64,000 nucleotides of DNA from Lachnospiraceae bacterium (GTDB taxonomy: Bacteria; Bacillota; Clostridia; Lachnospirales; Lachnospiraceae), in the NCBI GenBank assembly GCA_949383255.1, contig CASJPF010000004.1, forward strand, positions 62,001 through 126,000. The letters are read 5' to 3'. This document shows, piece by piece, positions 1 through 64,000 of the stretch (position 1 is its first letter; every line of letters begins with the position of its first letter). The notes beneath the pieces are model-generated. The model was not told where the DNA came from and did not search any database. It saw only the letters and a program-made list of their open reading frames with translations. The position numbers were made by a program, and so were the translations under genes.

Positions 1-1
1 G

Positions 2-514
2 TCAGAGTTTGATACACTGGCTGAGTATAGGGAAGATGTCAAGAAGAATCTCACTCTAAAGAAGGAAGAGGAAGCGAAAAACGAGAGGGAAGAAGCAGTG
101 GTTGACGCGATTATTGCGGATGCACAGATGGATATTCCCGAGGCTATGCTCACAACTCAACAGCGCCAGATGGCGGATGATTTTTCACAGAGAATTCGGA
201 TGCAGGGAATTACAATTGAACAGTATTTCCAGTTTACAGGTCTTACAATGGATGCATTGCTAGAGCAAATGAAGCCGCAGGCAGAACAGCGAATTAAGTC
301 TAGACTTGTTCTGGAGGCAGTGGCTAAAGCTGAAAATCTAGAAGCGAGCGAGGAAGATTACACAAACGAAATCAAAAAAATGGCGGAAGCTTATCGTATG
401 ACAGAGGAGAAGATGACAGAGATGATTGGTGCATTTGAGGAGAAAGCAATTAAAGAAGACCTCCGTGCAAAGAAAGCTTTAGATTTTGTGGTTGAAAACG
501 CAGTCGAGAAGTAA
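2..514 (+). CDS. tig: Trigger factor, C-terminal part (5' end outside window)
   Basis: Open reading frame entering from the left edge; the track starts it at 98, but the same frame is open from base 2 and begins SEFDTLAEYREDVKKNL, a typical stretch of the trigger factor C-terminal domain. Trigger factor is the ribosome-bound chaperone that shields nascent chains. Only the helical C-terminal arm domain is visible (about 170 residues); the ribosome-binding and FKBP-type PPIase domains would lie upstream. The position directly before clpP-clpX-lon is the usual Firmicutes tig-clpP-clpX-lon order and supports the call. Confidence 0.93.
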   Translation, partial: SEFDTLAEYREDVKKNLTLKKEEEAKNEREEAVVDAIIADAQMDIPEAMLTTQQRQMADDFSQRIRMQGITIEQYFQFTGLTMDALLEQMKPQAEQRIKSRLVLEAVAKAENLEASEEDYTNEIKKMAEAYRMTEEKMTEMIGAFEEKAIKEDLRAKKALDFVVENAVEK

Positions 515-553
515 TCAAGACCATATCAATCATTTTATATTTCAGAGTATGCT

Positions 554-756
554 TGAAAAATGTAACAGTTCAGCCATGTCATTCCTAAGTTGCCAGAATG
601 TACATTTTCACCAATGATATTCGGTCTTTGCTGGCGACTTATTTCATGTCGGGTGTCTGCTCTATAGAATTAATAATACAAATTGTCCTTAGCGAGTAAG
701 CTCCTACATACAATTTGTGCAATCAATTCTGGATGGCTGAACTGTTACTGAAAAAT
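554..756. mobile_element. Non-autonomous IS66-like element (MITE), 187 bp with 8-bp target duplication
   Basis: The element spans 562-748. Its ends are a perfect 16-bp terminal inverted repeat, GTAACAGTTCAGCCAT at 562-577 and its reverse complement at 733-748. It is flanked by an exact 8-bp direct repeat TGAAAAAT at 554-561 and 749-756, which reads as a target-site duplication. IS66-family elements are known to end in GTAA and to make 8-bp duplications, so an IS66-derived MITE is the natural assignment. No transposase or meaningful ORF lies inside. An inner part repeats the inverted symmetry (CCAGAAT near 592 and ATTCTGG near 726). Confidence 0.8.
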
Positions 757-764
757 TCTAAAAA

Positions 765-807
765 AAATATAATAATTGTGCATATGATTTGCACAATTAT
801 TATATTT
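765..807. promoter_or_regulatory. Perfect 18-bp hairpin in the clpP leader region
   Basis: The 18-base arm AAATATAATAATTGTGCA at 765-782 pairs perfectly with 790-807 around a 7-base loop. It lies between the MITE and clpP, ending 56 bases before the clpP start. There is no clean T-run after it, so it is not a canonical terminator on the plus strand. It could be the weak tig terminator, an operator, or an RNA structure in the clpP leader. No CtsR-type heptad repeat was recognised. Confidence 0.45.
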
Positions 808-863
808 GTATTATACTGAGGTTAAAGTGTTCAGTATCATTATGAAAATCGGAGGTAAATCCC

Positions 864-1466
864 ATGAGTTTAGTACCATATGTCATTGAACAGACAAGCC
901 GCGGGGAACGTTCTTATGATATTTATTCAAGACTCTTAAAGGAGCGGATTATTTTCTTGGGAGAAGAGGTAAATGAAGTGACAGCGAGCCTAACCGTGGC
1001 GCAGTTGTTATTTTTGGAAGCCGAGGACCCAGAGAAAGATATCCAATTATATATAAACAGTCCGGGAGGGTCTGTTACTGCTGGTATGGCAATCTATGAT
1101 ACCATGCGTTATATTAAGTGTGATGTGTCTACTATCTGTATTGGAATGGCTGCCAGTATGGGGGCATTTCTGTTAGCGGGTGGCACCAAAGGGAAGCGTC
1201 TTGCACTTCCCAATGCAGAGATTATGATTCATCAGCCGCTTGGCGGAGCACAAGGACAAGCGACAGAGATAGAAATCGCTGCAAAACATATTCTGCGCAC
1301 AAAGCAGAAATTAAACAGTATCCTTGCAGAAAATTGTGGTCAGCCATATGATGTGATTGCAGCGGATACAGAACGTGATAATTGGAAGTCGGCTGAGGAA
1401 GCCATGCAATACGGATTGATTGACAAAGTAATCACGGACAGGGCTGAAGCAACGGAAGATTTATAG
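864..1466 (+). CDS. clpP: ATP-dependent Clp protease proteolytic subunit ClpP
   Basis: ClpP, the serine peptidase that forms the two-ring tetradecameric proteolytic chamber and is fed by ClpX or ClpC. The protein is 200 residues, the usual length. The catalytic triad is visible: Ser98 in GMAASMGA, His123 in MIHQP and Asp172 in ERDNW. The oligomerisation and substrate segment [11 protein letters not shown] is intact. The start is supported by a GGAGG site at about 9 bases. clpX follows after a short gap, as expected for a shared operon. Confidence 0.98.
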
Positions 1467-1510
1467 TTTGAATTTGAGTAGATATAATTATGAGTAAAGG
1501 GAGAAAAAGG

Positions 1511-2779
1511 ATGGCTGGAAAAAGCACTGAAGGAAGGGTAAGATGTTCTTTCTGCAATAAAACACAGGATCAGGTTCGGAAGCTGATAGCAGGTCCATCC
1601 GGTGTTTATATCTGTGATGAGTGTGTAGATATCTGTGCAGACATTATAGAGGAAGAGTATGAGGAGGAGCAAATTGATGGCGGTATTGACATCAACCTCC
1701 TAAAACCTGCCGAGATTAAAGAATTTCTTGACGAGTATGTAATCGGTCAGGAAGAGGCTAAAAAAGTATTGTCCGTAGCTGTCTACAATCATTATAAGCG
1801 TGTTATGGCGGAGAAGGATTTGGACGTTGAATTACAAAAGAGCAATATTATTATGATTGGACCGACTGGCTCAGGAAAAACATATCTGGCACAGACACTT
1901 GCTAAAATTATCAATGTTCCATTTGCAATAGCGGATGCAACAACACTTACAGAGGCAGGCTATGTGGGCGAGGATGTTGAGAATATTCTTTTGAAGCTTA
2001 TCCAGGCAGCTGACTATGATATTGAGCGTGCTCAGTATGGCATTATCTATATTGATGAGATTGATAAGATTACGAAAAAAACCGAAAATGTCTCGATTAC
2101 CAGGGATGTGTCGGGAGAAGGTGTACAGCAGGCACTTTTAAAGATTGTCGAGGGAACGGTGGCAAGTGTTCCGCCGCAGGGAGGAAGAAAACATCCACAT
2201 CAGGAGCTAATACAGATTGATACAACCAATATTTTGTTTATCTGTGGTGGTGCTTTTGATGGACTTGACAAGATTGTGGAGAACAGACTTGACCGCAAAT
2301 CAATAGGATTTAACAAAGATATTGCGGAGAAGACAACGCGGGATCTTGGGGCAGTGTTTAAGGAAGTGACACCTCAAGATTTAACAAAATATGGTCTTAT
2401 ACCAGAGTTTGTCGGCAGGGTTCCAATTAATGTATCGTTGGAAGGGCTGGATAAGAAGGCTCTCGTGAGGATTTTAAGAGAACCTAAGAGCGCTCTGATT
2501 AAGCAATATCAGAAGTTGTTTGAGTTTGATAATGTGAAGCTTTCCTTCGAGCCAGATGCGATAGAAGCGATTGCGGAGAAAGCGCTGGAGAGAAAGACAG
2601 GAGCCAGAGGTCTGCGTTCCATCATGGAGAGCATTATGATGGATGTGATGTATGAGATTCCTTCAGATGACACGATTGAGAGTTGTGTCATTACCAAGGA
2701 GTCTGTAGAAGGAACAAGTCAGCCTTTTGTAGTACACCGTGAATCAATGCGTACAGAGCGAGAGAAAAAGGCGAGATAA
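1511..2779 (+). CDS. clpX: ATP-dependent Clp protease ATP-binding subunit ClpX
   Basis: ClpX, the AAA+ unfoldase that recognises tagged substrates and threads them into ClpP. An N-terminal C4 zinc-binding domain (CSFCNK then CDECVD) is followed by Walker A GPTGSGKT, the pore loop GYVGEDVEN, Walker B YIDEIDK and an IGF loop (KSIGFN) that docks on ClpP. The track starts at 1490 (MSKGRKR), but that ATG lacks a ribosome site. The ATG at 1511 follows GGGAG by about 7 bases and gives the usual MAGKSTE start. An 11-bp GC-rich hairpin follows the stop. Confidence 0.97.
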
Positions 2780-2797
2780 ATAAGTGGATGGATTATA

Positions 2798-2830
2798 GAC
2801 GCCGCCTTATATAAAGGCGGCGTCTTATAT
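2798..2830 (+). terminator. Intrinsic terminator-like hairpin after clpX
   Basis: Perfect 11-bp stem GACGCCGCCTT / AAGGCGGCGTC with a 5-base loop, directly after the clpX stop. The T-tract after it is short (TTATAT). A copy of the dispersed repeat follows immediately. Confidence 0.75.
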
Positions 2831-2914
2831 GTACACGGGCACCCAAGGGAAGTATATCAGTAAAGCTGATGTGTCCGTCACACGAGTAGGGGAAGTAGCC
2901 TTCTCTACTCGATT
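2831..2914 (+). repeat. Dispersed post-terminator repeat element, copy 1
   Basis: About 85 bp starting GTACACGGGCACCC. Hairpin 1 is ATCAG-TAAAG-CTGAT and hairpin 2 is GAGTAGGGGAAG...CTTCTCTACTC, followed by GATT. It matches copies at 36.7, 45.8 and 60.8 kb in order and spacing. In hairpin 1 the outer pair is A-T here and G-C in copies 2 and 3, a compensatory change that suggests an RNA structure. It lies between the clpX terminator and lon. Confidence 0.7.
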
Positions 2915-2937
2915 CTGATTAGGAGAGGATATTATAG

Positions 2938-5343
2938 ATGGAGCAGATAACGACAGCATTACCTTTGGTGGCACTGCGCGGGTTAACAGTAGTGCCGGGT
3001 ATGATTATGCATTTCGATTTGAACAGAGATATGTCCAAAAATGCGATTGAGCAGGCACTAAATCATTTGCAGAAAGTGTTGCTTGTGCCACAGGTGGATC
3101 CAGAGGAAGAGAATCCGGAGGAAGATGGTTTATATAAAGTGTGTACAGTGGCCAATATCAGGCAGGTCACAAAACTTCCGAATGACATTGATAGGGTGAT
3201 GGTGGAGGCTGTGACAAGGGCACGCATTTTAGAGCTGAGTGACAATGAGGGAAAGTATTTTAGTGCCTTCTATGAAGAGATTATCGATAAAGAAGAAGAG
3301 ATTCCACAATCTGAGAAAGAGGCATTGGCACGTACTTTGAAAGAAGTATTTGACACCTATGTCAGATTTTATCCCAAGATAGGAAAGAGTCTTGGAAAAT
3401 ATTTTAAGGATGATTGTAGTCTGGTCGTTTTAATAAATCAGATTTTGATTAACACTCCATTTACGTATGAACAGAAGCAACAGGTGTTGGAAATAGAAGA
3501 TATTGCACAACAGTGTGGTGAATTGGTGTTATTGATTATGAATGAGGCACAGATTGCAGCGATACGCACACAGCTGGCAGTAAAAATTCGGGAGAAAATA
3601 GACAAAAATCAGAGAGATTATGTTCTGCGGGAGCAGATGGAATATATTCAGGAAGAGTTGGGGGATAAAAATCAGTATTCTGATGTGAAACATTATGAAG
3701 AAGCGCTTGCCAAATTGAAGGCAGATGCGGAAGTTAAGGAAAAGATTAAAAAAGAGATTGCCAGATTTAAGACAATTATGGGTTCAAGTTCTGAGAGTGC
3801 AGTGGAGCGGGGATATATTGAAACATTGTTAGAACTTCCGTGGAATAAGGCGTCAAAAGACAACAATGATATCAACAGAGCAGAGGAAATCTTAGAGAGG
3901 GACCATTATGGATTGGAGAAGGTCAAGGAACGCATTGTTGAATATCTGGCAGTGCGGTGTTTGACCAGCAAAGGCGAAGCGCCAATTTTGTGTCTGGTGG
4001 GTCCTCCCGGAACAGGAAAAACTTCTATTGCAAAATCGATTGCTGAGGCACTCAACAAGAAGTATATTCGAATTTGTCTAGGCGGCGTGCGTGACGAAGC
4101 GGAAATTAGAGGACACAGAAAGACTTATGTCGGGGCGATGCCGGGGCGTATTGCAAATGGTTTGAAACAGGCGGGAGTATGCAATCCACTTATGCTGCTT
4201 GATGAAATTGATAAGGTTAGCAGTGATTACAAAGGAGATACATCCTCTGCGCTCTTAGAAGTGTTAGATCCAGAGCAAAACTGTCATTTTAGAGATCATT
4301 ATGTGGAATTGCCGCTTGATCTGTCTAAAGTTTTGTTTATTGCAACAGCAAATGACGCAGGCAATATTCCTAGACCACTATTAGACCGCATGGACATTAT
4401 TGAAGTTACAAGCTACACTGCGAATGAAAAATTTCATATTGCAAAAGAGCATCTATGGGAAAAACAACTAAAGAAAAACGGGTTGAAGGATTCCCAGTTG
4501 ACAATCAGTGACAATGCAATTAAGGCGGTAATTGACCAGTATACAAAAGAGGCAGGCGTGCGAAATTTGGAGCGAAAGCTTGGTACAGTTTGCAGGAAGG
4601 CCGCGCTGGAAATTTTGAAAAATAGAACTGGCAAAAAACAAAAGCAGGTACAAGATAAGAGTATTCGTGTCAATAGTCAAAAGCTTGAAAAATATCTTGG
4701 AAAGCCCAAATACAGTGTGGATATGGCGAATGAGAAGGATGATGTCGGGATTGTCAGAGGGCTTGCATGGACAAGTGTCGGCGGTGATACCCTTCAGATT
4801 GAGGTAAACATTATGCCAGGCAAGGGTGAGATTGAGCTCACCGGAAAACTTGGTGATGTGATGAAGGAGTCAGCAATGACTGGAATTAGCTTTATTCGGT
4901 CAATTGCACCAAAGTATAAAATTGCGCCAGAATTTTTTAAGGAAAATGATTTTCATATACACATTCCAGAAGGGGCAGTGCCAAAAGATGGACCATCTGC
5001 GGGGATTACAATGGCGACAGCGGTATTGTCTGCCATCACTGATACGCCTGTCAAGGCAAAAGTCGCTATGACAGGGGAGATAACGCTGCGTGGAAGAGTG
5101 CTTCCGATTGGCGGACTGAAAGAAAAGCTGTTGGCAGCAAAGACAGCAGGTATTACAACAGTGCTTGTGCCAGAAAAAAATGAGAAAGATGTGGCGGAGA
5201 TTTCAAATGAAATTAAGTCAGGTATGGAAATCTGTCTAGTAGAGTCTATGGATGATGTGATACCGCTTGCTTTTTCGCGGGAAATTAAAGTTAAGAGCAC
5301 AAGATCCAAGACAAAGACTGGAAACAACAAGCAGGAGAAGTAA
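2938..5343 (+). CDS. lon: ATP-dependent protease La (Lon)
   Basis: Lon, the self-contained AAA+ serine protease that degrades misfolded and regulatory proteins. It has 801 residues, normal for the family. The N-terminal substrate-binding (LAN) domain starts ALPLVALRGLTVVPGM. The ATPase has Walker A GPPGTGKTS near residue 355 and Walker B PLMLLDEIDKV. The C-terminal protease has catalytic Ser in KDGPSAGIT near residue 687 and catalytic Lys in GGLKEKLLAA near residue 730. It starts after GGAGAGG. yihA begins 3 bases after its stop, so the two are translationally coupled. Confidence 0.98.
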   Translation: MEQITTALPLVALRGLTVVPGMIMHFDLNRDMSKNAIEQALNHLQKVLLVPQVDPEEENPEEDGLYKVCTVANIRQVTKLPNDIDRVMVEAVTRARILELSDNEGKYFSAFYEEIIDKEEEIPQSEKEALARTLKEVFDTYVRFYPKIGKSLGKYFKDDCSLVVLINQILINTPFTYEQKQQVLEIEDIAQQCGELVLLIMNEAQIAAIRTQLAVKIREKIDKNQRDYVLREQMEYIQEELGDKNQYSDVKHYEEALAKLKADAEVKEKIKKEIARFKTIMGSSSESAVERGYIETLLELPWNKASKDNNDINRAEEILERDHYGLEKVKERIVEYLAVRCLTSKGEAPILCLVGPPGTGKTSIAKSIAEALNKKYIRICLGGVRDEAEIRGHRKTYVGAMPGRIANGLKQAGVCNPLMLLDEIDKVSSDYKGDTSSALLEVLDPEQNCHFRDHYVELPLDLSKVLFIATANDAGNIPRPLLDRMDIIEVTSYTANEKFHIAKEHLWEKQLKKNGLKDSQLTISDNAIKAVIDQYTKEAGVRNLERKLGTVCRKAALEILKNRTGKKQKQVQDKSIRVNSQKLEKYLGKPKYSVDMANEKDDVGIVRGLAWTSVGGDTLQIEVNIMPGKGEIELTGKLGDVMKESAMTGISFIRSIAPKYKIAPEFFKENDFHIHIPEGAVPKDGPSAGITMATAVLSAITDTPVKAKVAMTGEITLRGRVLPIGGLKEKLLAAKTAGITTVLVPEKNEKDVAEISNEIKSGMEICLVESMDDVIPLAFSREIKVKSTRSKTKTGNNKQEK

Positions 5344-5346
5344 TGA

Positions 5347-5949
5347 ATGGTAATTAAAAATGTTAGTTTGGAAACTGTGATTGGCGTGACAAGCAAAATA
5401 CCCCAAAACACAATGCCAGAAATTGCCTTTGCCGGAAAAAGTAATGTGGGGAAATCCTCGCTGATCAATACGCTTATGAATCGCAAATCATTGGCGCGCA
5501 CCAGCGCACAGCCAGGAAAAACACAGACAATTAATTTTTATAAAATTAATGATGTATTGTATTTTGTGGATCTCCCGGGATATGGCTATGCAAAGGTAAG
5601 TCAGCACGAAAAAGAAAAATGGGGTAAAATGATAGAGAACTATTTGCGGCAGTCCAAGGTACTAAAGGCAATTTTTTTGCTTGTCGATATTCGGCATGAC
5701 CCATCAGCAAATGATAAGCTTATGTATGAGTGGATTCTCTCCAATGGATTTCGCCCAATGATTATTGCGACCAAGGCAGACAAGATAAATCGCAGCCAAT
5801 TACAAAAGCAGATCAAGGCAGTACGACAAGGGCTTGGCTTAGAGAAAGACACAATTATAATACCGTTTTCGGCACAGACAAAACAAGGGCGTGATGAGAT
5901 TTATGAACTGATTGACCATATAATAGAACAGCCAGAAGAAGGAGTCTGA
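5347..5949 (+). CDS. yihA: Ribosome biogenesis GTP-binding protein YihA/YsxC (EngB)
   Basis: Essential TrmE-Era-EngA-EngB-family GTPase needed for maturation of the large ribosomal subunit. It has 200 residues. G1 is AGKSNVGKSSLIN, G3 is DLPGYGYAK and G4 is TKADK. The start lies just past the lon stop, and the AGGAG site is inside the lon 3' end, so expression depends on lon. The lon-yihA order is common in Firmicutes. The next gene starts 2 bases after its stop. Confidence 0.96.
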   Translation: MVIKNVSLETVIGVTSKIPQNTMPEIAFAGKSNVGKSSLINTLMNRKSLARTSAQPGKTQTINFYKINDVLYFVDLPGYGYAKVSQHEKEKWGKMIENYLRQSKVLKAIFLLVDIRHDPSANDKLMYEWILSNGFRPMIIATKADKINRSQLQKQIKAVRQGLGLEKDTIIIPFSAQTKQGRDEIYELIDHIIEQPEEGV

Positions 5950-5951
5950 AC

Positions 5952-7121
5952 ATGGAAAGAAAGACAACAGGGACAGAGAACTTGAAATTAATTGTAAATA
6001 TATTGATTTCACTGGTAATTTTGCTGCTCTGCATTTTTTTGGTGCCGCGGTTGATTTTGTTTTTTATGCCTTTTGTAATTGGCTGGATAATCTCTTGCAT
6101 TGCAAATCCGCTCGTTGTGTTTCTTGAGCGAAAATTAAAGATTAAGAGAAAAGCCGGAACAGTTGTTGTCATTGTGTGTGTGATTGCAGTGGTGATTGGA
6201 ATCGGCTATGGACTTGGCATTATTCTCTGGAGACAGATTTCAGGTTTTATACAGGAGATTCCCACAATGTGGGAGGCTGTAAAGCACGATTTTGATGCGT
6301 TTGGGGCGTGGATAGACCAATATATTGGCAGTCGGTCGCCAAAACTTGCAGATACCTTAAATGATTTGGGAAATATTATTGGTCAGATGATTGCTGACTT
6401 ACCAAAAAGCTTTGATTTTCGTACCTTTGAGGGAATGGGCAGCATGGTTGGCAATATTGCCAGTGTTATTATCTCGATTATTATGTGTATGTTGTCTGCG
6501 TATTTTTTCATTGCGGATCGCGATTGGCTAGGGAGTTTTCTGGACAAGATACTTCCTGAAAGTATTATGCACAAGTATGATGTGTTTGCTTCAAGCTTGA
6601 AACAGGCAGTTGGAGGCTATTTTAAGGCACAATTTCGCATTGAAATTTGGATGTATGTGTTGCTGTTAATTGGGTTGACTGTGCTAAAGGTTCGGTATGG
6701 ATTGTTAATTGCGCTATTAATGGCGTTTCTGGATTTTTTACCCTTTTTTGGAACGGGGATTGTGCTGATTCCGTGGGCACTTGTCAATGTGATTGGCGGC
6801 AATTATCTGAGAGCACTTGGATTTTTAATTATTTGGGGTTCTGGACAATTGTTCCGTCAACTAATTCAGCCCAAAATCATGGGAGATTCCATTGGCATGG
6901 AGCCAATTCCTACATTGTTTTTGCTTTTTATTGGCTATCGTCTAGCGGGAGTTGGCGGGATGTTAGTGTCTGTGCCAATTGGCATTATTGTAGTCAATAT
7001 GAATGAGGCTGGTTTTTTTGACACGCCAAAGTACAGTATACGGTTGTTAGTCCGAAATATCAATCAGTTTCGGCAGTTAAATGAGGAAGAAATCGAGAAA
7101 TTGGGTGAAGGAAACAGATAG
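5952..7121 (+). CDS. AI-2E family integral membrane protein (YtvI-like)
   Basis: A 389-residue polytopic membrane protein with paired N-terminal hydrophobic helices (residues about 12-60), another near 70-92 and a cluster at 175-200 and 235-345. The late segment FLDFLPFFGTGIVLIPWA is characteristic of the AI-2E transporter/PerM superfamily. Members include YtvI, linked to sporulation, and permeases or antiporters of varied substrate. The substrate cannot be read from sequence. It is coupled to yihA by a 2-base gap, with GAAGGAG before the start. Confidence 0.85.
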   Translation: MERKTTGTENLKLIVNILISLVILLLCIFLVPRLILFFMPFVIGWIISCIANPLVVFLERKLKIKRKAGTVVVIVCVIAVVIGIGYGLGIILWRQISGFIQEIPTMWEAVKHDFDAFGAWIDQYIGSRSPKLADTLNDLGNIIGQMIADLPKSFDFRTFEGMGSMVGNIASVIISIIMCMLSAYFFIADRDWLGSFLDKILPESIMHKYDVFASSLKQAVGGYFKAQFRIEIWMYVLLLIGLTVLKVRYGLLIALLMAFLDFLPFFGTGIVLIPWALVNVIGGNYLRALGFLIIWGSGQLFRQLIQPKIMGDSIGMEPIPTLFLLFIGYRLAGVGGMLVSVPIGIIVVNMNEAGFFDTPKYSIRLLVRNINQFRQLNEEEIEKLGEGNR

Positions 7122-7146
7122 GGAAGCTATCCTGAAAATAAAGGCA

Positions 7147-7890
7147 ATGAGAAACTTTAAAATAACAATACAATATGATGGCACCCGTTATCAGGGGTGG
7201 CAGCGGCAGGATTCCACAAACAATACAATACAAGGAAAATTTGAAGCAATCCTTGCAAAGATGACAGGGCTTAAGTTTGTACAGATAGATGGTTCTGGTC
7301 GAACGGATGCGGGTGTACATGCGCTTGGTCAAGTGGCGAATTTTAAGATTGACACAGATATGACTGCAAAAGAGGTGATGGCTTATATCAACCAATATTT
7401 GCCGGAGGATATTGGCGTGATTGCAATACAGGAGATGCCAGAGCGATTTCATAGCAGGCTGAACGCAAAGAGAAAAACATACTGTTATCGCATCTGGAAC
7501 ACGGACATTCCTTGTATTTTTTCACACAGATATGTGTATGAAATGCCAGAGGAGCTTGATTTGGAGGCAATGCGTCTTGCTGCTGCCTGCCTAGTAGGAA
7601 AACATGATTTTAAGGCGTTCACTTCCACCAAAAAGAGTAAAAAGTCTACTGTGCGCACAATTGATTCCGTGGAAATTGATAGGAATGACAATGAGGTCGT
7701 CATTACTTACAGTGGTGACGGCTTTCTGTATCATATGGTACGCATACTCACAGGGACTTTAATTGAGGTCGGATTAGGGCAGAGAAGCCCTATGTCTATG
7801 CAAGTGCTTCTGGAAAAAGATGCAACTAGAGATATGGCAGGTGCACTTGTTCCAGCGAAGGGGCTGTGCTTAGTGGAAGTACGATATTGA
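7147..7890 (+). CDS. truA: tRNA pseudouridine(38-40) synthase TruA
   Basis: TruA isomerises uridines 38, 39 and 40 in the tRNA anticodon stem-loop. The catalytic Asp lies in GSGRTDAGVHALGQ. RNA-contacting motifs are seen in IQYDGTRYQGWQRQ and GDGFLYHMVR. The track begins at 7081, but the first 22 codons overlap the upstream gene and have no family similarity. The ATG at 7147 gives the standard start MRNFKITIQYDG and a 247-residue protein. A weak AAAGG lies just upstream. Confidence 0.96.
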   Translation: MRNFKITIQYDGTRYQGWQRQDSTNNTIQGKFEAILAKMTGLKFVQIDGSGRTDAGVHALGQVANFKIDTDMTAKEVMAYINQYLPEDIGVIAIQEMPERFHSRLNAKRKTYCYRIWNTDIPCIFSHRYVYEMPEELDLEAMRLAAACLVGKHDFKAFTSTKKSKKSTVRTIDSVEIDRNDNEVVITYSGDGFLYHMVRILTGTLIEVGLGQRSPMSMQVLLEKDATRDMAGALVPAKGLCLVEVRY

Positions 7891-7918
7891 TTTCAGTCGG
7901 AGAAGACTCGCATGCCGC

Positions 7919-7948
7919 AGCAAGAATGCCGGTGGCATTCTTGCTTTG
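7919..7948 (+). terminator. Terminator-like hairpin after truA
   Basis: Perfect 12-bp stem AGCAAGAATGCC / GGCATTCTTGCT with a 3-base loop, 28 bases after the truA stop. The T-tract is weak, so it may terminate poorly. Confidence 0.55.
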
Positions 7949-8008
7949 GAGATCACGAAATGGTATTTTATAAGAAAGTAAAGGGTAGATAAGTGACGGA
8001 GGAAACGT

Positions 8009-8617
8009 ATGCATTTTAAATATTTTAAATGGTTAAGAGAACCGAAAGAATATTGTATAGAACACAATCAGATTGTTGTGACTACACAGCCAAATACTGA
8101 TTTATGGCAGCGCACATACTATCATTTTCGCAATGATAACGCTCCGGTATTTCAGATGGAGACAGATAAACAATATTTTAGTTTTGTTGTAAAGACGGAT
8201 TTTGCAGAAAGTCATCACCGTTTTGACCAGTGTGGAATTGTTATGTATTTGGATTCTGAAAACTGGCTGAAAGCTTCTGTTGAATATGAGAATGACAAAT
8301 TTCAACATCTTGGCAGTGTTGTGACAAACAATGGCTATTCAGACTGGGCGACAACGGAGATTGGTGCAAATATAAAATCTATGTGGTATCGTTTGAGCAG
8401 GCGTGCAAGTGATTATTGTATAGAGTGTTCGGAGGATGGTGTGCGTTTTAAGCAGATGCGCATCTGTCATATGGAAAAGGGTGGTGGCACGATTCAATTT
8501 GGAATCTATGCCTGTTCGCCGGAGGATTCTTCTTTTCGTGCAGTTTTTTCTGAGATGTCAATGGGCGAATGCCAATGGCAGGCCCATGATGGACAGAAAC
8601 CAGACGCGGAGCAATAG
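8009..8617 (+). CDS. DUF1349 domain-containing protein
   Basis: A 202-residue cytosolic protein of the DUF1349 / concanavalin-like beta-sandwich family. The segment FDQCGIVMYLDSENWLKASVEYE and the later FGIYACSPEDSSFRAVFSE are typical. Relatives were once annotated as regulators of enolase-like genes on little evidence, and no catalytic role is established; carbohydrate binding is a reasonable guess from the fold. It starts after CGGAGG and has its own unit between truA and glnS. Confidence 0.8.
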   Translation: MHFKYFKWLREPKEYCIEHNQIVVTTQPNTDLWQRTYYHFRNDNAPVFQMETDKQYFSFVVKTDFAESHHRFDQCGIVMYLDSENWLKASVEYENDKFQHLGSVVTNNGYSDWATTEIGANIKSMWYRLSRRASDYCIECSEDGVRFKQMRICHMEKGGGTIQFGIYACSPEDSSFRAVFSEMSMGECQWQAHDGQKPDAEQ

Positions 8618-8766
8618 GAAGCTTATAAAAACTTTACAAATTTTCAACAATTTATTACAATAGATATTTGAGTAAGCAGTGAGGAAGCCATACAAAGATA
8701 TTACATTGATTGCAAAATGTTGGTGATAGATGTATTTGCAGGAAATGACAGAATGGAGGAAAAATT

Positions 8767-10470
8767 ATGAGTGACACAGAAAGGAATGTACCAGAGACTT
8801 CTGTGGAGGAAAAGGAAGTTGTATCAAGAAATTTTATTGAGCAGTTAATTGACAAGGATTTGGCCGAGGGCGTGTATCATACTGTGCACACGCGTTTTCC
8901 ACCAGAGCCGAATGGATACTTGCACATTGGACATGCAAAGGCAATTCTTGTCAATTATGGGCTTGCAAAGGAGTACGGCGGTAAATTCAATATGCGCTTT
9001 GATGATACCAATCCGACAAAGGAGGATATTGAGTTTGTGGAATCTATTAAAGCGGATGTCGCGTGGCTTGGTGCCGATTGGGAAGATAGACTTTTCTTTG
9101 CATCGGATTATTTTGAACAAATGTACGAGTGTGCAGTAAAATTAATTCGGAAAGGGAAAGCATATGTATCTGATTTGACCGCGGAGCAGATTAAGGAGTA
9201 CAGGGGAAGTTTTACAGAGCCAGGAAAAGAAGACCCTTCAAGCAGTCGTTCTGTTGAGGAGAATTTGCAGCTTTTTGAGGAGATGAAGAATGGGAAGTAT
9301 GCAGATGGCGAGAAGGTGCTTCGCGCGCGCATTGATATTACCTCTCCTAATTTAAATATGAGAGATCCTGTTTTGTATCGTGTGGCGCATATGACACATC
9401 ACAACACAGGAGATAAATGGTGCATCTATCCAATGTATGATTTTGCACACCCTATTGAGGATGCTATTGAAGGCATTACGCATTCTATTTGTACATTGGA
9501 GTTTGAGGATCACAGGCCACTTTATGACTGGGTGGTGAGGGAATTGGAATATCCGAACCCGCCAAGACAGATAGAGCAGGCAAAGTTATATTTAACCAAT
9601 GTTGTGACTGGAAAACGTTATATTAAAAAGCTTGTGCAGGAGGGGATTGTTGACGGCTGGGACGACCCGCGGCTGGTTTCTATTGCGGCATTAAAAAGGC
9701 GTGGTTTTACGCCGGAGTCTATCCAGAAGTTTGTGGAGCTCTGCGGTGTGAGCAAGGCAAATTCTTCGACGGATTATGCGATGCTTGAGTATTGTATCCG
9801 CGAGGATTTAAAACTGAAAAAACCAAGAATGATGGCGGCACTTGACCCTGTAAAGCTTGTGATTGACAATTATCCTGAGGGGGAAGTGGAATACCTTGAA
9901 GTGCCCAACAACCTTGAAAATGAATCTCTAGGAAGCAGACAGGTTCCGTTTTGCAGAGAACTGTACATTGATAGAGATGATTTTATGGAGGAGCCACCAA
10001 GGAAGTATTTTCGGCTGTTTCCAGGAAATGAAGTGCGTTTGATGAGCGCATATTTTGTTAAGTGTGTCAGTTATGAAAAAGATGAGAATGGCAAAGTGAC
10101 CGTTGTGCACTGCACATATGACCCTGAGACAAAACAGGGCAGCGGATTTACAGGCAGAAAGGTAAAAGGAACAATCCATTGGGTTCCAGCGCCTTATGCA
10201 GTGAAGGCAGAAGTTAGATTGTATGAAAACCTAATTGACGAGGAAAAAGGAGTATACAATGAAGACGGTTCACTCAATCTTAATCCCAATTCTCTAACCG
10301 TGTTAAAGGAATGTTATGTGGAACCAGCGCTAAAAGAGGCAAAACTGTATGAGAGTTTTCAGTTTGTAAGACAAGGGTTCTTTAATGTAGACGCCAGAGA
10401 TTCCAAACCAGATGCTTTGGTATTTAACAGAATTGTGTCGTTAAAGAGTTCCTTTGTATTACCCAAATAA
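8767..10470 (+). CDS. glnS: Glutamine--tRNA ligase
   Basis: Class I glutaminyl-tRNA synthetase charging tRNA-Gln. It has 567 residues with the catalytic start [18 protein letters not shown] (HIGH motif) and [12 protein letters not shown]. The usual MSKR-type second signature is replaced by [11 protein letters not shown], so the serine is a glycine here. The C-terminal anticodon-binding beta-barrels are present. A ribosome site AATGGAGG precedes the start. Discrimination from GluRS rests on [11 protein letters not shown] and overall length. A strong terminator follows. Confidence 0.95.
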
Positions 10471-10480
10471 GGATATGATT

Positions 10481-10536
10481 AAAACTGTGCAAAAATAACA
10501 CAGATTGCTGTACCAGATATTTTTGCACAGTTTTTG
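10481..10536 (+). terminator. Terminator between glnS and the HAD gene
   Basis: A 17-base inverted repeat AAAACTGTGCAAAAATA at 10481-10497, mirrored at 10518-10534 and ending in a T-run. The tail of the stem also lies directly upstream of the next gene's ribosome site, so read-through mRNA would partly mask that site. Confidence 0.8.
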
Positions 10537-10551
10537 AAAGGAAAAAATAAA

Positions 10552-11205
10552 ATGAGATATAAATGTCTTATATTAGACCATGATGATACCGTGGTGAACA
10601 GTACTGCAACAATTCATTATCCTGCATTTTTGGAGGCACTAAAAATACTAAGACCAGAAGTGACAATCTCTCTTGATGATTATTTTCGAGAGAACTTTGA
10701 TCCGGGGTTTATTCCATACTGTGTGGATAAGCTTGGCATGACGGATCAGGAGCTTGAAGTGGAAGTTGAATGCTGGCGAAGTTATGTATCGGGGCATACG
10801 CCGCAGGCATATACTGGAATAAAGGAGATTATTGAGCGCCAGAAAAAAGAAGGAGGAATTGTGTGTGTAATATCGCACTCCTATGATTTTAATATTAGAC
10901 GAGATTATGAAAAAAATCATCTTCCCCTGCCGGATATGGTTTTTGGTTGGGAATGTTTGCCAGAACAGAGAAAACCAAGTACATATGCGCTGGAAAGGAT
11001 TGCTCAGAAATATCACTTGAAACCGGAAGAGATGGTTATGGTAGATGACTTAAAACCTGGATATGATATGGCGAAGGCTTATGGTGTGCCGTTTGTCGGT
11101 GCTGGCTGGGCAAATGATATTCCAGAGATTCGAGAATTTATGAGAAAAAATAGTGATATTTATTTTACAAGTGTAAAAGAGTTAGAAACATTTTTATTTG
11201 ATTAG
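10552..11205 (+). CDS. HAD-superfamily hydrolase (phosphatase-like)
   Basis: A 217-residue HAD hydrolase. Motif I is LDHDDTVVNS (DxDxT nucleophile and acid), motif II is in VCVISHSYD, and motif IV is VDDLKPGYDMA. These define a phosphohydrolase acting on small phosphorylated metabolites, with a helical cap inserted after motif I. The substrate is not identifiable. The track starts at a TTG (10534) that lies inside the terminator stem; the ATG at 10552 after AAAGGAAA is preferred. Confidence 0.87.
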   Translation: MRYKCLILDHDDTVVNSTATIHYPAFLEALKILRPEVTISLDDYFRENFDPGFIPYCVDKLGMTDQELEVEVECWRSYVSGHTPQAYTGIKEIIERQKKEGGIVCVISHSYDFNIRRDYEKNHLPLPDMVFGWECLPEQRKPSTYALERIAQKYHLKPEEMVMVDDLKPGYDMAKAYGVPFVGAGWANDIPEIREFMRKNSDIYFTSVKELETFLFD

Positions 11206-11217
11206 AACAATTTTATA

Positions 11218-11279
11218 CGCGCACCCGTGCAAAAGAAATATACCATAAAAGTGAGCACGGGCTGCGCGATAATTTTTTT
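11218..11279 (+). terminator. Terminator after the HAD gene
   Basis: Stem CGCGCACCCGTGC (11218-11230) pairs with GCACGGGCTGCGCG (11255-11268, one bulge), then a 7-base T-run. It lies between two convergent genes. Its GC-rich start resembles the 5' part of the dispersed repeat, but the second hairpin is absent. Confidence 0.7.
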
Positions 11280-11811
11280 ATGATTCTGTGGATTCTGTGT
11301 TTGAATCGTCAAAAAATTCTTCGGAAGTATTCTCTGGGTCAGAAGACTCCGCATACGTTACAGAGACAGAGCCAGATTGGATATCCTCGGAAGCTGTTGT
11401 GTCAGAAATTGGCGCAGCAGACATATTTACCTGTGTATAGACAGGTTCAACAGAGGGGGAAGTCATCTCACCGATGATTTCTTTTGCTTTGTCAATTTTC
11501 TCGGACACATTAAAATGTTCGAGTTTTTCTTTTGTCTTATCAAGTGTCTCAATTACTTTCTCACCGATAATTTCTTTCGCATTGTCTATATCAATTGATA
11601 CATATGGACGGTTTTTGCTACCTGTGGAGTTTGCGGAGTCAGAGGAGAAATCTTCGTCGTCAAGATCCTCGTCAAAATCGTCAAAATAATCAACGTCTTC
11701 AAGTTCATCTTCGGAAGCGTTTGTCTTCTTGTGAAGATAATAATAAGTTCCCGCAGCTGCAGCACCGGCGAGGGCACTGAATAAAACAAGTTTGCTAAAT
11801 TTCTTAGCCAT
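11278..11811 (-). CDS. Membrane-anchored acidic protein, unknown function
   Basis: A 177-residue protein. Residues 7-27 (LVLFSALAGAAAAGTYYYLH) form one N-terminal membrane segment. It is followed by a very acidic stretch (DELEDVDYFDDFDEDLDDED) and two amphipathic repeats containing the phrase KAKEIIGE/NAKEIIGE. The tail is Ser/Thr/Glu-rich. The layout resembles YtxH-like or general cell-envelope anchors, but no domain is recognised. It has a good ribosome site and ends convergently with the HAD gene. Confidence 0.75.
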   Translation of the reverse strand: MAKKFSKLVLFSALAGAAAAGTYYYLHKKTNASEDELEDVDYFDDFDEDLDDEDFSSDSANSTGSKNRPYVSIDIDNAKEIIGEKVIETLDKTKEKLEHFNVSEKIDKAKEIIGEMTSPSVEPVYTQVNMSAAPISDTTASEDIQSGSVSVTYAESSDPENTSEEFFDDSNTESTES

Positions 11812-12124
11812 TTTGGTTCTCCTTTCCTGTTGCAGTTGTATTTATGGTATTTCAAAGATAGTTCTATTTTAATACTATTTTATGGAAATGAAAAGAGAAT
11901 ATGTAAAAATTTTTTGTGTGTAATAAGAGTTGAAATAGATGCCATAATTTCTTAACACAAATTGGAAATAAAAAGTAATAAAAATTTACAAAAAATAGAA
12001 AAAGTTTTTAACATGGACAGTATATGTCTATCCCCAAGGATTATAATAAAAGATAAAAGAAAGGAGAACCGTATATAGTTGACAAAAGAACAAAAACAGA
12101 CAGAATCGCACTCAAAGAAAGAGG
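11812..12124. other. AT-rich intergenic region at the left edge of the island
   Basis: Very AT-rich sequence containing the leader of the minus-strand acidic protein. It also holds a plus-strand TATAAT at 12042-12047 with no well-spaced -35, followed by AAAGGAG at 12059-12065. These signals lead into the short TTG ORF at 12079. Nothing else was recognised. Confidence 0.4.
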
Positions 12125-12219
12125 TCAGTCCTGCCTGTTTTGGAGTTCAATATAGATTTGCAGATAGCGATTCAGGCGTTCGATTTCTTCAATGGTTCCG
12201 GTATTTAGTAACTTTATGA
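12079..12219 (+). pseudogene. Possible truncated ORF with intact expression signals
   Basis: A TTG start after AAAGGAG reads LTKEQKQTESHSKKEVSPAC and then continues antisense into the end of the XRE gene, stopping after 46 codons. The first 15 or so codons are plausible coding sequence; the rest is probably a shadow of the opposite gene. It may be the stub of a gene cut off when the island arrived. Low confidence. Confidence 0.25.
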
Positions 12220-12469
12220 TTTCAGTAGGCAGTTTTGAGAGTGCTTCATTATCCTGTTCCCCAAAGATAATGTAATCCAGACTACAATGAAAGAGCATAC
12301 AAAACTGAATCAGATTCTTTAGGGAAAAACTGGAAGTGGCGTTTTCAACATGACTGATATGTTTGGGGCTGACCCCCAGCGAATCCGCTAAAGATTCTTG
12401 TGTGATTTTATGGTGGCGGCGTATTTCTGCTATCCGCGACCCAATAACTGTTAAAGTGTTATCATCCAT
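12125..12469 (-). CDS. XRE-family transcriptional regulator
   Basis: A 114-residue protein with an N-terminal Cro/C1-type helix-turn-helix: RIAEIRRHHKITQESLADSL, then GVSPKHISHVENATSSFSL. The C-terminal part is helical and probably dimerises. A GGAGG site lies 9 bases before its ATG. It diverges from the dynamin/HerA/toxin operon, the usual arrangement for a local repressor, and a perfect palindrome lies in the shared upstream region at 12548-12559. The operon is its most likely target, by inference. Confidence 0.9.
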   Translation of the reverse strand: MDDNTLTVIGSRIAEIRRHHKITQESLADSLGVSPKHISHVENATSSFSLKNLIQFCMLFHCSLDYIIFGEQDNEALSKLPTEIIKLLNTGTIEEIERLNRYLQIYIELQNRQD

Positions 12470-12547
12470 ATATTTTCAACCTCCAACATATAGTTTATGA
12501 TGAAAAACAGTATCTCATAATGCCGTTAAAGGTAATATTTTTTAATA

Positions 12548-12559
12548 TAAGTATACTTA
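12548..12559. promoter_or_regulatory. Perfect 12-bp palindrome, candidate XRE operator
   Basis: TAAGTATACTTA is a perfect palindrome between the divergent XRE gene and the operon, ending 6 bases before a plus-strand -35. Size and placement fit a Cro/C1-type operator. Confidence 0.45.
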
Positions 12560-12565
12560 AAAGGT

Positions 12566-12594
12566 TTGATTTTTTTATTAAAAAGTGATAAAAT
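12566..12594 (+). promoter_or_regulatory. Candidate promoter of the island operon
   Basis: TTGATT (12566-12571), 17-base spacer, TAAAAT (12589-12594). It points toward the small ORFs and the dynamin operon and lies next to the palindrome. A good vegetative match in AT-rich DNA, so chance occurrence is possible. Confidence 0.45.
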
Positions 12595-12670
12595 GCCTAT
12601 TATATCAAAATCAGACAAAATTTGAGAAGTTTTTTGATGGGAATAGGATGTACTTATGGAAGGGGGGTGA

Positions 12671-12885
12671 GAATTAGAGGAGGAAGAAATAATATATGAA
12701 AGAAGTGCATTTAAACAAGACAAGTTGTGCCAGATATATATCTGGAAAATACCAAAACAGAAGCCGTGAATAACCACCAGTTGGTTTATAATTATGATGA
12801 GAAAGTCTATTGGTTGCATTATGTAGAGTTGCATCAGTATAAGGCATTTCTGAGTAAGCTGACATCGTTGAACAAGACGGTTTAG
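12671..12885 (+). pseudogene. Small frameshifted gene upstream of the dynamin operon
   Basis: After a strong AGGAGG (12678-12683) two frames carry protein-like sequence. The first reads YERSAFKQDKL. A second, shifted at about 12725, reads VPDIYLENTKTEAVNN and continues to LSKLTSLNKTV, ending at TAG 12883-12885. Joined, they make one smooth polypeptide of about 70 residues, which suggests a single-base deletion. In the third frame the same ribosome site could serve ATG 12696 and a 25-residue peptide. No family recognised. Confidence 0.35.
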
Positions 12886-12942
12886 AAGTATCGCGTAATA
12901 TGAATAAGATATGACAAAATAAATAGATAGGAGGGATTACAT

Positions 12943-13062
12943 TTGTCAAACAATATATTGGTACTGAAAAAGAAAGCAAAAGTGGCAAATGTAAAAATTA
13001 ATGATAGACAAAACAGTAAGATTTACAACATCAGTTGCTCTTGCGCAACACCCAATGAGTAA
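12943..13062 (+). CDS. 39-codon leader ORF overlapping the first GTPase gene
   Basis: A TTG codon follows AGGAGGG with good spacing and opens a frame LSNNILVLKKKAKVANVKIN that stops at 13060-13062. The stop overlaps an in-frame Met codon of the GTPase gene as ATGAGTAA (13055), a classic termination-reinitiation layout. It may be a leader peptide. Alternatively it is the true N-terminus of the GTPase, displaced by a small insertion: VANVKIND would join smoothly to DKTVRFTTSV of the GTPase frame near 13007. Confidence 0.35.
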   Translation: MSNNILVLKKKAKVANVKINDRQNSKIYNISCSCATPNE

Positions 13063-14305
13063 TGCTAGAACGAAATCAAAAAAGCAATACTATTTGGCTT
13101 TAGAATACTTCGTGAAAGATAAAGTTGCAGATGAGTATGCTATTTCCCGTTTGGAACAATACAGGAAAAAGTTTCTAAAGAATAAGGTGATTGGAGAAAA
13201 GGATTCAATAATAGAAGATATAGTACATAGTATAATTAAAAATAATCGGTCACAAAGAAGATACAGATACTGGCTTATGTGTGATATCGCGCTAATTCTT
13301 ATGGATGATTCTTTGATAGAACAAGTGTCAGAGGAAATGCAAAAGTTTATGACAAAGCCTCAAAGGAAAAAGTTTGGTATCCTGCTTCAAGCCTTAAAGG
13401 GTGGTGATGAAGTGGACTGTATATCTATAGCTTTTGCGAAAGAACTGATTTTGCAATTTAGAAAAAATTATAGTTTTTTAAAAAAGCCGATGCAAAGGTA
13501 TATTGTGACGGCAAATATGAGTGCAGGAAAATCAACACTTATAAATGCGCTGATAGGGAAGCCGTTGACTAGGACATCACAAGAGGTTTGCACTGGCAAT
13601 AAATGTTACTTGTACAACAAGCCATTTGAAGATGGTTGTATTCACTTGAAAAACGATACTTATACAATGAATGCATCCTCTGATGATTTGGAAGACATTT
13701 CATGGGAATATGAAACAAATATCGCTTCGTTTTTTAGAGGGATGGATGAAATAAAGTATCGCTTATGCATCATTGATACGCCGGGGGTAAACTCGGCAAT
13801 CAATCGAAATCATGGAAGAATTTCCCGAAAGGCACTTAAGAAGGAACAATATGAAAAAGTGTTGTACATTTTAAATGCAAATAAACTTGGGACAGAGGAA
13901 GAAATTGCACATTTAAAATGGATTTCTGAAAATGTCCAGAAAGATAAGATTATTTTTATATTGAACAAATTGGATGATTTTCATATAGCAGATGATAATA
14001 TATCAATAAGTTTGAACAAAGTAAAAAATGATTTAGCCATGCTTGGATTTCAAAATCCAATTATTTGCCCGATATCAGCATATTTTGCACTGTTAATAAA
14101 AAGAAAATCTTATGGTGATAAATTAACGGATGATGAATTGGACGCGTATTCTTTATATATGAAAAAGTTTAGGAAACCTGTGTATGATCTTTCAAAATAC
14201 TACAATGGAATACAGATAGAGTCTGGTGATGGCGAAGCAACAGAGATGAGTAAAAGATGTGGGCTGTACGGTCTTGAAAAAATATTATTTGGAGGAACAA
14301 TATGA
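13001..14305 (+). CDS. Dynamin-like GTPase A
   Basis: A 434-residue dynamin-family GTPase. A helical N-terminal region of about 165 residues precedes the GTPase domain: G1 NMSAGKSTLINALIG near residue 172, G3 DTPGVNS near 257, G4 LNKLDD near 320. The MSAGKST P-loop is typical of bacterial dynamin-like proteins, which bind and remodel membranes, often as a pair of unequal partners. It lacks the long C-terminal helical trunk present in partner B. The start is uncertain: ATG 13001 has no ribosome site (see the leader ORF). It overlaps the next gene by 4 bases (ATGA). Confidence 0.85.
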   Translation: MIDKTVRFTTSVALAQHPMSNARTKSKKQYYLALEYFVKDKVADEYAISRLEQYRKKFLKNKVIGEKDSIIEDIVHSIIKNNRSQRRYRYWLMCDIALILMDDSLIEQVSEEMQKFMTKPQRKKFGILLQALKGGDEVDCISIAFAKELILQFRKNYSFLKKPMQRYIVTANMSAGKSTLINALIGKPLTRTSQEVCTGNKCYLYNKPFEDGCIHLKNDTYTMNASSDDLEDISWEYETNIASFFRGMDEIKYRLCIIDTPGVNSAINRNHGRISRKALKKEQYEKVLYILNANKLGTEEEIAHLKWISENVQKDKIIFILNKLDDFHIADDNISISLNKVKNDLAMLGFQNPIICPISAYFALLIKRKSYGDKLTDDELDAYSLYMKKFRKPVYDLSKYYNGIQIESGDGEATEMSKRCGLYGLEKILFGGTI

Positions 14306-16596
14306 AAAAGGTATTTATCAAATACAACCCTTATAATTTGCAGACAGAGGTGACTGTTGAGGGCAAAAAATTAGCACAGAATAGTAAACTTGGAGAAAAA
14401 ATCACTCCCGGCTCAAGATTTCAGGAATGGGTCGAAGAGTTGCCGGATCTTCTTATTGACGAGTATAATGACAGAGAGTTTGAGATTACATTTCATGGCA
14501 CTCTTTTAGATTATGAGGATTTAACAGAAGTATTTACTATTGCTTATGAAAAAGGAAAATTAACAGCAGCGCTCGAACGAATCGCTGCAAAAGAAACATC
14601 TGACAAAGAGGGGCTTATTGATCAGGTATTTGAGAAAATTCAACAGGGACCATTTGATGAGCTGAGAGATGAGGAAATATTAAATGCTTTTCGGCTTGCA
14701 AAAAGCAGTGATTTTGAGGTATGTGTTGTAGCAACCATGAGCGCAGGGAAATCAACACTGATTAATTCTATGCTTGGTTGTAAGCTTATGCCGTCAAAAC
14801 AAGAGGCATGTACTGCCATTATCACAAGAATTAAGGATACAACAAAGGAAACAAAATCATGGCAGGCAGAAGTTTATGATAAAGAGAACCATATGATTGA
14901 ATCTCATAAAGAATTAACTTACCCAATTATGGAGCGTTTAAATGACAACGAGAATGTATCCGTTATAAAAGTAAATGGAAATATTCCATTTGTATCATCG
15001 GAAGATGTTTCTTTGGTATTAATTGATACGCCGGGACCGAATAACGCTAGAAATACAGATCATAAAAAAGTGCAGACAGAATTTTTAAGTAAATCTTCAA
15101 AATCGTTGGTTTTATATATTATGGAAGGCACTTTTGGCTCCGATGATGATAATCGGTTATTGGAGCGTGTTGCAGAGAGTATGAAAGTTGGTGGAAAACA
15201 GTCTAAGGACAGATTTATCTTCGTTGTAAATAAAATGGATGACAGAAAAAAAGAAGATGGTGATGTTGGACAGACCCTAGAACGTGTTCGTACATATTTG
15301 GAAAGTCATAAGATTTATAATCCAAACTTATTTCCGGCGGCGGCACTTCCGGCACTTAATGTTCGTTTGATTTCTGGTGGTGCAGAAATTGATGAGGATA
15401 CCATAGATGAAACAGAAATGAAAGTACGAAAACTAAATAGAAATGAGACATTGCACTTTGAAAATTATGCGCCGCTTCCTTCTAGTATCCGCGGGGAAAT
15501 TAATAACCAGCTTTCAGAAGCCAAAGAAAAGCAGGATGCAAATGCGGAGGCTTTAATACATACAGGTATTATATCAATAGAAGCAGCGATTCGCCAATAT
15601 GTACAGAAATATGCGAAGACTGCAAAAATTAAGAATATTGTTGATACTTTTATGCACAAGTTGGATGAAGTCGGATGCTTTGAAGAGACTAAACGTGAAC
15701 TTGCTCAAAACAGAGATGAGAGTGAGAAGATAGCAGCGCAAATTGCGAATATTAGAAAAAAAGTAGATGATGTCAGCGCTGCCAAAAAATTTAAAGGTGC
15801 TATTGAAGATGCAGTGGTCAAGGTAAATGACGAGGCAAAAGATGTGATAGATAAAATTGTTCAAAAGTATCAGAAAAAAATCGGAAAACGTATTGATAAA
15901 CTGCGCGGGGAAGAATTAGATGTGGATGATGCAGAGGACGAAGTTGCCAGATTAGAGAAATTTGCCAAAAAACTTGAGCCTGATTTTCAGGCAGATATGG
16001 ATGAGCTTATTAAAAATAGCCTTGAGAAGACTGGAAATGATCTTTTAAACGAATATAGAAACAAGTTGGCTTCGTTAACGGAGGAGATTGATCTAAAAGG
16101 TTTGTCGGGAATCAGTATTGAGCCATTAAAACTTATGGGCAGCAGTGTAGTGATGGCAGATGATTTTTCAATTAAAAATCTTATTCAGTCAAAGCAGGTT
16201 GAAGATGGCAAAGAGTGGGTTGAAAATACAGACAAGAAGTGGTATAAACCTTGGACGTGGTTTCAGGAAAAAGGGCATTATCGTACAAAGTATAAAACTG
16301 TTAAGTATGTAGATGCTTCGGAATTAGCACAGGAATTTTTGGCGCCTATACAAGAGTCCGTATATGACAATGGAGACAATGCTTGTGCTTATGCCTTAAA
16401 GCAGTCAAATCGTATTGCAAAGCGTTTTGAAAAGGAGTTTAAACGACTAGATGGTATTTTAAAAGAAAAACTGTCCGAATTAGAAAGTTATGCAAAAGAC
16501 AAGGATAAGGCAGAAGAACGTATTAGAGAGTCAGAACGCAAATTGGTATGGTTAGAAACCATTAAAGCTGAGGTTGAATCAATACTTGAGATATAG
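14302..16596 (+). CDS. Dynamin-like GTPase B, long form
   Basis: A 764-residue dynamin-family GTPase. A small N-terminal domain contains FEITFHGTLLDYEDL. The GTPase domain has G1 TMSAGKSTLINSMLG near residue 147, G3 DTPGPNNARN near 241 and G4 VNKMDD near 309. Residues about 420-764 are charged helical and coiled-coil sequence, the stalk and membrane-binding part of dynamins, including a short aromatic patch KKWYKPWTWFQEKGHY near 648. The start overlaps the stop of GTPase A, with a GGAGG site. A tandem short/long pair suggests a hetero-oligomer at the membrane. Confidence 0.88.
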   Translation: MKKVFIKYNPYNLQTEVTVEGKKLAQNSKLGEKITPGSRFQEWVEELPDLLIDEYNDREFEITFHGTLLDYEDLTEVFTIAYEKGKLTAALERIAAKETSDKEGLIDQVFEKIQQGPFDELRDEEILNAFRLAKSSDFEVCVVATMSAGKSTLINSMLGCKLMPSKQEACTAIITRIKDTTKETKSWQAEVYDKENHMIESHKELTYPIMERLNDNENVSVIKVNGNIPFVSSEDVSLVLIDTPGPNNARNTDHKKVQTEFLSKSSKSLVLYIMEGTFGSDDDNRLLERVAESMKVGGKQSKDRFIFVVNKMDDRKKEDGDVGQTLERVRTYLESHKIYNPNLFPAAALPALNVRLISGGAEIDEDTIDETEMKVRKLNRNETLHFENYAPLPSSIRGEINNQLSEAKEKQDANAEALIHTGIISIEAAIRQYVQKYAKTAKIKNIVDTFMHKLDEVGCFEETKRELAQNRDESEKIAAQIANIRKKVDDVSAAKKFKGAIEDAVVKVNDEAKDVIDKIVQKYQKKIGKRIDKLRGEELDVDDAEDEVARLEKFAKKLEPDFQADMDELIKNSLEKTGNDLLNEYRNKLASLTEEIDLKGLSGISIEPLKLMGSSVVMADDFSIKNLIQSKQVEDGKEWVENTDKKWYKPWTWFQEKGHYRTKYKTVKYVDASELAQEFLAPIQESVYDNGDNACAYALKQSNRIAKRFEKEFKRLDGILKEKLSELESYAKDKDKAEERIRESERKLVWLETIKAEVESILEI

Positions 16597-16608
16597 GAGG
16601 AGAATAAA

Positions 16609-17172
16609 ATGGCGTTAACAAATGCATTCTACGAAGCAGTAACTGCCGGAAATACACGACGAGTCCGTATTATGATGAAAGACAGCCTTCTTGTGGATCC
16701 GTCTTTTAGGGAGTTTTATGAGATGGAAAAGGCGGCGGCAGCATTGCATGGTTTATATGATGTTCATGATGGCAGGGCATTTGAAGAAAATAAGAATTAT
16801 TGGGATAGTAATTATATGGACAAACAAATGGTTCAATTAATTAGAAATTTTTCAAAACAACGAATTGCGCATGTCAAAGAAATTGTACGTTATTTGTATC
16901 CTGTAACAAAAGCCTCTTATAGCAATGCTGGTAATGAAGGAACAAAATATACACCGAAAGAGCGCGAGCATATGAGTTATCAAGAGAAAAAACAGCAGGA
17001 TCAATTAGACGGCAGCTATTTAGGACCAAAAGTCGCTACTGGTGCCATAGCAGGTGGGGTATTTGGAGGTGTTGCTGCATCAATAGCAGGAGTTACAATT
17101 GTCGGTGGTGTAATTGTTGGAGCAGTAGTCGGAGGAGGAACAGTTGCTGCATTGAATGGAGGCAATAAATGA
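16609..17172 (+). CDS. Glycine-zipper membrane protein of the island
   Basis: A 187-residue protein. Residues 1-135 are soluble and helical (TAGNTRRVRIMMKDSLLVDP near the start). The end is a long glycine-zipper hydrophobic segment, GPKVATGAIAGGVFGG and onward to VGGGTVAALNGG, about 45 residues in one or two membrane passes. Glycine zippers pack into membrane oligomers or pores. It begins 12 bases after GTPase B with an AGGAGG site and overlaps the next gene by 4 bases. No family name is certain. Confidence 0.8.
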   Translation: MALTNAFYEAVTAGNTRRVRIMMKDSLLVDPSFREFYEMEKAAAALHGLYDVHDGRAFEENKNYWDSNYMDKQMVQLIRNFSKQRIAHVKEIVRYLYPVTKASYSNAGNEGTKYTPKEREHMSYQEKKQQDQLDGSYLGPKVATGAIAGGVFGGVAASIAGVTIVGGVIVGAVVGGGTVAALNGGNK

Positions 17173-20100
17173 GTGAAACAGTTATTCTAGGTAGAGAGAA
17201 TAATATGACTGCTATAAAAAGCAATCAGGAAGTTATTTCTGCAAATCAGTTCAAAAGCAAAGTACCAAATTATTATACGTTTCAAAATGGTTTAGAGGAA
17301 GCAAGTAAACTTGTCGATGACATTGTACTTAAAAATTATTTGCAAAAACTAACGGATTTAGAGATTGTTCCATTAGATAAAAATTTGAAGAATATCGGAG
17401 ATATCCGTTTATTTAAAATTACAGAAATGGTATATCAAAAGAATGAGTATTCAACCTATAAGTTTGCTTCTGTTTTTAATGCGGTTCAAAACCTAAATTG
17501 CAGTGTATTTATTATTGTAGACAGTGATGGGCAAAAAACTGATTTTTATATGGGTGTACGTTCTTTGGATGACAAGCGGACAACAAAATCTTTGAAAGAT
17601 ACTTTGAAAAATGCATTGACAGGGCAATTTCCAGGTGTAAAAACCGAAGATTTGCTTGACCCAAAAGCTGAGGATTTTTTAAACAATATAGCTACAAAAA
17701 ATATTGCAAGTGTGTCTTGTGTTGCAAAAAACAAAGATAAAGATTTTAAGGATAATGAAACATTTATTCAAGGTCTTGAAAAATTGGCACTTGCAATGCA
17801 GGGGCAAAAATATACGGCAGTTGTTTTGGCTAAGAGTACACCAATGGAGCAATTGGAGCAAACCCGGCAGGCTTATGAAACCATTTACACACAATTGTCT
17901 CCTTTTGCAAATATGCAGATATCTTATGGGACAAGCACAGCATTAAGTGTGTCAGATGCTTTTTCACATGGAAAGACAATAGGATCTTCGCACGCAACGA
18001 ATACATCAACACAGACTGGAAAGAATTATTCAAAGAGTACAAGTGAAAATCATGGAATGACAAAGAAAGATTCTTTAGGAGCTTTGGCCAAAAGCCTTGG
18101 AACGGCTGCGTTGGGGGTTGCAAGTCTTGTGACAGCTCCGTTAACAGGGGGAGCTAGTATTGCTGTTGCTGGGGCAATAACTGTCGGGCATATAGGGCTT
18201 AATGCATTTAATCCCAAAAGTATAACAAAAGGAACTTCAACAACAGAAGAATATTCAGAGAATAATTCCACATCATATGGTGAAACGCATACAGAAAATG
18301 AAAGTACAACAGAAAACGAAACTCGAACAAAAGGTATCACAACTGGTTCTTCGGATAATCTGCAATTGACTTTGCAGAATAAGTCGTTAGTGAATGTTTT
18401 AGAAAGAATTGATCTTCAATTGAAACGTATGGAGGAATGTGAAAGTATAGGAATGTGGGAATGTGCAGCATACTTTCTTTCGGATAGTCAGGAAACAGCG
18501 GAAATGGCAGCAGGAACGTATAAAGCGCTTATGAAAGGGGAAAAATCAGGAGTCGAAACTTCGGCAATAAACTTATGGGGAAGAAATAATCAGAACCAAT
18601 TGCCTGTTTTACGTGAGTATATTACTAATTTTATTCATCCAGTTTTTAAATATGCATCTGACACAATATCAGTTCCCATAACAGCGGCTTCTTTGGTTAG
18701 CAGCAATGAATTGGCAATTCATATGGGGCTGCCTAGGAAATCAGTATGTGGTTTTCCTGTTATAGAACATGCAGATTTTGGCAAGGAAGTTGTCAGGTAC
18801 AATCAGAAACTGCACAGCAAAGATTTTTGTCTTGGAAAAGTGTTTAGCATGGGAAAAGAAACGGAAACGGAGGTTCATCTGGACTGTAATTCCTTAACAA
18901 TGCATACATTTGTGACAGGTTCTACAGGTTCTGGCAAAAGCAACACTGTTTATCAAATATTAAATCAACTAAGAAGTGTATATGACATTCCATTTCTTGT
19001 TGTTGAGCCAGCCAAAGGTGAATATAAAAATATTTTCGGACAGTTTGCTGATGTTAGTGTGTATGGCACAAACCCAAAGAAAATGAATTTATTAAGAATT
19101 AATCCTTTTAAGTTTTCTGAAGATATTCATGTGCTAGAGCATTTAGATAGATTGGTGGAAATTTTCAATGTCTGCTGGCCGATGTATGCAGCGATGCCTG
19201 CAATATTAAAAGAGTCAATGGAGAAAGCGTATGTTGCTGCAGGATGGAATTTAGGAACTTCCGAAAATGCAAAAGGTAATAAATATCCGAATTTTGCCGA
19301 TTTACTCGAACAGATAGAAGTTGTAATAAATGAGTCAAAGTATTCTTCCGACAGTAAAGGTGATTACTCTGGAGCTCTGTTAACACGTGTAAGATCGTTG
19401 ACGAATGGATTAAATGGATTAATTTTTTGCAAGGATGATTTAAGTGAGCGAGATTTATTTGATAAGAATGTTATTGTTGATTTAAGTCGTGTTGGTTCGA
19501 CGGAAACGAAATCACTGATAATGGGATTACTGGTATTAAAATTAAATGAATATCGCATGTCATCTGGCAAAATTAACAGTCCTTTATCACACCTTACTGT
19601 GTTAGAGGAGGCACATAATCTCTTAAAAAGAACTTCTATGGAGCAATCTACAGAAAACGCCAATTTGTTGGGGAAATCGGTGGAGTTACTTGCAAACTCA
19701 ATTGCTGAAATGAGAACTTATGGAGAGGGTTTCATTATAGCTGATCAGTCACCAGGTTTGCTGGATATATCTGTTATCAGGAATACAAATACAAAGATTA
19801 TTTTAAGATTGCCAGATAGGAGTGATCGGGAATTAGTTGGATATGCGGCTGGTCTGGATGAAGAACAGATAGAAGAATTATCAAAGCTGAAAAGAGGTGT
19901 AGCGGCTGTATATCAAAATGACTGGGTTGAGCCAGTGCTTGTTCAGGTAAGCAAATGTAATATTATGGAAAAAGCATATGATTTTACAGGCGATGGCGCT
20001 AGGGAAAATTATATAGATATACAAGAACAGCTAATTAATTTTTTGATTCAAGGGAGAGTGAACGAACATTTAGCGTTTTCTATTGAATGTATTGAAAATG

Positions 20101-20489
20101 GACTTGACGTGTTGGGACTATCATCATCAAACTATGAATTTGTGGAAGAACAAATAGCGGAATATAAAGAAATGAACTCTCTTGTTATTTGGAAAGATGA
20201 AAATTTCCGAAAACTTTCAAGACGTATAACGGATATATTAGGCGTTCGGGCGCGTGTTGAGAATAGTGCTTTGACAGCGATGGATAATGATGAACTTACA
20301 GATATGTTAAACAGAATTATTGCGCAGATTATTAAGGTTCCTACCAAACAGTTAACAATTGCCTTAAGCCAATGCTTTATGAAGGATATGAGTATACAAC
20401 AAGATGAAAATGAAACAAGAGAAAAAATATACCTCAATTGGATTCAATCTGTTGTAGAGAGGAGAGAAAAGTATGATAGGAAATTTTAA
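17169..20489 (+). CDS. HerA/VirB4-like DUF87 ATPase with hydrophobic and Ser/Thr-rich insert
   Basis: A 1106-residue ATPase. Residues 1-270 are an unassigned N-terminal domain. Residues about 275-400 carry a Ser/Thr/Asn-rich tract flanking a glycine-alanine hydrophobic segment (ALGVASLVTAPLTGGASIAV). The motor domain follows: Walker A TGSTGSGKSNTVYQ near 585, Walker B LTVLEEAHNLL near 812, then FIIADQSPGLLD and KIILRLPDRSD. EEAHNL and IIADQSP are signatures of HerA/DUF87 and VirB4-type translocases, which pump DNA or protein as hexamers. It overlaps the genes on both sides (4 and 17 bases). Confidence 0.85.
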   Translation: MSETVILGRENNMTAIKSNQEVISANQFKSKVPNYYTFQNGLEEASKLVDDIVLKNYLQKLTDLEIVPLDKNLKNIGDIRLFKITEMVYQKNEYSTYKFASVFNAVQNLNCSVFIIVDSDGQKTDFYMGVRSLDDKRTTKSLKDTLKNALTGQFPGVKTEDLLDPKAEDFLNNIATKNIASVSCVAKNKDKDFKDNETFIQGLEKLALAMQGQKYTAVVLAKSTPMEQLEQTRQAYETIYTQLSPFANMQISYGTSTALSVSDAFSHGKTIGSSHATNTSTQTGKNYSKSTSENHGMTKKDSLGALAKSLGTAALGVASLVTAPLTGGASIAVAGAITVGHIGLNAFNPKSITKGTSTTEEYSENNSTSYGETHTENESTTENETRTKGITTGSSDNLQLTLQNKSLVNVLERIDLQLKRMEECESIGMWECAAYFLSDSQETAEMAAGTYKALMKGEKSGVETSAINLWGRNNQNQLPVLREYITNFIHPVFKYASDTISVPITAASLVSSNELAIHMGLPRKSVCGFPVIEHADFGKEVVRYNQKLHSKDFCLGKVFSMGKETETEVHLDCNSLTMHTFVTGSTGSGKSNTVYQILNQLRSVYDIPFLVVEPAKGEYKNIFGQFADVSVYGTNPKKMNLLRINPFKFSEDIHVLEHLDRLVEIFNVCWPMYAAMPAILKESMEKAYVAAGWNLGTSENAKGNKYPNFADLLEQIEVVINESKYSSDSKGDYSGALLTRVRSLTNGLNGLIFCKDDLSERDLFDKNVIVDLSRVGSTETKSLIMGLLVLKLNEYRMSSGKINSPLSHLTVLEEAHNLLKRTSMEQSTENANLLGKSVELLANSIAEMRTYGEGFIIADQSPGLLDISVIRNTNTKIILRLPDRSDRELVGYAAGLDEEQIEELSKLKRGVAAVYQNDWVEPVLVQVSKCNIMEKAYDFTGDGARENYIDIQEQLINFLIQGRVNEHLAFSIECIENGLDVLGLSSSNYEFVEEQIAEYKEMNSLVIWKDENFRKLSRRITDILGVRARVENSALTAMDNDELTDMLNRIIAQIIKVPTKQLTIALSQCFMKDMSIQQDENETREKIYLNWIQSVVERREKYDRKF

Positions 20490-21042
20490 TGATGTTAAGG
20501 AATCGCAAATGAATAGATTTGTCGAATCACCATTGGGCAAAAAAGCTGAATCATCTGTTGCTGATAAATATATAGTTTTGGCAGATAAATCATTAGCGTT
20601 TATATATGATAAGTTCAAGTGCTGTCCTGTTGAAAATGGAAAATGGACCGGTGAACGAGGCGATTCTAAATGGTGCCCAGACAAAGACTATATACCCGGG
20701 AAAGCGAATCCCGATGGAAAAAATTGGGGTGAAATTTTAAAGAAGTTTGGCATAGATGGTATTGAATATAGAAATGGGGAACCTGATTTTAGCCGTATTA
20801 GTAAGGAAACAGTTAAAATAAAAGATTTTTGTGAAAATAGAGCAGACAATTTTGATAAGGCAGATATTGCGTTGGCAAAACAACAGCACTGTTCACCGGA
20901 CACAGTTAAAAAGTGGAGAAAAGAGAATGCGTATACTTGGCATGAGTGCAAAGACATGAAAACAATGCAACTAGTGCCTAGCGTTATACATAATAATATG
21001 TCTCACAGCGGTGGAATATCAGAAGCAAAGAAAGGCGCATAA
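20473..21042 (+). CDS. Stand-alone HNH/Endo VII-fold (WHH-like) nuclease toxin
   Basis: A 189-residue protein whose C-terminal half matches nuclease toxins of the HNH/Endo VII superfamily: GIEYRNGEPDFSRIS, then WRKENAYTWHECKDMKTMQL, then VPSVIHNNMSHSGGIS. The TWHE...MQLVP..IH....HSGG pattern holds the metal- and DNA-cleaving residues; the second histidine of WHH is Glu here, as in some relatives. Such domains usually form the tips of LXG or RHS toxins, but here there is no large delivery region. The start lies inside the ATPase gene with a GAGAGGAG site, so it is coupled to it. Confidence 0.82.
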   Translation: MIGNFNDVKESQMNRFVESPLGKKAESSVADKYIVLADKSLAFIYDKFKCCPVENGKWTGERGDSKWCPDKDYIPGKANPDGKNWGEILKKFGIDGIEYRNGEPDFSRISKETVKIKDFCENRADNFDKADIALAKQQHCSPDTVKKWRKENAYTWHECKDMKTMQLVPSVIHNNMSHSGGISEAKKGA

Positions 21043-21055
21043 GTGTGAAGGAAAA

Positions 21056-21075
21056 TTCGCATCGTGAAGTGCGAA
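21056..21075 (+). other. Small hairpin between toxin and immunity genes
   Basis: TTCGCA / TGCGAA with an 8-base loop in the 90-base gap between the nuclease and the next gene. Too weak to terminate; it may tune relative expression or mRNA processing. Confidence 0.3.
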
Positions 21076-21132
21076 AGTATGTTTTGTAGTTTGTTTATGT
21101 TCTGAATAAAGCGAAAGGAATGATGAAAAAAT

Positions 21133-21507
21133 ATGATACATAATGTATTTGGAGATATTGACTTTAATGTAGGATGGAAGACTACTAAGAGTATTGTATT
21201 ATTTGGGCAATCTTATGTAGTTACAGTAAAAATACATGCATACTTTGAAGAGGATGGTATTACAGAAGAACAGGAAAATGCCTACATTGATTTTATAAGT
21301 TCAGAGGAAACAAAAATGAATTGTGTTGAAAAAATGTTAAAAGAGTATTCAGATTTTGCACAAGAACAGTTTATTCCTAGAACATTGTTGATGAATAGAG
21401 ACGGATCTTATGCTTTGCTATTTGATGATAGAGATAATGAAGATGAAGGAATTGCAGTATGTCTTGCTCCAGAAGAAAAAATTGTGTCTCAAGATGATTA
21501 TTTATAA
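21133..21507 (+). CDS. DUF6985/DUF2004-like probable immunity protein
   Basis: A 124-residue acidic protein starting VFGDIDFNVGWKTTKSIVLF, with EEDGITEEQENAY, PRTLLMNRDGSYALLFDD and a final QDDYL. This is the pattern of the DUF6985/DUF2004 group often found directly after polymorphic nuclease toxins. It is probably the cytosolic inhibitor of the nuclease before it. The acidic character suits blocking a nucleic-acid-binding surface. The family match is by eye and the immunity role is inferred from position. Confidence 0.75.
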   Translation: MIHNVFGDIDFNVGWKTTKSIVLFGQSYVVTVKIHAYFEEDGITEEQENAYIDFISSEETKMNCVEKMLKEYSDFAQEQFIPRTLLMNRDGSYALLFDDRDNEDEGIAVCLAPEEKIVSQDDYL

Positions 21508-21648
21508 AAGTGATTACAAAAGCATTTTTGGGTTTTAAAGCTGTAACAATTATTTAATTCTCATGGTTAAGGAAAAGAGAAGAACAATTGTAAAAAAGGA
21601 ATCTGTGAAAAAGGGGATAATAGACTAAAAATTTATAGGTAGGAAAGA

Positions 21649-21694
21649 ACGCTGGGAACAAGTAAAGATTCTGTTGCCAGCGCTTTATTTTTTG
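21649..21694 (+). terminator. Terminator closing the island operon
   Basis: Imperfect stem ACGCTGGGAACA with TGTTGCCAGCG (21672-21682), then TTTATTTTTTGTTTTAT. It separates the immunity gene from uvrB. The rest of the 21508-21836 gap is AT-rich with no gene. Confidence 0.65.
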
Positions 21695-21735
21695 TTTTAT
21701 AGCAAACAGAAGTTCCGAAAATATCTTCTTTTGTC

Positions 21736-21764
21736 TGTACAAATGAAAAGCCGTGTGCTATAAT
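21736..21764 (+). promoter_or_regulatory. Candidate uvrB promoter
   Basis: TGTACA (21736-21741), 17-base spacer, extended TGCTATAAT ending 21764, about 70 bases before the uvrB start. The extended -10 offsets the poor -35. No LexA (Cheo) box was recognised nearby. Confidence 0.55.
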
Positions 21765-21836
21765 CAAAAGTACTTTTTGAGCGATTTCTATGGATTGCTT
21801 ACAACCCATTTAAATTATTGGAGGTGAGTTAATTTT

Positions 21837-23828
21837 ATGTTGTTTAAACTGCACAGTGAATACCAGCCCACCGGTGATCAGCCGGAGGCGATTGCAAAGC
21901 TTGTGGAAGGCTTTAAAGAGGGCAATCAGTTCCAGACATTACTAGGTGTTACTGGTTCTGGAAAAACTTTTACAATGGCAAATATTATACAGGCATTACA
22001 AAAGCCTACTTTGGTGATAGCGCACAATAAAACGCTCGCCGGACAATTGTATGGTGAATTTAAAGAATTTTTCCCAGAAAATGCGGTAGAATATTTTGTG
22101 TCCTACTATGATTATTATCAGCCGGAGGCGTATATTCCTTCTTCAGATACCTATATTGCAAAGGACTCTGCTGTAAATGACGAGATTGATAAGTTGAGAT
22201 TATCGGCGACAGCCTCTTTGACAGAGCGCCGCGATGTTATTGTTGTAGCCAGTGTTTCCTGCATTTATGGTCTGGGGAGCCCAGACGAGTATCAGGGAAT
22301 GATGCTTTCTTTGCGGCCGGGCATGGAAAAAGACAGAGATGAAGTAATTCACGCTTTGATTGAAATGCAGTACGACCGAAATGATTTGGAACTTGACCGA
22401 GGGCGGTTTCGCGTGCATGGTGATGTGGTGGACATTCACCCAGCACAGGGCGGCGAGTTTCTTATCCGCGTGGAGTTTTTTGGAGATGAGATTGACCGTA
22501 TTGCCGAGATAGACCCTGTGACAAACAAGGTTCATGCCACTTTAGAGCATACCACAATCTTTCCAGCATCTCATTATGTTGTGGCGCCAGAGCGGATTGC
22601 AAAGGCATGTGTGGATATTGAGGAGGAAATGAAAGAGCGCGTGCGTTATTTTAAGAGTGAGGATAAGCTTTTGGAGGCACAGCGCATCTCTGAACGGACA
22701 AACTTTGATATTGAGATGCTTCGTGAGACGGGGTTTTGTTCTGGCATTGAGAATTATTCAAGACATTTAAACGGATCAAAAGAAGGCGATCCGCCGTATT
22801 GTCTCATGGACTTTTTTACAGAAGATTTTCTGATTATTATAGATGAGTCGCATATGACAATCCCTCAGATTCGTGGAATGTATGCGGGTGATCGCTCGCG
22901 AAAAAACACACTGGTGGAATATGGATTTCGGCTTCCGTCAGCACTGGACAACAGACCCCTTCAATTTGAGGAGTTTGAGCAAAAAATAGACCAAATGCTC
23001 TTTGTGTCGGCGACACCAAATGAATATGAAAAACAGCATGAGCTTTTGCGTGCGGAACAGATTATTCGACCGACAGGGTTATTAGACCCAGAAATTGAGA
23101 TACACCCTGTAGAGGGGCAGATTGATGATTTGATTGCCCGAATTCATGCGGAGACTGAAAAGCACAATAAAGTGCTTGTGACAACGCTGACAAAGCGTAT
23201 GGCGGAGGACTTAACCAAATATATGTCTGATGTTGGCGTGCGTGTGAAATATTTGCACTCTGATATTGATACCCTTGAGCGCGCGCAGATTATTCGTGAC
23301 ATGCGTCTTGATGTGTTTGATGTGCTTGTCGGCATTAATCTTTTGCGGGAAGGGCTTGACATTCCTGAAATTTCGCTTGTGGCAGTTTTAGACGCAGATA
23401 AGGAAGGCTTTTTGCGCTCTGCAACATCTTTGATTCAGACGGTTGGTCGTGCTGCAAGGAATGCAGAGGGACATGTTGTTATGTACGCAGATACAATTAC
23501 AGATTCTATGCAAATGACGCTTGATGAGACTGCTAGAAGGCGTGCGATTCAGCAAAAATATAATGAGGAGCATGGTATTACACCACAGACAATCAAGAAG
23601 GCAGTGCGCGACTTAATCAGCATTTCAAAGGCAGTGGCAAAAGAAGAACAACAGTTTGAAAAAGATCCGGAGTCAATGAATGAGAAGGAACTGAAAAAAT
23701 TGATTGACACTGTGGAGAAGAATATGCGCAAGGCAGCGGCAGACCTTAATTTTGAGGCGGCGATGGAGTTGCGTGACAAGATGATGGAACTGAAAAAACA
23801 ATTGTTGGATTTGACAAGCGGACTTTAA
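21837..23828 (+). CDS. uvrB: Excinuclease ABC subunit B
   Basis: UvrB, the damage-verifying helicase-like subunit of nucleotide excision repair. It has 663 residues. Walker A is [13 protein letters not shown], the DNA-wedging beta-hairpin is [18 protein letters not shown], and helicase motif VI is [13 protein letters not shown]. The C-terminal UVR domain, which recruits UvrC, ends the protein ([19 protein letters not shown]). A TTGGAGGTG ribosome site precedes the start. uvrA follows within 80 bases, so the two are likely cotranscribed. Confidence 0.98.
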
Positions 23829-23906
23829 GGAATTGTATTTTTAAATATATTTGAGCGCTGCATGAATATAAAGGAATCGTTTACAATAGAAAGGTATGGT
23901 ATAAGA

Positions 23907-26777
23907 ATGGACAGAGAACAATTAAAGATGTTGCCCAAAGGAGAAGTTATCAAGATTCGCGGCGCAAATGAACACAATTTGAAAAATATTGATTTGGATA
24001 TTCCCAGAAATAAATTTGTTGTGCTGACAGGATTATCTGGTTCTGGCAAGTCTTCCCTTGCATTTGACACTATCTATGCGGAGGGACAGAGACGGTATAT
24101 GGAATCTCTATCCTCCTATGCCAGACAATTTCTAGGACAGATGGAAAAACCAAATGTGGAACGCATTGATGGATTGTCACCTGCGATTTCAATTGATCAG
24201 AAATCTACAAACAGAAATCCACGCTCGACAGTTGGTACTGTGACAGAAATTTATGACTATTTTAGACTTTTGTATGCACGTATTGGAATACCACACTGCC
24301 CAAACTGCGGCCGTGAGATTAAGCGCCAGACAGTTGACCAGATGGTTGACCAGATTATGGAGCTGCCACAGGGTACAAAGCTTCAACTTTTGGCGCCTGT
24401 GGTGCGCGGCAGAAAAGGAGAACATGCAAAAGTGCTTGACCGCGCGAAAAAAAGCGGTTATGTGCGTGTCCGCATTGACGGAAACTTATATGATTTGTCA
24501 GAGGAGATTCACCTTGAAAAAAATATCAAGCACAATATTGAGATTATAGTGGATAGAATTGCGGTAAAAGAAGGCATTGAGCGAAGATTGACAGATTCTA
24601 TTGAGAATGTTATGGTGCTTTCAGAAGGACTTTTGATGGTGGATGTGATAGGCGGCGAGATAATGAATTTTTCTGATAGTTTTGCCTGTCCTGATTGTAA
24701 TATTAGCATTGATGAGGTAGAGCCCAGGAGTTTTTCTTTTAACAATCCGTTTGGCGCCTGTCCAGATTGTTTTGGACTTGGCTATAAGATGGAATTTGAT
24801 ATAGATTTAATTATACCAGACAAAAGCCTTAGCATTAATCAAGGGGCGATTACTGTTATGGGGTGGCAGTCCTGCGCAGATAAGGGAAGTTTTACGAATG
24901 CGATTTTGCAGGCTCTATGCAAGGAGTACAAGTTTTCTCTTGACATACCATATGAAGAATTATCTGACAAAGCGAAAGAGGTACTTATATATGGAACAAA
25001 TGGTAAGGAAGTGACTGTACACTATAAAGGGCAACGCGGTGAAGGAACATATCCTGTGGCATTTGAAGGATTACTTAAAAATGTGGAGCGCAGGTACAGA
25101 GAAACTGCATCGGAGGGCATCAAACAGGAGTACGAGACATTTATGCGTATTACACCCTGTAAGGAGTGCGGCGGAAGGCGCTTGAAAAAAACTTCGCTTG
25201 CAGTGACGGTCTGCGACAAGAATATTTATGAGATTACATCCATGTCCATTACAAATCTATATAGTTTTTTGGATACAATGCAGTTGACCCAACAACAGCA
25301 ATTGATTGGAAAGCGCATTTTAAAGGAAATTCGGGCAAGGGTAGGTTTTCTTGCAAGTGTTGGGCTGGAATATCTGTGTCTTTCAAGAGGCACAGCATCT
25401 TTATCTGGCGGTGAGGCACAGCGCATTCGTCTGGCAACACAGATTGGATCTGGTTTGGTCGGTGTGTGTTATATTTTAGATGAGCCAAGCATTGGATTGC
25501 ATCAGCGAGACAATGATAAGTTGCTGTCAGCGCTGCGCAATTTACAAGGACTTGGAAACACGCTGCTTGTTGTGGAACATGACGAAGATACCATGCTGGC
25601 GGCAGACCATGTGATTGACATTGGTCCTGGCGCTGGGGAACATGGCGGGGAGGTGATTGCGCAAGGAACGGCGGAAGAGATTATGCAGGTTCCAGAGTCC
25701 ATTACTGGACAATATTTAAGCGGAAAAATACAAATTCCTGTGCCAGAACACCGCAGAAATCCGACAGGTTGGCTGACTGTAAAAGGAGCCGCAGAAAACA
25801 ATCTGAAAAATATTGATGTAAAGTTTCCACTTGGTATATTTACTTGTGTGACAGGCGTGTCTGGTTCCGGAAAATCGTCTTTGGTAAATGAGATTTTATA
25901 TAAGTATTTGGCGAAAAAACTCAACAGAGCACGCACGATACCAGGCAAATTTAAAAAGATTGATGGCGTGGAGCAGTTGGATAAAGTAATTGCAATTGAT
26001 CAGTCACCAATCGGCAGAACACCACGCTCTAATCCAGCAACTTATACAGGTGTGTTTGACCAAATTAGAGATTTATTTGCATCGACTGTTGACGCGAAGG
26101 CAAAGGGATACAGCAAAGGGCGGTTTAGCTTTAACGTGAAAGGCGGGCGATGTGAGGCGTGTGGTGGTGATGGCATTATTAAAATCGAGATGCACTTTTT
26201 GCCAGATGTATATGTGCCTTGCGAGGTTTGTCAGGGGAAACGTTACAATAGAGAGACGCTTGATGTAAAGTATAAGGGAAAGAGTATTTATGATGTGCTG
26301 GATATGACTGTCGAGGAAGCAATGACATTTTTTGAGTCCGTTCCTTCTATTAAGAGGAAAATTGAGACATTGTATGATGTTGGGCTTTCTTATATTAAGT
26401 TAGGGCAACCTTCAACAACACTTTCTGGCGGTGAGGCACAGCGTATTAAGCTTGCGACGGAACTGAGCCGTAGAAGTACAGGAAAGACAATTTATATTTT
26501 GGACGAGCCAACAACAGGACTTCATTTTGCAGACGTGCATAAGTTAGTTGAAATTTTGCAGCGTCTTGCAGAGGGTGGAAATACAGTGATTGTCATTGAG
26601 CACAACTTAGATGTGATTAAGACCGCAGATTATATTATTGACATTGGACCAGAGGGCGGAGATGGTGGCGGCACTGTAATTGCTGAAGGCACACCAGAAT
26701 ATATTGCCTCCTGCCCACAGTCTTATACAGGAATCTATATTAAGAAAATGCTAGAGCGAGCAAAAGGTAAGAAGTGA
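23907..26777 (+). CDS. uvrA: Excinuclease ABC subunit A
   Basis: UvrA, the ABC-type ATPase dimer that scans DNA for damage and loads UvrB. Two ATPase modules: Walker [10 protein letters not shown] and GVSGSGKSS, with signatures [18 protein letters not shown] and [15 protein letters not shown]. Zinc modules are CPNCGR with CPDCNIS/CPDCFG and CEACGGDG with CEVCQGK. The track begins at 23862; the ATG at 23907 (MDREQLKM) gives the usual short leader before [13 protein letters not shown] and has AAAGG at about 12 bases. About 956 residues from this start. Confidence 0.97.
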
Positions 26778-26801
26778 ATTAAAATTAAGAGGATAAAGGA
26801 T

Positions 26802-27581
26802 ATGGAGAACAAAAAGAATTACGAGAAAGCAATTGAGGAGCTTTCGCTAATGCTGATGTATCTGACAAGAGAACAGGACAACAATGAATTTTTCAAATAT
26901 CGGGAGCTAAGCTGGAAAGGGTATGATTTTCAAATGTTGGATAGGCTTGAACAAGGGGATTTGATTTTCCAGCCAAAAAACCGCAGAAGATATGACAAAT
27001 ATCTTTATTTAACAGAGCAGGGACGCGAGCGGGCACAGGAACTTTTGGCAGAGTATGGACTCTGTGATAAAGAGATTAATGAGCAGTTTGAACTGCGCAA
27101 TATTTTGCCGGAGGAGGCAGAACAGGCAGCAGAAATTGAAAAAATTTGTTTTCCGCCCAATGAAGCATGTTCTAGGGAAAAGATTTTGGAGAGAGTAGAA
27201 GCGGCGCCCGAGTTGTTTCTTGTGGCGGTTGACAGAAAGACAGGAAAGCTTGCTGGATTTTTAAATGGAATCGCAACGGATGAGTATTCTTTTCGAGATG
27301 AATTTTTTACAGATATTAAACTGTACAACCCAAAAGGAAACAATGTGATGCTACTTGGGCTTGATGTGTTGCCAGAGTACCGTGGACAGGGATTGGCAAA
27401 AGAAATTATGTTCCAATATCTTCGTAGGGAGCAAGAAAAAGGGCGGAAAATGATTTTTCTGACTTGCTTAGCAGCCAAAGTGAAGATGTATACAAAGATG
27501 GGATATTATAATAACGGTATTGCGGCATCTACATGGGGCGGAGAACAGTGGTATGAGATGCGCTATCGTCTAAATCTTTAG
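26802..27581 (+). CDS. DUF6429-like plus GNAT acetyltransferase fusion
   Basis: A 259-residue two-domain protein. Residues 1-85 resemble a DUF6429-type helical/winged domain (LMYLTREQDNN, SWKGYDFQMLDRLEQGDLI). Residues about 97-259 are a GNAT N-acetyltransferase: the acetyl-CoA loop LDVLPEYRGQGLAKEIM matches the V-x-P-x-[YH]-R-[GR]-x-G-x-[GA] pattern, and the front end has EKICFPPNEACS as in AANAT-like enzymes. The acceptor substrate is unknown. It starts 24 bases after uvrA and may be read with it. Confidence 0.82.
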   Translation: MENKKNYEKAIEELSLMLMYLTREQDNNEFFKYRELSWKGYDFQMLDRLEQGDLIFQPKNRRRYDKYLYLTEQGRERAQELLAEYGLCDKEINEQFELRNILPEEAEQAAEIEKICFPPNEACSREKILERVEAAPELFLVAVDRKTGKLAGFLNGIATDEYSFRDEFFTDIKLYNPKGNNVMLLGLDVLPEYRGQGLAKEIMFQYLRREQEKGRKMIFLTCLAAKVKMYTKMGYYNNGIAASTWGGEQWYEMRYRLNL

Positions 27582-27648
27582 GAATGGTAAACCATAAATA
27601 AATTTGTTCTTAACAGCACATTTGAGTATTGTCTTTTGAAGATTAGTA

Positions 27649-27687
27649 GGGAACTGTAAAATTATTTATTTTTACGGTTCCTTTTTT
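27649..27687 (+). terminator. Terminator after the GNAT gene
   Basis: GGGAACTGTAAAA pairs with TTTTACGGTTCC (one G-T pair), followed by six T. Confidence 0.8.
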
Positions 27688-27993
27688 GATGTCTATAACG
27701 CCCATAAGAAGGTTGTCAACAAATCTGATGAGAGTTGGACGCATGATTTTATATTTTCAAGAGTGAGCGAAAAGTAACTAAAATGTATAAAAGAGAGATT
27801 ATTTTTATAAAAAATCTGTAAAAATGAGAAATGGTGTGGTACAATATGAAGAGACAGGGATGCACAAAGACGATAAAATGTCATAGATAGCTAAATTTTT
27901 GGCGAAATTGTACAAATAGGTATAGGTGGCAGCTTATGGAGGTCGAGCAAAACTGTTAGGCAGAGAAAATTGAATAGGAAGGAATGATTCAAA
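27688..27993. other. Leader region of the chemotaxis receptor
   Basis: About 300 bases with no gene. An extended -10 TGGTACAAT at 27837-27845 lacks a clear -35. No sigma-D type TAAA...GCCGATAA site was found. The ribosome site AGGAAGGA lies just before the start. Confidence 0.4.
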
Positions 27994-29724
27994 ATGAGAA
28001 AACATATTAGTATCAAGGTCTACTCCATGCTTACAGCACTGCTTGTTATTTTTCTGGTGTATGCATATTTTTCTTCCAGAGGAATATTAAATGCCAAAGA
28101 TGCAGTCACACAAATATCAAATACTTATATGCAGTTGTTGGTACAAAATGAAATTGTGACAAAGAATATGACAGAAGCTCGTCTGTATGGGAACTTGATT
28201 GTGCTTTTTCCGAGTGAGGAGTCAGCAACAAGACTAGCAGGTAGTGTTTCAGATGTATTAGATCCTATTGATGCTGCCTTTTCTGTTATGGAAGAATTGT
28301 GCGCCAATGCGCACAACACACAACTGACACAAGCACTGCAAGAATACAAAAAACAATACGCTCCTCTCAAGGAAAATATTACACATGTTGCAAGTTTGTA
28401 CCTGGCAGGAGAGAAGGAAAGCGCTGTGACAATGAATGCACAGATGCGTGAGATTGTGTTGGCTATGCAAGAGAAACAGACGATATTTGCCGAAACTTTA
28501 AATAGTACATCACAGGAATTGTCAGATAAACGAATCGCAGAAGCCTCCTCATTATACACAGCGGCTATGATAATCAGTGTGGTATTTACTGCGGTGACAA
28601 TTCTGATGATTTTAGTAGTCAGTCTTTCGATTGTAAGACCGGCAAAAAATGCGACGGAACAACTTAACAAAATTATACGTGATATTCAAAGTAATAATGG
28701 AGATCTGACACAGCGCATTGATGTAAAGACACAAGACGAAGTTGGACAGCTGGTCGGTGGTGTCAATAATTTTGTTGATCAGCTTCAGATGATTATGAAA
28801 AAAATTCAGACTAGTTCTGACAATATGGATGCACATGTTGGAGATATCAATGAAAATATTAGGCAGTCAGAGTCGAGTGCGAGTGATGTATCCGCTACTA
28901 TGGAACAGATGTCAGCAAGCATGGAAGAGATTTCTGCAACGCTTGATCAGATTTCACAGGGTTCTCAAAATGTTCTTGAGCTTGCAAAGGATATGCGCGG
29001 CAGGGCAGAGGAGGGCTCAGGATTGGTTAGCGATATTCGGAATAAAGCGCAAAATTTCAGGTCTGAGGCAGTCAACAGCAAGAAGAATACAATTGGAATG
29101 ATGACTTCCAACAGGGAACTTTTGGAGGTCGCAATAGAGAACAGCCGCAGTGTAGAGAAAATTAACAGCCTCACTAGTGAGATATTAAGCATTTCTAGTC
29201 AGACCAATTTGCTGGCATTGAACGCTTCTATTGAGGCAGCGCGTGCAGGAGAGGCGGGCAAAGGGTTTTCTGTTGTTGCGGATGAGATTCGTGTGCTTGC
29301 TGACAACAGCCGTGATACAGCAAATAATATTCAGCATATTAGTGTAGCTGTGACACAGGCGGTGGAGGAGTTGGCGCGCGATGCAAATGAAATGCTGAAT
29401 TTTATTGATACAGCAGTTCTTGTTGATTACGATAAATTTGTTGATATTGCAAGTCAATATCATGATGATGCGGATAATATTGATAATATGCTTGGTGATT
29501 TCAATCATAAGTCGCAAAATCTTGAAGAGACCATATCACAAATTACAAGTGGCATTGATGGTATCAACACTGCAGTGGAGGAGAATGCGCAAGGAGTCAC
29601 TATTGTCGCAAACAATACCTCTCAGTTGGTGGAATCCTTGGCTGGCATTCGGGAACGCGCAGAGAACAACAAGGAGATTTCAGACAAGTTGAAGGAAGAG
29701 GTACATTTATTTAAAAACATATAG
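27994..29724 (+). CDS. Methyl-accepting chemotaxis protein
   Basis: A 576-residue transmembrane chemoreceptor. TM1 is residues about 8-26 ([17 protein letters not shown]), the extracytoplasmic four-helix-bundle sensor is 30-185, and TM2 is about 188-212. The HAMP linker is about 213-270 ([17 protein letters not shown]) and the signalling hairpin has the tip [20 protein letters not shown]. It controls CheA through CheW; the ligand is not predictable. It stands alone between terminators, which suits a dispersed MCP in a flagellated clostridium. Confidence 0.95.
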
Positions 29725-29735
29725 TTGATACATAT

Positions 29736-29771
29736 AAAAAGTTCTTGCATTGGCTGTGCAGGAACTTTTTT
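29736..29771 (+). terminator. Terminator after the chemoreceptor
   Basis: AAAAAGTTCTTGCA / TGCAGGAACTTTTT with a 7-base loop and a T-run, directly after the MCP stop. Confidence 0.85.
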
Positions 29772-30260
29772 CAACTTCTTTCTTTAAGTAATGTTTAATA
29801 AATAATTTGTATTCTGAATAAAATTTTTATAAAATTTACACATTACGAAAAAAAACGAAAAAAATTATGTGCGCAATTCACAAATCCAAATATAATTTAT
29901 CGTCAATATTTCCCATTGAAAATAAAGTGCACAATTGATAATATTAAATCATGATAAAGTTACAGCAGATTTAATCATTCATAAATTAATTTTTGGTTAA
30001 AAATGATTTATGAGATGAACCGCGGAAAGAAAAGGAGATGCGGTTTTCTATTATAGAATTGATTGGTATCGTTTCCAATGTTTGAAAATGCGCAGAAAAC
30101 GATGATTTCCGCTATGGTAATTCTGTACAATATGTTGGAAAATAAAATAAAAAAATGAAAAGAACTTAGCAACTTTTTATAACACAGATTATTATAATCC
30201 TGCACAGGGATTTAATAATATAAAATTACAAATTATATTTAGCAAGGAGAGGTAGAGAAT
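29772..30260. promoter_or_regulatory. Long AT-rich upstream region of the maltodextrin operon
   Basis: About 490 bases with no gene. It holds separated inverted half-sites ATCGTTTCC (30068-30076) and AGAAAACGAT (30094-30103), reminiscent of LacI/MalR-type operators. It also has a short hairpin AACCGC...GCGGTT (about 30018-30045) and a -10-like TATAAT at 30193-30198. Such a long leader suits a sugar-regulated operon; the regulator is not in the window. Confidence 0.4.
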
Positions 30261-31628
30261 ATGAAAAAGCGAGTATTAGCATTAGCAATGTCAACCGCAA
30301 TGATCGCATCTGTGCTGACAGCATGTGGCGGTGGAAAGGACACACCAGCACAGGACACAAACAATGCAGCAGATAACACTGCAGCTGCCAACAACACAGC
30401 AACGGATAACAACGCCCCTGCTGAAAATAATGCGGCGGATAACAACGCAGCAGATAACACTGCAGCGGACAATCAGACGATGGATTTTGGCAGTGGCGAG
30501 ATTAAAATCTGGGTTCCTGATGCGGTAACTGGTGTGACACAGACATTGGCGGATTCCTTCTTTAGTGAGCATCCAGAAATGGCTGGTTATACAGTGAAAA
30601 TTGAGCCAATGGGTGAGGGTGATGCAGCCGGCAAAGTAATTATGGATGTAGAGGCAGCACCAGATCTCTATGCATTTGCACAGGATCAGATGGCACGTCT
30701 TGTTGCGGCGGGTGCACTAACTACGATTAGTGGTGATTATGCTACATTTGTGCAGGACTCTAACGATTCAGGTGCAGCGGCGGCAGCGAAGGTAGGTAAT
30801 GAAGTCTATGCATTTCCACTGACTTCTGATAACGGATATTTCCTGTATTATGATAAGAGCGTTGTCACGGATCCTTCTTCATTAGAGCAGATTGTGGCAG
30901 ACTGTGAAGCAGCCGGCAAGAATTTCTATTTTGATACGGGAAGCTGGTATCAGACAGCATTCTTCTTTGGCGCAGGCTGTGAGCTGACATTTGATACAGA
31001 TGAAGATGGAAACTTTACAGGAATCAACAATACATATGCATCTGAGAATGGACTGAAAGCGATGAAAGCGATCAGACAGATGTCAGAATCAAAGATTTAT
31101 ATGGACGGTTCTTCGGTTGGTGACGCTGTAAATTGGGCGGCAATTGTGGATGGTACATGGGATTCTTCTTCTGCAAAAGAAGTTTTGGGCGAGAATTATG
31201 CATGTGCAAAGCTTCCTAGCTTTACAGTAGATGGCGAGACATTCCAGTTAGGCGGTTTCGGCGGATTTAAGCTTATGGGTGTTAAACCGCAGGCAGAAGC
31301 TGGAAAATTGGTAGTTTGTCTGGAACTTGCAAAGTACTTATCTGACACAGACGCACAGTTGACACGTTTCAACGAAGTTGGTTGGGGTCCCTCTAATGTG
31401 AAGGCACAGGAAGATCCAGCAGTACAGGGTGACGAGGCTCTTTCAGCGCTTCGTGAACAGCTTCAATATACGGTTCCACAGGGACAGTATCCGGGCGAGT
31501 ACTGGTCAGAGGCAGATGCACTTGGTGAGACAATCTGCGAAAGCAGTTTGCCCGTGGAATTGCATTTCTTGCCGTTGAAATTCTCTATATTTGGTATATT
31601 GTGTCTTTTGGCGCAAGCTATCTTGTGA
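30261..31628 (+). CDS. malE: Maltodextrin-type ABC transporter substrate-binding lipoprotein, altered C-terminus
   Basis: Extracellular solute-binding lipoprotein (family 1, MalE-like). The signal peptide ends in lipobox LTAC|GGG, followed by an Asn/Ala/Thr/Asp low-complexity linker (residues about 30-75) and the two-lobed binding domain beginning GEIKIWVPDAVTG. The fold is followed through to EYWSEADALGETI. The remaining tail, LPVELHFLPLKFSIFGILCL, is not MalE sequence; it is an out-of-frame reading of malF. About 15 terminal residues appear lost in a deletion joining malE to malF. Next come malF, malG and a surface amylase. Confidence 0.85.
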   Translation: MKKRVLALAMSTAMIASVLTACGGGKDTPAQDTNNAADNTAAANNTATDNNAPAENNAADNNAADNTAADNQTMDFGSGEIKIWVPDAVTGVTQTLADSFFSEHPEMAGYTVKIEPMGEGDAAGKVIMDVEAAPDLYAFAQDQMARLVAAGALTTISGDYATFVQDSNDSGAAAAAKVGNEVYAFPLTSDNGYFLYYDKSVVTDPSSLEQIVADCEAAGKNFYFDTGSWYQTAFFFGAGCELTFDTDEDGNFTGINNTYASENGLKAMKAIRQMSESKIYMDGSSVGDAVNWAAIVDGTWDSSSAKEVLGENYACAKLPSFTVDGETFQLGGFGGFKLMGVKPQAEAGKLVVCLELAKYLSDTDAQLTRFNEVGWGPSNVKAQEDPAVQGDEALSALREQLQYTVPQGQYPGEYWSEADALGETICESSLPVELHFLPLKFSIFGILCLLAQAIL

Positions 31629-32809
31629 AGTTCGGGTCTCTTGGAACTGTTGCAACCCATGAGGAACCTGCTTATTTCAACGGAATAGAAATTGGAAAGA
31701 CAACTGTGTTTGGTGATAACAGCTTCCTGATTCTGTTATTCAGCGTAATGACGTTATTTATTACTGTATTATTTATTATTATTTGGTATATTAATGTTAA
31801 AAACAATTATGAGTCACAGTTAAAGTTAGAAGCTGGAAAAGAGCTTCCAAGCAACAAACAGGATTTGAGCAGTCTGTTAGACCACAACTTCGACAAAACA
31901 CTTCTTTCAATTCCCGTACTTGGCGTGTTTATGTTTGTTGTAGTGCCAATTGTTTTTATGATTTTGGTTGCATTTACTAATTATGATGCAACACATCAGC
32001 CACCTACCAATCTGTTTACATGGGTGGGATTTGAAAATTTTAAGAACTTACTTTCCATAGGAGGTTCGGGCTTTGGCTCCACTTTCTTTACCATTTTAAT
32101 ATGGACATTAGTATGGGCATTTTTTGCAACTTTCCTTAATTATTTTGGAGGTATGGCAGTTGCAATTCTAATAAACAAGAAGGGTATTAAATTTAAAAAA
32201 TTATGGAGGACAATTCTTGTAATGACAATTGCGGTTCCGCAGTTTGTATCACTCCTCTATATTGGTAAGATGTTTGCAAAGGACGGATTGATTAATGGTT
32301 ATCTGATGAAATGGGGATGGATTGACAGTGCAATTCCATTCTGGACCGATCCGCTATTGGCAAAGATTACAATTATTATTATCAATGTGTGGGTTGGTAT
32401 ACCATATGTAATGCTAATCACCACAGGACTTCTGATGAATATTCCAGAAGATTTATATGAGAGTGCACGTATTGATGGTGCCAATCCATTTCAGATGTTT
32501 ATGAAAATTACGCTGCCGTACATGCTTTTTGTGACAGGTCCTTATCTGCTGACATCATTTACAGGCAACTTAAACAACTTCAATGTAATATATTTGCTTA
32601 CGACTGGTTCGCCGTTGAGCACAGAATTGACTGGTGGTGCAGGACGAACAGATTTGTTGATTACATGGCTGTATAAGCTGACTGTTAATGACACGAATTA
32701 TCGAATGGCAGCCGTGATTGGTATTATGGTATTTGTAGTGACAGCAGTAATCTCACTGGTAGTTTACAATATCTTACCATCAGTTAAAGATGAGGAGGGA
32801 TTCCAATAA
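31601..32809 (+). CDS. malF: Maltodextrin ABC transporter permease MalF, 5'-truncated
   Basis: Inner-membrane permease with the MalF-type core: hydrophobic helices and the EAA loop ESARIDGANPFQMFMKITLP that contacts the ATPase. The tracked GTG start at 31601 falls inside the first transmembrane helix. The same frame is open upstream from 31529 and reads RKQFARGIAFLAVEILYIWY, which is authentic MalF N-terminal sequence running straight out of the malE gene with no start codon or ribosome site. The initiation region therefore appears deleted, and the gene may be poorly expressed or non-functional. Confidence 0.8.
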   Translation: MSFGASYLVKFGSLGTVATHEEPAYFNGIEIGKTTVFGDNSFLILLFSVMTLFITVLFIIIWYINVKNNYESQLKLEAGKELPSNKQDLSSLLDHNFDKTLLSIPVLGVFMFVVVPIVFMILVAFTNYDATHQPPTNLFTWVGFENFKNLLSIGGSGFGSTFFTILIWTLVWAFFATFLNYFGGMAVAILINKKGIKFKKLWRTILVMTIAVPQFVSLLYIGKMFAKDGLINGYLMKWGWIDSAIPFWTDPLLAKITIIIINVWVGIPYVMLITTGLLMNIPEDLYESARIDGANPFQMFMKITLPYMLFVTGPYLLTSFTGNLNNFNVIYLLTTGSPLSTELTGGAGRTDLLITWLYKLTVNDTNYRMAAVIGIMVFVVTAVISLVVYNILPSVKDEEGFQ

Positions 32810-33660
32810 TGACAAGTAAGAAAAAAATTTCAAATGCAATTACTTATGTTGTGTTGGTATTGATTAGCATTATCTGGCTGTTCCCGTTTGTATGTCTAGT
32901 GCTGCAAAGTTTTCGTTCTTATAATGAAATGGGCGGCGGCATGGTTGATTATATCATTCCGAAAAAATTTTCATTGGATTCATACAAGTTCCTCTTTGAT
33001 CCGAGCAGCAATTTTATAAGCTGGTATAAAAATACACTGATTATCTCTGTTTTTGTGACAATTGGTCAGACGATCTTTGTGCTTTGTACGAGTTATGTAC
33101 TTTCGAGAATGCGCTTTAAAGGGCGCGAGCTTTTGATGAGATTCTGGCTAATCCTTGGAATGTTCCCGGGATTCTTAAGCATGATTTGTCTCTACTTCCT
33201 GTTAAAGCAGTTTGGACTGACACAGGAGGGGGCGGTTCCCGGATTAATTTTGATTAGCGTTGCAAGTTCTGGTATGGGATATTATATTTGTAAGGGTTTC
33301 TTCGACACACTTCCAAAAGCGTTGGATGAGGCGGCGAGAATTGATGGTGCAACAAGAGCACAGATTTTCTTTGGCATGATTATTCCGCTTGCAAAGCCAA
33401 TCATTATTTATCAGGCGTTAGTAGCATTTATGGGACCGTGGTGTGATTATGTGTTTGCTTCTTATGTGGCATCTGGTACGAGTGCTAGTTACAATGTTGC
33501 TGTAGGTCTGCAAAGATGGTTGTTTACAGGCGACTATCAGGGTTATTTTACAAGGTTCTGCGCCGGCGGCGTGTTGGTTGCAGTGCCAGTTACAATCTTG
33601 TTTATGTGCTTACAGAAGTACTATGTAGAAGGTGTGACTGGCGGTGCTGTAAAGGGTTAA
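32809..33660 (+). CDS. malG: Maltodextrin ABC transporter permease MalG
   Basis: A 283-residue MalG-type permease with six predicted membrane segments, starting near residues 10-32 (AITYVVLVLISIIWLFPFVC). The EAA motif is LDEAARIDGATRAQIFFGMIIP. It overlaps the malF stop by one base, with GAGGAGGG upstream, so it is translated with malF. No ATPase (MsmX/MalK-like) gene is in the window; Firmicutes often supply a shared ATPase from elsewhere. Confidence 0.93.
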   Translation: MTSKKKISNAITYVVLVLISIIWLFPFVCLVLQSFRSYNEMGGGMVDYIIPKKFSLDSYKFLFDPSSNFISWYKNTLIISVFVTIGQTIFVLCTSYVLSRMRFKGRELLMRFWLILGMFPGFLSMICLYFLLKQFGLTQEGAVPGLILISVASSGMGYYICKGFFDTLPKALDEAARIDGATRAQIFFGMIIPLAKPIIIYQALVAFMGPWCDYVFASYVASGTSASYNVAVGLQRWLFTGDYQGYFTRFCAGGVLVAVPVTILFMCLQKYYVEGVTGGAVKG

Positions 33661-33742
33661 GGCATATTTATGATGTTTCAATTGAAAGCTATCTGAAAAT
33701 ATGGTCTTGATAAAGAGAAAAAAGAAAATAAGTAGCGCGTTT

Positions 33743-33778
33743 GAACGACTCCTGTTATTATTATAACAGGAGTCGTTC
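33743..33778 (+). terminator. Perfect 16-bp hairpin after malG
   Basis: GAACGACTCCTGTTAT / ATAACAGGAGTCGTTC with a 4-base loop, between malG and the amylase. No T-run follows, so it may be an mRNA 3'-end stabiliser or processing site that sets lower downstream expression. Confidence 0.65.
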
Positions 33779-33823
33779 TGGAATATGCCTGCAATACAAG
33801 ATAATGAAATGGGAGGGATAGGT

Positions 33824-35551
33824 ATGCACAAAAAATTTGGAAAGCGTTTACTAAGTGTCACAATGTCAGCTCTGGTGGTATTGAATTTTTGTAGTTGTGG
33901 CAGCACAGAAGATGTGGTGGCACAGGAGATGGAGTCTGTTGTAGAAAATACTTCTGATTTGGAAACAGATGCCACAGAACCTGAGGAGGAAGAGGATACA
34001 GAGAGTACAGAAGAAGATATGGAAATTGTTGGTGCGATTCCATATGATTATGAACAGGAATTAAATATTATTGATGATAACTATAGAAATTATTATGAGA
34101 TTTTTGTTTATTCTTTCTATGACTCTGATGGAGATGGGATTGGAGACCTAAATGGAGTTACAGAGAAGCTAGATTATATTGAGGAGATGGGCTTTAATGG
34201 AATATGGTTGATGCCAATTATGCAATCCACAACATATCACAAATATGATGTGGTAGATTATTGCTCTATTGATGAAGAATATGGCACAATAGAAGACTTT
34301 GAGAATTTGGTGGATGAGTGCCATGAAAGAGGGATTCGTGTTGTGATTGATTTTGTTATTAATCATTCGTCGTCACAACATCAATGGTTTGTAGATGCGT
34401 GTGACTATTTGAGAGAACTTCCAGAAGGGCAGGAACCAGATTTGGATGAGTGCCCTTATGTGGATTATTATCACTTTATAGAGGAACAGGTTAGCGGAAC
34501 CTATTATCCTGTTAGCGGAACAAACTGGTATTATGAAGGTGAATTTTGGTCGGAGATGCCCGATTTTAACCTTGCAAGTGAGTCGCTTCGGGCAGAACTT
34601 GAAGAGATATCTAACTTTTGGCTTGATATGGGAGTAGATGGTTTCCGAATGGATGCTGCCTTGCATTTTGAGGAAAACGATACAGAGTTTAATACAGAAG
34701 CACTTGATTGGCTGTACAGTTATTGCACTGACCTGAATCCTGATTTTTATATGGTGTCAGAGGTGTGGGCAAACAAGGCAACCATTGCAGATTACTATGC
34801 GAGCGGAACACCGAGTATGTTTAATTTTGATGTAGCGGGCGCGGAAGGAAAGCTGATTAAAGCGGCGAGGGGGGCATATAAAGCAGCGAATTTTGTGGAA
34901 AGTATGGTTGAGTATCAGACAGATTATGCAGAACAGAATCCGGATTATATTGATGCACCGTTTATAGCCAATCATGATATGGCGCGTGTTGCCAATAATC
35001 TTATGAAAGATGCTAATGATATGAAAATGGCGTGTGGTCTATTAATGACAATGAATGGAAGTCCGTTTGTGTATTATGGTGAGGAGATTGGAATGTCAAG
35101 CTCTGGGACAAAAGATGAGAACAAACGTTTACCAATGATTTGGTCAGATGTAGATACTGCGGGTATGACAGATGGTCCTATGGATGCAGACAGAGATATT
35201 GTCAGTGCGTTTGCAGGTGTAGAACAGCAGCAAAAGGACCCCTATTCTATTCTAAACTATTATAAAAGGGCTGTACGTCTTAGAAATGAGAATCCTGAGA
35301 TTGCGCGGGGAGAAATTGAAATTATTGAGGAGTTGACTGAGGGAAATCAAGCAGTGATTACAAAGACTTATGAGGATAGCACAATTGCCATTGCATATAA
35401 TACATCGGATGAAGTGGTGGAAATAAATTTTGCGGACACTGTGCTTAGTGATATGGAAATCTGTGGATATTTGACTTTAAATGGGGAAGTGGTAGAGCTT
35501 GATACAGAAGTGTTGTCAATGCCTGCACAGTCTATTTGTATTCTAAAATAA
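33824..35551 (+). CDS. Secreted GH13 alpha-amylase lipoprotein
   Basis: A glycoside hydrolase family 13 enzyme cleaving alpha-1,4-glucans outside the cell. The signal peptide ends near LNFCSCGS, probably lipid-anchored, followed by an acidic Glu/Asp/Thr linker. The (beta/alpha)8 barrel has DYCSIDEEYGT, nucleophile region DGFRMDAALHF, acid-base FYMVSEVWA and third acid FIANHDMARV. The track starts at 33785; ATG 33824 follows GGGAGG and gives MHKKFGKRLLS. Next to malEFG it supplies maltodextrins for import. Confidence 0.93.
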   Translation: MHKKFGKRLLSVTMSALVVLNFCSCGSTEDVVAQEMESVVENTSDLETDATEPEEEEDTESTEEDMEIVGAIPYDYEQELNIIDDNYRNYYEIFVYSFYDSDGDGIGDLNGVTEKLDYIEEMGFNGIWLMPIMQSTTYHKYDVVDYCSIDEEYGTIEDFENLVDECHERGIRVVIDFVINHSSSQHQWFVDACDYLRELPEGQEPDLDECPYVDYYHFIEEQVSGTYYPVSGTNWYYEGEFWSEMPDFNLASESLRAELEEISNFWLDMGVDGFRMDAALHFEENDTEFNTEALDWLYSYCTDLNPDFYMVSEVWANKATIADYYASGTPSMFNFDVAGAEGKLIKAARGAYKAANFVESMVEYQTDYAEQNPDYIDAPFIANHDMARVANNLMKDANDMKMACGLLMTMNGSPFVYYGEEIGMSSSGTKDENKRLPMIWSDVDTAGMTDGPMDADRDIVSAFAGVEQQQKDPYSILNYYKRAVRLRNENPEIARGEIEIIEELTEGNQAVITKTYEDSTIAIAYNTSDEVVEINFADTVLSDMEICGYLTLNGEVVELDTEVLSMPAQSICILK

Positions 35552-35556
35552 AGAGC

Positions 35557-35592
35557 AAAAGGCGAAAAGTTTTTAACCTTTCGCCTTTTTTA
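35557..35592 (+). terminator. Terminator after the amylase
   Basis: AAAAGGCGAAA / TTTCGCCTTTTTT with a T-run, 6 bases after the stop. Confidence 0.88.
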
Positions 35593-35703
35593 GCTGACTT
35601 GTGATTTTGCAATCTTGTATTTTTTATAAAAGTATATTATAGTATTTATGGAGTTGTTCTATTATAGATTCCAAAAGGCTATATATTGTGTATGGAGGAA
35701 GAA

Positions 35704-36315
35704 ATGAAGCTGTATTTGATACGCCACGGAGAGACAGAATGGAATGTAAAGAGACGTTTTCAGGGAAGATCGGATATTCCGTTGAATGAGGAAGGGCGTA
35801 GACTTGCCCGCATAACGGCACAAGCGCTTGTCGGGGTACCGTTTTCAAGAATATATACAAGTCCTTTAAAGAGGGCGTATGAGACAGCAATGATTATAAA
35901 GGGGGAACGGGATATTCCTGTAATTGAAGAGCCAAGAATTATTGAGATTAGTTTTGGAGAGTACGAAGGGCTTTGCTGTGGGAAGGACAATTATAATATT
36001 CCCGATCCTGCGTTTATGAATTTTTTTGACAAGCCAGAAGCATATCAGCCTCCAAAGGGCGCCGAGTCAATAATGGAATTAAAAGTAAGAACTGGTGATT
36101 TTTTGCAGGAAATTGTGCATAATAAGAGTATGCACAATGAAACAATATTGGTGTCAACACATGGAGCTGCTCTGCGTGGACTTTTGTCAAATATGCGTGG
36201 AATTGGCATTGAGGATTTCTGGAAGGGCGGTGTGCATAAAAACTGTGCAGTTACCATTGTGGAAGTAAATTATGGTCAGACACTAATAATAGAAGAGGGA
36301 AAAACATATTATTAG
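35704..36315 (+). CDS. Histidine phosphatase family protein
   Basis: A 203-residue histidine phosphatase (phosphoglycerate-mutase-like superfamily). The phospho-accepting His is in LIRHGETEWN, the second catalytic His in LVSTHGAALRGLL, and Arg/Glu residues lie in SPLKRAYETA and ISFGEYEG. Members remove phosphate from sugars, nucleotides or cofactors such as alpha-ribazole phosphate; the substrate is not resolved. The track begins at TTG 35686; ATG 35704 after GGAGGAAG is the better start. Confidence 0.9.
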   Translation: MKLYLIRHGETEWNVKRRFQGRSDIPLNEEGRRLARITAQALVGVPFSRIYTSPLKRAYETAMIIKGERDIPVIEEPRIIEISFGEYEGLCCGKDNYNIPDPAFMNFFDKPEAYQPPKGAESIMELKVRTGDFLQEIVHNKSMHNETILVSTHGAALRGLLSNMRGIGIEDFWKGGVHKNCAVTIVEVNYGQTLIIEEGKTYY

Positions 36316-36343
36316 AAATAAAACGAAAGAAGGCGTCACAACT

Positions 36344-36643
36344 TTGGAAAATGAGTATAGTAAAGTAAAAGTAAACAATGAGATAGATTTCTGCTCTGTC
36401 ACAGATCCAGAGACAAAGACAATGCTGGAAAAGGCGTTTATGAAAGCGAGAGTTTCCTATTTTCTCAGATGGGAGAAGCCAAGTATTTTTTCTAAAATTT
36501 TTGGTGGAGGAAAGGTAAGAATTGTATTTTGCATTAATTCTGCACAGCTTGAGACGGCGGATAGAGTGCTGGAGACACTTGGAGAGATTAATGGAGAGAT
36601 AAAGATGCTGCGGACAAAATCCAATAATAAAATTGGGTTTTAA
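36344..36643 (+). CDS. Small conserved hypothetical protein
   Basis: A 99-residue protein starting at TTG (MENEYSKVKVNNEIDF), 28 bases after the phosphatase. It contains a basic middle (SYFLRWEKPSIFSKIFGGGK) and a predicted alpha/beta end (CINSAQLETADRVLETLGEI). No signal, membrane segment or known motif. The compact shape suggests a small regulatory or binding protein. Function unknown. Confidence 0.65.
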   Translation: MENEYSKVKVNNEIDFCSVTDPETKTMLEKAFMKARVSYFLRWEKPSIFSKIFGGGKVRIVFCINSAQLETADRVLETLGEINGEIKMLRTKSNNKIGF

Positions 36644-36672
36644 AAAAGAAGTGGGAAGCTCACTTCTTTTTT
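36642..36672 (+). terminator. Terminator after the small hypothetical gene
   Basis: AAAAAAGAAGTG / CACTTCTTTTTT with a short loop and T-run. Confidence 0.85.
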
Positions 36673-36673
36673 A

Positions 36674-36760
36674 TGCGCAGATCCGTGCAGAGGAGGTAAG
36701 TTACTAACATGGTGCACAGGTCGCGCGGCGAGTAGGGGAAAAATTTTTCCCTACTCGATT
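36674..36760 (+). repeat. Dispersed post-terminator repeat element, copy 4
   Basis: Begins TGCGCAGATCCGTGC directly after a terminator and ends with hairpin GAGTAGGG...CCCTACTC, then GATT. The first half has diverged from the other copies, but hairpin 2 is perfect. It lies between convergent genes. Confidence 0.65.
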
Positions 36761-36789
36761 ACATACAGGCAACTAAAGAGAAAAAGGGT

Positions 36790-38289
36790 TTATTTGTTTG
36801 GATGAGAATTTTTCGGGAGAGTAGATTTTTCTTTGTCAGAGTAAAGCTGTTCAGAATGTGTTTCGTCAGGATAATCTTCCTCAAAATATTCTTCGTCAGG
36901 ATAATCTTCTCTATTGGAATAATTTTCATTGGAATATTCTTCTTCAAAATAATCTTCCTCAGAATATTCCTCATCAGAATAATTTTCATCGGGATAGTCT
37001 TCTTCATCAGAATAGTTTTCATCGGAATAATTTTCTTCAAAGTATTCTTCCTCAGAATATTCCTTATCAGGATTGTTTTCATCAGAGTACATTTTATTTG
37101 AATACTCCTTAGGGGGATAGATTTCTTCCGAATATTCTTCATTTGGATAGTCCTTGTTGAGATAGTTCTGTTCGGAATATGATTCGTCGGAATACTCCTC
37201 ATCAGAATATTGTTCGTCGCGATATTCGTCCTCATAATATTCCTCTTCATAGTATTCTTCGTCGGTATCATTTTCCTCATAATATTCCTCATTGAAATAT
37301 GGTTCTTCCTCGTAATACTCTTCATCTTCATCAATAGAATTGTTATCTTTCCGAAAGAAACTGTATACAGAGTAACAGATTAACGCTAATACTGCAAAGA
37401 TGGCGACTGCCAGTACAATGACCACAGGAGTGCCCAGTAAACTGCCGGAAATTTCTGAATTGTTTTCTTCTGTATCTTCCTCGGTCTGTGTGTCTGATGT
37501 CAAATCACTGCCCACATTGTCTGGCAAATCAACTTCATCATCAAGAATTGTGTTATCAGGTGAGGAAGGGGTTACTGTGACAGAAGCATTTGTGCCATTA
37601 AGTGGTGTGTCTGACAAAAATTCCGCAGAAACATATGCAGTATTGCCAGAATACTGAATTTGATACCAATTGTCTGTAGTTTTTCCAGTTACAGTAATTT
37701 CTTGACCATATTTTAGTGTACCTAGTTTTTTGTAGTCCTTGGAAGGTCCGCTGCGGACATTGAGTCCTGTCTGGGTTGCCGCATAGTACGTTCCGCTCAT
37801 AGGAGTCACAGAAAAACTGTTCTGGTTGGAAGAATTTTCAGAGGAAGCAGGAGGTTTTGCGGAGGGCGGCTCTGGCTGTGGTGTTATTGTTGTATCTGAT
37901 GAGGGTGGCTGTGGAGTCGGGTTTGGAACAGATTCTGTATTGGAAGCATCTGTGGAGGGTGTTCCAGTCGGTGTTTGGGATTCTTCGGGTTTCGGGAGAG
38001 TAGGGGACCCAACGGAAGGCGTGTCCGCGGGTGTATTTTCCGCGGGCTTACTCTCTACAGGGATATTTTCTGCGGGTGTGCTTTCCGCGGGGGGACTTTC
38101 CGAAGGGATATTTTCTGCGGGTGTGCTTTCTGTAGGCGTGCTCTCCACGGGGGGGTTCTGTGTAGGTGTGCTTTCAACAGGTGGAACATTGTTCTCAGCA
38201 GCTAAAACTGGTAGTGGCTTTACACAAAAAATCAGTGTTGCTGTGGTGTATAAAATTATTTTTTTGATTTTGAATAATCTTTTCTTCAC
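36790..38289 (-). CDS. SH3-domain membrane protein with Pro-rich and acidic Tyr repeats
   Basis: A 499-residue surface protein. Signal peptide residues 1-30 (ending PVLAAEN). A Pro/Ser/Thr/Glu tract (residues 35-150) repeats short units such as PVESTP and PAENIP. A bacterial SH3 domain at about 163-222 holds GLNVRSGPSKDYKKLG and is likely to bind peptidoglycan. One membrane helix follows at about 290-315 (TPVVIVLAVAIFAVLALICY). Residues 325-490 are a very acidic cytoplasmic tail of repeats such as YSDEEYS and EEYYEE. It starts at GTG with AAGGAGGA 8 bases before. Confidence 0.85.
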   Translation of the reverse strand: MKKRLFKIKKIILYTTATLIFCVKPLPVLAAENNVPPVESTPTQNPPVESTPTESTPAENIPSESPPAESTPAENIPVESKPAENTPADTPSVGSPTLPKPEESQTPTGTPSTDASNTESVPNPTPQPPSSDTTITPQPEPPSAKPPASSENSSNQNSFSVTPMSGTYYAATQTGLNVRSGPSKDYKKLGTLKYGQEITVTGKTTDNWYQIQYSGNTAYVSAEFLSDTPLNGTNASVTVTPSSPDNTILDDEVDLPDNVGSDLTSDTQTEEDTEENNSEISGSLLGTPVVIVLAVAIFAVLALICYSVYSFFRKDNNSIDEDEEYYEEEPYFNEEYYEENDTDEEYYEEEYYEDEYRDEQYSDEEYSDESYSEQNYLNKDYPNEEYSEEIYPPKEYSNKMYSDENNPDKEYSEEEYFEENYSDENYSDEEDYPDENYSDEEYSEEDYFEEEYSNENYSNREDYPDEEYFEEDYPDETHSEQLYSDKEKSTLPKNSHPNK

Positions 38290-38424
38290 AAAAGGAATCC
38301 TCCTTGTACTTTTGCAGGGAACTGTATTAGAAACAAACAGTTCCCAATAATTTTTATTTATAACATAGTTTATAGTATATCATGCCCGAAGAAAAGATTA
38401 TATATAAAAATTAAAAAAAATTTA

Positions 38425-38456
38425 TTGACAATTTGCGATAGATTTACTACTATAAT
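38425..38456 (+). promoter_or_regulatory. Promoter of valS
   Basis: Consensus TTGACA (38425-38430), 17 bases, TACTAT (38448-38453), overlapping TATAAT (38451-38456). About 125 bases of leader follow before valS. The leader lacks a GGTGG-ACCGCG T-box core; it has a small hairpin TGCAGAAG...TCTGCA. Confidence 0.75.
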
Positions 38457-38578
38457 AAAATATGAATATTCTCGAAAAGGAAGACCAAAGAGGTGTCTCC
38501 ATCGGTATTGATTCGCCTTTTGTTGCAGAAGAAATGGTCTGCAGGAAAGGTTTTTTTGTGTATAGAAAGGAGTAGAAT

Positions 38579-41233
38579 ATGGGTAGAGAGTTGGCAAAGA
38601 CTTATGACCCACATGGTCTAGAGGACAAGATTTATCAGAGGTGGATGGAGCGAAAATATTTTCATGCAGAGGTTGACAGAAGCAAAAAACCATTTACCAT
38701 TGTGATTCCACCTCCCAATATTACAGGACAGCTTCATATGGGACATGCACTTGACAATACAATGCAAGATATTTTGATTCGATTTCGGCGCATGCAGGGA
38801 TACAATACACTCTGGCAGCCGGGAACGGACCATGCCAGTATTGCTACAGAAGTCAAGATTATAGAGAAGCTGAAAGAGGAAGGCATAGATAAGCACGATT
38901 TGGGAAGAGAAAAATTTCTTGAGCGTGCTTGGGATTGGAAAAAAGAGTATGGCGGTCGGATTATTAGCCAGTTAAAGAAATTAGGTTCTTCGTGTGATTG
39001 GGATCGGGAACGCTTTACTATGGACGAGGGCTGTAACAAAGCCGTGACAGAAGTGTTCTGCAAGATGCATGAAAAAGGATATATCTATAAGGGTGCAAGA
39101 ATGATTAACTGGTGTCCAGTTTGCAATACTTCTATCTCAGATGCTGAGGTTGAGTACGAAGAGCAAGCAGGGCATTTGTGGCATATAAAATATCCAGTTT
39201 TAAAAGAAGATGGCACAGAATCCGGAGAGTATTTAACGTTTGCGACAACACGGCCTGAGACAATGTTGGGAGATACTGCGGTGGCGATTCATCCAGAGGA
39301 TAAGCGATATGCGCATCTGCGTGGAAAGAAGCTGATGCTTCCTTTGATGAACCGTGAGATTCCGGTGGTGGAAGATACGTATGTTGATATGGAGTTTGGG
39401 ACAGGTGTGGTAAAAATTACGCCAGCACATGATCCAAATGATTTTGAGGTTGGAAAGCGGCATAACCTGCCAATTGTCAATATTATGAATGATAATGCGA
39501 CCATTAATGAAAATGGTGGCAAATATGCGGGTATGGATCGCTATGAGGCGAGAAAGGCTATTGTCGCGGAACTTGACGCGATGGGGCTTCTTGTAAAAGT
39601 AGAGGATTACAGCCATAATGTAGGGACACATGACCGCTGTAAGACAACGATTGAGCCTCTTGTAAAACAACAGTGGTTTGTCAGAATGAGTGAATTGATT
39701 CAGCCGGCAGTGGAAGCAGTAAAGAACGGTGCAATTAAATTGATTCCAGAACGTATGGAAAAGACCTACTATAATTGGACGGATAATATTAAGGACTGGT
39801 GCATTTCCAGACAGCTTTGGTGGGGGCATCGGATTCCGGCCTACTATTGTGATGCATGTGGAGAGATTGTTGTTGCAAAAGAGATGCCTGAAGTTTGTCC
39901 AAAGTGTGGTGGCAAACATTTTACACAGGACCCAGACACGCTCGACACATGGTTTTCCTCTGCACTCTGGCCATTTTCAACGCTTGGATGGCCTGACAAA
40001 ACAGAAGCGTTAGATTATTTTTATCCAACAGATGTACTTGTGACAGGGTATGATATTATCTTTTTCTGGGTAATTCGCATGATTTTCTCGGGGTATGAAC
40101 ATATGGGAACAAAGCCATTCCATACTGTGTTGTTTCATGGGTTGGTGCGTGACGCGCAAGGGCGAAAGATGTCAAAATCTTTAGGAAATGGTATTGACCC
40201 ACTTGAAGTTATTGAGCAGTATGGTGCGGATGCACTGCGGATGACTTTAATTACAGGAAATGCGCCTGGAAATGATATGCGCTTTTATTATGAGCGCGTG
40301 GAGGCAAATCGAAACTTTGCAAATAAAATTTGGAATGCATCGCGCTTTATTATGATGAATATGGAAGGCAAGACCGTGACAGATGCTTCTGACTCTTTAG
40401 AGCCAGCGGACCGTTGGATTTTATCTAAACTGAACAGCCTTGTGAAAGAGGTTACTGACAATATGGAGAGTTTTGAACTAGGGATTGCTGTTCAGAAGAT
40501 TTATGATTTTATTTGGGATGAGTTCTGTGACTGGTATATTGAGATGGTTAAGCCAAGACTCTATAATTCCGATAATATGTGTTCGCAAAATGCGGTGCTG
40601 TGGACATTAAAGACAGTGTTGATTGATGCATTGAAACTTTTGCATCCATATATGCCATTTATCACAGAGGAAATTTTCTGTACACTTCAGTCCGAGGAAG
40701 AGTCCATTATGGTATCAAAGTGGCCAGAGTATACAGAAACACGCAGCTTTAAAAAGGATGAAAAAGAGATTGAGATTATCAAAGAGGCAGTGCGCGGCAT
40801 TAGAAATGTGCGCACAAAGATGAATGTGGCGCCTTCAAAGAAGGCACATGTTTTTGTTGTCTCTGACAAGGCGGAAATTAGGGAGACTTTTACAGAAGGA
40901 AAACTGTTCTTTGCGTCACTTGCTTACGCGTCTGATGTACAGATTCAAGATAACAAAAATGGAATTGCAGAGGATGCAGTTTCTGTTGTGATTGCCAATG
41001 CTAACATTTATATTCCTTTTGCGGAACTGGTTGATATCACACAGGAGATCGCGCGCTTAGAAAAGGAAGAGAAACGATTGGAAGGTGAGCTTGCACGCGT
41101 GAATGGGATGTTGAACAATGAAAGATTTATGTCAAAGGCGCCGGAGGCAAAGATTGCCGAGGAAAGGGAAAAATTGGCAAAATATGTACAAATGAAGGAA
41201 CAAGTCACAGAACGGCTTGCGCAATTGAGGTAA
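38579..41233 (+). CDS. valS: Valine--tRNA ligase
   Basis: Class I valyl-tRNA synthetase of 884 residues. HIGH motif in [23 protein letters not shown] motif in [12 protein letters not shown] zinc-ribbon-like CDACG...CPKCGG lies in the middle. The editing (CP1) domain carries [17 protein letters not shown]. The C-terminal coiled coil that clamps the tRNA is clear ([19 protein letters not shown]). It starts after AAAGGAG and is monocistronic under its own strong promoter. Confidence 0.98.
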
Positions 41234-41289
41234 ATCGTGTTACAATAAAGACATAAGAGGGCGATTTATGCCTTCTCGGAGGTGAGCAG

Positions 41290-42675
41290 ATGGTTAATGT
41301 CAAATCTTATGTCAGAATAGCAGACGATAAAACGGAAGCGTGGCTTTACTTGTGCGCGCCCGAAGAAGGCACAAGGTACGAAAAGCCAGAGATTATACGA
41401 TACCTTCAGCTAAACGGGGTGGTTGCGGGTATCAATGAGTCACATGTAGCGGCAATGTGTAAGAAACAGATTTATGAGCGTGAAGTAAAGATAGCATCCA
41501 GTGAAAAAGGAGATCCAGGAAGCGCAGGGCGGTTTGAATTTTTCTTTAACACAGAAAAACCAAAGCCAGAAATCCGAAAAGATGGCACAGTAGATTACAG
41601 GAGTATGTCTCTTGTGCAGAATGCGGAGGAGGGACAGTTACTTGCTGTGTACCATCCTGCGATTCAGGGAACTGCTGGAAGAGATGTCACTGGCGCTATG
41701 GAAAAGGCAAATACATACAAGGAACTTCGACCACTTACCGGAAAGGGAATCAGCAATGAGGAAGATCCAAATAAATACTACGCAGCCAAAGCTGGTAAAA
41801 TTGAGTATGACGGTGATAATAAGCTGTCTGTGGTAGAAGTATATGAAGTTCAGGGTGGATGCGACTACGCGAACAATGCGCTGGTCGATTTTAATGGAGA
41901 TGTAATTATCCATGGAAATGTGGAGGCCGGAGTTACAATTCATGCTGGAAAAAGTCTTACTGTTGACGGCGTAGTTGAGTCGGCAAACATAACGGCGGGG
42001 GGCACCGTCTGCCTGAAACGCGGTATGCAGGGGGCAGGAAAAGGTGCGATTATTGCAGGCGGAGATATCTTTACAGAATTTATCGAATATGCGAATGTCA
42101 GTGCGGGCGGAAGCGTTCAGTCGAATGTTATTCTAAATTCAAAGGTTACTGCTGGAGATCAGATTACACTTACAGGTAAGAAAGGACTGATTGCCGGTGG
42201 ATATGTGCATGCAATGATGGGCGTGAGCTGTCAGAATGCAGGCAATATGTCAGAGATTAAGACGGGAATCCATGTAGGTGTAATGCCAGAGATTATGGAG
42301 AAGCGTATTGAGGTGAATGAACAGTACAATAAGCTCAATCAGGAATTGGATGAAGTGGCAGCAGGAATGGCAAAAATTTTACGTGTCAGACAACAGACAG
42401 GAGAGCTTAATGAACAGCTTCAAGCACATCTCAATGACCTTAAAGTTAGAAAAAATCAGATTTATGTGAAGTGCATGACAGCGAAGCGGCAGGCTGACGA
42501 ACTAGAGAATACGATACTGAAATCAAGAGAGGCCAAGATTAAAATTAGTGGAAATATTTATAAGGGTACTGTTATCAGTATTGATGATAATCGAATGGTC
42601 ATTAATCGTGACACAAGCTTTATGGAGTATTCTGCGCAGAATGGTGTGATTGTCGGGACGGTGGTCGTTATCTAA
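41290..42675 (+). CDS. DUF342 (FapA-like) protein
   Basis: A 461-residue DUF342 protein. The central region is a right-handed beta-helix built from short repeats (VIIHGNVEAGVTIHAGKSL, VVESANITAGGTV, FIEYANVSAGGSV). A helical coiled coil (EVNEQYNKLNQELDEVAAG) precedes a C-terminal segment (IKISGNIYKGTVISI). FapA homologues affect polar or flagellar assembly in other bacteria; the role in clostridia is unproven. Ribosome site GGAGGTGAG. The next unit begins after a terminator. Confidence 0.85.
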   Translation: MVNVKSYVRIADDKTEAWLYLCAPEEGTRYEKPEIIRYLQLNGVVAGINESHVAAMCKKQIYEREVKIASSEKGDPGSAGRFEFFFNTEKPKPEIRKDGTVDYRSMSLVQNAEEGQLLAVYHPAIQGTAGRDVTGAMEKANTYKELRPLTGKGISNEEDPNKYYAAKAGKIEYDGDNKLSVVEVYEVQGGCDYANNALVDFNGDVIIHGNVEAGVTIHAGKSLTVDGVVESANITAGGTVCLKRGMQGAGKGAIIAGGDIFTEFIEYANVSAGGSVQSNVILNSKVTAGDQITLTGKKGLIAGGYVHAMMGVSCQNAGNMSEIKTGIHVGVMPEIMEKRIEVNEQYNKLNQELDEVAAGMAKILRVRQQTGELNEQLQAHLNDLKVRKNQIYVKCMTAKRQADELENTILKSREAKIKISGNIYKGTVISIDDNRMVINRDTSFMEYSAQNGVIVGTVVVI

Positions 42676-42717
42676 AAACAATATGGTACAATCCAATCCA
42701 CTACAGGATTCCGCTAT

Positions 42718-42750
42718 AAAAGGGTTCGCGTTTCGAGGCGAGCCTTTTTT
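42718..42750 (+). terminator. Terminator after the DUF342 gene
   Basis: GGTTCGC / GCGAGCC with one G-T pair and six T. Confidence 0.7.
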
Positions 42751-42800
42751 GTGCACATGGGTACTCAAAGAAAGATTGTTAGCGAATTGGCAAACGTGTG
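42751..42800 (+). repeat. Partial dispersed repeat, copy 5 (5' half)
   Basis: GTGCACATGGGTACTC begins right after the terminator T-run and resembles the TGCACACGGGCGCC start of copy 2. The second hairpin is missing and folC begins at once. Confidence 0.4.
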
Positions 42801-42815
42801 ATCAGAGGAAAAACG

Positions 42816-44192
42816 ATGGAGGAAAAACAAATACAAAATTATGCTGCGGCGGAACAGTTTTTGGCAGAGGTTCCAAAGTTTACCAAGAAAAATCTGTTAG
42901 AAGATACAAAAAAATTTTATCAATATATACAGAGTTGTGCAGATGGCAGGTATTGCGAGGAGCGTTTGGGGAAAATTGTGCATGTGGCAGGGACCAACGG
43001 AAAGGGGTCTGTGTGCGCTTATTTGCAGAGCATATGTAAGGAGAGCGGTTATCGGACTGGTATGTTTACTTCTCCTCATCTAATGACAACAAGGGAGCGT
43101 TTTTGTATAGATGGCAGTGTTTTGTCCGAGGAGGAATTTTTAAATGCATTCCGTTGGCTTTCAAATCAGATTACAGCATATCATGCAATTCAGCCAGAGT
43201 ATAGTCCAACATATTTTGAACGGCTGTTTTTTATGGGGGTGTATATATTTGCGAGGGCGCAGATTGATGTTTTGCTATTGGAGACAGGACTTGGAGGACG
43301 TCTTGACACGACAAATGTAATAAAGAATCCTGTCCTCACAATAATTACAGAAATTGGTCTAGATCACATGGAGTATCTTGGAGACACAATTGATAAGATT
43401 GCAATCGAGAAGGCTGGGATTTTGAAATCTGGAGTGCCTGTCGTATTCTCGGACAGAAAAAAGGAAGCTTCCGCAGTTATCTGTGAGAAAGCGCAAAAAC
43501 TTGGCTGCAAATGTCATGCAGTGTCAAAAAAGGACTATAAAATAAATGAAATTCAGAAAAAATTCATTGATTTTTCTGCTGTCAGTCGTTATTATGATTA
43601 TGGTAGATTGATTGTGGATACAACGGGAGTTTATCAGGTGGAGAACGCGGCAGTTGCAATTCGTGCCGCTGAAGTTTTAAAGAGGGATTGTGGTTTTGAG
43701 AACATTACTGTAGCGTTGATAAAAAATGGAATTAGAAAGATGCACTGGGCTTGCCGGATGGAAGAGGTTGTGCCGGGAGTATATATTGACGGTGCGCACA
43801 ATGAAGATGGGATTGCGGCGTTTGTACGATCGTTGAAACAGGCGCCGATATTTACAGATACAAAATGTAAGTTTGATAAAAGGTGTGTGCTTATTTTTTC
43901 TGTTGTCAAAGATAAGCAATATGATAACATGATAGAAATGCTCTGTAGGCTTCCTATGGTTACGGATTTTGTGATTACGCATATTCCGGGTGAGCGGGGA
44001 GCGAAACTGGCAGAGCTGAGGAGTTTGTTTGACAGATATGCCGGCGGGAACACGCAGGGGATATATACTTATGAAAAAGTAGAGGATGCGGTTGCATTTG
44101 GTTTGTCAGTCGGAAGAGATGGAGGCAGAGTATATATTGTCGGGTCGCTGTATCTGGCAGGGATTGTGGAGGAGCTCTTTGCTCTAAGATGA
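42816..44192 (+). CDS. folC: Folylpolyglutamate synthase / dihydrofolate synthase
   Basis: FolC adds glutamate to dihydropteroate and folates in the cytosol, using ATP. P-loop HVAGTNGKGSVCAYL, then TSPHLMTTRERF, the metal-binding ETGLGGRLDTTN and ITEIGLDHMEYLGDTI, and a C-terminal Mur-ligase-like domain with DGAHNEDGIAAFV. 458 residues. The track starts at GTG 42798, but ATG 42816 after AGAGGAAAA is preferred. The next two genes follow closely. Confidence 0.96.
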   Translation: MEEKQIQNYAAAEQFLAEVPKFTKKNLLEDTKKFYQYIQSCADGRYCEERLGKIVHVAGTNGKGSVCAYLQSICKESGYRTGMFTSPHLMTTRERFCIDGSVLSEEEFLNAFRWLSNQITAYHAIQPEYSPTYFERLFFMGVYIFARAQIDVLLLETGLGGRLDTTNVIKNPVLTIITEIGLDHMEYLGDTIDKIAIEKAGILKSGVPVVFSDRKKEASAVICEKAQKLGCKCHAVSKKDYKINEIQKKFIDFSAVSRYYDYGRLIVDTTGVYQVENAAVAIRAAEVLKRDCGFENITVALIKNGIRKMHWACRMEEVVPGVYIDGAHNEDGIAAFVRSLKQAPIFTDTKCKFDKRCVLIFSVVKDKQYDNMIEMLCRLPMVTDFVITHIPGERGAKLAELRSLFDRYAGGNTQGIYTYEKVEDAVAFGLSVGRDGGRVYIVGSLYLAGIVEELFALR

Positions 44193-44223
44193 CGTGATTC
44201 ATGGCGGCGTTTGGAGGAGTATT

Positions 44224-44373
44224 ATGATAGATTTTGAAGAAGAATTAAAGAAGTTTCATCCGAGCCTCGAGATTGAGGATGTGGAGGATGCAATATATAA
44301 TCAAGATGTGACAGACCTCGCGGATGTTTTGGTAAAATTAGTTAAGGAATCAAAAGAATCTGAGGAAGAGTAG
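44224..44373 (+). CDS. Small acidic protein (49 residues)
   Basis: Too short for the ORF track. Starts MIDFEEELKKFHPSLEIEDV after TTTGGAGGAG, ends KESKESEEE. It is acidic and helical with no known motif. It sits between folC and the TPR gene with tight spacing (31 and 11 bases), so it belongs to that operon. The good ribosome site and codon pattern make it a likely real gene. Function unknown. Confidence 0.7.
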   Translation: MIDFEEELKKFHPSLEIEDVEDAIYNQDVTDLADVLVKLVKESKESEEE

Positions 44374-44384
44374 GGGAGCTTGAT

Positions 44385-45776
44385 ATGTATTGCTTTAATT
44401 GTGGATGTCTATTGTCGGAGAAGGATTTTTGTACGGGTTGTGGTGCAGACGTGGTGTTATACAAAAAAATTATGTATGCCGCCAACCGATTTTATAATGA
44501 TGCGTTAGATAAAGCGAAAGTGAGGGATTTGTCTGGCGCAGTGTCAAGTTTGCGCCAGTGTCTAAAATTGAATAAGTATCATATTGATGCTCGAAATCTG
44601 CTAGGTCTTGTGTACTTTGAGCGTGGAGAAGTGGTTGCAGCGCTGAGCGAGTGGGTGATGAGTAAAAATGTACGAGGTGAAAAAAATATTGCAAACGACT
44701 ACATAGATATGATACAAAACAATCCGGGAAGATTGGATTCTTTTAATCATACAATCAAAAAATATAATATGGCTTTGAATTACTGTCAGCAGGGAAGCCT
44801 TGACTTGGCGGTGATTCAGCTTAAGAAAGTCGTCTCAATGAACGCGCGATTTGTGCAGGCGAGGCAGTTGCTAGCACTTTTGTATTTGAATACACAGGAG
44901 TGGGACAAGGCTAAAAAGGAGCTTGAAAAAGCTCTCAGTATAGATACAAACAATACAATTACGTTGCGCTATCTAAAAGAAGTGGAGGAAATGACACCTG
45001 CAGATGAGGAGCGCGTGCGCAAAAAGAAAGAGGCTGTGGTATACCAAAGTGGCAATGAGACCGTGATTCAGCCAGTTGGGAAGAAGGATAGGACAGTTTT
45101 TCAGACAGTGATTAATATACTGATTGGTGTGGCGATTGGTGTGGCAATTGCAAGGTTCTTGGTGCTTCCGTCAAAGATACAGAAGGCTCAGACAGAAGTC
45201 AATGAGAAGTACAAGGCAGTCAGTGAGCAGTTGGATGCGAGAACCGTACAGATTGATGAGCTGACAGCACAGATTAAAGAATTAACACAGGAGAAAGATT
45301 CTTTGACAAACAGTTTGACAGAGGCTCAGGCAAACAAAGTACAGTTGATGGCCAATACGCAACTGATAGAGGCAGTCCTGATGAATATGAAAGGGACCGG
45401 AGATGAGATGGCTGTTGCGGAGGCATTAGAACAGATTAATGCAGAGTATTTGCAAAATGATGCCACAGAGAGTTACAAGGCGCTGTATGAAGCACTGCGG
45501 GAGGATGTGAGCAAAGTTGTAGCGAGAAATAGTTATAACACAGGCTACGATGCATACCGAGCGGAAGATTATGATACCGCTATCAAGAATCTTGAGCGAG
45601 CGTATTCGTATGATCCGACAAATGGTGAAGCGTTGTATAATCTTGGAAATTCCTATAATAAAAAGGGAGATCTGGACAAGGCAGTGGAGATATATGAACA
45701 GGTAGTGGAACTTTTCCCAAATACAGCGAAGGCAAGAAAGTCACAGAATTACATAAAGGAAATCAAAGGTGAATGA
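44385..45776 (+). CDS. Zinc-ribbon, TPR-repeat membrane protein
   Basis: A 463-residue protein. N-terminal zinc ribbon CFNCGC...CTGCGA (residues 3-19), then TPR-like helices (DLSGAVSSLRQCLKLNKYHI, DLAVIQLKKVVSMNARFVQA). One membrane helix lies near residue 240 (INILIGVAIGVAIARFLVL), then a coiled coil (QLDARTVQIDELTAQIKEL). C-terminal TPRs are probably outside the membrane (YDTAIKNLERAYSYDPTN). Likely a scaffold for envelope or division complexes; not assignable further. Terminator follows. Confidence 0.85.
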   Translation: MYCFNCGCLLSEKDFCTGCGADVVLYKKIMYAANRFYNDALDKAKVRDLSGAVSSLRQCLKLNKYHIDARNLLGLVYFERGEVVAALSEWVMSKNVRGEKNIANDYIDMIQNNPGRLDSFNHTIKKYNMALNYCQQGSLDLAVIQLKKVVSMNARFVQARQLLALLYLNTQEWDKAKKELEKALSIDTNNTITLRYLKEVEEMTPADEERVRKKKEAVVYQSGNETVIQPVGKKDRTVFQTVINILIGVAIGVAIARFLVLPSKIQKAQTEVNEKYKAVSEQLDARTVQIDELTAQIKELTQEKDSLTNSLTEAQANKVQLMANTQLIEAVLMNMKGTGDEMAVAEALEQINAEYLQNDATESYKALYEALREDVSKVVARNSYNTGYDAYRAEDYDTAIKNLERAYSYDPTNGEALYNLGNSYNKKGDLDKAVEIYEQVVELFPNTAKARKSQNYIKEIKGE

Positions 45777-45795
45777 TGGCATACCAAGAGATACA

Positions 45796-45830
45796 AAAGA
45801 GGACATACCAGTTGGGTACGTCCTCTTTTT
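45796..45830 (+). terminator. Terminator after the TPR gene
   Basis: AAGAGGACATACC pairs with GGTACGTCCTCTT, then a T-run. Confidence 0.85.
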
Positions 45831-45831
45831 A

Positions 45832-45918
45832 TGCACACGGGCGCCTAAATGAAATATGTCAGCAAGCTGACGGACGTCCGGCGCGCGAGCAGGGGAAGTA
45901 ACCTTACCCTGCTCGATT
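45832..45918 (+). repeat. Dispersed post-terminator repeat element, copy 2
   Basis: TGCACACGGGCGCCTAAATG, then hairpin 1 GTCAG-CAAG-CTGAC and hairpin 2 GAGCAGGG...CCCTGCTC, then GATT. Compared with copy 4, the hairpin-2 T-A pair is C-G here on both sides, a compensatory change. It lies just before the sigma-F operon. Confidence 0.72.
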
Positions 45919-45962
45919 AAGAAAAGATGATTGAAAAATTGTAGGGAAATGGAGGAGCGTAA

Positions 45963-46280
45963 ATGGAACAGAATATGGAGGAGTATGCGATCATTGATAA
46001 TTATCTGTGTATAAAAATGCCACAGGAAGTAGATCATCATGGTGCCGCGGGTATTCGAGCGTGTGCGGATAGGCTGATTTTAGATGACAAAGTGAAAAAT
46101 ATAGTGTTTGATTTTGAAAACACAACGTTTATGGATAGTTCTGGTCTTGGGATTATTATAGGACGGTACCGTAAAATTTCCTGTTTTGGTGGAAAGGTGT
46201 ACGCAATTAACACAAATGAGCGCATTAGCAGAATTTTAAAGGCATCTGGCATGTCGGCTATTATAGAAATTCTGGTGTAA
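45963..46280 (+). CDS. spoIIAA: Anti-sigma F factor antagonist SpoIIAA
   Basis: A 105-residue STAS-domain protein that frees sigma F by binding SpoIIAB when dephosphorylated. The phospho-acceptor serine is in TTFMDSSGLGIIIGRY (Ser59). First gene of the classic spoIIAA-spoIIAB-sigF operon. GGAGCG precedes the start. Sigma-H control is expected from known biology, but no convincing sigma-H promoter was recognised. Confidence 0.95.
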   Translation: MEQNMEEYAIIDNYLCIKMPQEVDHHGAAGIRACADRLILDDKVKNIVFDFENTTFMDSSGLGIIIGRYRKISCFGGKVYAINTNERISRILKASGMSAIIEILV

Positions 46281-46315
46281 GAATCTGTTAATTTAGAAAG
46301 GGAAAAGGATTTTAT

Positions 46316-46810
46316 ATGGAAACTTTAAAGAATCAAATCTCTATAGAATTTGATGCCATATCAGAGAATGAGAGGCTGGCAAGGGTTGTAATAGCTGCAT
46401 TTCTTGCAGGAATTGACCCGACACTTGATGAGCTTGAGGATGTGAAAACCGCAGTGTCGGAGGCTGTCACCAATGCAGTTATACATGGGTACAAAGAAAA
46501 TGGTGGCAAAGTGGTTTTGCGTGCAAGCCTTTCTACAGACGAGAAACTTACAGTTGATATTATAGACTATGGAGTGGGTATCGCAAATGTGGAACAAGCA
46601 ATGCAACCGCTTTTTACAACGGGTGCGCCCAGCGAGCGGTCTGGCATGGGTTTTTCTTTTATGGAGGCGTTTATGGATGGTCTTGAAGTGGAGAGTACTC
46701 CAAGAGAAGGAACTAGTGTACATATGTGGAAACATTTTGCCAAGCGACAGACAACTGGAACAAAGACAATCCTTCAGGCAGCAGTGTGGAACAGAACCGG
46801 CAGGGAATAG
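46316..46810 (+). CDS. spoIIAB: Anti-sigma F factor SpoIIAB
   Basis: GHKL serine kinase that binds sigma F and phosphorylates SpoIIAA. N-box EAVTNAVIHGYKE, G1 IIDYGVGI, G2 box ERSGMGFSFM. The domain ends near residue 142; a further 20 or so residues (TTGTKTILQAAVWNRTGRE) extend beyond the family norm and run into the sigF ribosome site. Cotranscribed with spoIIAA and sigF (36- and 3-base gaps). Confidence 0.95.
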   Translation: METLKNQISIEFDAISENERLARVVIAAFLAGIDPTLDELEDVKTAVSEAVTNAVIHGYKENGGKVVLRASLSTDEKLTVDIIDYGVGIANVEQAMQPLFTTGAPSERSGMGFSFMEAFMDGLEVESTPREGTSVHMWKHFAKRQTTGTKTILQAAVWNRTGRE

Positions 46811-46813
46811 CTT

Positions 46814-47530
46814 ATGGAGGAGAGAGAACTTTTTCTTAGGGCACAGAAAGGAGATAAAGAGGCAAAAGAACAGCTTTTTAATAACAATATAGGGCTTGTG
46901 CATCATGTGATAAAACGCTATATTAACAGATCTGGAGTCGAGACGGAAGATTTGTTCCAAATTGGGGCGATGGGGCTTGTCAAAGCGATTGAAAGATTTG
47001 ATATAGACTATGGAGTATGTTTCTCGACATATGCAGTGCCAGTGATTATGGGGGAAATCCGAAGGTTTTTGCGGGATGATGGCATTATAAAAATTAGCAG
47101 AAGTGTAAAGGAGAACAGAAAGCGGATCAATTGGATTCGGGAGGTGTTTTGGCAGAAAATGGGCAGGGAGCCGACACTATCAGAACTTGCAGAGGATTCC
47201 GGACTTGCTGTGGAGGATATTATAACAGCACTTGAGGCCTGTCACGAAGTGGAGTCAATCTATAAGACAGTCTATGCGTCTGACGGAAATGAGATGCTTC
47301 TGATGGACATGCTTGGAAAGGAAGGTGAGAGCGACGAAATTGTAAATCGGATGCTGCTAGAGAAGCTGCTTAGTGCGTTAGATGAGCGCGAGAAAAATCT
47401 GATTCGACTACGGTATTTTGAGAATAAAACACAGATGCAAGTGGCGAGGGATCTTGGTATGAGTCAGGTTCAAGTTAGCCGATTGGAGAAAAAGGTATTG
47501 CTTCGACTGCGACAGGAAGTAATAGTGTAA
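46814..47530 (+). CDS. sigF: RNA polymerase sigma-F factor
   Basis: A 238-residue sigma-70 group 3 factor that drives early forespore gene expression. Region 2 contains DLFQIGAMGLVKAIERFD and FSTYAVPVIMGEIRRFLRD; region 3 has GREPTLSELAEDSGL; region 4 has the helix-turn-helix QMQVARDLGMSQVQVSRLEK. Identity as sigF rather than sigG is set by its position behind spoIIAA-spoIIAB. The start lies 3 bases after the spoIIAB stop. Confidence 0.96.
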   Translation: MEERELFLRAQKGDKEAKEQLFNNNIGLVHHVIKRYINRSGVETEDLFQIGAMGLVKAIERFDIDYGVCFSTYAVPVIMGEIRRFLRDDGIIKISRSVKENRKRINWIREVFWQKMGREPTLSELAEDSGLAVEDIITALEACHEVESIYKTVYASDGNEMLLMDMLGKEGESDEIVNRMLLEKLLSALDEREKNLIRLRYFENKTQMQVARDLGMSQVQVSRLEKKVLLRLRQEVIV

Positions 47531-47646
47531 ATAAATGGAATGAATGCTATAAAGTTTGATAGAAAAATCGCCGATATTAAAAATAACTAGAAATATAGGG
47601 AAGGGACTTCCTATGTGTAAAATAGATTATTTAAAGAAAGGCTGGT

Positions 47647-48480
47647 ATGAGTATGAATGGAATCAATTACAGTTCACTTTTGAACAATACAGGAATTTTT
47701 TCAAATCAAACAAATAAGGATGAGGCTGCTTTTACAGGGACAATCACAGGAACAAACAGAAAGGCGCCAACAAAAAAGGCAGATGTGGATAACAAACAGT
47801 CAAATGTGGACAGGGATACCTATGAGTATAGTGGGCAGACACGGGAAGTTAAGGCAGGATACAGCAGACCAAAGCGCACAGAGTCGTCTGAGTACAAGGC
47901 ACTTGACTCCAATGGTATCCAAGAAGGGATTCAGTTGAGCGATGCCGCGAAGGATTTGCTTTCTGAACTTAGGGAGAAATATGGAAATATGGATATCGCT
48001 GTAGCGGAGTGGTCTACAGATGAAGAGCAGGATTACTATGCAAGTCTTTCCGATAAGGATTACAGTGTGTTGATTAATCCTGAACTTCTTGAGAAGATGG
48101 CGACAGATCCAGAGGCAAGAGAAAAGTATGAGAGTATTCTTGGCGGAGCAGGTGAGAAGTTCGATACCGTTAAGGAAGAGCTTGGCGAGGACGCGGAAAA
48201 GATTAAAGGTTTCAGCATTACATTAGATAAGGACGGAAATGTCTCTTATGCAGTTAAGCTTTTAAAAGACATGCAGGAGAGCAGCAAGACGGACAAGAAG
48301 CAGCAAGAGCGCTTGGAGGAGAAGCGTGCTGAGCGGAGGAAGGCTGAGGAGGACCGCGTTGAGAAGATTACGAAGAAGAAACAAGAGACTGAGAAGATAG
48401 AGGCGTCTTCTATAGAAGAATTAATCAAGAAGATAAAGGAAAAACTTCATCCAGAGCAGGCAGAAATAGAGGAAATGTAG
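47647..48480 (+). CDS. DUF6033-like protein
   Basis: A 277-residue hydrophilic protein. The N-terminal third is disordered (MNGINYSSLLNNTGIF). The middle holds a conserved core (LSDAAKDLLSELREKYGNMD, VLINPELLEKMATDPEAREK). The end is a Lys/Glu/Arg coiled coil (RLEEKRAERRKAEEDRVEK). The core resembles the DUF6033 family seen in Lachnospiraceae. No signal or membrane segment; function unknown. Terminator follows. Confidence 0.7.
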   Translation: MSMNGINYSSLLNNTGIFSNQTNKDEAAFTGTITGTNRKAPTKKADVDNKQSNVDRDTYEYSGQTREVKAGYSRPKRTESSEYKALDSNGIQEGIQLSDAAKDLLSELREKYGNMDIAVAEWSTDEEQDYYASLSDKDYSVLINPELLEKMATDPEAREKYESILGGAGEKFDTVKEELGEDAEKIKGFSITLDKDGNVSYAVKLLKDMQESSKTDKKQQERLEEKRAERRKAEEDRVEKITKKKQETEKIEASSIEELIKKIKEKLHPEQAEIEEM

Positions 48481-48560
48481 AGATTAAAGAATACAAGTTA
48501 CTTTTCATGGGTTAGGAATGTGTATAAACTGCGCATTCCGTGAGAACATGATTGAAAGTG

Positions 48561-48588
48561 AGAGGCAGATGATTCATCTGCCTTTTCT
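48561..48588 (+). terminator. Terminator after the DUF6033-like gene
   Basis: AGGCAGAT / ATCTGCCT followed by TTTCTT. The rest of the 48481-48792 gap holds the trkA promoter and leader. Confidence 0.72.
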
Positions 48589-48590
48589 TA

Positions 48591-48618
48591 TTGCCTTTTT
48601 ATATGGAGGTGCTATAAT
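48591..48618 (+). promoter_or_regulatory. Promoter of trkA-trkH
   Basis: TTGCCT (48591-48596), 16-base spacer, extended TGCTATAAT ending 48618. About 170 bases of leader follow; no c-di-AMP (ydaO) riboswitch core was recognised. Confidence 0.6.
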
Positions 48619-48792
48619 ATACGTGGAAGTATTATGCATGTTGGTTTTTATGAGGTGCACACAGATTGTACATTGATGAAATATGTGTGTATCTGCTATA
48701 AAAGCAGGTGCAAGGAGAAAGTTTAAAAGGCTATCAATTACAAAAAGACGCCGAGAGTTAATACAGAACTGAAAATAGGAGGAACGAATGAC

Positions 48793-50154
48793 GTGAAAAT
48801 AGTAATTGCAGGGGATGGCAAAGTTGGTGCGATGCTGACAAAACAGCTTTCTGCGGAGGGGTATGATCTCACCTTAATTGACGCCGACCTCAAAGTGCTG
48901 GAATCGACAGAAGAACGATATGATATTATAACAGTTCAGGGAAACTGCGCATCAATGGAAACATTGGAGAGGGCGGGCATTAAGGACGCTGATTTGCTGA
49001 TTGCAGTGACAGACGCAGATGAAATCAATTTGCTCTGTTGCATGACAGCACATGGGATTAACTCTGACATTCACACGATTGCCCGCATTAGAAATCCGGA
49101 GTATACAGATCAGATTTACAAGATGCGGAGTCTTTTTGCGCTCTCCATGATGATTAATCCAGAGCGGCAGGCTGCTATTGAGATTGAACGATTGTTAAAA
49201 TATCCGGGATTTTTAAAGCGGGATACTTTTGCAAAGGGCAGAGTGGAGATTGTGGAACTTCGTGTGGAATCAGGACATAAGCTGTGCAATACTGCGCTGA
49301 ATGACCTGTATAATATTGTAAAGTGTAAAATTCTAGTGTGTGCTGTGATTAGAAACGGCAAGGCAGTTACCCCAGGCGGAGATTTTGTGTTGCTGGCAGG
49401 AGACCGTATTTTTGTGACGGCACCCACCAATGTTTTGACAACGTTACTTAAAAATTTGGGAATTATCACACATAAGGCGAAGCATGTTATCTTGTGTGGA
49501 GGAGGGCGTGTGAGTTATTATCTGGCACATATGCTCATTAAAAACGGTGTGGGTGTTAAAATTGTAGAGCAGAATTATGAAAAGTGTGTCCAGCTTTCGG
49601 ATGCGCTTCCCAAAGCGTCCGTGATTCATGGAGACGCCACAAAGGAATTTTTGTTGGACAATGAAGGAATATCTGACTGTGATGCTCTAATAACACTTAC
49701 GGGAGTCGATGAGATGAACATTATTATTTCTTTGTATGGAAGTAGTTGTAAGGTTCCACAGATTATTACAAAGCTCGGAAGACTTGAAAACAATACTATA
49801 TTGGATGCACTTCCACTAGGGAGTATTATCAGCCCCAAAGAGCTAAGTTGCAATACGATTGTGCAGTATGTGCGTGCTATGAAAAACCAGACAGGGGCAG
49901 CGCTTACTGTATATACGATTGCAGATGGGCAGGCAGAGGCAGTTGAATTTATGGTGGATCAAAATACATTGCATTGTGGGGAGCCGCTTAAAAAGCTTCG
50001 GATTAAGAAAAATGTATTAGTTGTGTGTATTATGCATGGTGCACAACTTGAGATTCCCAATGGAGATTCTAGTTTTGTGCGGGGAGATACTGTCATTGTT
50101 GTGACAATTGCTGACAGAGTTATTTACCAGCTTAATGATATCTTTGAGAGTTGA
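48793..50154 (+). CDS. trkA: Trk system potassium transporter peripheral subunit TrkA
   Basis: A 453-residue cytosolic gating subunit with two RCK_N Rossmann domains (GDGKVGAMLTKQLSAEGYDL and GGGRVSYYLAHMLIKNGVGV), each followed by an RCK_C domain. It binds NAD(H)/ATP and regulates TrkH. The start is GTG 48793 at good distance from AGGAGGA; an ATG 5 bases earlier runs into a stop after two codons. trkH follows after 32 bases. Confidence 0.95.
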   Translation: MKIVIAGDGKVGAMLTKQLSAEGYDLTLIDADLKVLESTEERYDIITVQGNCASMETLERAGIKDADLLIAVTDADEINLLCCMTAHGINSDIHTIARIRNPEYTDQIYKMRSLFALSMMINPERQAAIEIERLLKYPGFLKRDTFAKGRVEIVELRVESGHKLCNTALNDLYNIVKCKILVCAVIRNGKAVTPGGDFVLLAGDRIFVTAPTNVLTTLLKNLGIITHKAKHVILCGGGRVSYYLAHMLIKNGVGVKIVEQNYEKCVQLSDALPKASVIHGDATKEFLLDNEGISDCDALITLTGVDEMNIIISLYGSSCKVPQIITKLGRLENNTILDALPLGSIISPKELSCNTIVQYVRAMKNQTGAALTVYTIADGQAEAVEFMVDQNTLHCGEPLKKLRIKKNVLVVCIMHGAQLEIPNGDSSFVRGDTVIVVTIADRVIYQLNDIFES

Positions 50155-50186
50155 GCGATTGTCGGTAAAAGGGAGGATATGCAGTC

Positions 50187-51647
50187 ATGAATTATAAGAT
50201 GATGGGCAGATTTATAGGGCATATTCTGCTAGTGGAAGCAGCCTTTATGGCAGTACCGCTGGCAATCAGTCTGGCTCAGAAGGAGAGGATGGCAGCAATA
50301 GGATTTGCTGCCAGTTTTGGTATTATTTTCGTTTTGGCACTGCTTTTAAGTGTGTTGTGCAAGGGAAATAAAAAGGGATTTCGGGCAAGAGAAGGTTTGG
50401 TCTGTGTTGGTGTTAGTTGGATTGTAATGAGTCTTTTGGGGTCTTTGCCATTTTATATTTCTAGGGAAATCCCTTTGTATTTGGATGCACTGTTTGAGAC
50501 AGTATCCGGATTTACAACAACAGGCGCGTCGATTCTGTCGGAGGTGGAAGTACTTTCCAAAGGAACGCTTTATTGGAGAAGTTTTACACATTGGCTAGGC
50601 GGAATGGGAGTGCTTGTCTTTGTGTTGGCGGTAGGGGCTTTTGGGGAGAGCAGTAAAGGTTTTACAATGCATCTTCTAAGGGCGGAGAGTCCGGGGCCGC
50701 AAGTGGGAAAACTAGTGCCAAAGATGAAAAAGACAGCGGAAATTCTATATTTGATTTATATGATGCTTACGATTGTAAATATTATCTTTTTACTTTTGGG
50801 GGGGATGCCGTTGTTTGATTCTGTATGTACAGCATTTGGTACAGCGGGAACAGGCGGATTTGGAATTAAAAATGACAGTATTGCCAGTTATAGCCCATAT
50901 ATTCAGAATGTATGTACTGTCTTTATGTTGCTGTTTGGTATAAATTTTAGCTGTTATTATATGCTTTTGCTGCGTCAGTTTTACAGTGTGTTTAAAGATG
51001 AGGAATTGCGGCTTTACTTAGGGATTGTGTTTGGCAGTATCGTATTAATTACGCTCAATCTCAGAGGTTTTTATGACACTCTGGAAGAGACTGTGCGGCA
51101 TGCGGCTTTTCAGGTGGCAAGCATTGTGACAACAACTGGATTTGCAACGACAGATTTTGATTTGTGGCCTAGTTTTTCCAAGGCGATTATATTGGGATTG
51201 ATGGTAATCGGTGCAAGTGCGGGAAGTACAGGAGGGGGATTTAAGTGTGCGCGGGTGCTGATTGTGGTCAGAAGTCTCCGCAGAAGTCTCCGCCGCGCAA
51301 TATCACCGCAGAAAGTGCAGGTTGTAAGAATCAACAACCATATGATTGATGAAAAAGTGCTCGAGAATACAAATGCGTATCTCTCTGCTTATGTAGTTAT
51401 TTTATTTGTCAGTTTTATTTTGGTGTCAATTGACAAATTTTCGATTACAACAAATATTACAGCGGTGCTCTCTTGCTTTAATAACATTGGACCAGGTCTT
51501 GAGGCAGTAGGGCCTACCTGCAATTTTGGTGATTTTAGCTGGCTGTCAAAATTGGTGTTGATTTTTGATATGCTTGCAGGCAGACTTGAGATTTTTCCGA
51601 TTTTAATTCTGTTTTCTAGAAGCACATGGGGACGCCTAAAAAGTTGA
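50187..51647 (+). CDS. trkH: TrkH family potassium uptake protein
   Basis: A 486-residue integral membrane K+ translocator with four membrane-pore-membrane units. Selectivity-filter segments: VSGFTTTGASIL, GTAGTGGFGIKNDS, ASIVTTTGFATTDF and FNNIGPGLEAVGP. The intramembrane loop region has GASAGSTGGGFKCARVL. It works with TrkA just upstream. Its 3' end overlaps the convergent PHP gene by 12 bases. Confidence 0.95.
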   Translation: MNYKMMGRFIGHILLVEAAFMAVPLAISLAQKERMAAIGFAASFGIIFVLALLLSVLCKGNKKGFRAREGLVCVGVSWIVMSLLGSLPFYISREIPLYLDALFETVSGFTTTGASILSEVEVLSKGTLYWRSFTHWLGGMGVLVFVLAVGAFGESSKGFTMHLLRAESPGPQVGKLVPKMKKTAEILYLIYMMLTIVNIIFLLLGGMPLFDSVCTAFGTAGTGGFGIKNDSIASYSPYIQNVCTVFMLLFGINFSCYYMLLLRQFYSVFKDEELRLYLGIVFGSIVLITLNLRGFYDTLEETVRHAAFQVASIVTTTGFATTDFDLWPSFSKAIILGLMVIGASAGSTGGGFKCARVLIVVRSLRRSLRRAISPQKVQVVRINNHMIDEKVLENTNAYLSAYVVILFVSFILVSIDKFSITTNITAVLSCFNNIGPGLEAVGPTCNFGDFSWLSKLVLIFDMLAGRLEIFPILILFSRSTWGRLKS

Positions 51648-52433
51648 AAGAATACATGCTACGCTGTCTGTGGAAATGGGATTATTATTTTTGTCAAAGA
51701 TATATACAGGCAAATGGTTTGTAGTGCCTTCTTTCCACGCAAGATGTTGTGGCGGGACATGGAGAGAAAATCCACTTTGATGTTTGATTCGTGTTACATA
51801 GTCCGTGATGGAATCTAAGGGGGTGTCAAATTCCATGCCATAGATATAGCCATTGTCTGTTCTGCCAACATGGTGGATGTCTGAGCCGGCAGTCATTGTA
51901 ATATGGTGTTCCTTGGCGTAGCGGTATGCAAGGCGGTCTTGCTCATGGGGATTGCCGCAGTTTGCCACTTCAAAGGCATCACATTGGTGTGGATGTACAT
52001 AGATTTCGGACAGATATCCTCTTTCTCTAAAAGGGTGTGCTTGCACGACAAGGCCCCCGTTTGCCTTAATTTGTTGGTAATGTGTAATATGATCCCATGT
52101 CATTATCTCGGGATGGGCTTTTAGCCATTTTTTATCGAGTCCATAGACAAGAAATTCATCTCCGTTAAATCGACATTCCCATGCGAAAAATACTTTGAGT
52201 CCTTGCTTGTCACCTTCAGATTTGGCATCTTCATAGCCACTGCAAAAAATATCCACGCGCTCCTCCCACGGTAAATTTTGAGGGACACAGCAATTTCCAT
52301 TAAAAAAGTGATCTGTGACAATAATACCGTCATATCCGAGATTTTTGTAGAAAGAAATGTATTCGTAGCCTGCACTTTTGGCGCACGCACTGGCAGCAGT
52401 TGTATGTAAGTGGGTTTCATAGATGTAAGACAT
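51636..52433 (-). CDS. PHP-domain phosphoesterase
   Basis: A 265-residue PHP metal-dependent phosphoesterase. Metal motifs: ETHLHTTAAS (HxH), IIVTDHFFNGN, VVQAHPFRERGY, TAGSDIHHVG. The track starts at 52544; the ATG at 52433 (MSYIYETHLHTT) with TAGGAGGC upstream is the better start, since the longer reading crosses the decarboxylase leader. Members hydrolyse phosphates of sugars or nucleotides; the substrate is unknown. Confidence 0.87.
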   Translation of the reverse strand: MSYIYETHLHTTAASACAKSAGYEYISFYKNLGYDGIIVTDHFFNGNCCVPQNLPWEERVDIFCSGYEDAKSEGDKQGLKVFFAWECRFNGDEFLVYGLDKKWLKAHPEIMTWDHITHYQQIKANGGLVVQAHPFRERGYLSEIYVHPHQCDAFEVANCGNPHEQDRLAYRYAKEHHITMTAGSDIHHVGRTDNGYIYGMEFDTPLDSITDYVTRIKHQSGFSLHVPPQHLAWKEGTTNHLPVYIFDKNNNPISTDSVACILSTF

Positions 52434-52506
52434 ATGCAAAGTGCCTCCTAGAGTTTTTTTCAAAAAAGTATTATAACACAAAATTCGTAGAAAGGGAATA
52501 AAGGAA

Positions 52507-53955
52507 ATGATACAAAACAAGATACCGCTTTTGGATGCTGTCACAGAGTTTATTGCTACGAGGCCAGCATATTTTCGGGTACCTGGACATCGGTTGGATA
52601 AGGGAATCAGCCCGCGTTGGACAAATATTGTTGGAGAGAAAATTTTTGCTTATGATGTGACGGAAACTCCTCTCACGGATGATTTGCACTGTCCTGAGGG
52701 AGCGATTGATGAGGCACAAAAGTTGCTCGCTGTGCTCTATGGAGCGGACCAAAGTTTTTTTCTTGTAAATGGAAGTACTTGTGGAAATGAGGCAATGATT
52801 CTCAGTGCAGCATTTGCGGGTGAAAAAATTTTGGTTGCTAGAAATGCGCATAAATCCGCGATGATGGGACTGATTTTGTCCGGGGTAAAACCTATATATT
52901 TGATGCCAGAAGTAATTTGTGAGTGGGGGATACAAGGTGAGATTACAGAGGCGTCTGTCAGAAAAGGATTTGCAGAAAATCCTGATTGCAGGGCGCTTTT
53001 TATGGTGAATCCAAGCTATTATGGAGTGTGTTCTGACTTGGTGGCAATTGCAAAAGTCTGTCATGAATATAATGCTCTTTTGTTGGTGGATGAGGCGCAT
53101 GGAGGGCATTTGTACTTTCATAAGGCACTTCCTGTGGGAGCGCTTGCGGCGGGAGCAGATATCTGTGTACAGAGTATGCATAAGGTGACAGGCGCTTTGA
53201 CACAAAGTTCTGTGCTACACAGCAAATATCACGGTGTAGGCGCTGAGGCATTGGGGCGTATTGCGCAGAATTTGCAGTTGGTGCAGAGCACAAGTCCAAG
53301 TTATCTTTTGATGACTTCACTTGACTGTGCGCGGTATGAGCTTGCGCTTCATGGAACAGAAATGATGGAAAAGGCGCTGTTTTTAGCAGAGTATGCAAGA
53401 AAAAAGATTGCGGGGATTGCAGGGTTTCGCTGTATGGAGAGTGGGCGGATCGACAGTACGCGACTTGTGTTGTCCGCGCGCGAAATTGGATTGACGGGAT
53501 ATGCATTAGAACAAATTCTTTATGAAAAGTATGCAGTTAATATGGAACTTGCAGATCAAGAAAATGTGCTTGCGATTGTCACTTATGCAAATGAAATACA
53601 GGATTTGGACAGACTGATTGCCGCATGTACAGAGATTAGTGAAACACGTATAGGACATGCAGCGTTGCAGAGAGAAAAGACATATCCGCCTTTTCCTCCA
53701 CTTCCAGAGCAGGTTTTAACACCGCGCAGCGCTTATTTCTCCAAGAAAATATTTGTCAGCTGGCAGGAGGCTGCTGGTCAGATATCTGGTCAGATGATTG
53801 CACCATATCCGCCGGGGATTCCAGTGCTCTATCCCGGCGAACGAATCAGTCAGGAAGTGTGGGCGTACATCGAATGTTTTCGCAGAGAGGGGCGTCATAT
53901 GCATGGTGTGGACGGAGACCAAAGATTGGAAAACATTCAGATAATACCCGAATAA
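52507..53955 (+). CDS. Orn/Lys/Arg-type PLP decarboxylase
   Basis: A 482-residue fold-type I PLP enzyme of the Orn/Lys/Arg decarboxylase family. The Schiff-base lysine is in VQSMHKVTGALTQSS and the aspartate in LLVDEAHGGHLYF. The N-terminal core RVPGHRLDKGISP and FFLVNGSTCGNEAMIL are typical of the SpeA/YaaO clade. Substrate (arginine, lysine or ornithine) cannot be set by eye; likely feeds polyamine synthesis. Start after AAAGGAA; divergent from the PHP gene. Confidence 0.93.
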   Translation: MIQNKIPLLDAVTEFIATRPAYFRVPGHRLDKGISPRWTNIVGEKIFAYDVTETPLTDDLHCPEGAIDEAQKLLAVLYGADQSFFLVNGSTCGNEAMILSAAFAGEKILVARNAHKSAMMGLILSGVKPIYLMPEVICEWGIQGEITEASVRKGFAENPDCRALFMVNPSYYGVCSDLVAIAKVCHEYNALLLVDEAHGGHLYFHKALPVGALAAGADICVQSMHKVTGALTQSSVLHSKYHGVGAEALGRIAQNLQLVQSTSPSYLLMTSLDCARYELALHGTEMMEKALFLAEYARKKIAGIAGFRCMESGRIDSTRLVLSAREIGLTGYALEQILYEKYAVNMELADQENVLAIVTYANEIQDLDRLIAACTEISETRIGHAALQREKTYPPFPPLPEQVLTPRSAYFSKKIFVSWQEAAGQISGQMIAPYPPGIPVLYPGERISQEVWAYIECFRREGRHMHGVDGDQRLENIQIIPE

Positions 53956-54005
53956 GAAACTGGTTATTACGACTCATGGGCAATGTCAGTTTGTTAAGAA
54001 AACAT

Positions 54006-54043
54006 CTTAAAAAAGCCTTTTTATGGGCTTTTTAAGTCTTTTT
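54006..54043 (+). terminator. Terminator after the decarboxylase
   Basis: CTTAAAAAAGCC / GGGCTTTTTAAG with T-runs. The following 54044-54209 stretch holds a weak hairpin (TTGGTTGTACC...GGTGTAACCAA) and no gene. Confidence 0.72.
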
Positions 54044-54209
54044 ATAGGCTGTTTTGGCTGAAATTTTGGTTGTACCCCTTTGGCTTTGAGTGAGGTGTAA
54101 CCAAAAAGTACATAAAAATGATATAAAAGGTGCTAATAACCTGTTTATCAGGGGTACTTAATTAACTGATATTGATCGTGAATCGTAACAACTGTTCTTA
54201 AAAGTGGAC

Positions 54210-54238
54210 TTGACAGGTGTTATGTTATAGTTGATAAT
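54210..54238 (+). promoter_or_regulatory. Promoter of the ferritin gene
   Basis: TTGACA (54210-54215), 17 bases, GATAAT (54233-54238), 37 bases before the ferritin ATG. A near-consensus vegetative promoter. No convincing Fur or PerR box. Confidence 0.78.
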
Positions 54239-54274
54239 AGACAGGTAATATTGTTTATTTGAGGAGGATAAAAA

Positions 54275-54784
54275 ATGAACGAAAAAGTAGCAATGTTATT
54301 AAATGAGCAGATTAACAAGGAGTTTTACTCGGCATATCTGTATCTTGATATAGCAAATTTTTATACTAAAAAAGGACTAGATGGATTTGCCAACTGGTAT
54401 GAAGTTCAGGCAAAAGAAGAGCAAGATCATGCAATGCTAATGTACCGATATTTGCAGAATAACGATCAGCAGGTTACACTGGAGACGATTGCAAAGCCAG
54501 ATGCGGTTTTTGAGACATTAGTAGACCCGCTTAAAGTTGGGCTCGCGCATGAGCGCTATGTGACATCATTGATTAATACAATCTATGATGCGGCACAGGA
54601 AGCAAAGGATTTCCGCACGACGCAGTTTCTGGACTGGTTTGTCAAAGAGCAGGGTGAGGAGGAAAAAAATTCCATGGACCAGATTACCAAGATGGAGCTT
54701 TTTGGAGAGGATGCGCGCAGCTTGTACATGTTAAATAGTGAGTTGGGAACACGTGTATATACAGCTCCATCACTGGTATTATAA
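54275..54784 (+). CDS. Ferritin
   Basis: A 169-residue non-heme ferritin. Ferroxidase residues: Glu in INKEFYSAYLYLDIA, EEQDHAMLMY and VKEQGEEEKNSMDQ. It stores iron in a 24-mer cage and limits oxidative damage. A strong promoter and AGGAGGA site suggest high expression. Monocistronic. Confidence 0.96.
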   Translation: MNEKVAMLLNEQINKEFYSAYLYLDIANFYTKKGLDGFANWYEVQAKEEQDHAMLMYRYLQNNDQQVTLETIAKPDAVFETLVDPLKVGLAHERYVTSLINTIYDAAQEAKDFRTTQFLDWFVKEQGEEEKNSMDQITKMELFGEDARSLYMLNSELGTRVYTAPSLVL

Positions 54785-54902
54785 TACTTATATTGCTATA
54801 TTTTTCTTTTAATGTTGGAGGTTAAAAGAAAATAAATTTATAGAATTTATGCAAAAATTAAACATAATATATTTTGCATAGAGGAAAGTAAGGCGCATAT
54901 TT

Positions 54903-55637
54903 ATGAAAGTAGTGGTTTGCGATGATTGTGTTGAGGATTTACAAACAATAGAAACCCTGCTAGAACAATACAAAGAATCAATTTCGGATGTTGATTTTGC
55001 AGTTGAAAAGTATTTGGATGCTACTGTATTGTATAACAAAATTTTGGTTGGGGAACAGGCTGATATTTATATATTGGATATGATTATGTCTGACAGGTCA
55101 GGACTCGATATTGGCAGCCTGATCCGCCAAGCCGATGGTGATGGGGTAATTATATACATTACTTCATCGGATGATTATGCATTGGAGGCTTATGGGGTTC
55201 ACGCAGCGCGGTACTTATTAAAGCCAGTCAGCGAGGAGACCTTTTTTGAGGCCATGAATTTTGCGCGCTCTTATACTGGAACACGCAAAGAACATTTATT
55301 TCCTATAAAGACAAAGGAAGGCACATTATCAGTGTCTTATTCCCGAATTGAATATATTGAAAATTATTCTCGGACATTGAATGTCTGTTTAGATGATGGT
55401 GAAAATATCAGGAGTATTTTTATTAGAAAGTCGTTTGATGAGGAGATTCGGGAAATTGCAGGAGATCGAAGTTTTCTACAGGTACATAAATCTTTCCTTA
55501 TTAATATGGAACATGTAAAGAAATTGGAACAGAGTGAGATTGTGATGGAGAGTGGGAAAAGGATTCCTGTCAGTAAAACTAGAGCTGCCGATGTAAGGCG
55601 AGCGTATTTGCAATTTCTTTCTGTGTGTTATCAATAG
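54903..55637 (+). CDS. LytTR-family response regulator (AgrA-like)
   Basis: A 244-residue response regulator. Receiver domain at residues 1-120: acidic pocket CDDC at 6-9, phosphorylation site Asp59 in YILDMIMSDRSG and lysine in RYLLKPVSE. LytTR DNA-binding domain at about 138-240 (LFPIKTKEGTLSVSYSRIEY, FLQVHKSFLINMEHVKKLE). Its cognate kinase follows after 15 bases. No agrB/agrD peptide genes are next to the pair, so the signal is unknown. Confidence 0.93.
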   Translation: MKVVVCDDCVEDLQTIETLLEQYKESISDVDFAVEKYLDATVLYNKILVGEQADIYILDMIMSDRSGLDIGSLIRQADGDGVIIYITSSDDYALEAYGVHAARYLLKPVSEETFFEAMNFARSYTGTRKEHLFPIKTKEGTLSVSYSRIEYIENYSRTLNVCLDDGENIRSIFIRKSFDEEIREIAGDRSFLQVHKSFLINMEHVKKLEQSEIVMESGKRIPVSKTRAADVRRAYLQFLSVCYQ

Positions 55638-55652
55638 GGGAGGGGAAAAGAT

Positions 55653-56939
55653 GTGAACTACAAAAATATATCATATATGATTAGCCATGTTTTTTTGATG
55701 CTGTTTATGTACTTATTTATTGTACATCGGTACTCCAAAAAGAGGACGGCGGGGGTATGTATCACTTCTTTTCTGATGCTGACCACAACAGACTTTTTGA
55801 AATTAAATTTTTTTCCAGAAAGTCAATTATGTTATTTGTTTGTGACAATTTTTCAGATTTGTGTGACACAGTTTACAGGGGTGTATATTGCAAGGCATCG
55901 TGATAGCAAACTTTTGTTTATTGGACTTAGCGCTTCCAACTATGTAATAGCAGGGAGTGTCATGGCGACAATTTTGTATATTTGGACAAATAATATGGTG
56001 ATTTCTATAGTGGGAAGTGTTGTAATTCATATTACTATTTTATTTGTATTATATGTCCGAATTAGAGTAATCTGTTTTCGATTTCAGGAGCGGGAGTCAG
56101 GGAAAAGCTGGTGGGAGTTGTGTCTGATACCCGTATTTTTTTATTGCAGTTTTTGCACGCTGGCATTTTTTCCAATTAAACTTGAAGATAATCCACAAAA
56201 TATTCCAGCCGTTCTATTATTTCTTATCACCATGTTTGTCTCTTATGTGGTTGTGTTGCGATATCTGGAAAGTGAGTCAGAGCGGGCAGGAATTTATTGG
56301 AAAAACGTATTTTTTGAATCCTATATAAATGGATTGGAGTCGCAATACAGTCTAGTGGAGCAGTCGGAGCACAATTTGAAGATTTTACGCCATGACATGC
56401 GTCACTATTCTGGTATGATTGATGCCCTGTTAAATCAACAGGCGTATGATGAGATTCGGAATGTGACCGCGCATATTAAGGCAGTTTCTGATGAAAATAA
56501 AATAGTGAAGTACTGTGAGAACTTGATGTCAAACTCTATTATCTCTCATATGATGGAGAAAGCGCAACAGTGTGATGTGTCTGTGCAACTTGAGGCGGCT
56601 GTACCACGGGAACTTCCATTTAATGATTATGAGTTTGCTGCGGTGATTGCTAATCTGATGGAGAATGCAGTGCGCTGTGTGAGTGAATTTCAAACAAAAG
56701 AAAAACGCGTGGAGATAAAGATTGAATGTGACAAAAAACATGTGCTGATTCATGTTTGGAATGCATATGAAAAGGAGATTATGCTTGATGCGATGACAGG
56801 TCTTCCAAAGAGTCAAGCAGGGGATGGACACGGTTTGGGGATGCAGAGTGTGCAGGCGTTTTCAGATAAGGTTGGCGGAAATATTGGTTGTTATTGTGAA
56901 AAAGGAATTTTTCATGTTTTATTGTTTGCAAAAATTTAG
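55653..56939 (+). CDS. GHKL-domain sensor histidine kinase (AgrC-like)
   Basis: A 428-residue kinase starting at GTG with GGGGAGGGG just upstream. Six hydrophobic segments fill residues 1-215. The phospho-accepting region is LKILRHDMRHYSGMIDALL; N-box is NLMENAVRC; G-box is GDGHGLGMQSVQAF. The six-TM plus GHKL layout is that of AgrC/ComD quorum-sensing kinases. It is the partner of the LytTR regulator upstream. Confidence 0.92.
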   Translation: MNYKNISYMISHVFLMLFMYLFIVHRYSKKRTAGVCITSFLMLTTTDFLKLNFFPESQLCYLFVTIFQICVTQFTGVYIARHRDSKLLFIGLSASNYVIAGSVMATILYIWTNNMVISIVGSVVIHITILFVLYVRIRVICFRFQERESGKSWWELCLIPVFFYCSFCTLAFFPIKLEDNPQNIPAVLLFLITMFVSYVVVLRYLESESERAGIYWKNVFFESYINGLESQYSLVEQSEHNLKILRHDMRHYSGMIDALLNQQAYDEIRNVTAHIKAVSDENKIVKYCENLMSNSIISHMMEKAQQCDVSVQLEAAVPRELPFNDYEFAAVIANLMENAVRCVSEFQTKEKRVEIKIECDKKHVLIHVWNAYEKEIMLDAMTGLPKSQAGDGHGLGMQSVQAFSDKVGGNIGCYCEKGIFHVLLFAKI

Positions 56940-57047
56940 AACGTCCGTAAAGGCTGTCAGAACGGTTGATATTTGGCGAAATGTGTGGTATACTTGGCAA
57001 TAATTATAAGGAACTGTTAACGCTTTCTAGCTGAATGGGGGAGAAGA

Positions 57048-57419
57048 ATGATAGAGAATGAATCTGCGGAGAATTATCTGGAAACAATATTGATATTGAG
57101 CAAAAAACTTCCTGTTGTGCGTTCGGTTGATATTGCAAATGAGCTTGGTTTTAAGAAATCCAGTGTGAGCATTGCAATGAAAAATCTGCGAGAGAAAAAT
57201 TATATAACAGTTACAAATGCTGGTTTTATTTATCTTACGGATTCTGGCAGCAGGATTGCGCAGATGGTGTATGAGCGGCATGAATTTATCTCTGGATGGC
57301 TGATAGGTCTAGGGGTTCCCGCAGATGTTGCTGTTGAGGATGCATGCAAAATAGAGCATATCCTTAGTCAGGAAAGTTATGATGCAATCAAGAAATTTGT
57401 AAAACAGCATCTTGAGTAA
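57048..57419 (+). CDS. DtxR/MntR-type metal-dependent regulator
   Basis: A 123-residue winged-helix protein. The N-terminal DNA-binding part reads NYLETILILSKKLPVVRSVD then FKKSSVSIAMKNLREKNYI, and the dimerisation part contains ERHEFISGWL and EDACKIEHILSQES. Residues ERHEF and DACKIEH correspond to the metal site of MntR/DtxR. It lacks the C-terminal SH3-like domain, like MntR. Target genes are not clear. AATGGGGGAG ribosome site. Confidence 0.88.
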   Translation: MIENESAENYLETILILSKKLPVVRSVDIANELGFKKSSVSIAMKNLREKNYITVTNAGFIYLTDSGSRIAQMVYERHEFISGWLIGLGVPADVAVEDACKIEHILSQESYDAIKKFVKQHLE

Positions 57420-57527
57420 TCAAACACGCTTTTGATTAAAAAAGTAAGAAATTGCAGTTATCAATGCCTGTGTATAGGTAGATTATAGCACAAAAGTTTG
57501 AAAATAAGAATAAAAGGAGGAATTTGT

Positions 57528-59123
57528 ATGAAACTTACCTTTGTAGGAGCAGACCATCAAGTAACAGGAAGCTGTCATTTCATGCAGACGTGCGGGAAGA
57601 ATATTCTTGTGGACTGCGGTATGCAGCAAGGGTCGAATCCCTTTGAGTGCTGTGAGTTGCCTGTTGATGAGGCACAGATTGACTATGTGTTTCTGACACA
57701 TGCACATGTAGATCACTCAGGGAATTTACCGTTATTGTATGCGAGAGGTTTTCGTGGGAAGGTATTTGCAACAGAGGCATCTGCGGGTTTGTGTTCGATT
57801 ATGCTGCGGGACTGTGCGCATATTCAGATGCAGGAAGCGGAGTGGAAGAACAGAAAGGCAAAGAGGCATTCTGGGATTGAACCAGTTGAGCCAGCCTATA
57901 CTATGGAGGATGCAGATGGCGTGATTAGAAGCATTGTTCCATGTGCATATAACAAAGAGGTCGAGATTAGCGAGGGCATCCACATTCGATTTACAGATGT
58001 GGGACATTTGCTTGGGTCTGCCAGTATTGAGGTCTGGCTGACTGAGAATGGTGTGACGAAGAAAATTGTTTTTTCGGGTGATATTGGGAATAAAAATCAA
58101 CCGCTTATCAAAGATCCAATTTACACAAAAGAGGCAGATTATGTTGTTATGGAAGCGACATATGGAGATCGGTATCATCCCAGACAGAAAGAGGGGTATG
58201 TCTCAGATCTTGCTGAAGTTATTAACCGGACTTTTGCAAAAGGAGGGAATGTTGTCATTCCTTCGTTTGCGGTGGGTAGAACACAGGAAATCTTGTATTT
58301 TCTAAGGAAGATAAAAGCAGATAACATGATACCAAATTTTCCGCGCTTTGAGGTATATGTGGACAGCCCGCTTGCTGTGGAGGCGACAGGAGTATTTCAG
58401 AAAAATATATATACTTGTTTTGACGAGGAAGCAATGGAGTTGGTGAACAAGGGTATTAATCCGTTAAATTTTCCAGGGTTAAAACTTGCCATCACAAGTG
58501 AGGAATCCAAAGAGATTAACTTTGATATGACGCCGAAAGTAATTATTTCTGCAAGCGGTATGTGTGAGGCAGGGCGAATCCGGCATCATTTAAAACACAA
58601 TCTCTGGAGACCGGAGTGTACGATCCTTTTTGTAGGATATCAGGCGGCGGGTACACTGGGACGTATTTTGATAGAGGGTGCAGATGAGGTAAAACTCTTT
58701 GGTGAGGCGGTGGAAGTCAGAGCAAAAATCACACAGTTGCCGGGACTTAGCGGCCATGCAGATAAAGGCGGCTTGATAGAGTGGATAAATGCTTTTGAGC
58801 AGAAGCCAGACAAGGTATTTATTGTGCATGGAGAGGACACTGCCTGCAGTTTGTTTGCAGACTGTCTGAGAACAGAGCATGGATATGATGCATATGCGCC
58901 ATTTTCTGGTACGCGCATTGACCTTATCACAGGCGCGGTTGAGTTTGAGGCGTCTCCTGTTGCAGTCAAGAAACGTCTGCGCAGTGTATCAGATGTATTT
59001 GCAAGACTGTTGGCGGCTGGACAGCGGTTGATTGCGGTTATTTATAAGAATGAGGGCAGACCTAACAAGGAGTTGGCAAGGTTTGCGGACCAGATTAATT
59101 CCCTTGCGGATAAATATGAGTAG
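57528..59123 (+). CDS. Beta-CASP metallo-beta-lactamase fold RNase-like protein
   Basis: A 531-residue MBL-fold hydrolase. Metal motifs HAHVDHSGN, DVGHLLGSASIEVW and FSGDIGN; the beta-CASP part has PSFAVGRTQEILYFL and ISASGMCEAGRIRHH; RMMBL end is SGHADKGGLIEWI and FIVHGED. This is the CPSF/RNase J-like nuclease layout, suggesting RNA processing. The track begins at TTG 57498; ATG 57528 with AAAGGAGG is the right start. Confidence 0.9.
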   Translation: MKLTFVGADHQVTGSCHFMQTCGKNILVDCGMQQGSNPFECCELPVDEAQIDYVFLTHAHVDHSGNLPLLYARGFRGKVFATEASAGLCSIMLRDCAHIQMQEAEWKNRKAKRHSGIEPVEPAYTMEDADGVIRSIVPCAYNKEVEISEGIHIRFTDVGHLLGSASIEVWLTENGVTKKIVFSGDIGNKNQPLIKDPIYTKEADYVVMEATYGDRYHPRQKEGYVSDLAEVINRTFAKGGNVVIPSFAVGRTQEILYFLRKIKADNMIPNFPRFEVYVDSPLAVEATGVFQKNIYTCFDEEAMELVNKGINPLNFPGLKLAITSEESKEINFDMTPKVIISASGMCEAGRIRHHLKHNLWRPECTILFVGYQAAGTLGRILIEGADEVKLFGEAVEVRAKITQLPGLSGHADKGGLIEWINAFEQKPDKVFIVHGEDTACSLFADCLRTEHGYDAYAPFSGTRIDLITGAVEFEASPVAVKKRLRSVSDVFARLLAAGQRLIAVIYKNEGRPNKELARFADQINSLADKYE

Positions 59124-59144
59124 AGAGATTAAAGGAGACATAAT

Positions 59145-59636
59145 ATGAATATGATAGCGGCTGTGGACAACAATTGGGCAATCGGCTGCCAGAACAGTTT
59201 ACTGGTACACATTCCAAGGGACCAGAAGCAGTTTCGGGAGATGACGGAAGGGAAGATAATTGTCGTAGGCAGAAAAACTTTGAATACTTTTCCGCAGAAA
59301 CAACCGCTTAAAAATCGTATGAATATTATTCTATCGCGGGATAGACAGTATCGCGTAAGAGATGCCATTGTTATTCACTCTATTGATGAACTTTTGGAAG
59401 AGCTAAAAAAATATGATGACAAACAAGTTTATGTGGCAGGAGGAGCAAGTATATACGAACAACTTCTTCCCTACTGCGATACAGTTTATATCACAAAAAT
59501 AGATTATGCATATCAGGCAGATGCGTATTTTCCAAGACTTGACAGGCTGTCAGATTGGGAATTGGCACAGGAGAGTGAAGAGCAGACTTATTTCGACTTG
59601 ACATATTATTTTCAGAAATATGTGCGAAAATGTTGA
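59145..59636 (+). CDS. folA: Dihydrofolate reductase
   Basis: A 163-residue DHFR: NMIAAVDNNWAIGCQNSLLV, then IVVGRKTLNTFP and VYVAGGASIYEQLLP. It reduces dihydrofolate with NADPH. The catalytic acid position is a carboxylate (IPRDQKQFREMT). It follows the MBL gene by 21 bases with AAAGGAG. The gene is functionally linked to folC at 42.8 kb but not in one operon. Confidence 0.95.
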   Translation: MNMIAAVDNNWAIGCQNSLLVHIPRDQKQFREMTEGKIIVVGRKTLNTFPQKQPLKNRMNIILSRDRQYRVRDAIVIHSIDELLEELKKYDDKQVYVAGGASIYEQLLPYCDTVYITKIDYAYQADAYFPRLDRLSDWELAQESEEQTYFDLTYYFQKYVRKC

Positions 59637-59721
59637 CTTTTGTACTTTATCGTATAATAATAAAAAACTAAGGAATACAAAAGATTCTGAGTATAATTTC
59701 TATGAACAGGAGAAAGTGAAA

Positions 59722-60747
59722 ATGGAGAAAAAAGATTTGGATTGGTCTAACCTTGGTTTTGGTTACAGACAGACCGAGAAAAGGTATGTAACAAATTTTA
59801 AGAGTGGCGCTTGGGATGAGGGTGGTCTTACAGAGGACGCCAATATTGTTCTAAATGAGTGCGCTGGAGTTCTGCAGTATGCACAAACCTGTTTTGAGGG
59901 CTTAAAGGCATATACGACACAAGATGGAAAAACAGTCGTGTTTCGACCGGATTTAAATGAGCAGCGTATGCATGATAGTTGTGTGCGTCTTGAGATGCCT
60001 CCACTTCCAGAGGGACGTTTTGTGGATGCTGTTAGACAGGTGGTCAGAGCGAACGAGGCTTATGTACCTCCTTATGGTTCTGGGGCAACACTCTATGTAA
60101 GACCATATATGTTTGGAACGAATTCCGTAATTGGTGTAAAACCGGCTGATGAGTATCAATTTAGAATCTTTACAACTCCAGTGGGACCTTATTTCAAGGG
60201 TGGTGCAAAACCATTGATAATCAGAGTCAGTGATTTTGACAGGGCAGCGCCAAATGGAACAGGGCATATTAAAGCGGGGTTAAATTATGCGATGAGTTTG
60301 CATGCGATTGTAACTGCGCATAAGGATGGATTTGATGAAAATATGTATCTTGATCCAGCAACACACACTAAGGTTGAAGAGACAGGCGGTGCAAATTTTC
60401 TTTTTGTGACAAAGGACAATAAGGTTGTCACACCCAAGTCAAGTAGCATTCTTCCATCAATTACGCGTCGTTCCTTGATGGTGGTTGCGAAGGAGTATCT
60501 TGGTCTGGAAGTAGAAGAGCGAGAAGTGTTCTTTAGCGAGGTGAAAGATTTTGCAGAGTGTGGACTCTGTGGAACTGCAGCAGTAATTTCCCCAGTGGGA
60601 AAGATTGTAAATAAAGGGGAGGAAATCTGTCTGCCATCTGGTATGGACCAGATGGGGCCTATTATTAAAAAGCTTTATGATACATTGACAGGAATTCAAA
60701 TGGGACGTATTGATGCTCCGGCAGGGTGGATTGTAGAAGTGTCATAA
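59722..60747 (+). CDS. ilvE: Branched-chain amino acid aminotransferase
   Basis: A 341-residue fold-type IV PLP aminotransferase for Leu, Ile and Val. Schiff-base lysine in GTGHIKAGLNYAMSLHA; substrate and cofactor regions YVRPYMFGTNSVIGV and CGTAAVISPVGKI. The track begins at 59620, overlapping folA; ATG 59722 (MEKKDLDWSN) after AGGAG is the natural start and gives the family length. A terminator follows. Confidence 0.96.
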   Translation: MEKKDLDWSNLGFGYRQTEKRYVTNFKSGAWDEGGLTEDANIVLNECAGVLQYAQTCFEGLKAYTTQDGKTVVFRPDLNEQRMHDSCVRLEMPPLPEGRFVDAVRQVVRANEAYVPPYGSGATLYVRPYMFGTNSVIGVKPADEYQFRIFTTPVGPYFKGGAKPLIIRVSDFDRAAPNGTGHIKAGLNYAMSLHAIVTAHKDGFDENMYLDPATHTKVEETGGANFLFVTKDNKVVTPKSSSILPSITRRSLMVVAKEYLGLEVEEREVFFSEVKDFAECGLCGTAAVISPVGKIVNKGEEICLPSGMDQMGPIIKKLYDTLTGIQMGRIDAPAGWIVEVS

Positions 60748-60766
60748 TTAAAGAGCTATATAAAAT

Positions 60767-60798
60767 AAAAAGGCATATCGTTAGATATGTCTTTTTTT
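60767..60798 (+). terminator. Terminator after ilvE
   Basis: AAAAAGGCATATC / GATATGTCTTTTTTT with a 4-base loop (one G-T pair) and T-run. Confidence 0.87.
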
Positions 60799-60800
60799 GA

Positions 60801-60883
60801 TACACACACGTCCAAATGAAATATGTCAGCAAGCTGACAAACGCCTAGCGCGAGTAGGGAAGATGAGACTTCCCTGCTCGATT
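60801..60883 (+). repeat. Dispersed post-terminator repeat element, copy 3
   Basis: TACACACACGTCCAAATGAA, hairpin 1 GTCAG-CAAG-CTGAC, hairpin 2 GAGTAGGG...CCCTGCTC (one T-G pair), then GATT. The segment AAATGAAATATGTCAGCAAG is identical to copy 2. It lies between ilvE and the convergent tetR gene. Confidence 0.72.
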
Positions 60884-60909
60884 GTCAAGATCCGTGAACT
60901 GGCATGTCA

Positions 60910-61554
60910 TTATTCAATTATATAAGGCATAAGTGATAAATAGCTGAGGGTTCCGGGAGAAACCTCTGTTCCTTTCTCAAGTAAAGAGATAAGCCCCTGT
61001 AAGGTTTCTGCTGTCTCTTTAGGTGTGGATGGAATTAGTGTGTTGTCCAGTTTGACAGCAATTACAATCAGTGCAATCTCTGCAAGTGCGGCAGGATTGT
61101 CAAAGTGAATCTCGCCATTCTTAATGCCTTGTTTAATAATTTCTGTCAGATCAGGTTTTAATTCTGACACGACATGTGACAAATATTTCTGATGTAGAAA
61201 AGCAAGGTCTTGTACGCTTGCATTGTCTGTGGAGTTGTCATTTTGTTTGATAAAGGCTGTGGAGGAATTTTGACATGCCTGAAACAGCATTGCCATGCGT
61301 GCAAAGGGAGAAACTTCTGTCTGTGCAGCAAGGTTTTTGGCAGTGAATAGTGGTTTCTCATAGCTGCGCTCAATTAGAGCATCTAATATTGCTTCCTTGG
61401 AAGGAAAATAATAATAGATGCTTCCTTTTCCGATGCCTGCCTTTTGTGCAATTTCACTGACAGAGATATTTTGTATTTTCTTTTCCTCCAGAAGTTGCTG
61501 GAGCGCATCTAATATTAGATTATATTTTTTCTCACTTTTTTTGGTGTCGGGCAT
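60910..61554 (-). CDS. TetR/AcrR-family transcriptional regulator
   Basis: A 214-residue TetR repressor. N-terminal helix-turn-helix: IQNISVSEIAQKAGIGKGSI then YYYFPSKEAILDALI. The C-terminal ligand-binding and dimer domain is variable. The track starts at 61611; the ATG at 61554 (MPDTKKSEKK) follows AAAGGTGG. It faces the SCP2-hydrolase-condensation operon, whose promoter holds two near-identical palindromic sites, so it is its likely repressor. Confidence 0.9.
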   Translation of the reverse strand: MPDTKKSEKKYNLILDALQQLLEEKKIQNISVSEIAQKAGIGKGSIYYYFPSKEAILDALIERSYEKPLFTAKNLAAQTEVSPFARMAMLFQACQNSSTAFIKQNDNSTDNASVQDLAFLHQKYLSHVVSELKPDLTEIIKQGIKNGEIHFDNPAALAEIALIVIAVKLDNTLIPSTPKETAETLQGLISLLEKGTEVSPGTLSYLSLMPYIIE

Positions 61555-61729
61555 AAAGAATGCCACCTTTCTATTTAGAATAAATTTCTTACTATGCAGT
61601 TGAATTATCAAAAGATGTTTTAATCTACTCTTTCATCTCAGACAAAGAATGTTCTTACTTTTATAAGTGACGAGTTCAATACAATTTTGTGTCGGTGCGA
61701 GTACAATCTTCGACTGAGATAAGCATCCA

Positions 61730-61780
61730 GCAGGATTGCAGGCGTGCAAATCCATTATATGTCAGCAGAGCTGACCCGCA
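61730..61780 (+). repeat. Partial dispersed repeat, copy 6
   Basis: GGCGTGCAAATCCATTATAT then hairpin GTCAGC-AGA-GCTGAC. It resembles the first half of copies 2 and 3; hairpin 2 is absent. It sits in the tetR upstream region. Confidence 0.4.
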
Positions 61781-61923
61781 AATTTTCATATTGTAAATGG
61801 TGCTAAGCGACACTGAAATAATGGGTAATTAATATAAGTATATCATAATTGTATTTTGGAAACAATGAAAAAAGTGTCACAAAAAGATACGAAAATTAGA
61901 GATAAATTTTGTGGAAAACACAC

Positions 61924-61984
61924 TTGACCGACGGTCGAAATATATGGTAGGATAGAAGAAATCAAAGTCGACTGACGGTCGAAA
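61924..61984 (+). promoter_or_regulatory. Promoter with two TetR-type operators
   Basis: TTGACC (61924-61929) and TAGGAT (61948-61953) form a promoter. The palindrome GACCG-A-CGGTC sits across the -35/spacer (site 1, TTGACCGACGGTCGAAA at 61924-61940). A second copy, TCGACTGACGGTCGAAA, lies at 61968-61984 just past the start region. Together they would let a TetR dimer block initiation. Confidence 0.78.
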
Positions 61985-62065
61985 TGTGTCGGACAAAAAG
62001 TTGTTTACTCCGCCGCAGTCCGCTTCAATTTCAAGTTTCAAATATCTATTTAATGGAGGAAAGAT

Positions 62066-62512
62066 ATGACATACGCAGATTTTTTTTATGAGGTTAAAGG
62101 GAAGTTTATGGGAGCAGATGTGAGTGATATTCATGAGCATCTAGCGTATCAGTTTAATATTGAGGATGAGGAAGCAGGCGGCGCGTTCTATGTAGAGGTT
62201 AAAGATGGTGTGCTCTATGTGGAACCATATGAGTATTATGATCGAGATGCAATGTTTATTAGCACACCGGAAGTATTTCGCAAAATTGCGGAGGGTGAGA
62301 TGGACCCTGTGTGGGCGTTCACAACACAAAAACTTCGAGTGGAAGGCAATATTGATAAGGCATTGAAGTTAAATGATATTATCCAGCGCAAGAAGAAAGA
62401 ACTGAAAAAGGAAGCGAAAGAAGCTAAAAAAGTTGAAAAGGAAGTAAAAAAATCAGAGAAAGCAGCTGCGAAAGAAGCTCTCAAAGGAGAGAAGAAGGCT
62501 GAGAAAAAATAG
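62066..62512 (+). CDS. SCP2-like sterol/lipid-binding protein with Lys-rich tail
   Basis: A 148-residue protein. Residues 1-110 resemble the SCP2 sterol-carrier fold (FYVEVKDGVLYVEPYEYYD, ISTPEVFRKIAEGEMDPVWA, KLRVEGNIDKALKLNDII). The last 40 residues are a Lys/Glu/Ala helix (KKELKKEAKEAKKVEKEVKK). SCP2 folds hold fatty acyl groups or other lipids. First gene of a TetR-controlled operon, with GGAGGAAAG before the start. Confidence 0.85.
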   Translation: MTYADFFYEVKGKFMGADVSDIHEHLAYQFNIEDEEAGGAFYVEVKDGVLYVEPYEYYDRDAMFISTPEVFRKIAEGEMDPVWAFTTQKLRVEGNIDKALKLNDIIQRKKKELKKEAKEAKKVEKEVKKSEKAAAKEALKGEKKAEKK

Positions 62513-62562
62513 TTTGGATAGAAAATAATAAAGCAATTCAGTGCAATGTGGAGGTGCAGACA

Positions 62563-63522
62563 ATGGGAATAATGAAAAAAGCGATGGCTTGTGCGGGGAT
62601 TCTTGCAGCGGCAGGCATCGGGGAGACCGCTTATTTTTATAGGCGGACAATGAAGCGAAACAACGCGAAAGTAGAGCGGACAATGAAAATGTCTGGGACA
62701 GACTGGAGCCAGTATGCACCGATGATGCAGGAGAGAAAAGCGTTTATGCTTGAGCAAAACCATAGAGATGTTACACAGACATCATTTGACGGACTTAAGC
62801 TTCATGCGACTTATTTTCCAGCAATTAATGACAAGCAAGGCGGGAAGAAGGTTGCAATCTGTTTTCATGGATATACGAGTCAGGGAATGTCCGATTATAT
62901 TGGTTTGTCGGGCTACTACCTCAACAATGGGTATGCAATGCTTCTGCCAGATGCAAGAGCACATGGCACGAGTGAGGGCGAGTACATTGGTTTTGGCTGT
63001 CTGGATAGAAAAGATGCACTTGTGTGGATTGACTGGGTGGTGCAAGAACTTGGGGAAGAGGCTGAGATTATTTTGCATGGAACGTCAATGGGCGGTGCAA
63101 CTGTGCTGATGGCAAGCGGACTGGAGTTACCTCCACAAGTAAAGGGAATTGTCTCTGACTGTGGTTTTACTTCTCCTAAAGAAGTCTTCACGCACGTATT
63201 GCATACAATGTACCATCTGCCTACGTTTCCGGTGATTCCGGGTGCGGATGTTATCAATAAAAAGCTTGCTGGTTATGGCATGGATGAGTGTAATGCAAAA
63301 CGTGAGGTAGCACGTGCAAAGGTTCCCATTTTGTTTATTCATGGCTCAAATGACACCTTTGTTCCAGCGCATATGTGTGATGAGATTTATGATTGCTGTG
63401 CATCACCAAAAAGAAAATTAATTGTGGATGGCGCTGCACATGCGGAGAGTTATTATAAGGACACAGAGAACTATGAGAAGGCACTCGATGAATTTTTTGA
63501 GTCATTGTCAGTGCAAGATTAA
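62563..63522 (+). CDS. Alpha/beta hydrolase, membrane-anchored
   Basis: A 319-residue alpha/beta hydrolase. Residues 4-25 (MKKAMACAGILAAAGIGETA) form a signal anchor. Catalytic serine in LHGTSMGGATVLMAS, acid in LFIHGSNDTFVP, histidine in VDGAAHAESYYK; oxyanion region CFHGYTSQG. Probably an esterase or lipase-like enzyme on acyl substrates. The track starts at GTG 62548; ATG 62563 after GGAGGTG is preferred. It follows the SCP2 gene by 50 bases. Confidence 0.9.
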   Translation: MGIMKKAMACAGILAAAGIGETAYFYRRTMKRNNAKVERTMKMSGTDWSQYAPMMQERKAFMLEQNHRDVTQTSFDGLKLHATYFPAINDKQGGKKVAICFHGYTSQGMSDYIGLSGYYLNNGYAMLLPDARAHGTSEGEYIGFGCLDRKDALVWIDWVVQELGEEAEIILHGTSMGGATVLMASGLELPPQVKGIVSDCGFTSPKEVFTHVLHTMYHLPTFPVIPGADVINKKLAGYGMDECNAKREVARAKVPILFIHGSNDTFVPAHMCDEIYDCCASPKRKLIVDGAAHAESYYKDTENYEKALDEFFESLSVQD

Positions 63523-63544
63523 TTGGATATAAAGGGAGATTATC

Positions 63545-64000
63545 ATGAAAACAAGAAAAGGATATAAGACATACCCACTGACGGCTGCGCAAAAGTATCA
63601 TTTTTACTATGCAGATTATTGCCCGGGCAAGGAAATTCTCAATGTCGGCAGTAGTCTTACCATCGAGTTTGAATTAAATATTGATGAGTTGAGAAAGGCA
63701 ATTTACAAGGCATATGAGCGCAATGAGTCCATGCGCGCAAGACTTGTGTATGACGAGAAAGAGAAGACATGGTATCAGTACATTGTGGATAAAGAGGAGC
63801 GTGAAATCGAGTTTGTAGATTTTATCGGTAAGACTATGGAGGAGGCAGATGCGGAAATGACAGCATGGACGCGCATTCCTTTTGGTCAAGATGAGCCTAT
63901 GAACAAGATTGTTATTATTAGGACACCAGACAATTTTGAGGGTATGTATATTGTAGGAGACCACAGATTTCTAGATGCGCAATCCTTGATTGGTTTTATG
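63545..64000 (+). CDS. Condensation/acyltransferase-like protein, 3' end outside window
   Basis: The first 152 residues of a larger protein (MKTRKGYKTYPLTAAQKYHF). PLTAAQKYHFYYADY and INVDELRKAIY-type spacing (ELNIDELRKAIYKAYERN) match the start of condensation/WES-DGAT-like acyltransferases. Where HHxxxDG is expected it reads GDHRFLDAQSL, with one His. The frame is open to the window edge. Follows the hydrolase by 22 bases with AAAGGGAG, in the TetR operon. Confidence 0.75.
   Translation, partial: MKTRKGYKTYPLTAAQKYHFYYADYCPGKEILNVGSSLTIEFELNIDELRKAIYKAYERNESMRARLVYDEKEKTWYQYIVDKEEREIEFVDFIGKTMEEADAEMTAWTRIPFGQDEPMNKIVIIRTPDNFEGMYIVGDHRFLDAQSLIGFM

Follow-up and report, generated by a model that had tools for sequence, protein, structure and literature searches.

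What kind of object is the two-hairpin repeat that lies between clpX and lon in this genome, and is its paired structure kept for an RNA that works where it is found? The window analysed, a stretch of 64,000 nucleotides (contig CASJPF010000004.1, positions 62,001-126,000; C4:62001-126000), belongs to a Lachnospiraceae MAG of 4.38 Mb in 169 contigs. A covariance model, R1, was built from 17 copies of the repeat and run on the window and on the whole genome. The results showed four full copies in the window (54-101 bits), all on the + strand and each behind a terminator stem with a T-run, and chance is excluded for them both by their E values, about 1e-8 to 1e-18 when just the window is searched, and by ~100 more copies genome-wide. 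The copy flanked by clpX (1490-2779) and lon (2938-5343), whose products were assigned as ClpX and Lon by NCBIfam, occupies 2829-2914 (2829-2915 by the model; 71.2 bits, E 5e-12). Its landing site is the intrinsic terminator behind clpX (2798-2828, +; GACGCCGCCTT...AAGGCGGCGTC, then TTAT), the stem of which is kept in relatives without the element, and its own 3' hairpin, P3, spans 2883-2911 (+; CGAGTAGGGGAAG...CTTCTCTACTCG, then ATT). The second copy (36673-36761; 54.1 bits, E 1.3e-8) follows a terminator at 36646-36672 (+; AAGAAGTG..CACTTCTTTTTT); the third (45831-45919; 101 bits, E 8e-18), with a TPR-protein ORF on one side and a spoIIAA-like gene on the other, follows a terminator at 45798-45830 (+; AGAGGAC..GTCCTCTTTTT); and the fourth (60800-60884; 75.3 bits, E 9e-13) follows the terminator behind ilvE (60772-60799, +; GGCATATC..GATATGTCTTTTTTT). 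All four terminators were read directly from the letters. A weak or decayed copy without a good 3' hairpin was also matched at 11217-11286 (+; 26.7 bits, E 0.003).

The unit is ~86 nt long. AT-GCRCA is followed by a stem of 9 bp, a one-sided loop of 11 nt that is conserved, a tip hairpin of 5 bp and a second hairpin that ends in CGATT. With flanks, the consensus of the copies reads ...TTTTT-AT-GCACACGGGCGTCC-AAATGAAATAT-GTCAG-CAAG-CTGAC-GGACGCCCGG-CGCGCGAGTAGGGGAAG..CTTCCCTACTCGATT. In hairpin 1, a long stem, the 11-nt loop is confined to the 5' side and the 5-bp tip forms the end, while hairpin 2 is a nearly perfect stem; folding of single copies gave z from -2.9 to -8.2. At least five subfamilies can be told apart by their outer stems (CGGGTGTCC/GGACACCCG, TGGGCACCC/GGGTGCCCA, GACCTGCGC/GCGCAGGTC, CGCCGATGC/GCATCGGCG and CGGACGCGG), with the design constant among them. 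In the window, the copy at 45831 represents subfamily A and that at 36673 subfamily B, which shares the design and on folding again gives both hairpins (z -6.1), with an unrelated outer stem, GATCCGTGC/GCACAGGTC. The preliminary description had listed four copies (2831, 36674, 45832 and 60801) on one common sequence plan. All four are full copies by R1 and the common design stood, but a common sequence did not: TGCACACGGGCGCC, said to be shared by all, is exact only at 45832, has 2 mismatches at 2830 and lies beyond the 3-mismatch limit in the other two. Furthermore, ACGGGCGCC, taken for plain shared sequence, is the 5' arm of the outer helix with GGACGCCCG as its partner, and the ATCAG/CTGAT pair quoted as hairpin 1 is merely the tip of a much longer hairpin. 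The paired-arm changes quoted for the two hairpins are real. As for the two partial copies, 42751 is a decayed 5'-hairpin remnant directly 3' of a terminator T-run (42750-42805, +; read directly and folded, no model match), whereas 61730 falls in a distinct though related three-hairpin repeat. The terminator stems at L301:57-81, upstream of 1479 in L011 and upstream of 1501 in L158 resemble the element's 3' hairpin (AATCGAGCAGGG..CTCGATTTTT), each being followed by a copy, and these loci suggest that the 3' hairpin may turn into a host terminator.

The repeat is abundant and of restricted distribution. R1 gave 127 matches at E<=1 in the whole genome (4.4 Mb), ~100 of them at E<0.01, and copies were found in 29 of the 35 other members of the genus. 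Outside the genus, carriers numbered at least 13 of the 390 genomes sampled from the order Lachnospirales (15 counting the window genome and one congener), and no other carrier appeared among 399 genomes of the phylum. Both scans give lower bounds, as their filters were strict and few candidates were taken from each genome. Named carriers are Lachnospiraceae bacterium UBA7205, isolate bin44o, strain 526-35 and Parablautia intestinalis. Rfam (4227 families) returned nothing above the gathering score at the element in the window and the loci searched, and the open-access literature yielded no publication on the 86-nt repeat in Lachnospiraceae. Phage carriage was considered for one viral contig with the 20-nt core, but with 25 model positions aligned at 24.5 bits it does not represent a copy.

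That copies begin at intrinsic terminators, as first described for the window, was borne out for most copies of the genome. Positions -5 to +4 read TTTTT-AT-GC in most copies, and a T-run of four or more lies at the start of 78 of the 95 non-tandem copies. A stem-loop could be detected directly upstream in 61 of these 95, compared with 89 of 1865 copy-free TTTTAT sites (4.8%) and 3.75% of random positions. The preference was repeated in an unbiased sample made up of the window and 0.8 Mb of G021, a related genome (20 of 33). The A-rich loop could conceivably pair with the T-run upstream. The orientation of copies to the terminator is fixed, the gene upstream is co-directional in 85 of 95 cases, and the median distance from its stop is 70 nt. 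Two copies of the window genome lie between a SAM-riboswitch terminator and a metK or metK-like gene at paralogous loci (L042:1311-1600 and L144:3015-3320), where different subfamilies occupy an equal position. At L042, an ATG within the element starts a reading frame that stays open into metK. The element reshapes transcription-unit ends genome-wide, the clpX-lon gap and the metK riboswitch leaders included.

Such a location raises the possibility of a cis-acting RNA at mRNA 3' ends, one that serves stability, processing or termination backup and works together with the terminator wherever it is sited. The siting of copies directly after the terminators of co-directional genes agrees with this, as do the two copies in SAM-riboswitch/metK leaders, which are transcribed on terminator bypass, and the covariation. 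The arms do change together, as had been claimed from four copies, and do not differ at random. Among 105 distinct copies of the window genome, double-sided changes occurred at 27 of 28 pairs, and compensatory cells numbered 465 versus 183.5 in shuffled alignments, with slid controls at 50-88. In a 26-copy alignment drawn mostly from other genera, 96.6% of cells were paired and compensatory cells numbered 170 versus 47. These counts lean towards the model to which the alignments were fitted, and a plain MAFFT alignment (A3) agrees with them. Full pairing is retained in subfamilies with unrelated outer stems, indicating that the covariation is very strong.

We reasoned from the one-sided defects, since an RNA maintained in place is expected to show a strong preference for G-U. 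The preliminary reading of selection on RNA in situ finds no support here: across ~100 copies of the window genome, defects that keep a wobble pair (G-U, 202) and those that break it (A-C, 169) were about equally frequent (p=0.10, two alignment columns with fixed non-canonical pairs left out), and in the set mostly from other genera there were 16 G-U versus 10 A-C, with G-U making up 2.8% of helix cells; strand-specific mutation bias and alignment fitting affect the same counts. The near-equality of the two classes suggests that settled copies decay near-neutrally, without RNA upkeep at each locus, and the structure is probably needed for mobility and not for work at each site. A cis-acting RNA is further opposed by the confinement of the element to part of one order, by orthologous genes whose copies are absent, decayed or replaced, and by the consideration that transcription should mostly have ended behind a terminator, so that we regard this reading as quite improbable. 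For covariation-based searches for non-coding RNA, the case carries a caution, in that a dispersed repeat can covary strongly as a mobility substrate and not as a cellular RNA.

Comparison of orthologous terminators between the window genome (G000) and related genomes (G021 and others) addresses whether the copies come and go. The clpX-lon gap is filled in G000, and G007 has a diverged copy there in an identical position, while in several species, G021 included, the terminator stands with no element or with a short remnant. At the 45831 locus, the orthologous terminator bears other subfamilies, tandem arrays or nothing, depending on the species. An old insertion at many terminators, followed by sequence replacement through recombination or gene conversion with little new insertion, would fit the observation that site pairs of G000 and G021 were, among the sites compared, both occupied more often than not and by different subfamilies. 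Yet at the L050 locus the terminator is retained in G021 and the element is cleanly missing, outgroup sites at clpX-lon are empty, and genomes G386, G331 and G343 contain near-identical expansions, which in G386 and G331 lie behind unrelated T-runs and therefore indicate recent spread. An old origin of the occupied sites is accordingly an improbable account. No long target duplication was seen in the filled/empty comparisons, in which the ends are fixed to within 1-2 nt because the empty sites differ too much among species, so that a short duplication may have gone unseen. We infer movement itself from sequence comparison, and gene conversion among copies could account for part of the subfamily replacement.

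Taken together, these results point strongly to copies that move and afterwards decay unmaintained. The reading we prefer, to which we assign a probability of about 0.55, is that of a non-autonomous structured mobile element of ~86 nt, aimed at terminators. Its mover would most likely be an enzyme, perhaps resembling those of IS200/IS605, that handles it as folded single-stranded DNA. Acting in trans, this putative enzyme would recognise the single DNA strand in its folded form, through the stems and the conserved one-sided loop; the two ends would be joined (...CGATT|GCACA...); and insertion would go 3' of a hairpin and a T-rich, TTTAT-like target, as with HUH transposases of the IS200/IS605 family. 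Copies do occur in head-to-tail arrays with the junction CGATT|GCRCA. The 3' hairpin with its ATT resembles a small terminator, and new copies would land behind old ones, which would explain the arrays. Judged by eye, first and later copies of an array do not separate by score, and a youngest-first polarity is not apparent. An extended tandem array in strain 526-35 (QXWV01000119.1; L129:2467-2921) has the core four times in a stretch of 0.5 kb, with spacings of 87 and 174 nt.

For the mover, PF01797 (Y1/RAYT) proteins were searched in the window genome, the 35 genus members and nine carriers outside the genus, and showed no linkage to the element. Y1_Tnp is absent from several carriers (e.g., G013 and G034) and present in the copy-free G016; around Y1/RAYT genes there were no R1 matches except one near a pseudogene in G021; and resident IS200-like copies have ends unrelated to those of the element. 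A Y1 transposase or RAYT was consequently rejected as a linked mover, given the differing ends and associated repeats and the carriers without Y1. The assembly of the window genome is 86% complete and absence from it is weak by itself, and near-complete carriers likewise have no linked Y1 gene. RAYT-like genes in the carriers G343 (L354) and G386 (L355) have GGGGACGGGG-type repeats at their flanks and form a REP system unrelated to the element. A long autonomous version, in which an ORF would separate the 5' from the 3' hairpin, was not found in 0.86 Mb plus the loci of the named genomes, the 5'-only candidates being mostly chance matches or decayed copies.

A different route would be a retro-mobile small RNA, which is transcribed and then inserted by target-primed reverse transcription behind a terminator hairpin in the manner of group IIC introns. 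These introns insert directly behind a stem-loop, of a terminator or another inverted repeat, and a T-rich stretch (PMC7923331), and the strand and position of the element relative to the T-run agree with theirs. By contrast, the element is 86 nt long without ribozyme domains, and membership is not claimed. No group II ribozyme was detected by Rfam (window at the gathering threshold, loci by E value), and no class-C maturase was found in the assembly. The two RVT_1 proteins of the genome, an HNH-bearing group II type and one in a DGR-like setting, were rejected as movers, neither being class C. The DGR-like one (L326; C20:35865-39527) is accompanied by a small upstream ORF and a possible variable protein. 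The poverty in G-U also speaks against a helix selected as RNA, and a retro-mobile origin appears unlikely to us.

A three-hairpin repeat related to the element was also seen. In G343, G313, G110 and G423, the 5' core lies within larger repeats that have their own upstream palindrome or hairpin and another 3' hairpin. The same kind occurs at L174:2843-2980, at L345:1454-1582, at several G021 loci and in the window (61690-61790, +; recognised by pattern and fold), where the 5' palindrome, the linker GAGATAAGC, the core and the 3' hairpin follow one another with the 3' side decayed. Eight near-identical copies in G343 mark it as recently amplified there. Its own palindrome occupies the place that the host terminator has in the two-hairpin element. 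A new transposition system could be envisaged, with an enzyme that targets a terminator hairpin and T-run, a two-hairpin 86-nt strand as cargo, insertion possibly coupled to terminating transcription, arrays arising through the terminator-mimicking end of the cargo, and the three-hairpin repeat as a second lineage whose own 5' hairpin replaces the host terminator. We put this forward tentatively, as a possible but doubtful extension. Terminators are mostly harmless places for insertion, and the element offers a natural read-out of site-selective insertion aimed at them; the enzyme, if found, could yield a new insertion tool.

How does the element compare with known systems? In the Bacillus cereus group, bcr1 and the group A bcr repeats are small, intergenic, structured and MITE-like, with up to ~130 copies per genome and a TTTAT motif (PMC6542083, PMC3446304). 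As far as the available parts of these reports go, they share with the element small size, structure, TTTAT association and the lack of a named dedicated transposase, but they are longer (~147-167 nt), belong to another host group and are not reported to target terminators, the likeness being one of description. BOX, RUP and SPRITE of Streptococcus pneumoniae are small, interspersed, folded and probably parasitic repeats, SPRITE being enriched at gene 3' ends (PMC3049150). Unlike the element, BOX and RUP are described with terminal inverted repeats, and SPRITE is itself terminator-like whereas the element sits behind a terminator. As to features of DDE-type MITEs, the ends of the element, GCRCA and CGATT, do not make up an inverted repeat.

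REP and REPIN sequences of the GTAG type are mobilised by RAYTs. They resemble the element as palindromic dispersed repeats with complementary stem subfamilies and clusters, and differ from its two unlike hairpins, same-orientation arrays and terminator T-run target. Among REPs, which are palindromic and dispersed with alternative complementary stem subfamilies and clusters, the CGTC type has no known transposase (PMC3733652) and is likewise an orphan. Of the identities proposed at the outset, a REP-like or mobile one is the best reading, but strictly speaking the element is no REP: in ~100 copies no unpaired GTAG or CGTC tag was found at the hairpin feet, which read GCRCA... and ...CGATT, GTAG occurring solely inside the P3 stem, and no RAYT is associated, those of the carriers G343 and G386 sitting with other repeats, contrary to what REP/REPIN would lead one to expect.

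Elements of the IS200/IS605 family have subterminal hairpins at their ends. With the element they share a T-rich 5' target, fixed orientation, hairpin ends and joined-end junctions, as seen in the TTTTTAT|GC logo and the CGATT|GCRCA head-to-tail junctions, while no element with such ends was found around tnpA/tnpB. Group A IStrons of this family insert 3' of TTGAT, ATTAT or TTTAT (PMC4227781). The copies make up a real and abundant family in gut Lachnospiraceae, apparently undescribed so far, of small and structured elements that are probably mobile and directed at terminators, an orphan in the way of bcr1, BOX and the CGTC REPs, for which IS200/IS605-type single-strand transposition would be, by analogy and with no claim of membership, the closest mechanistic match.
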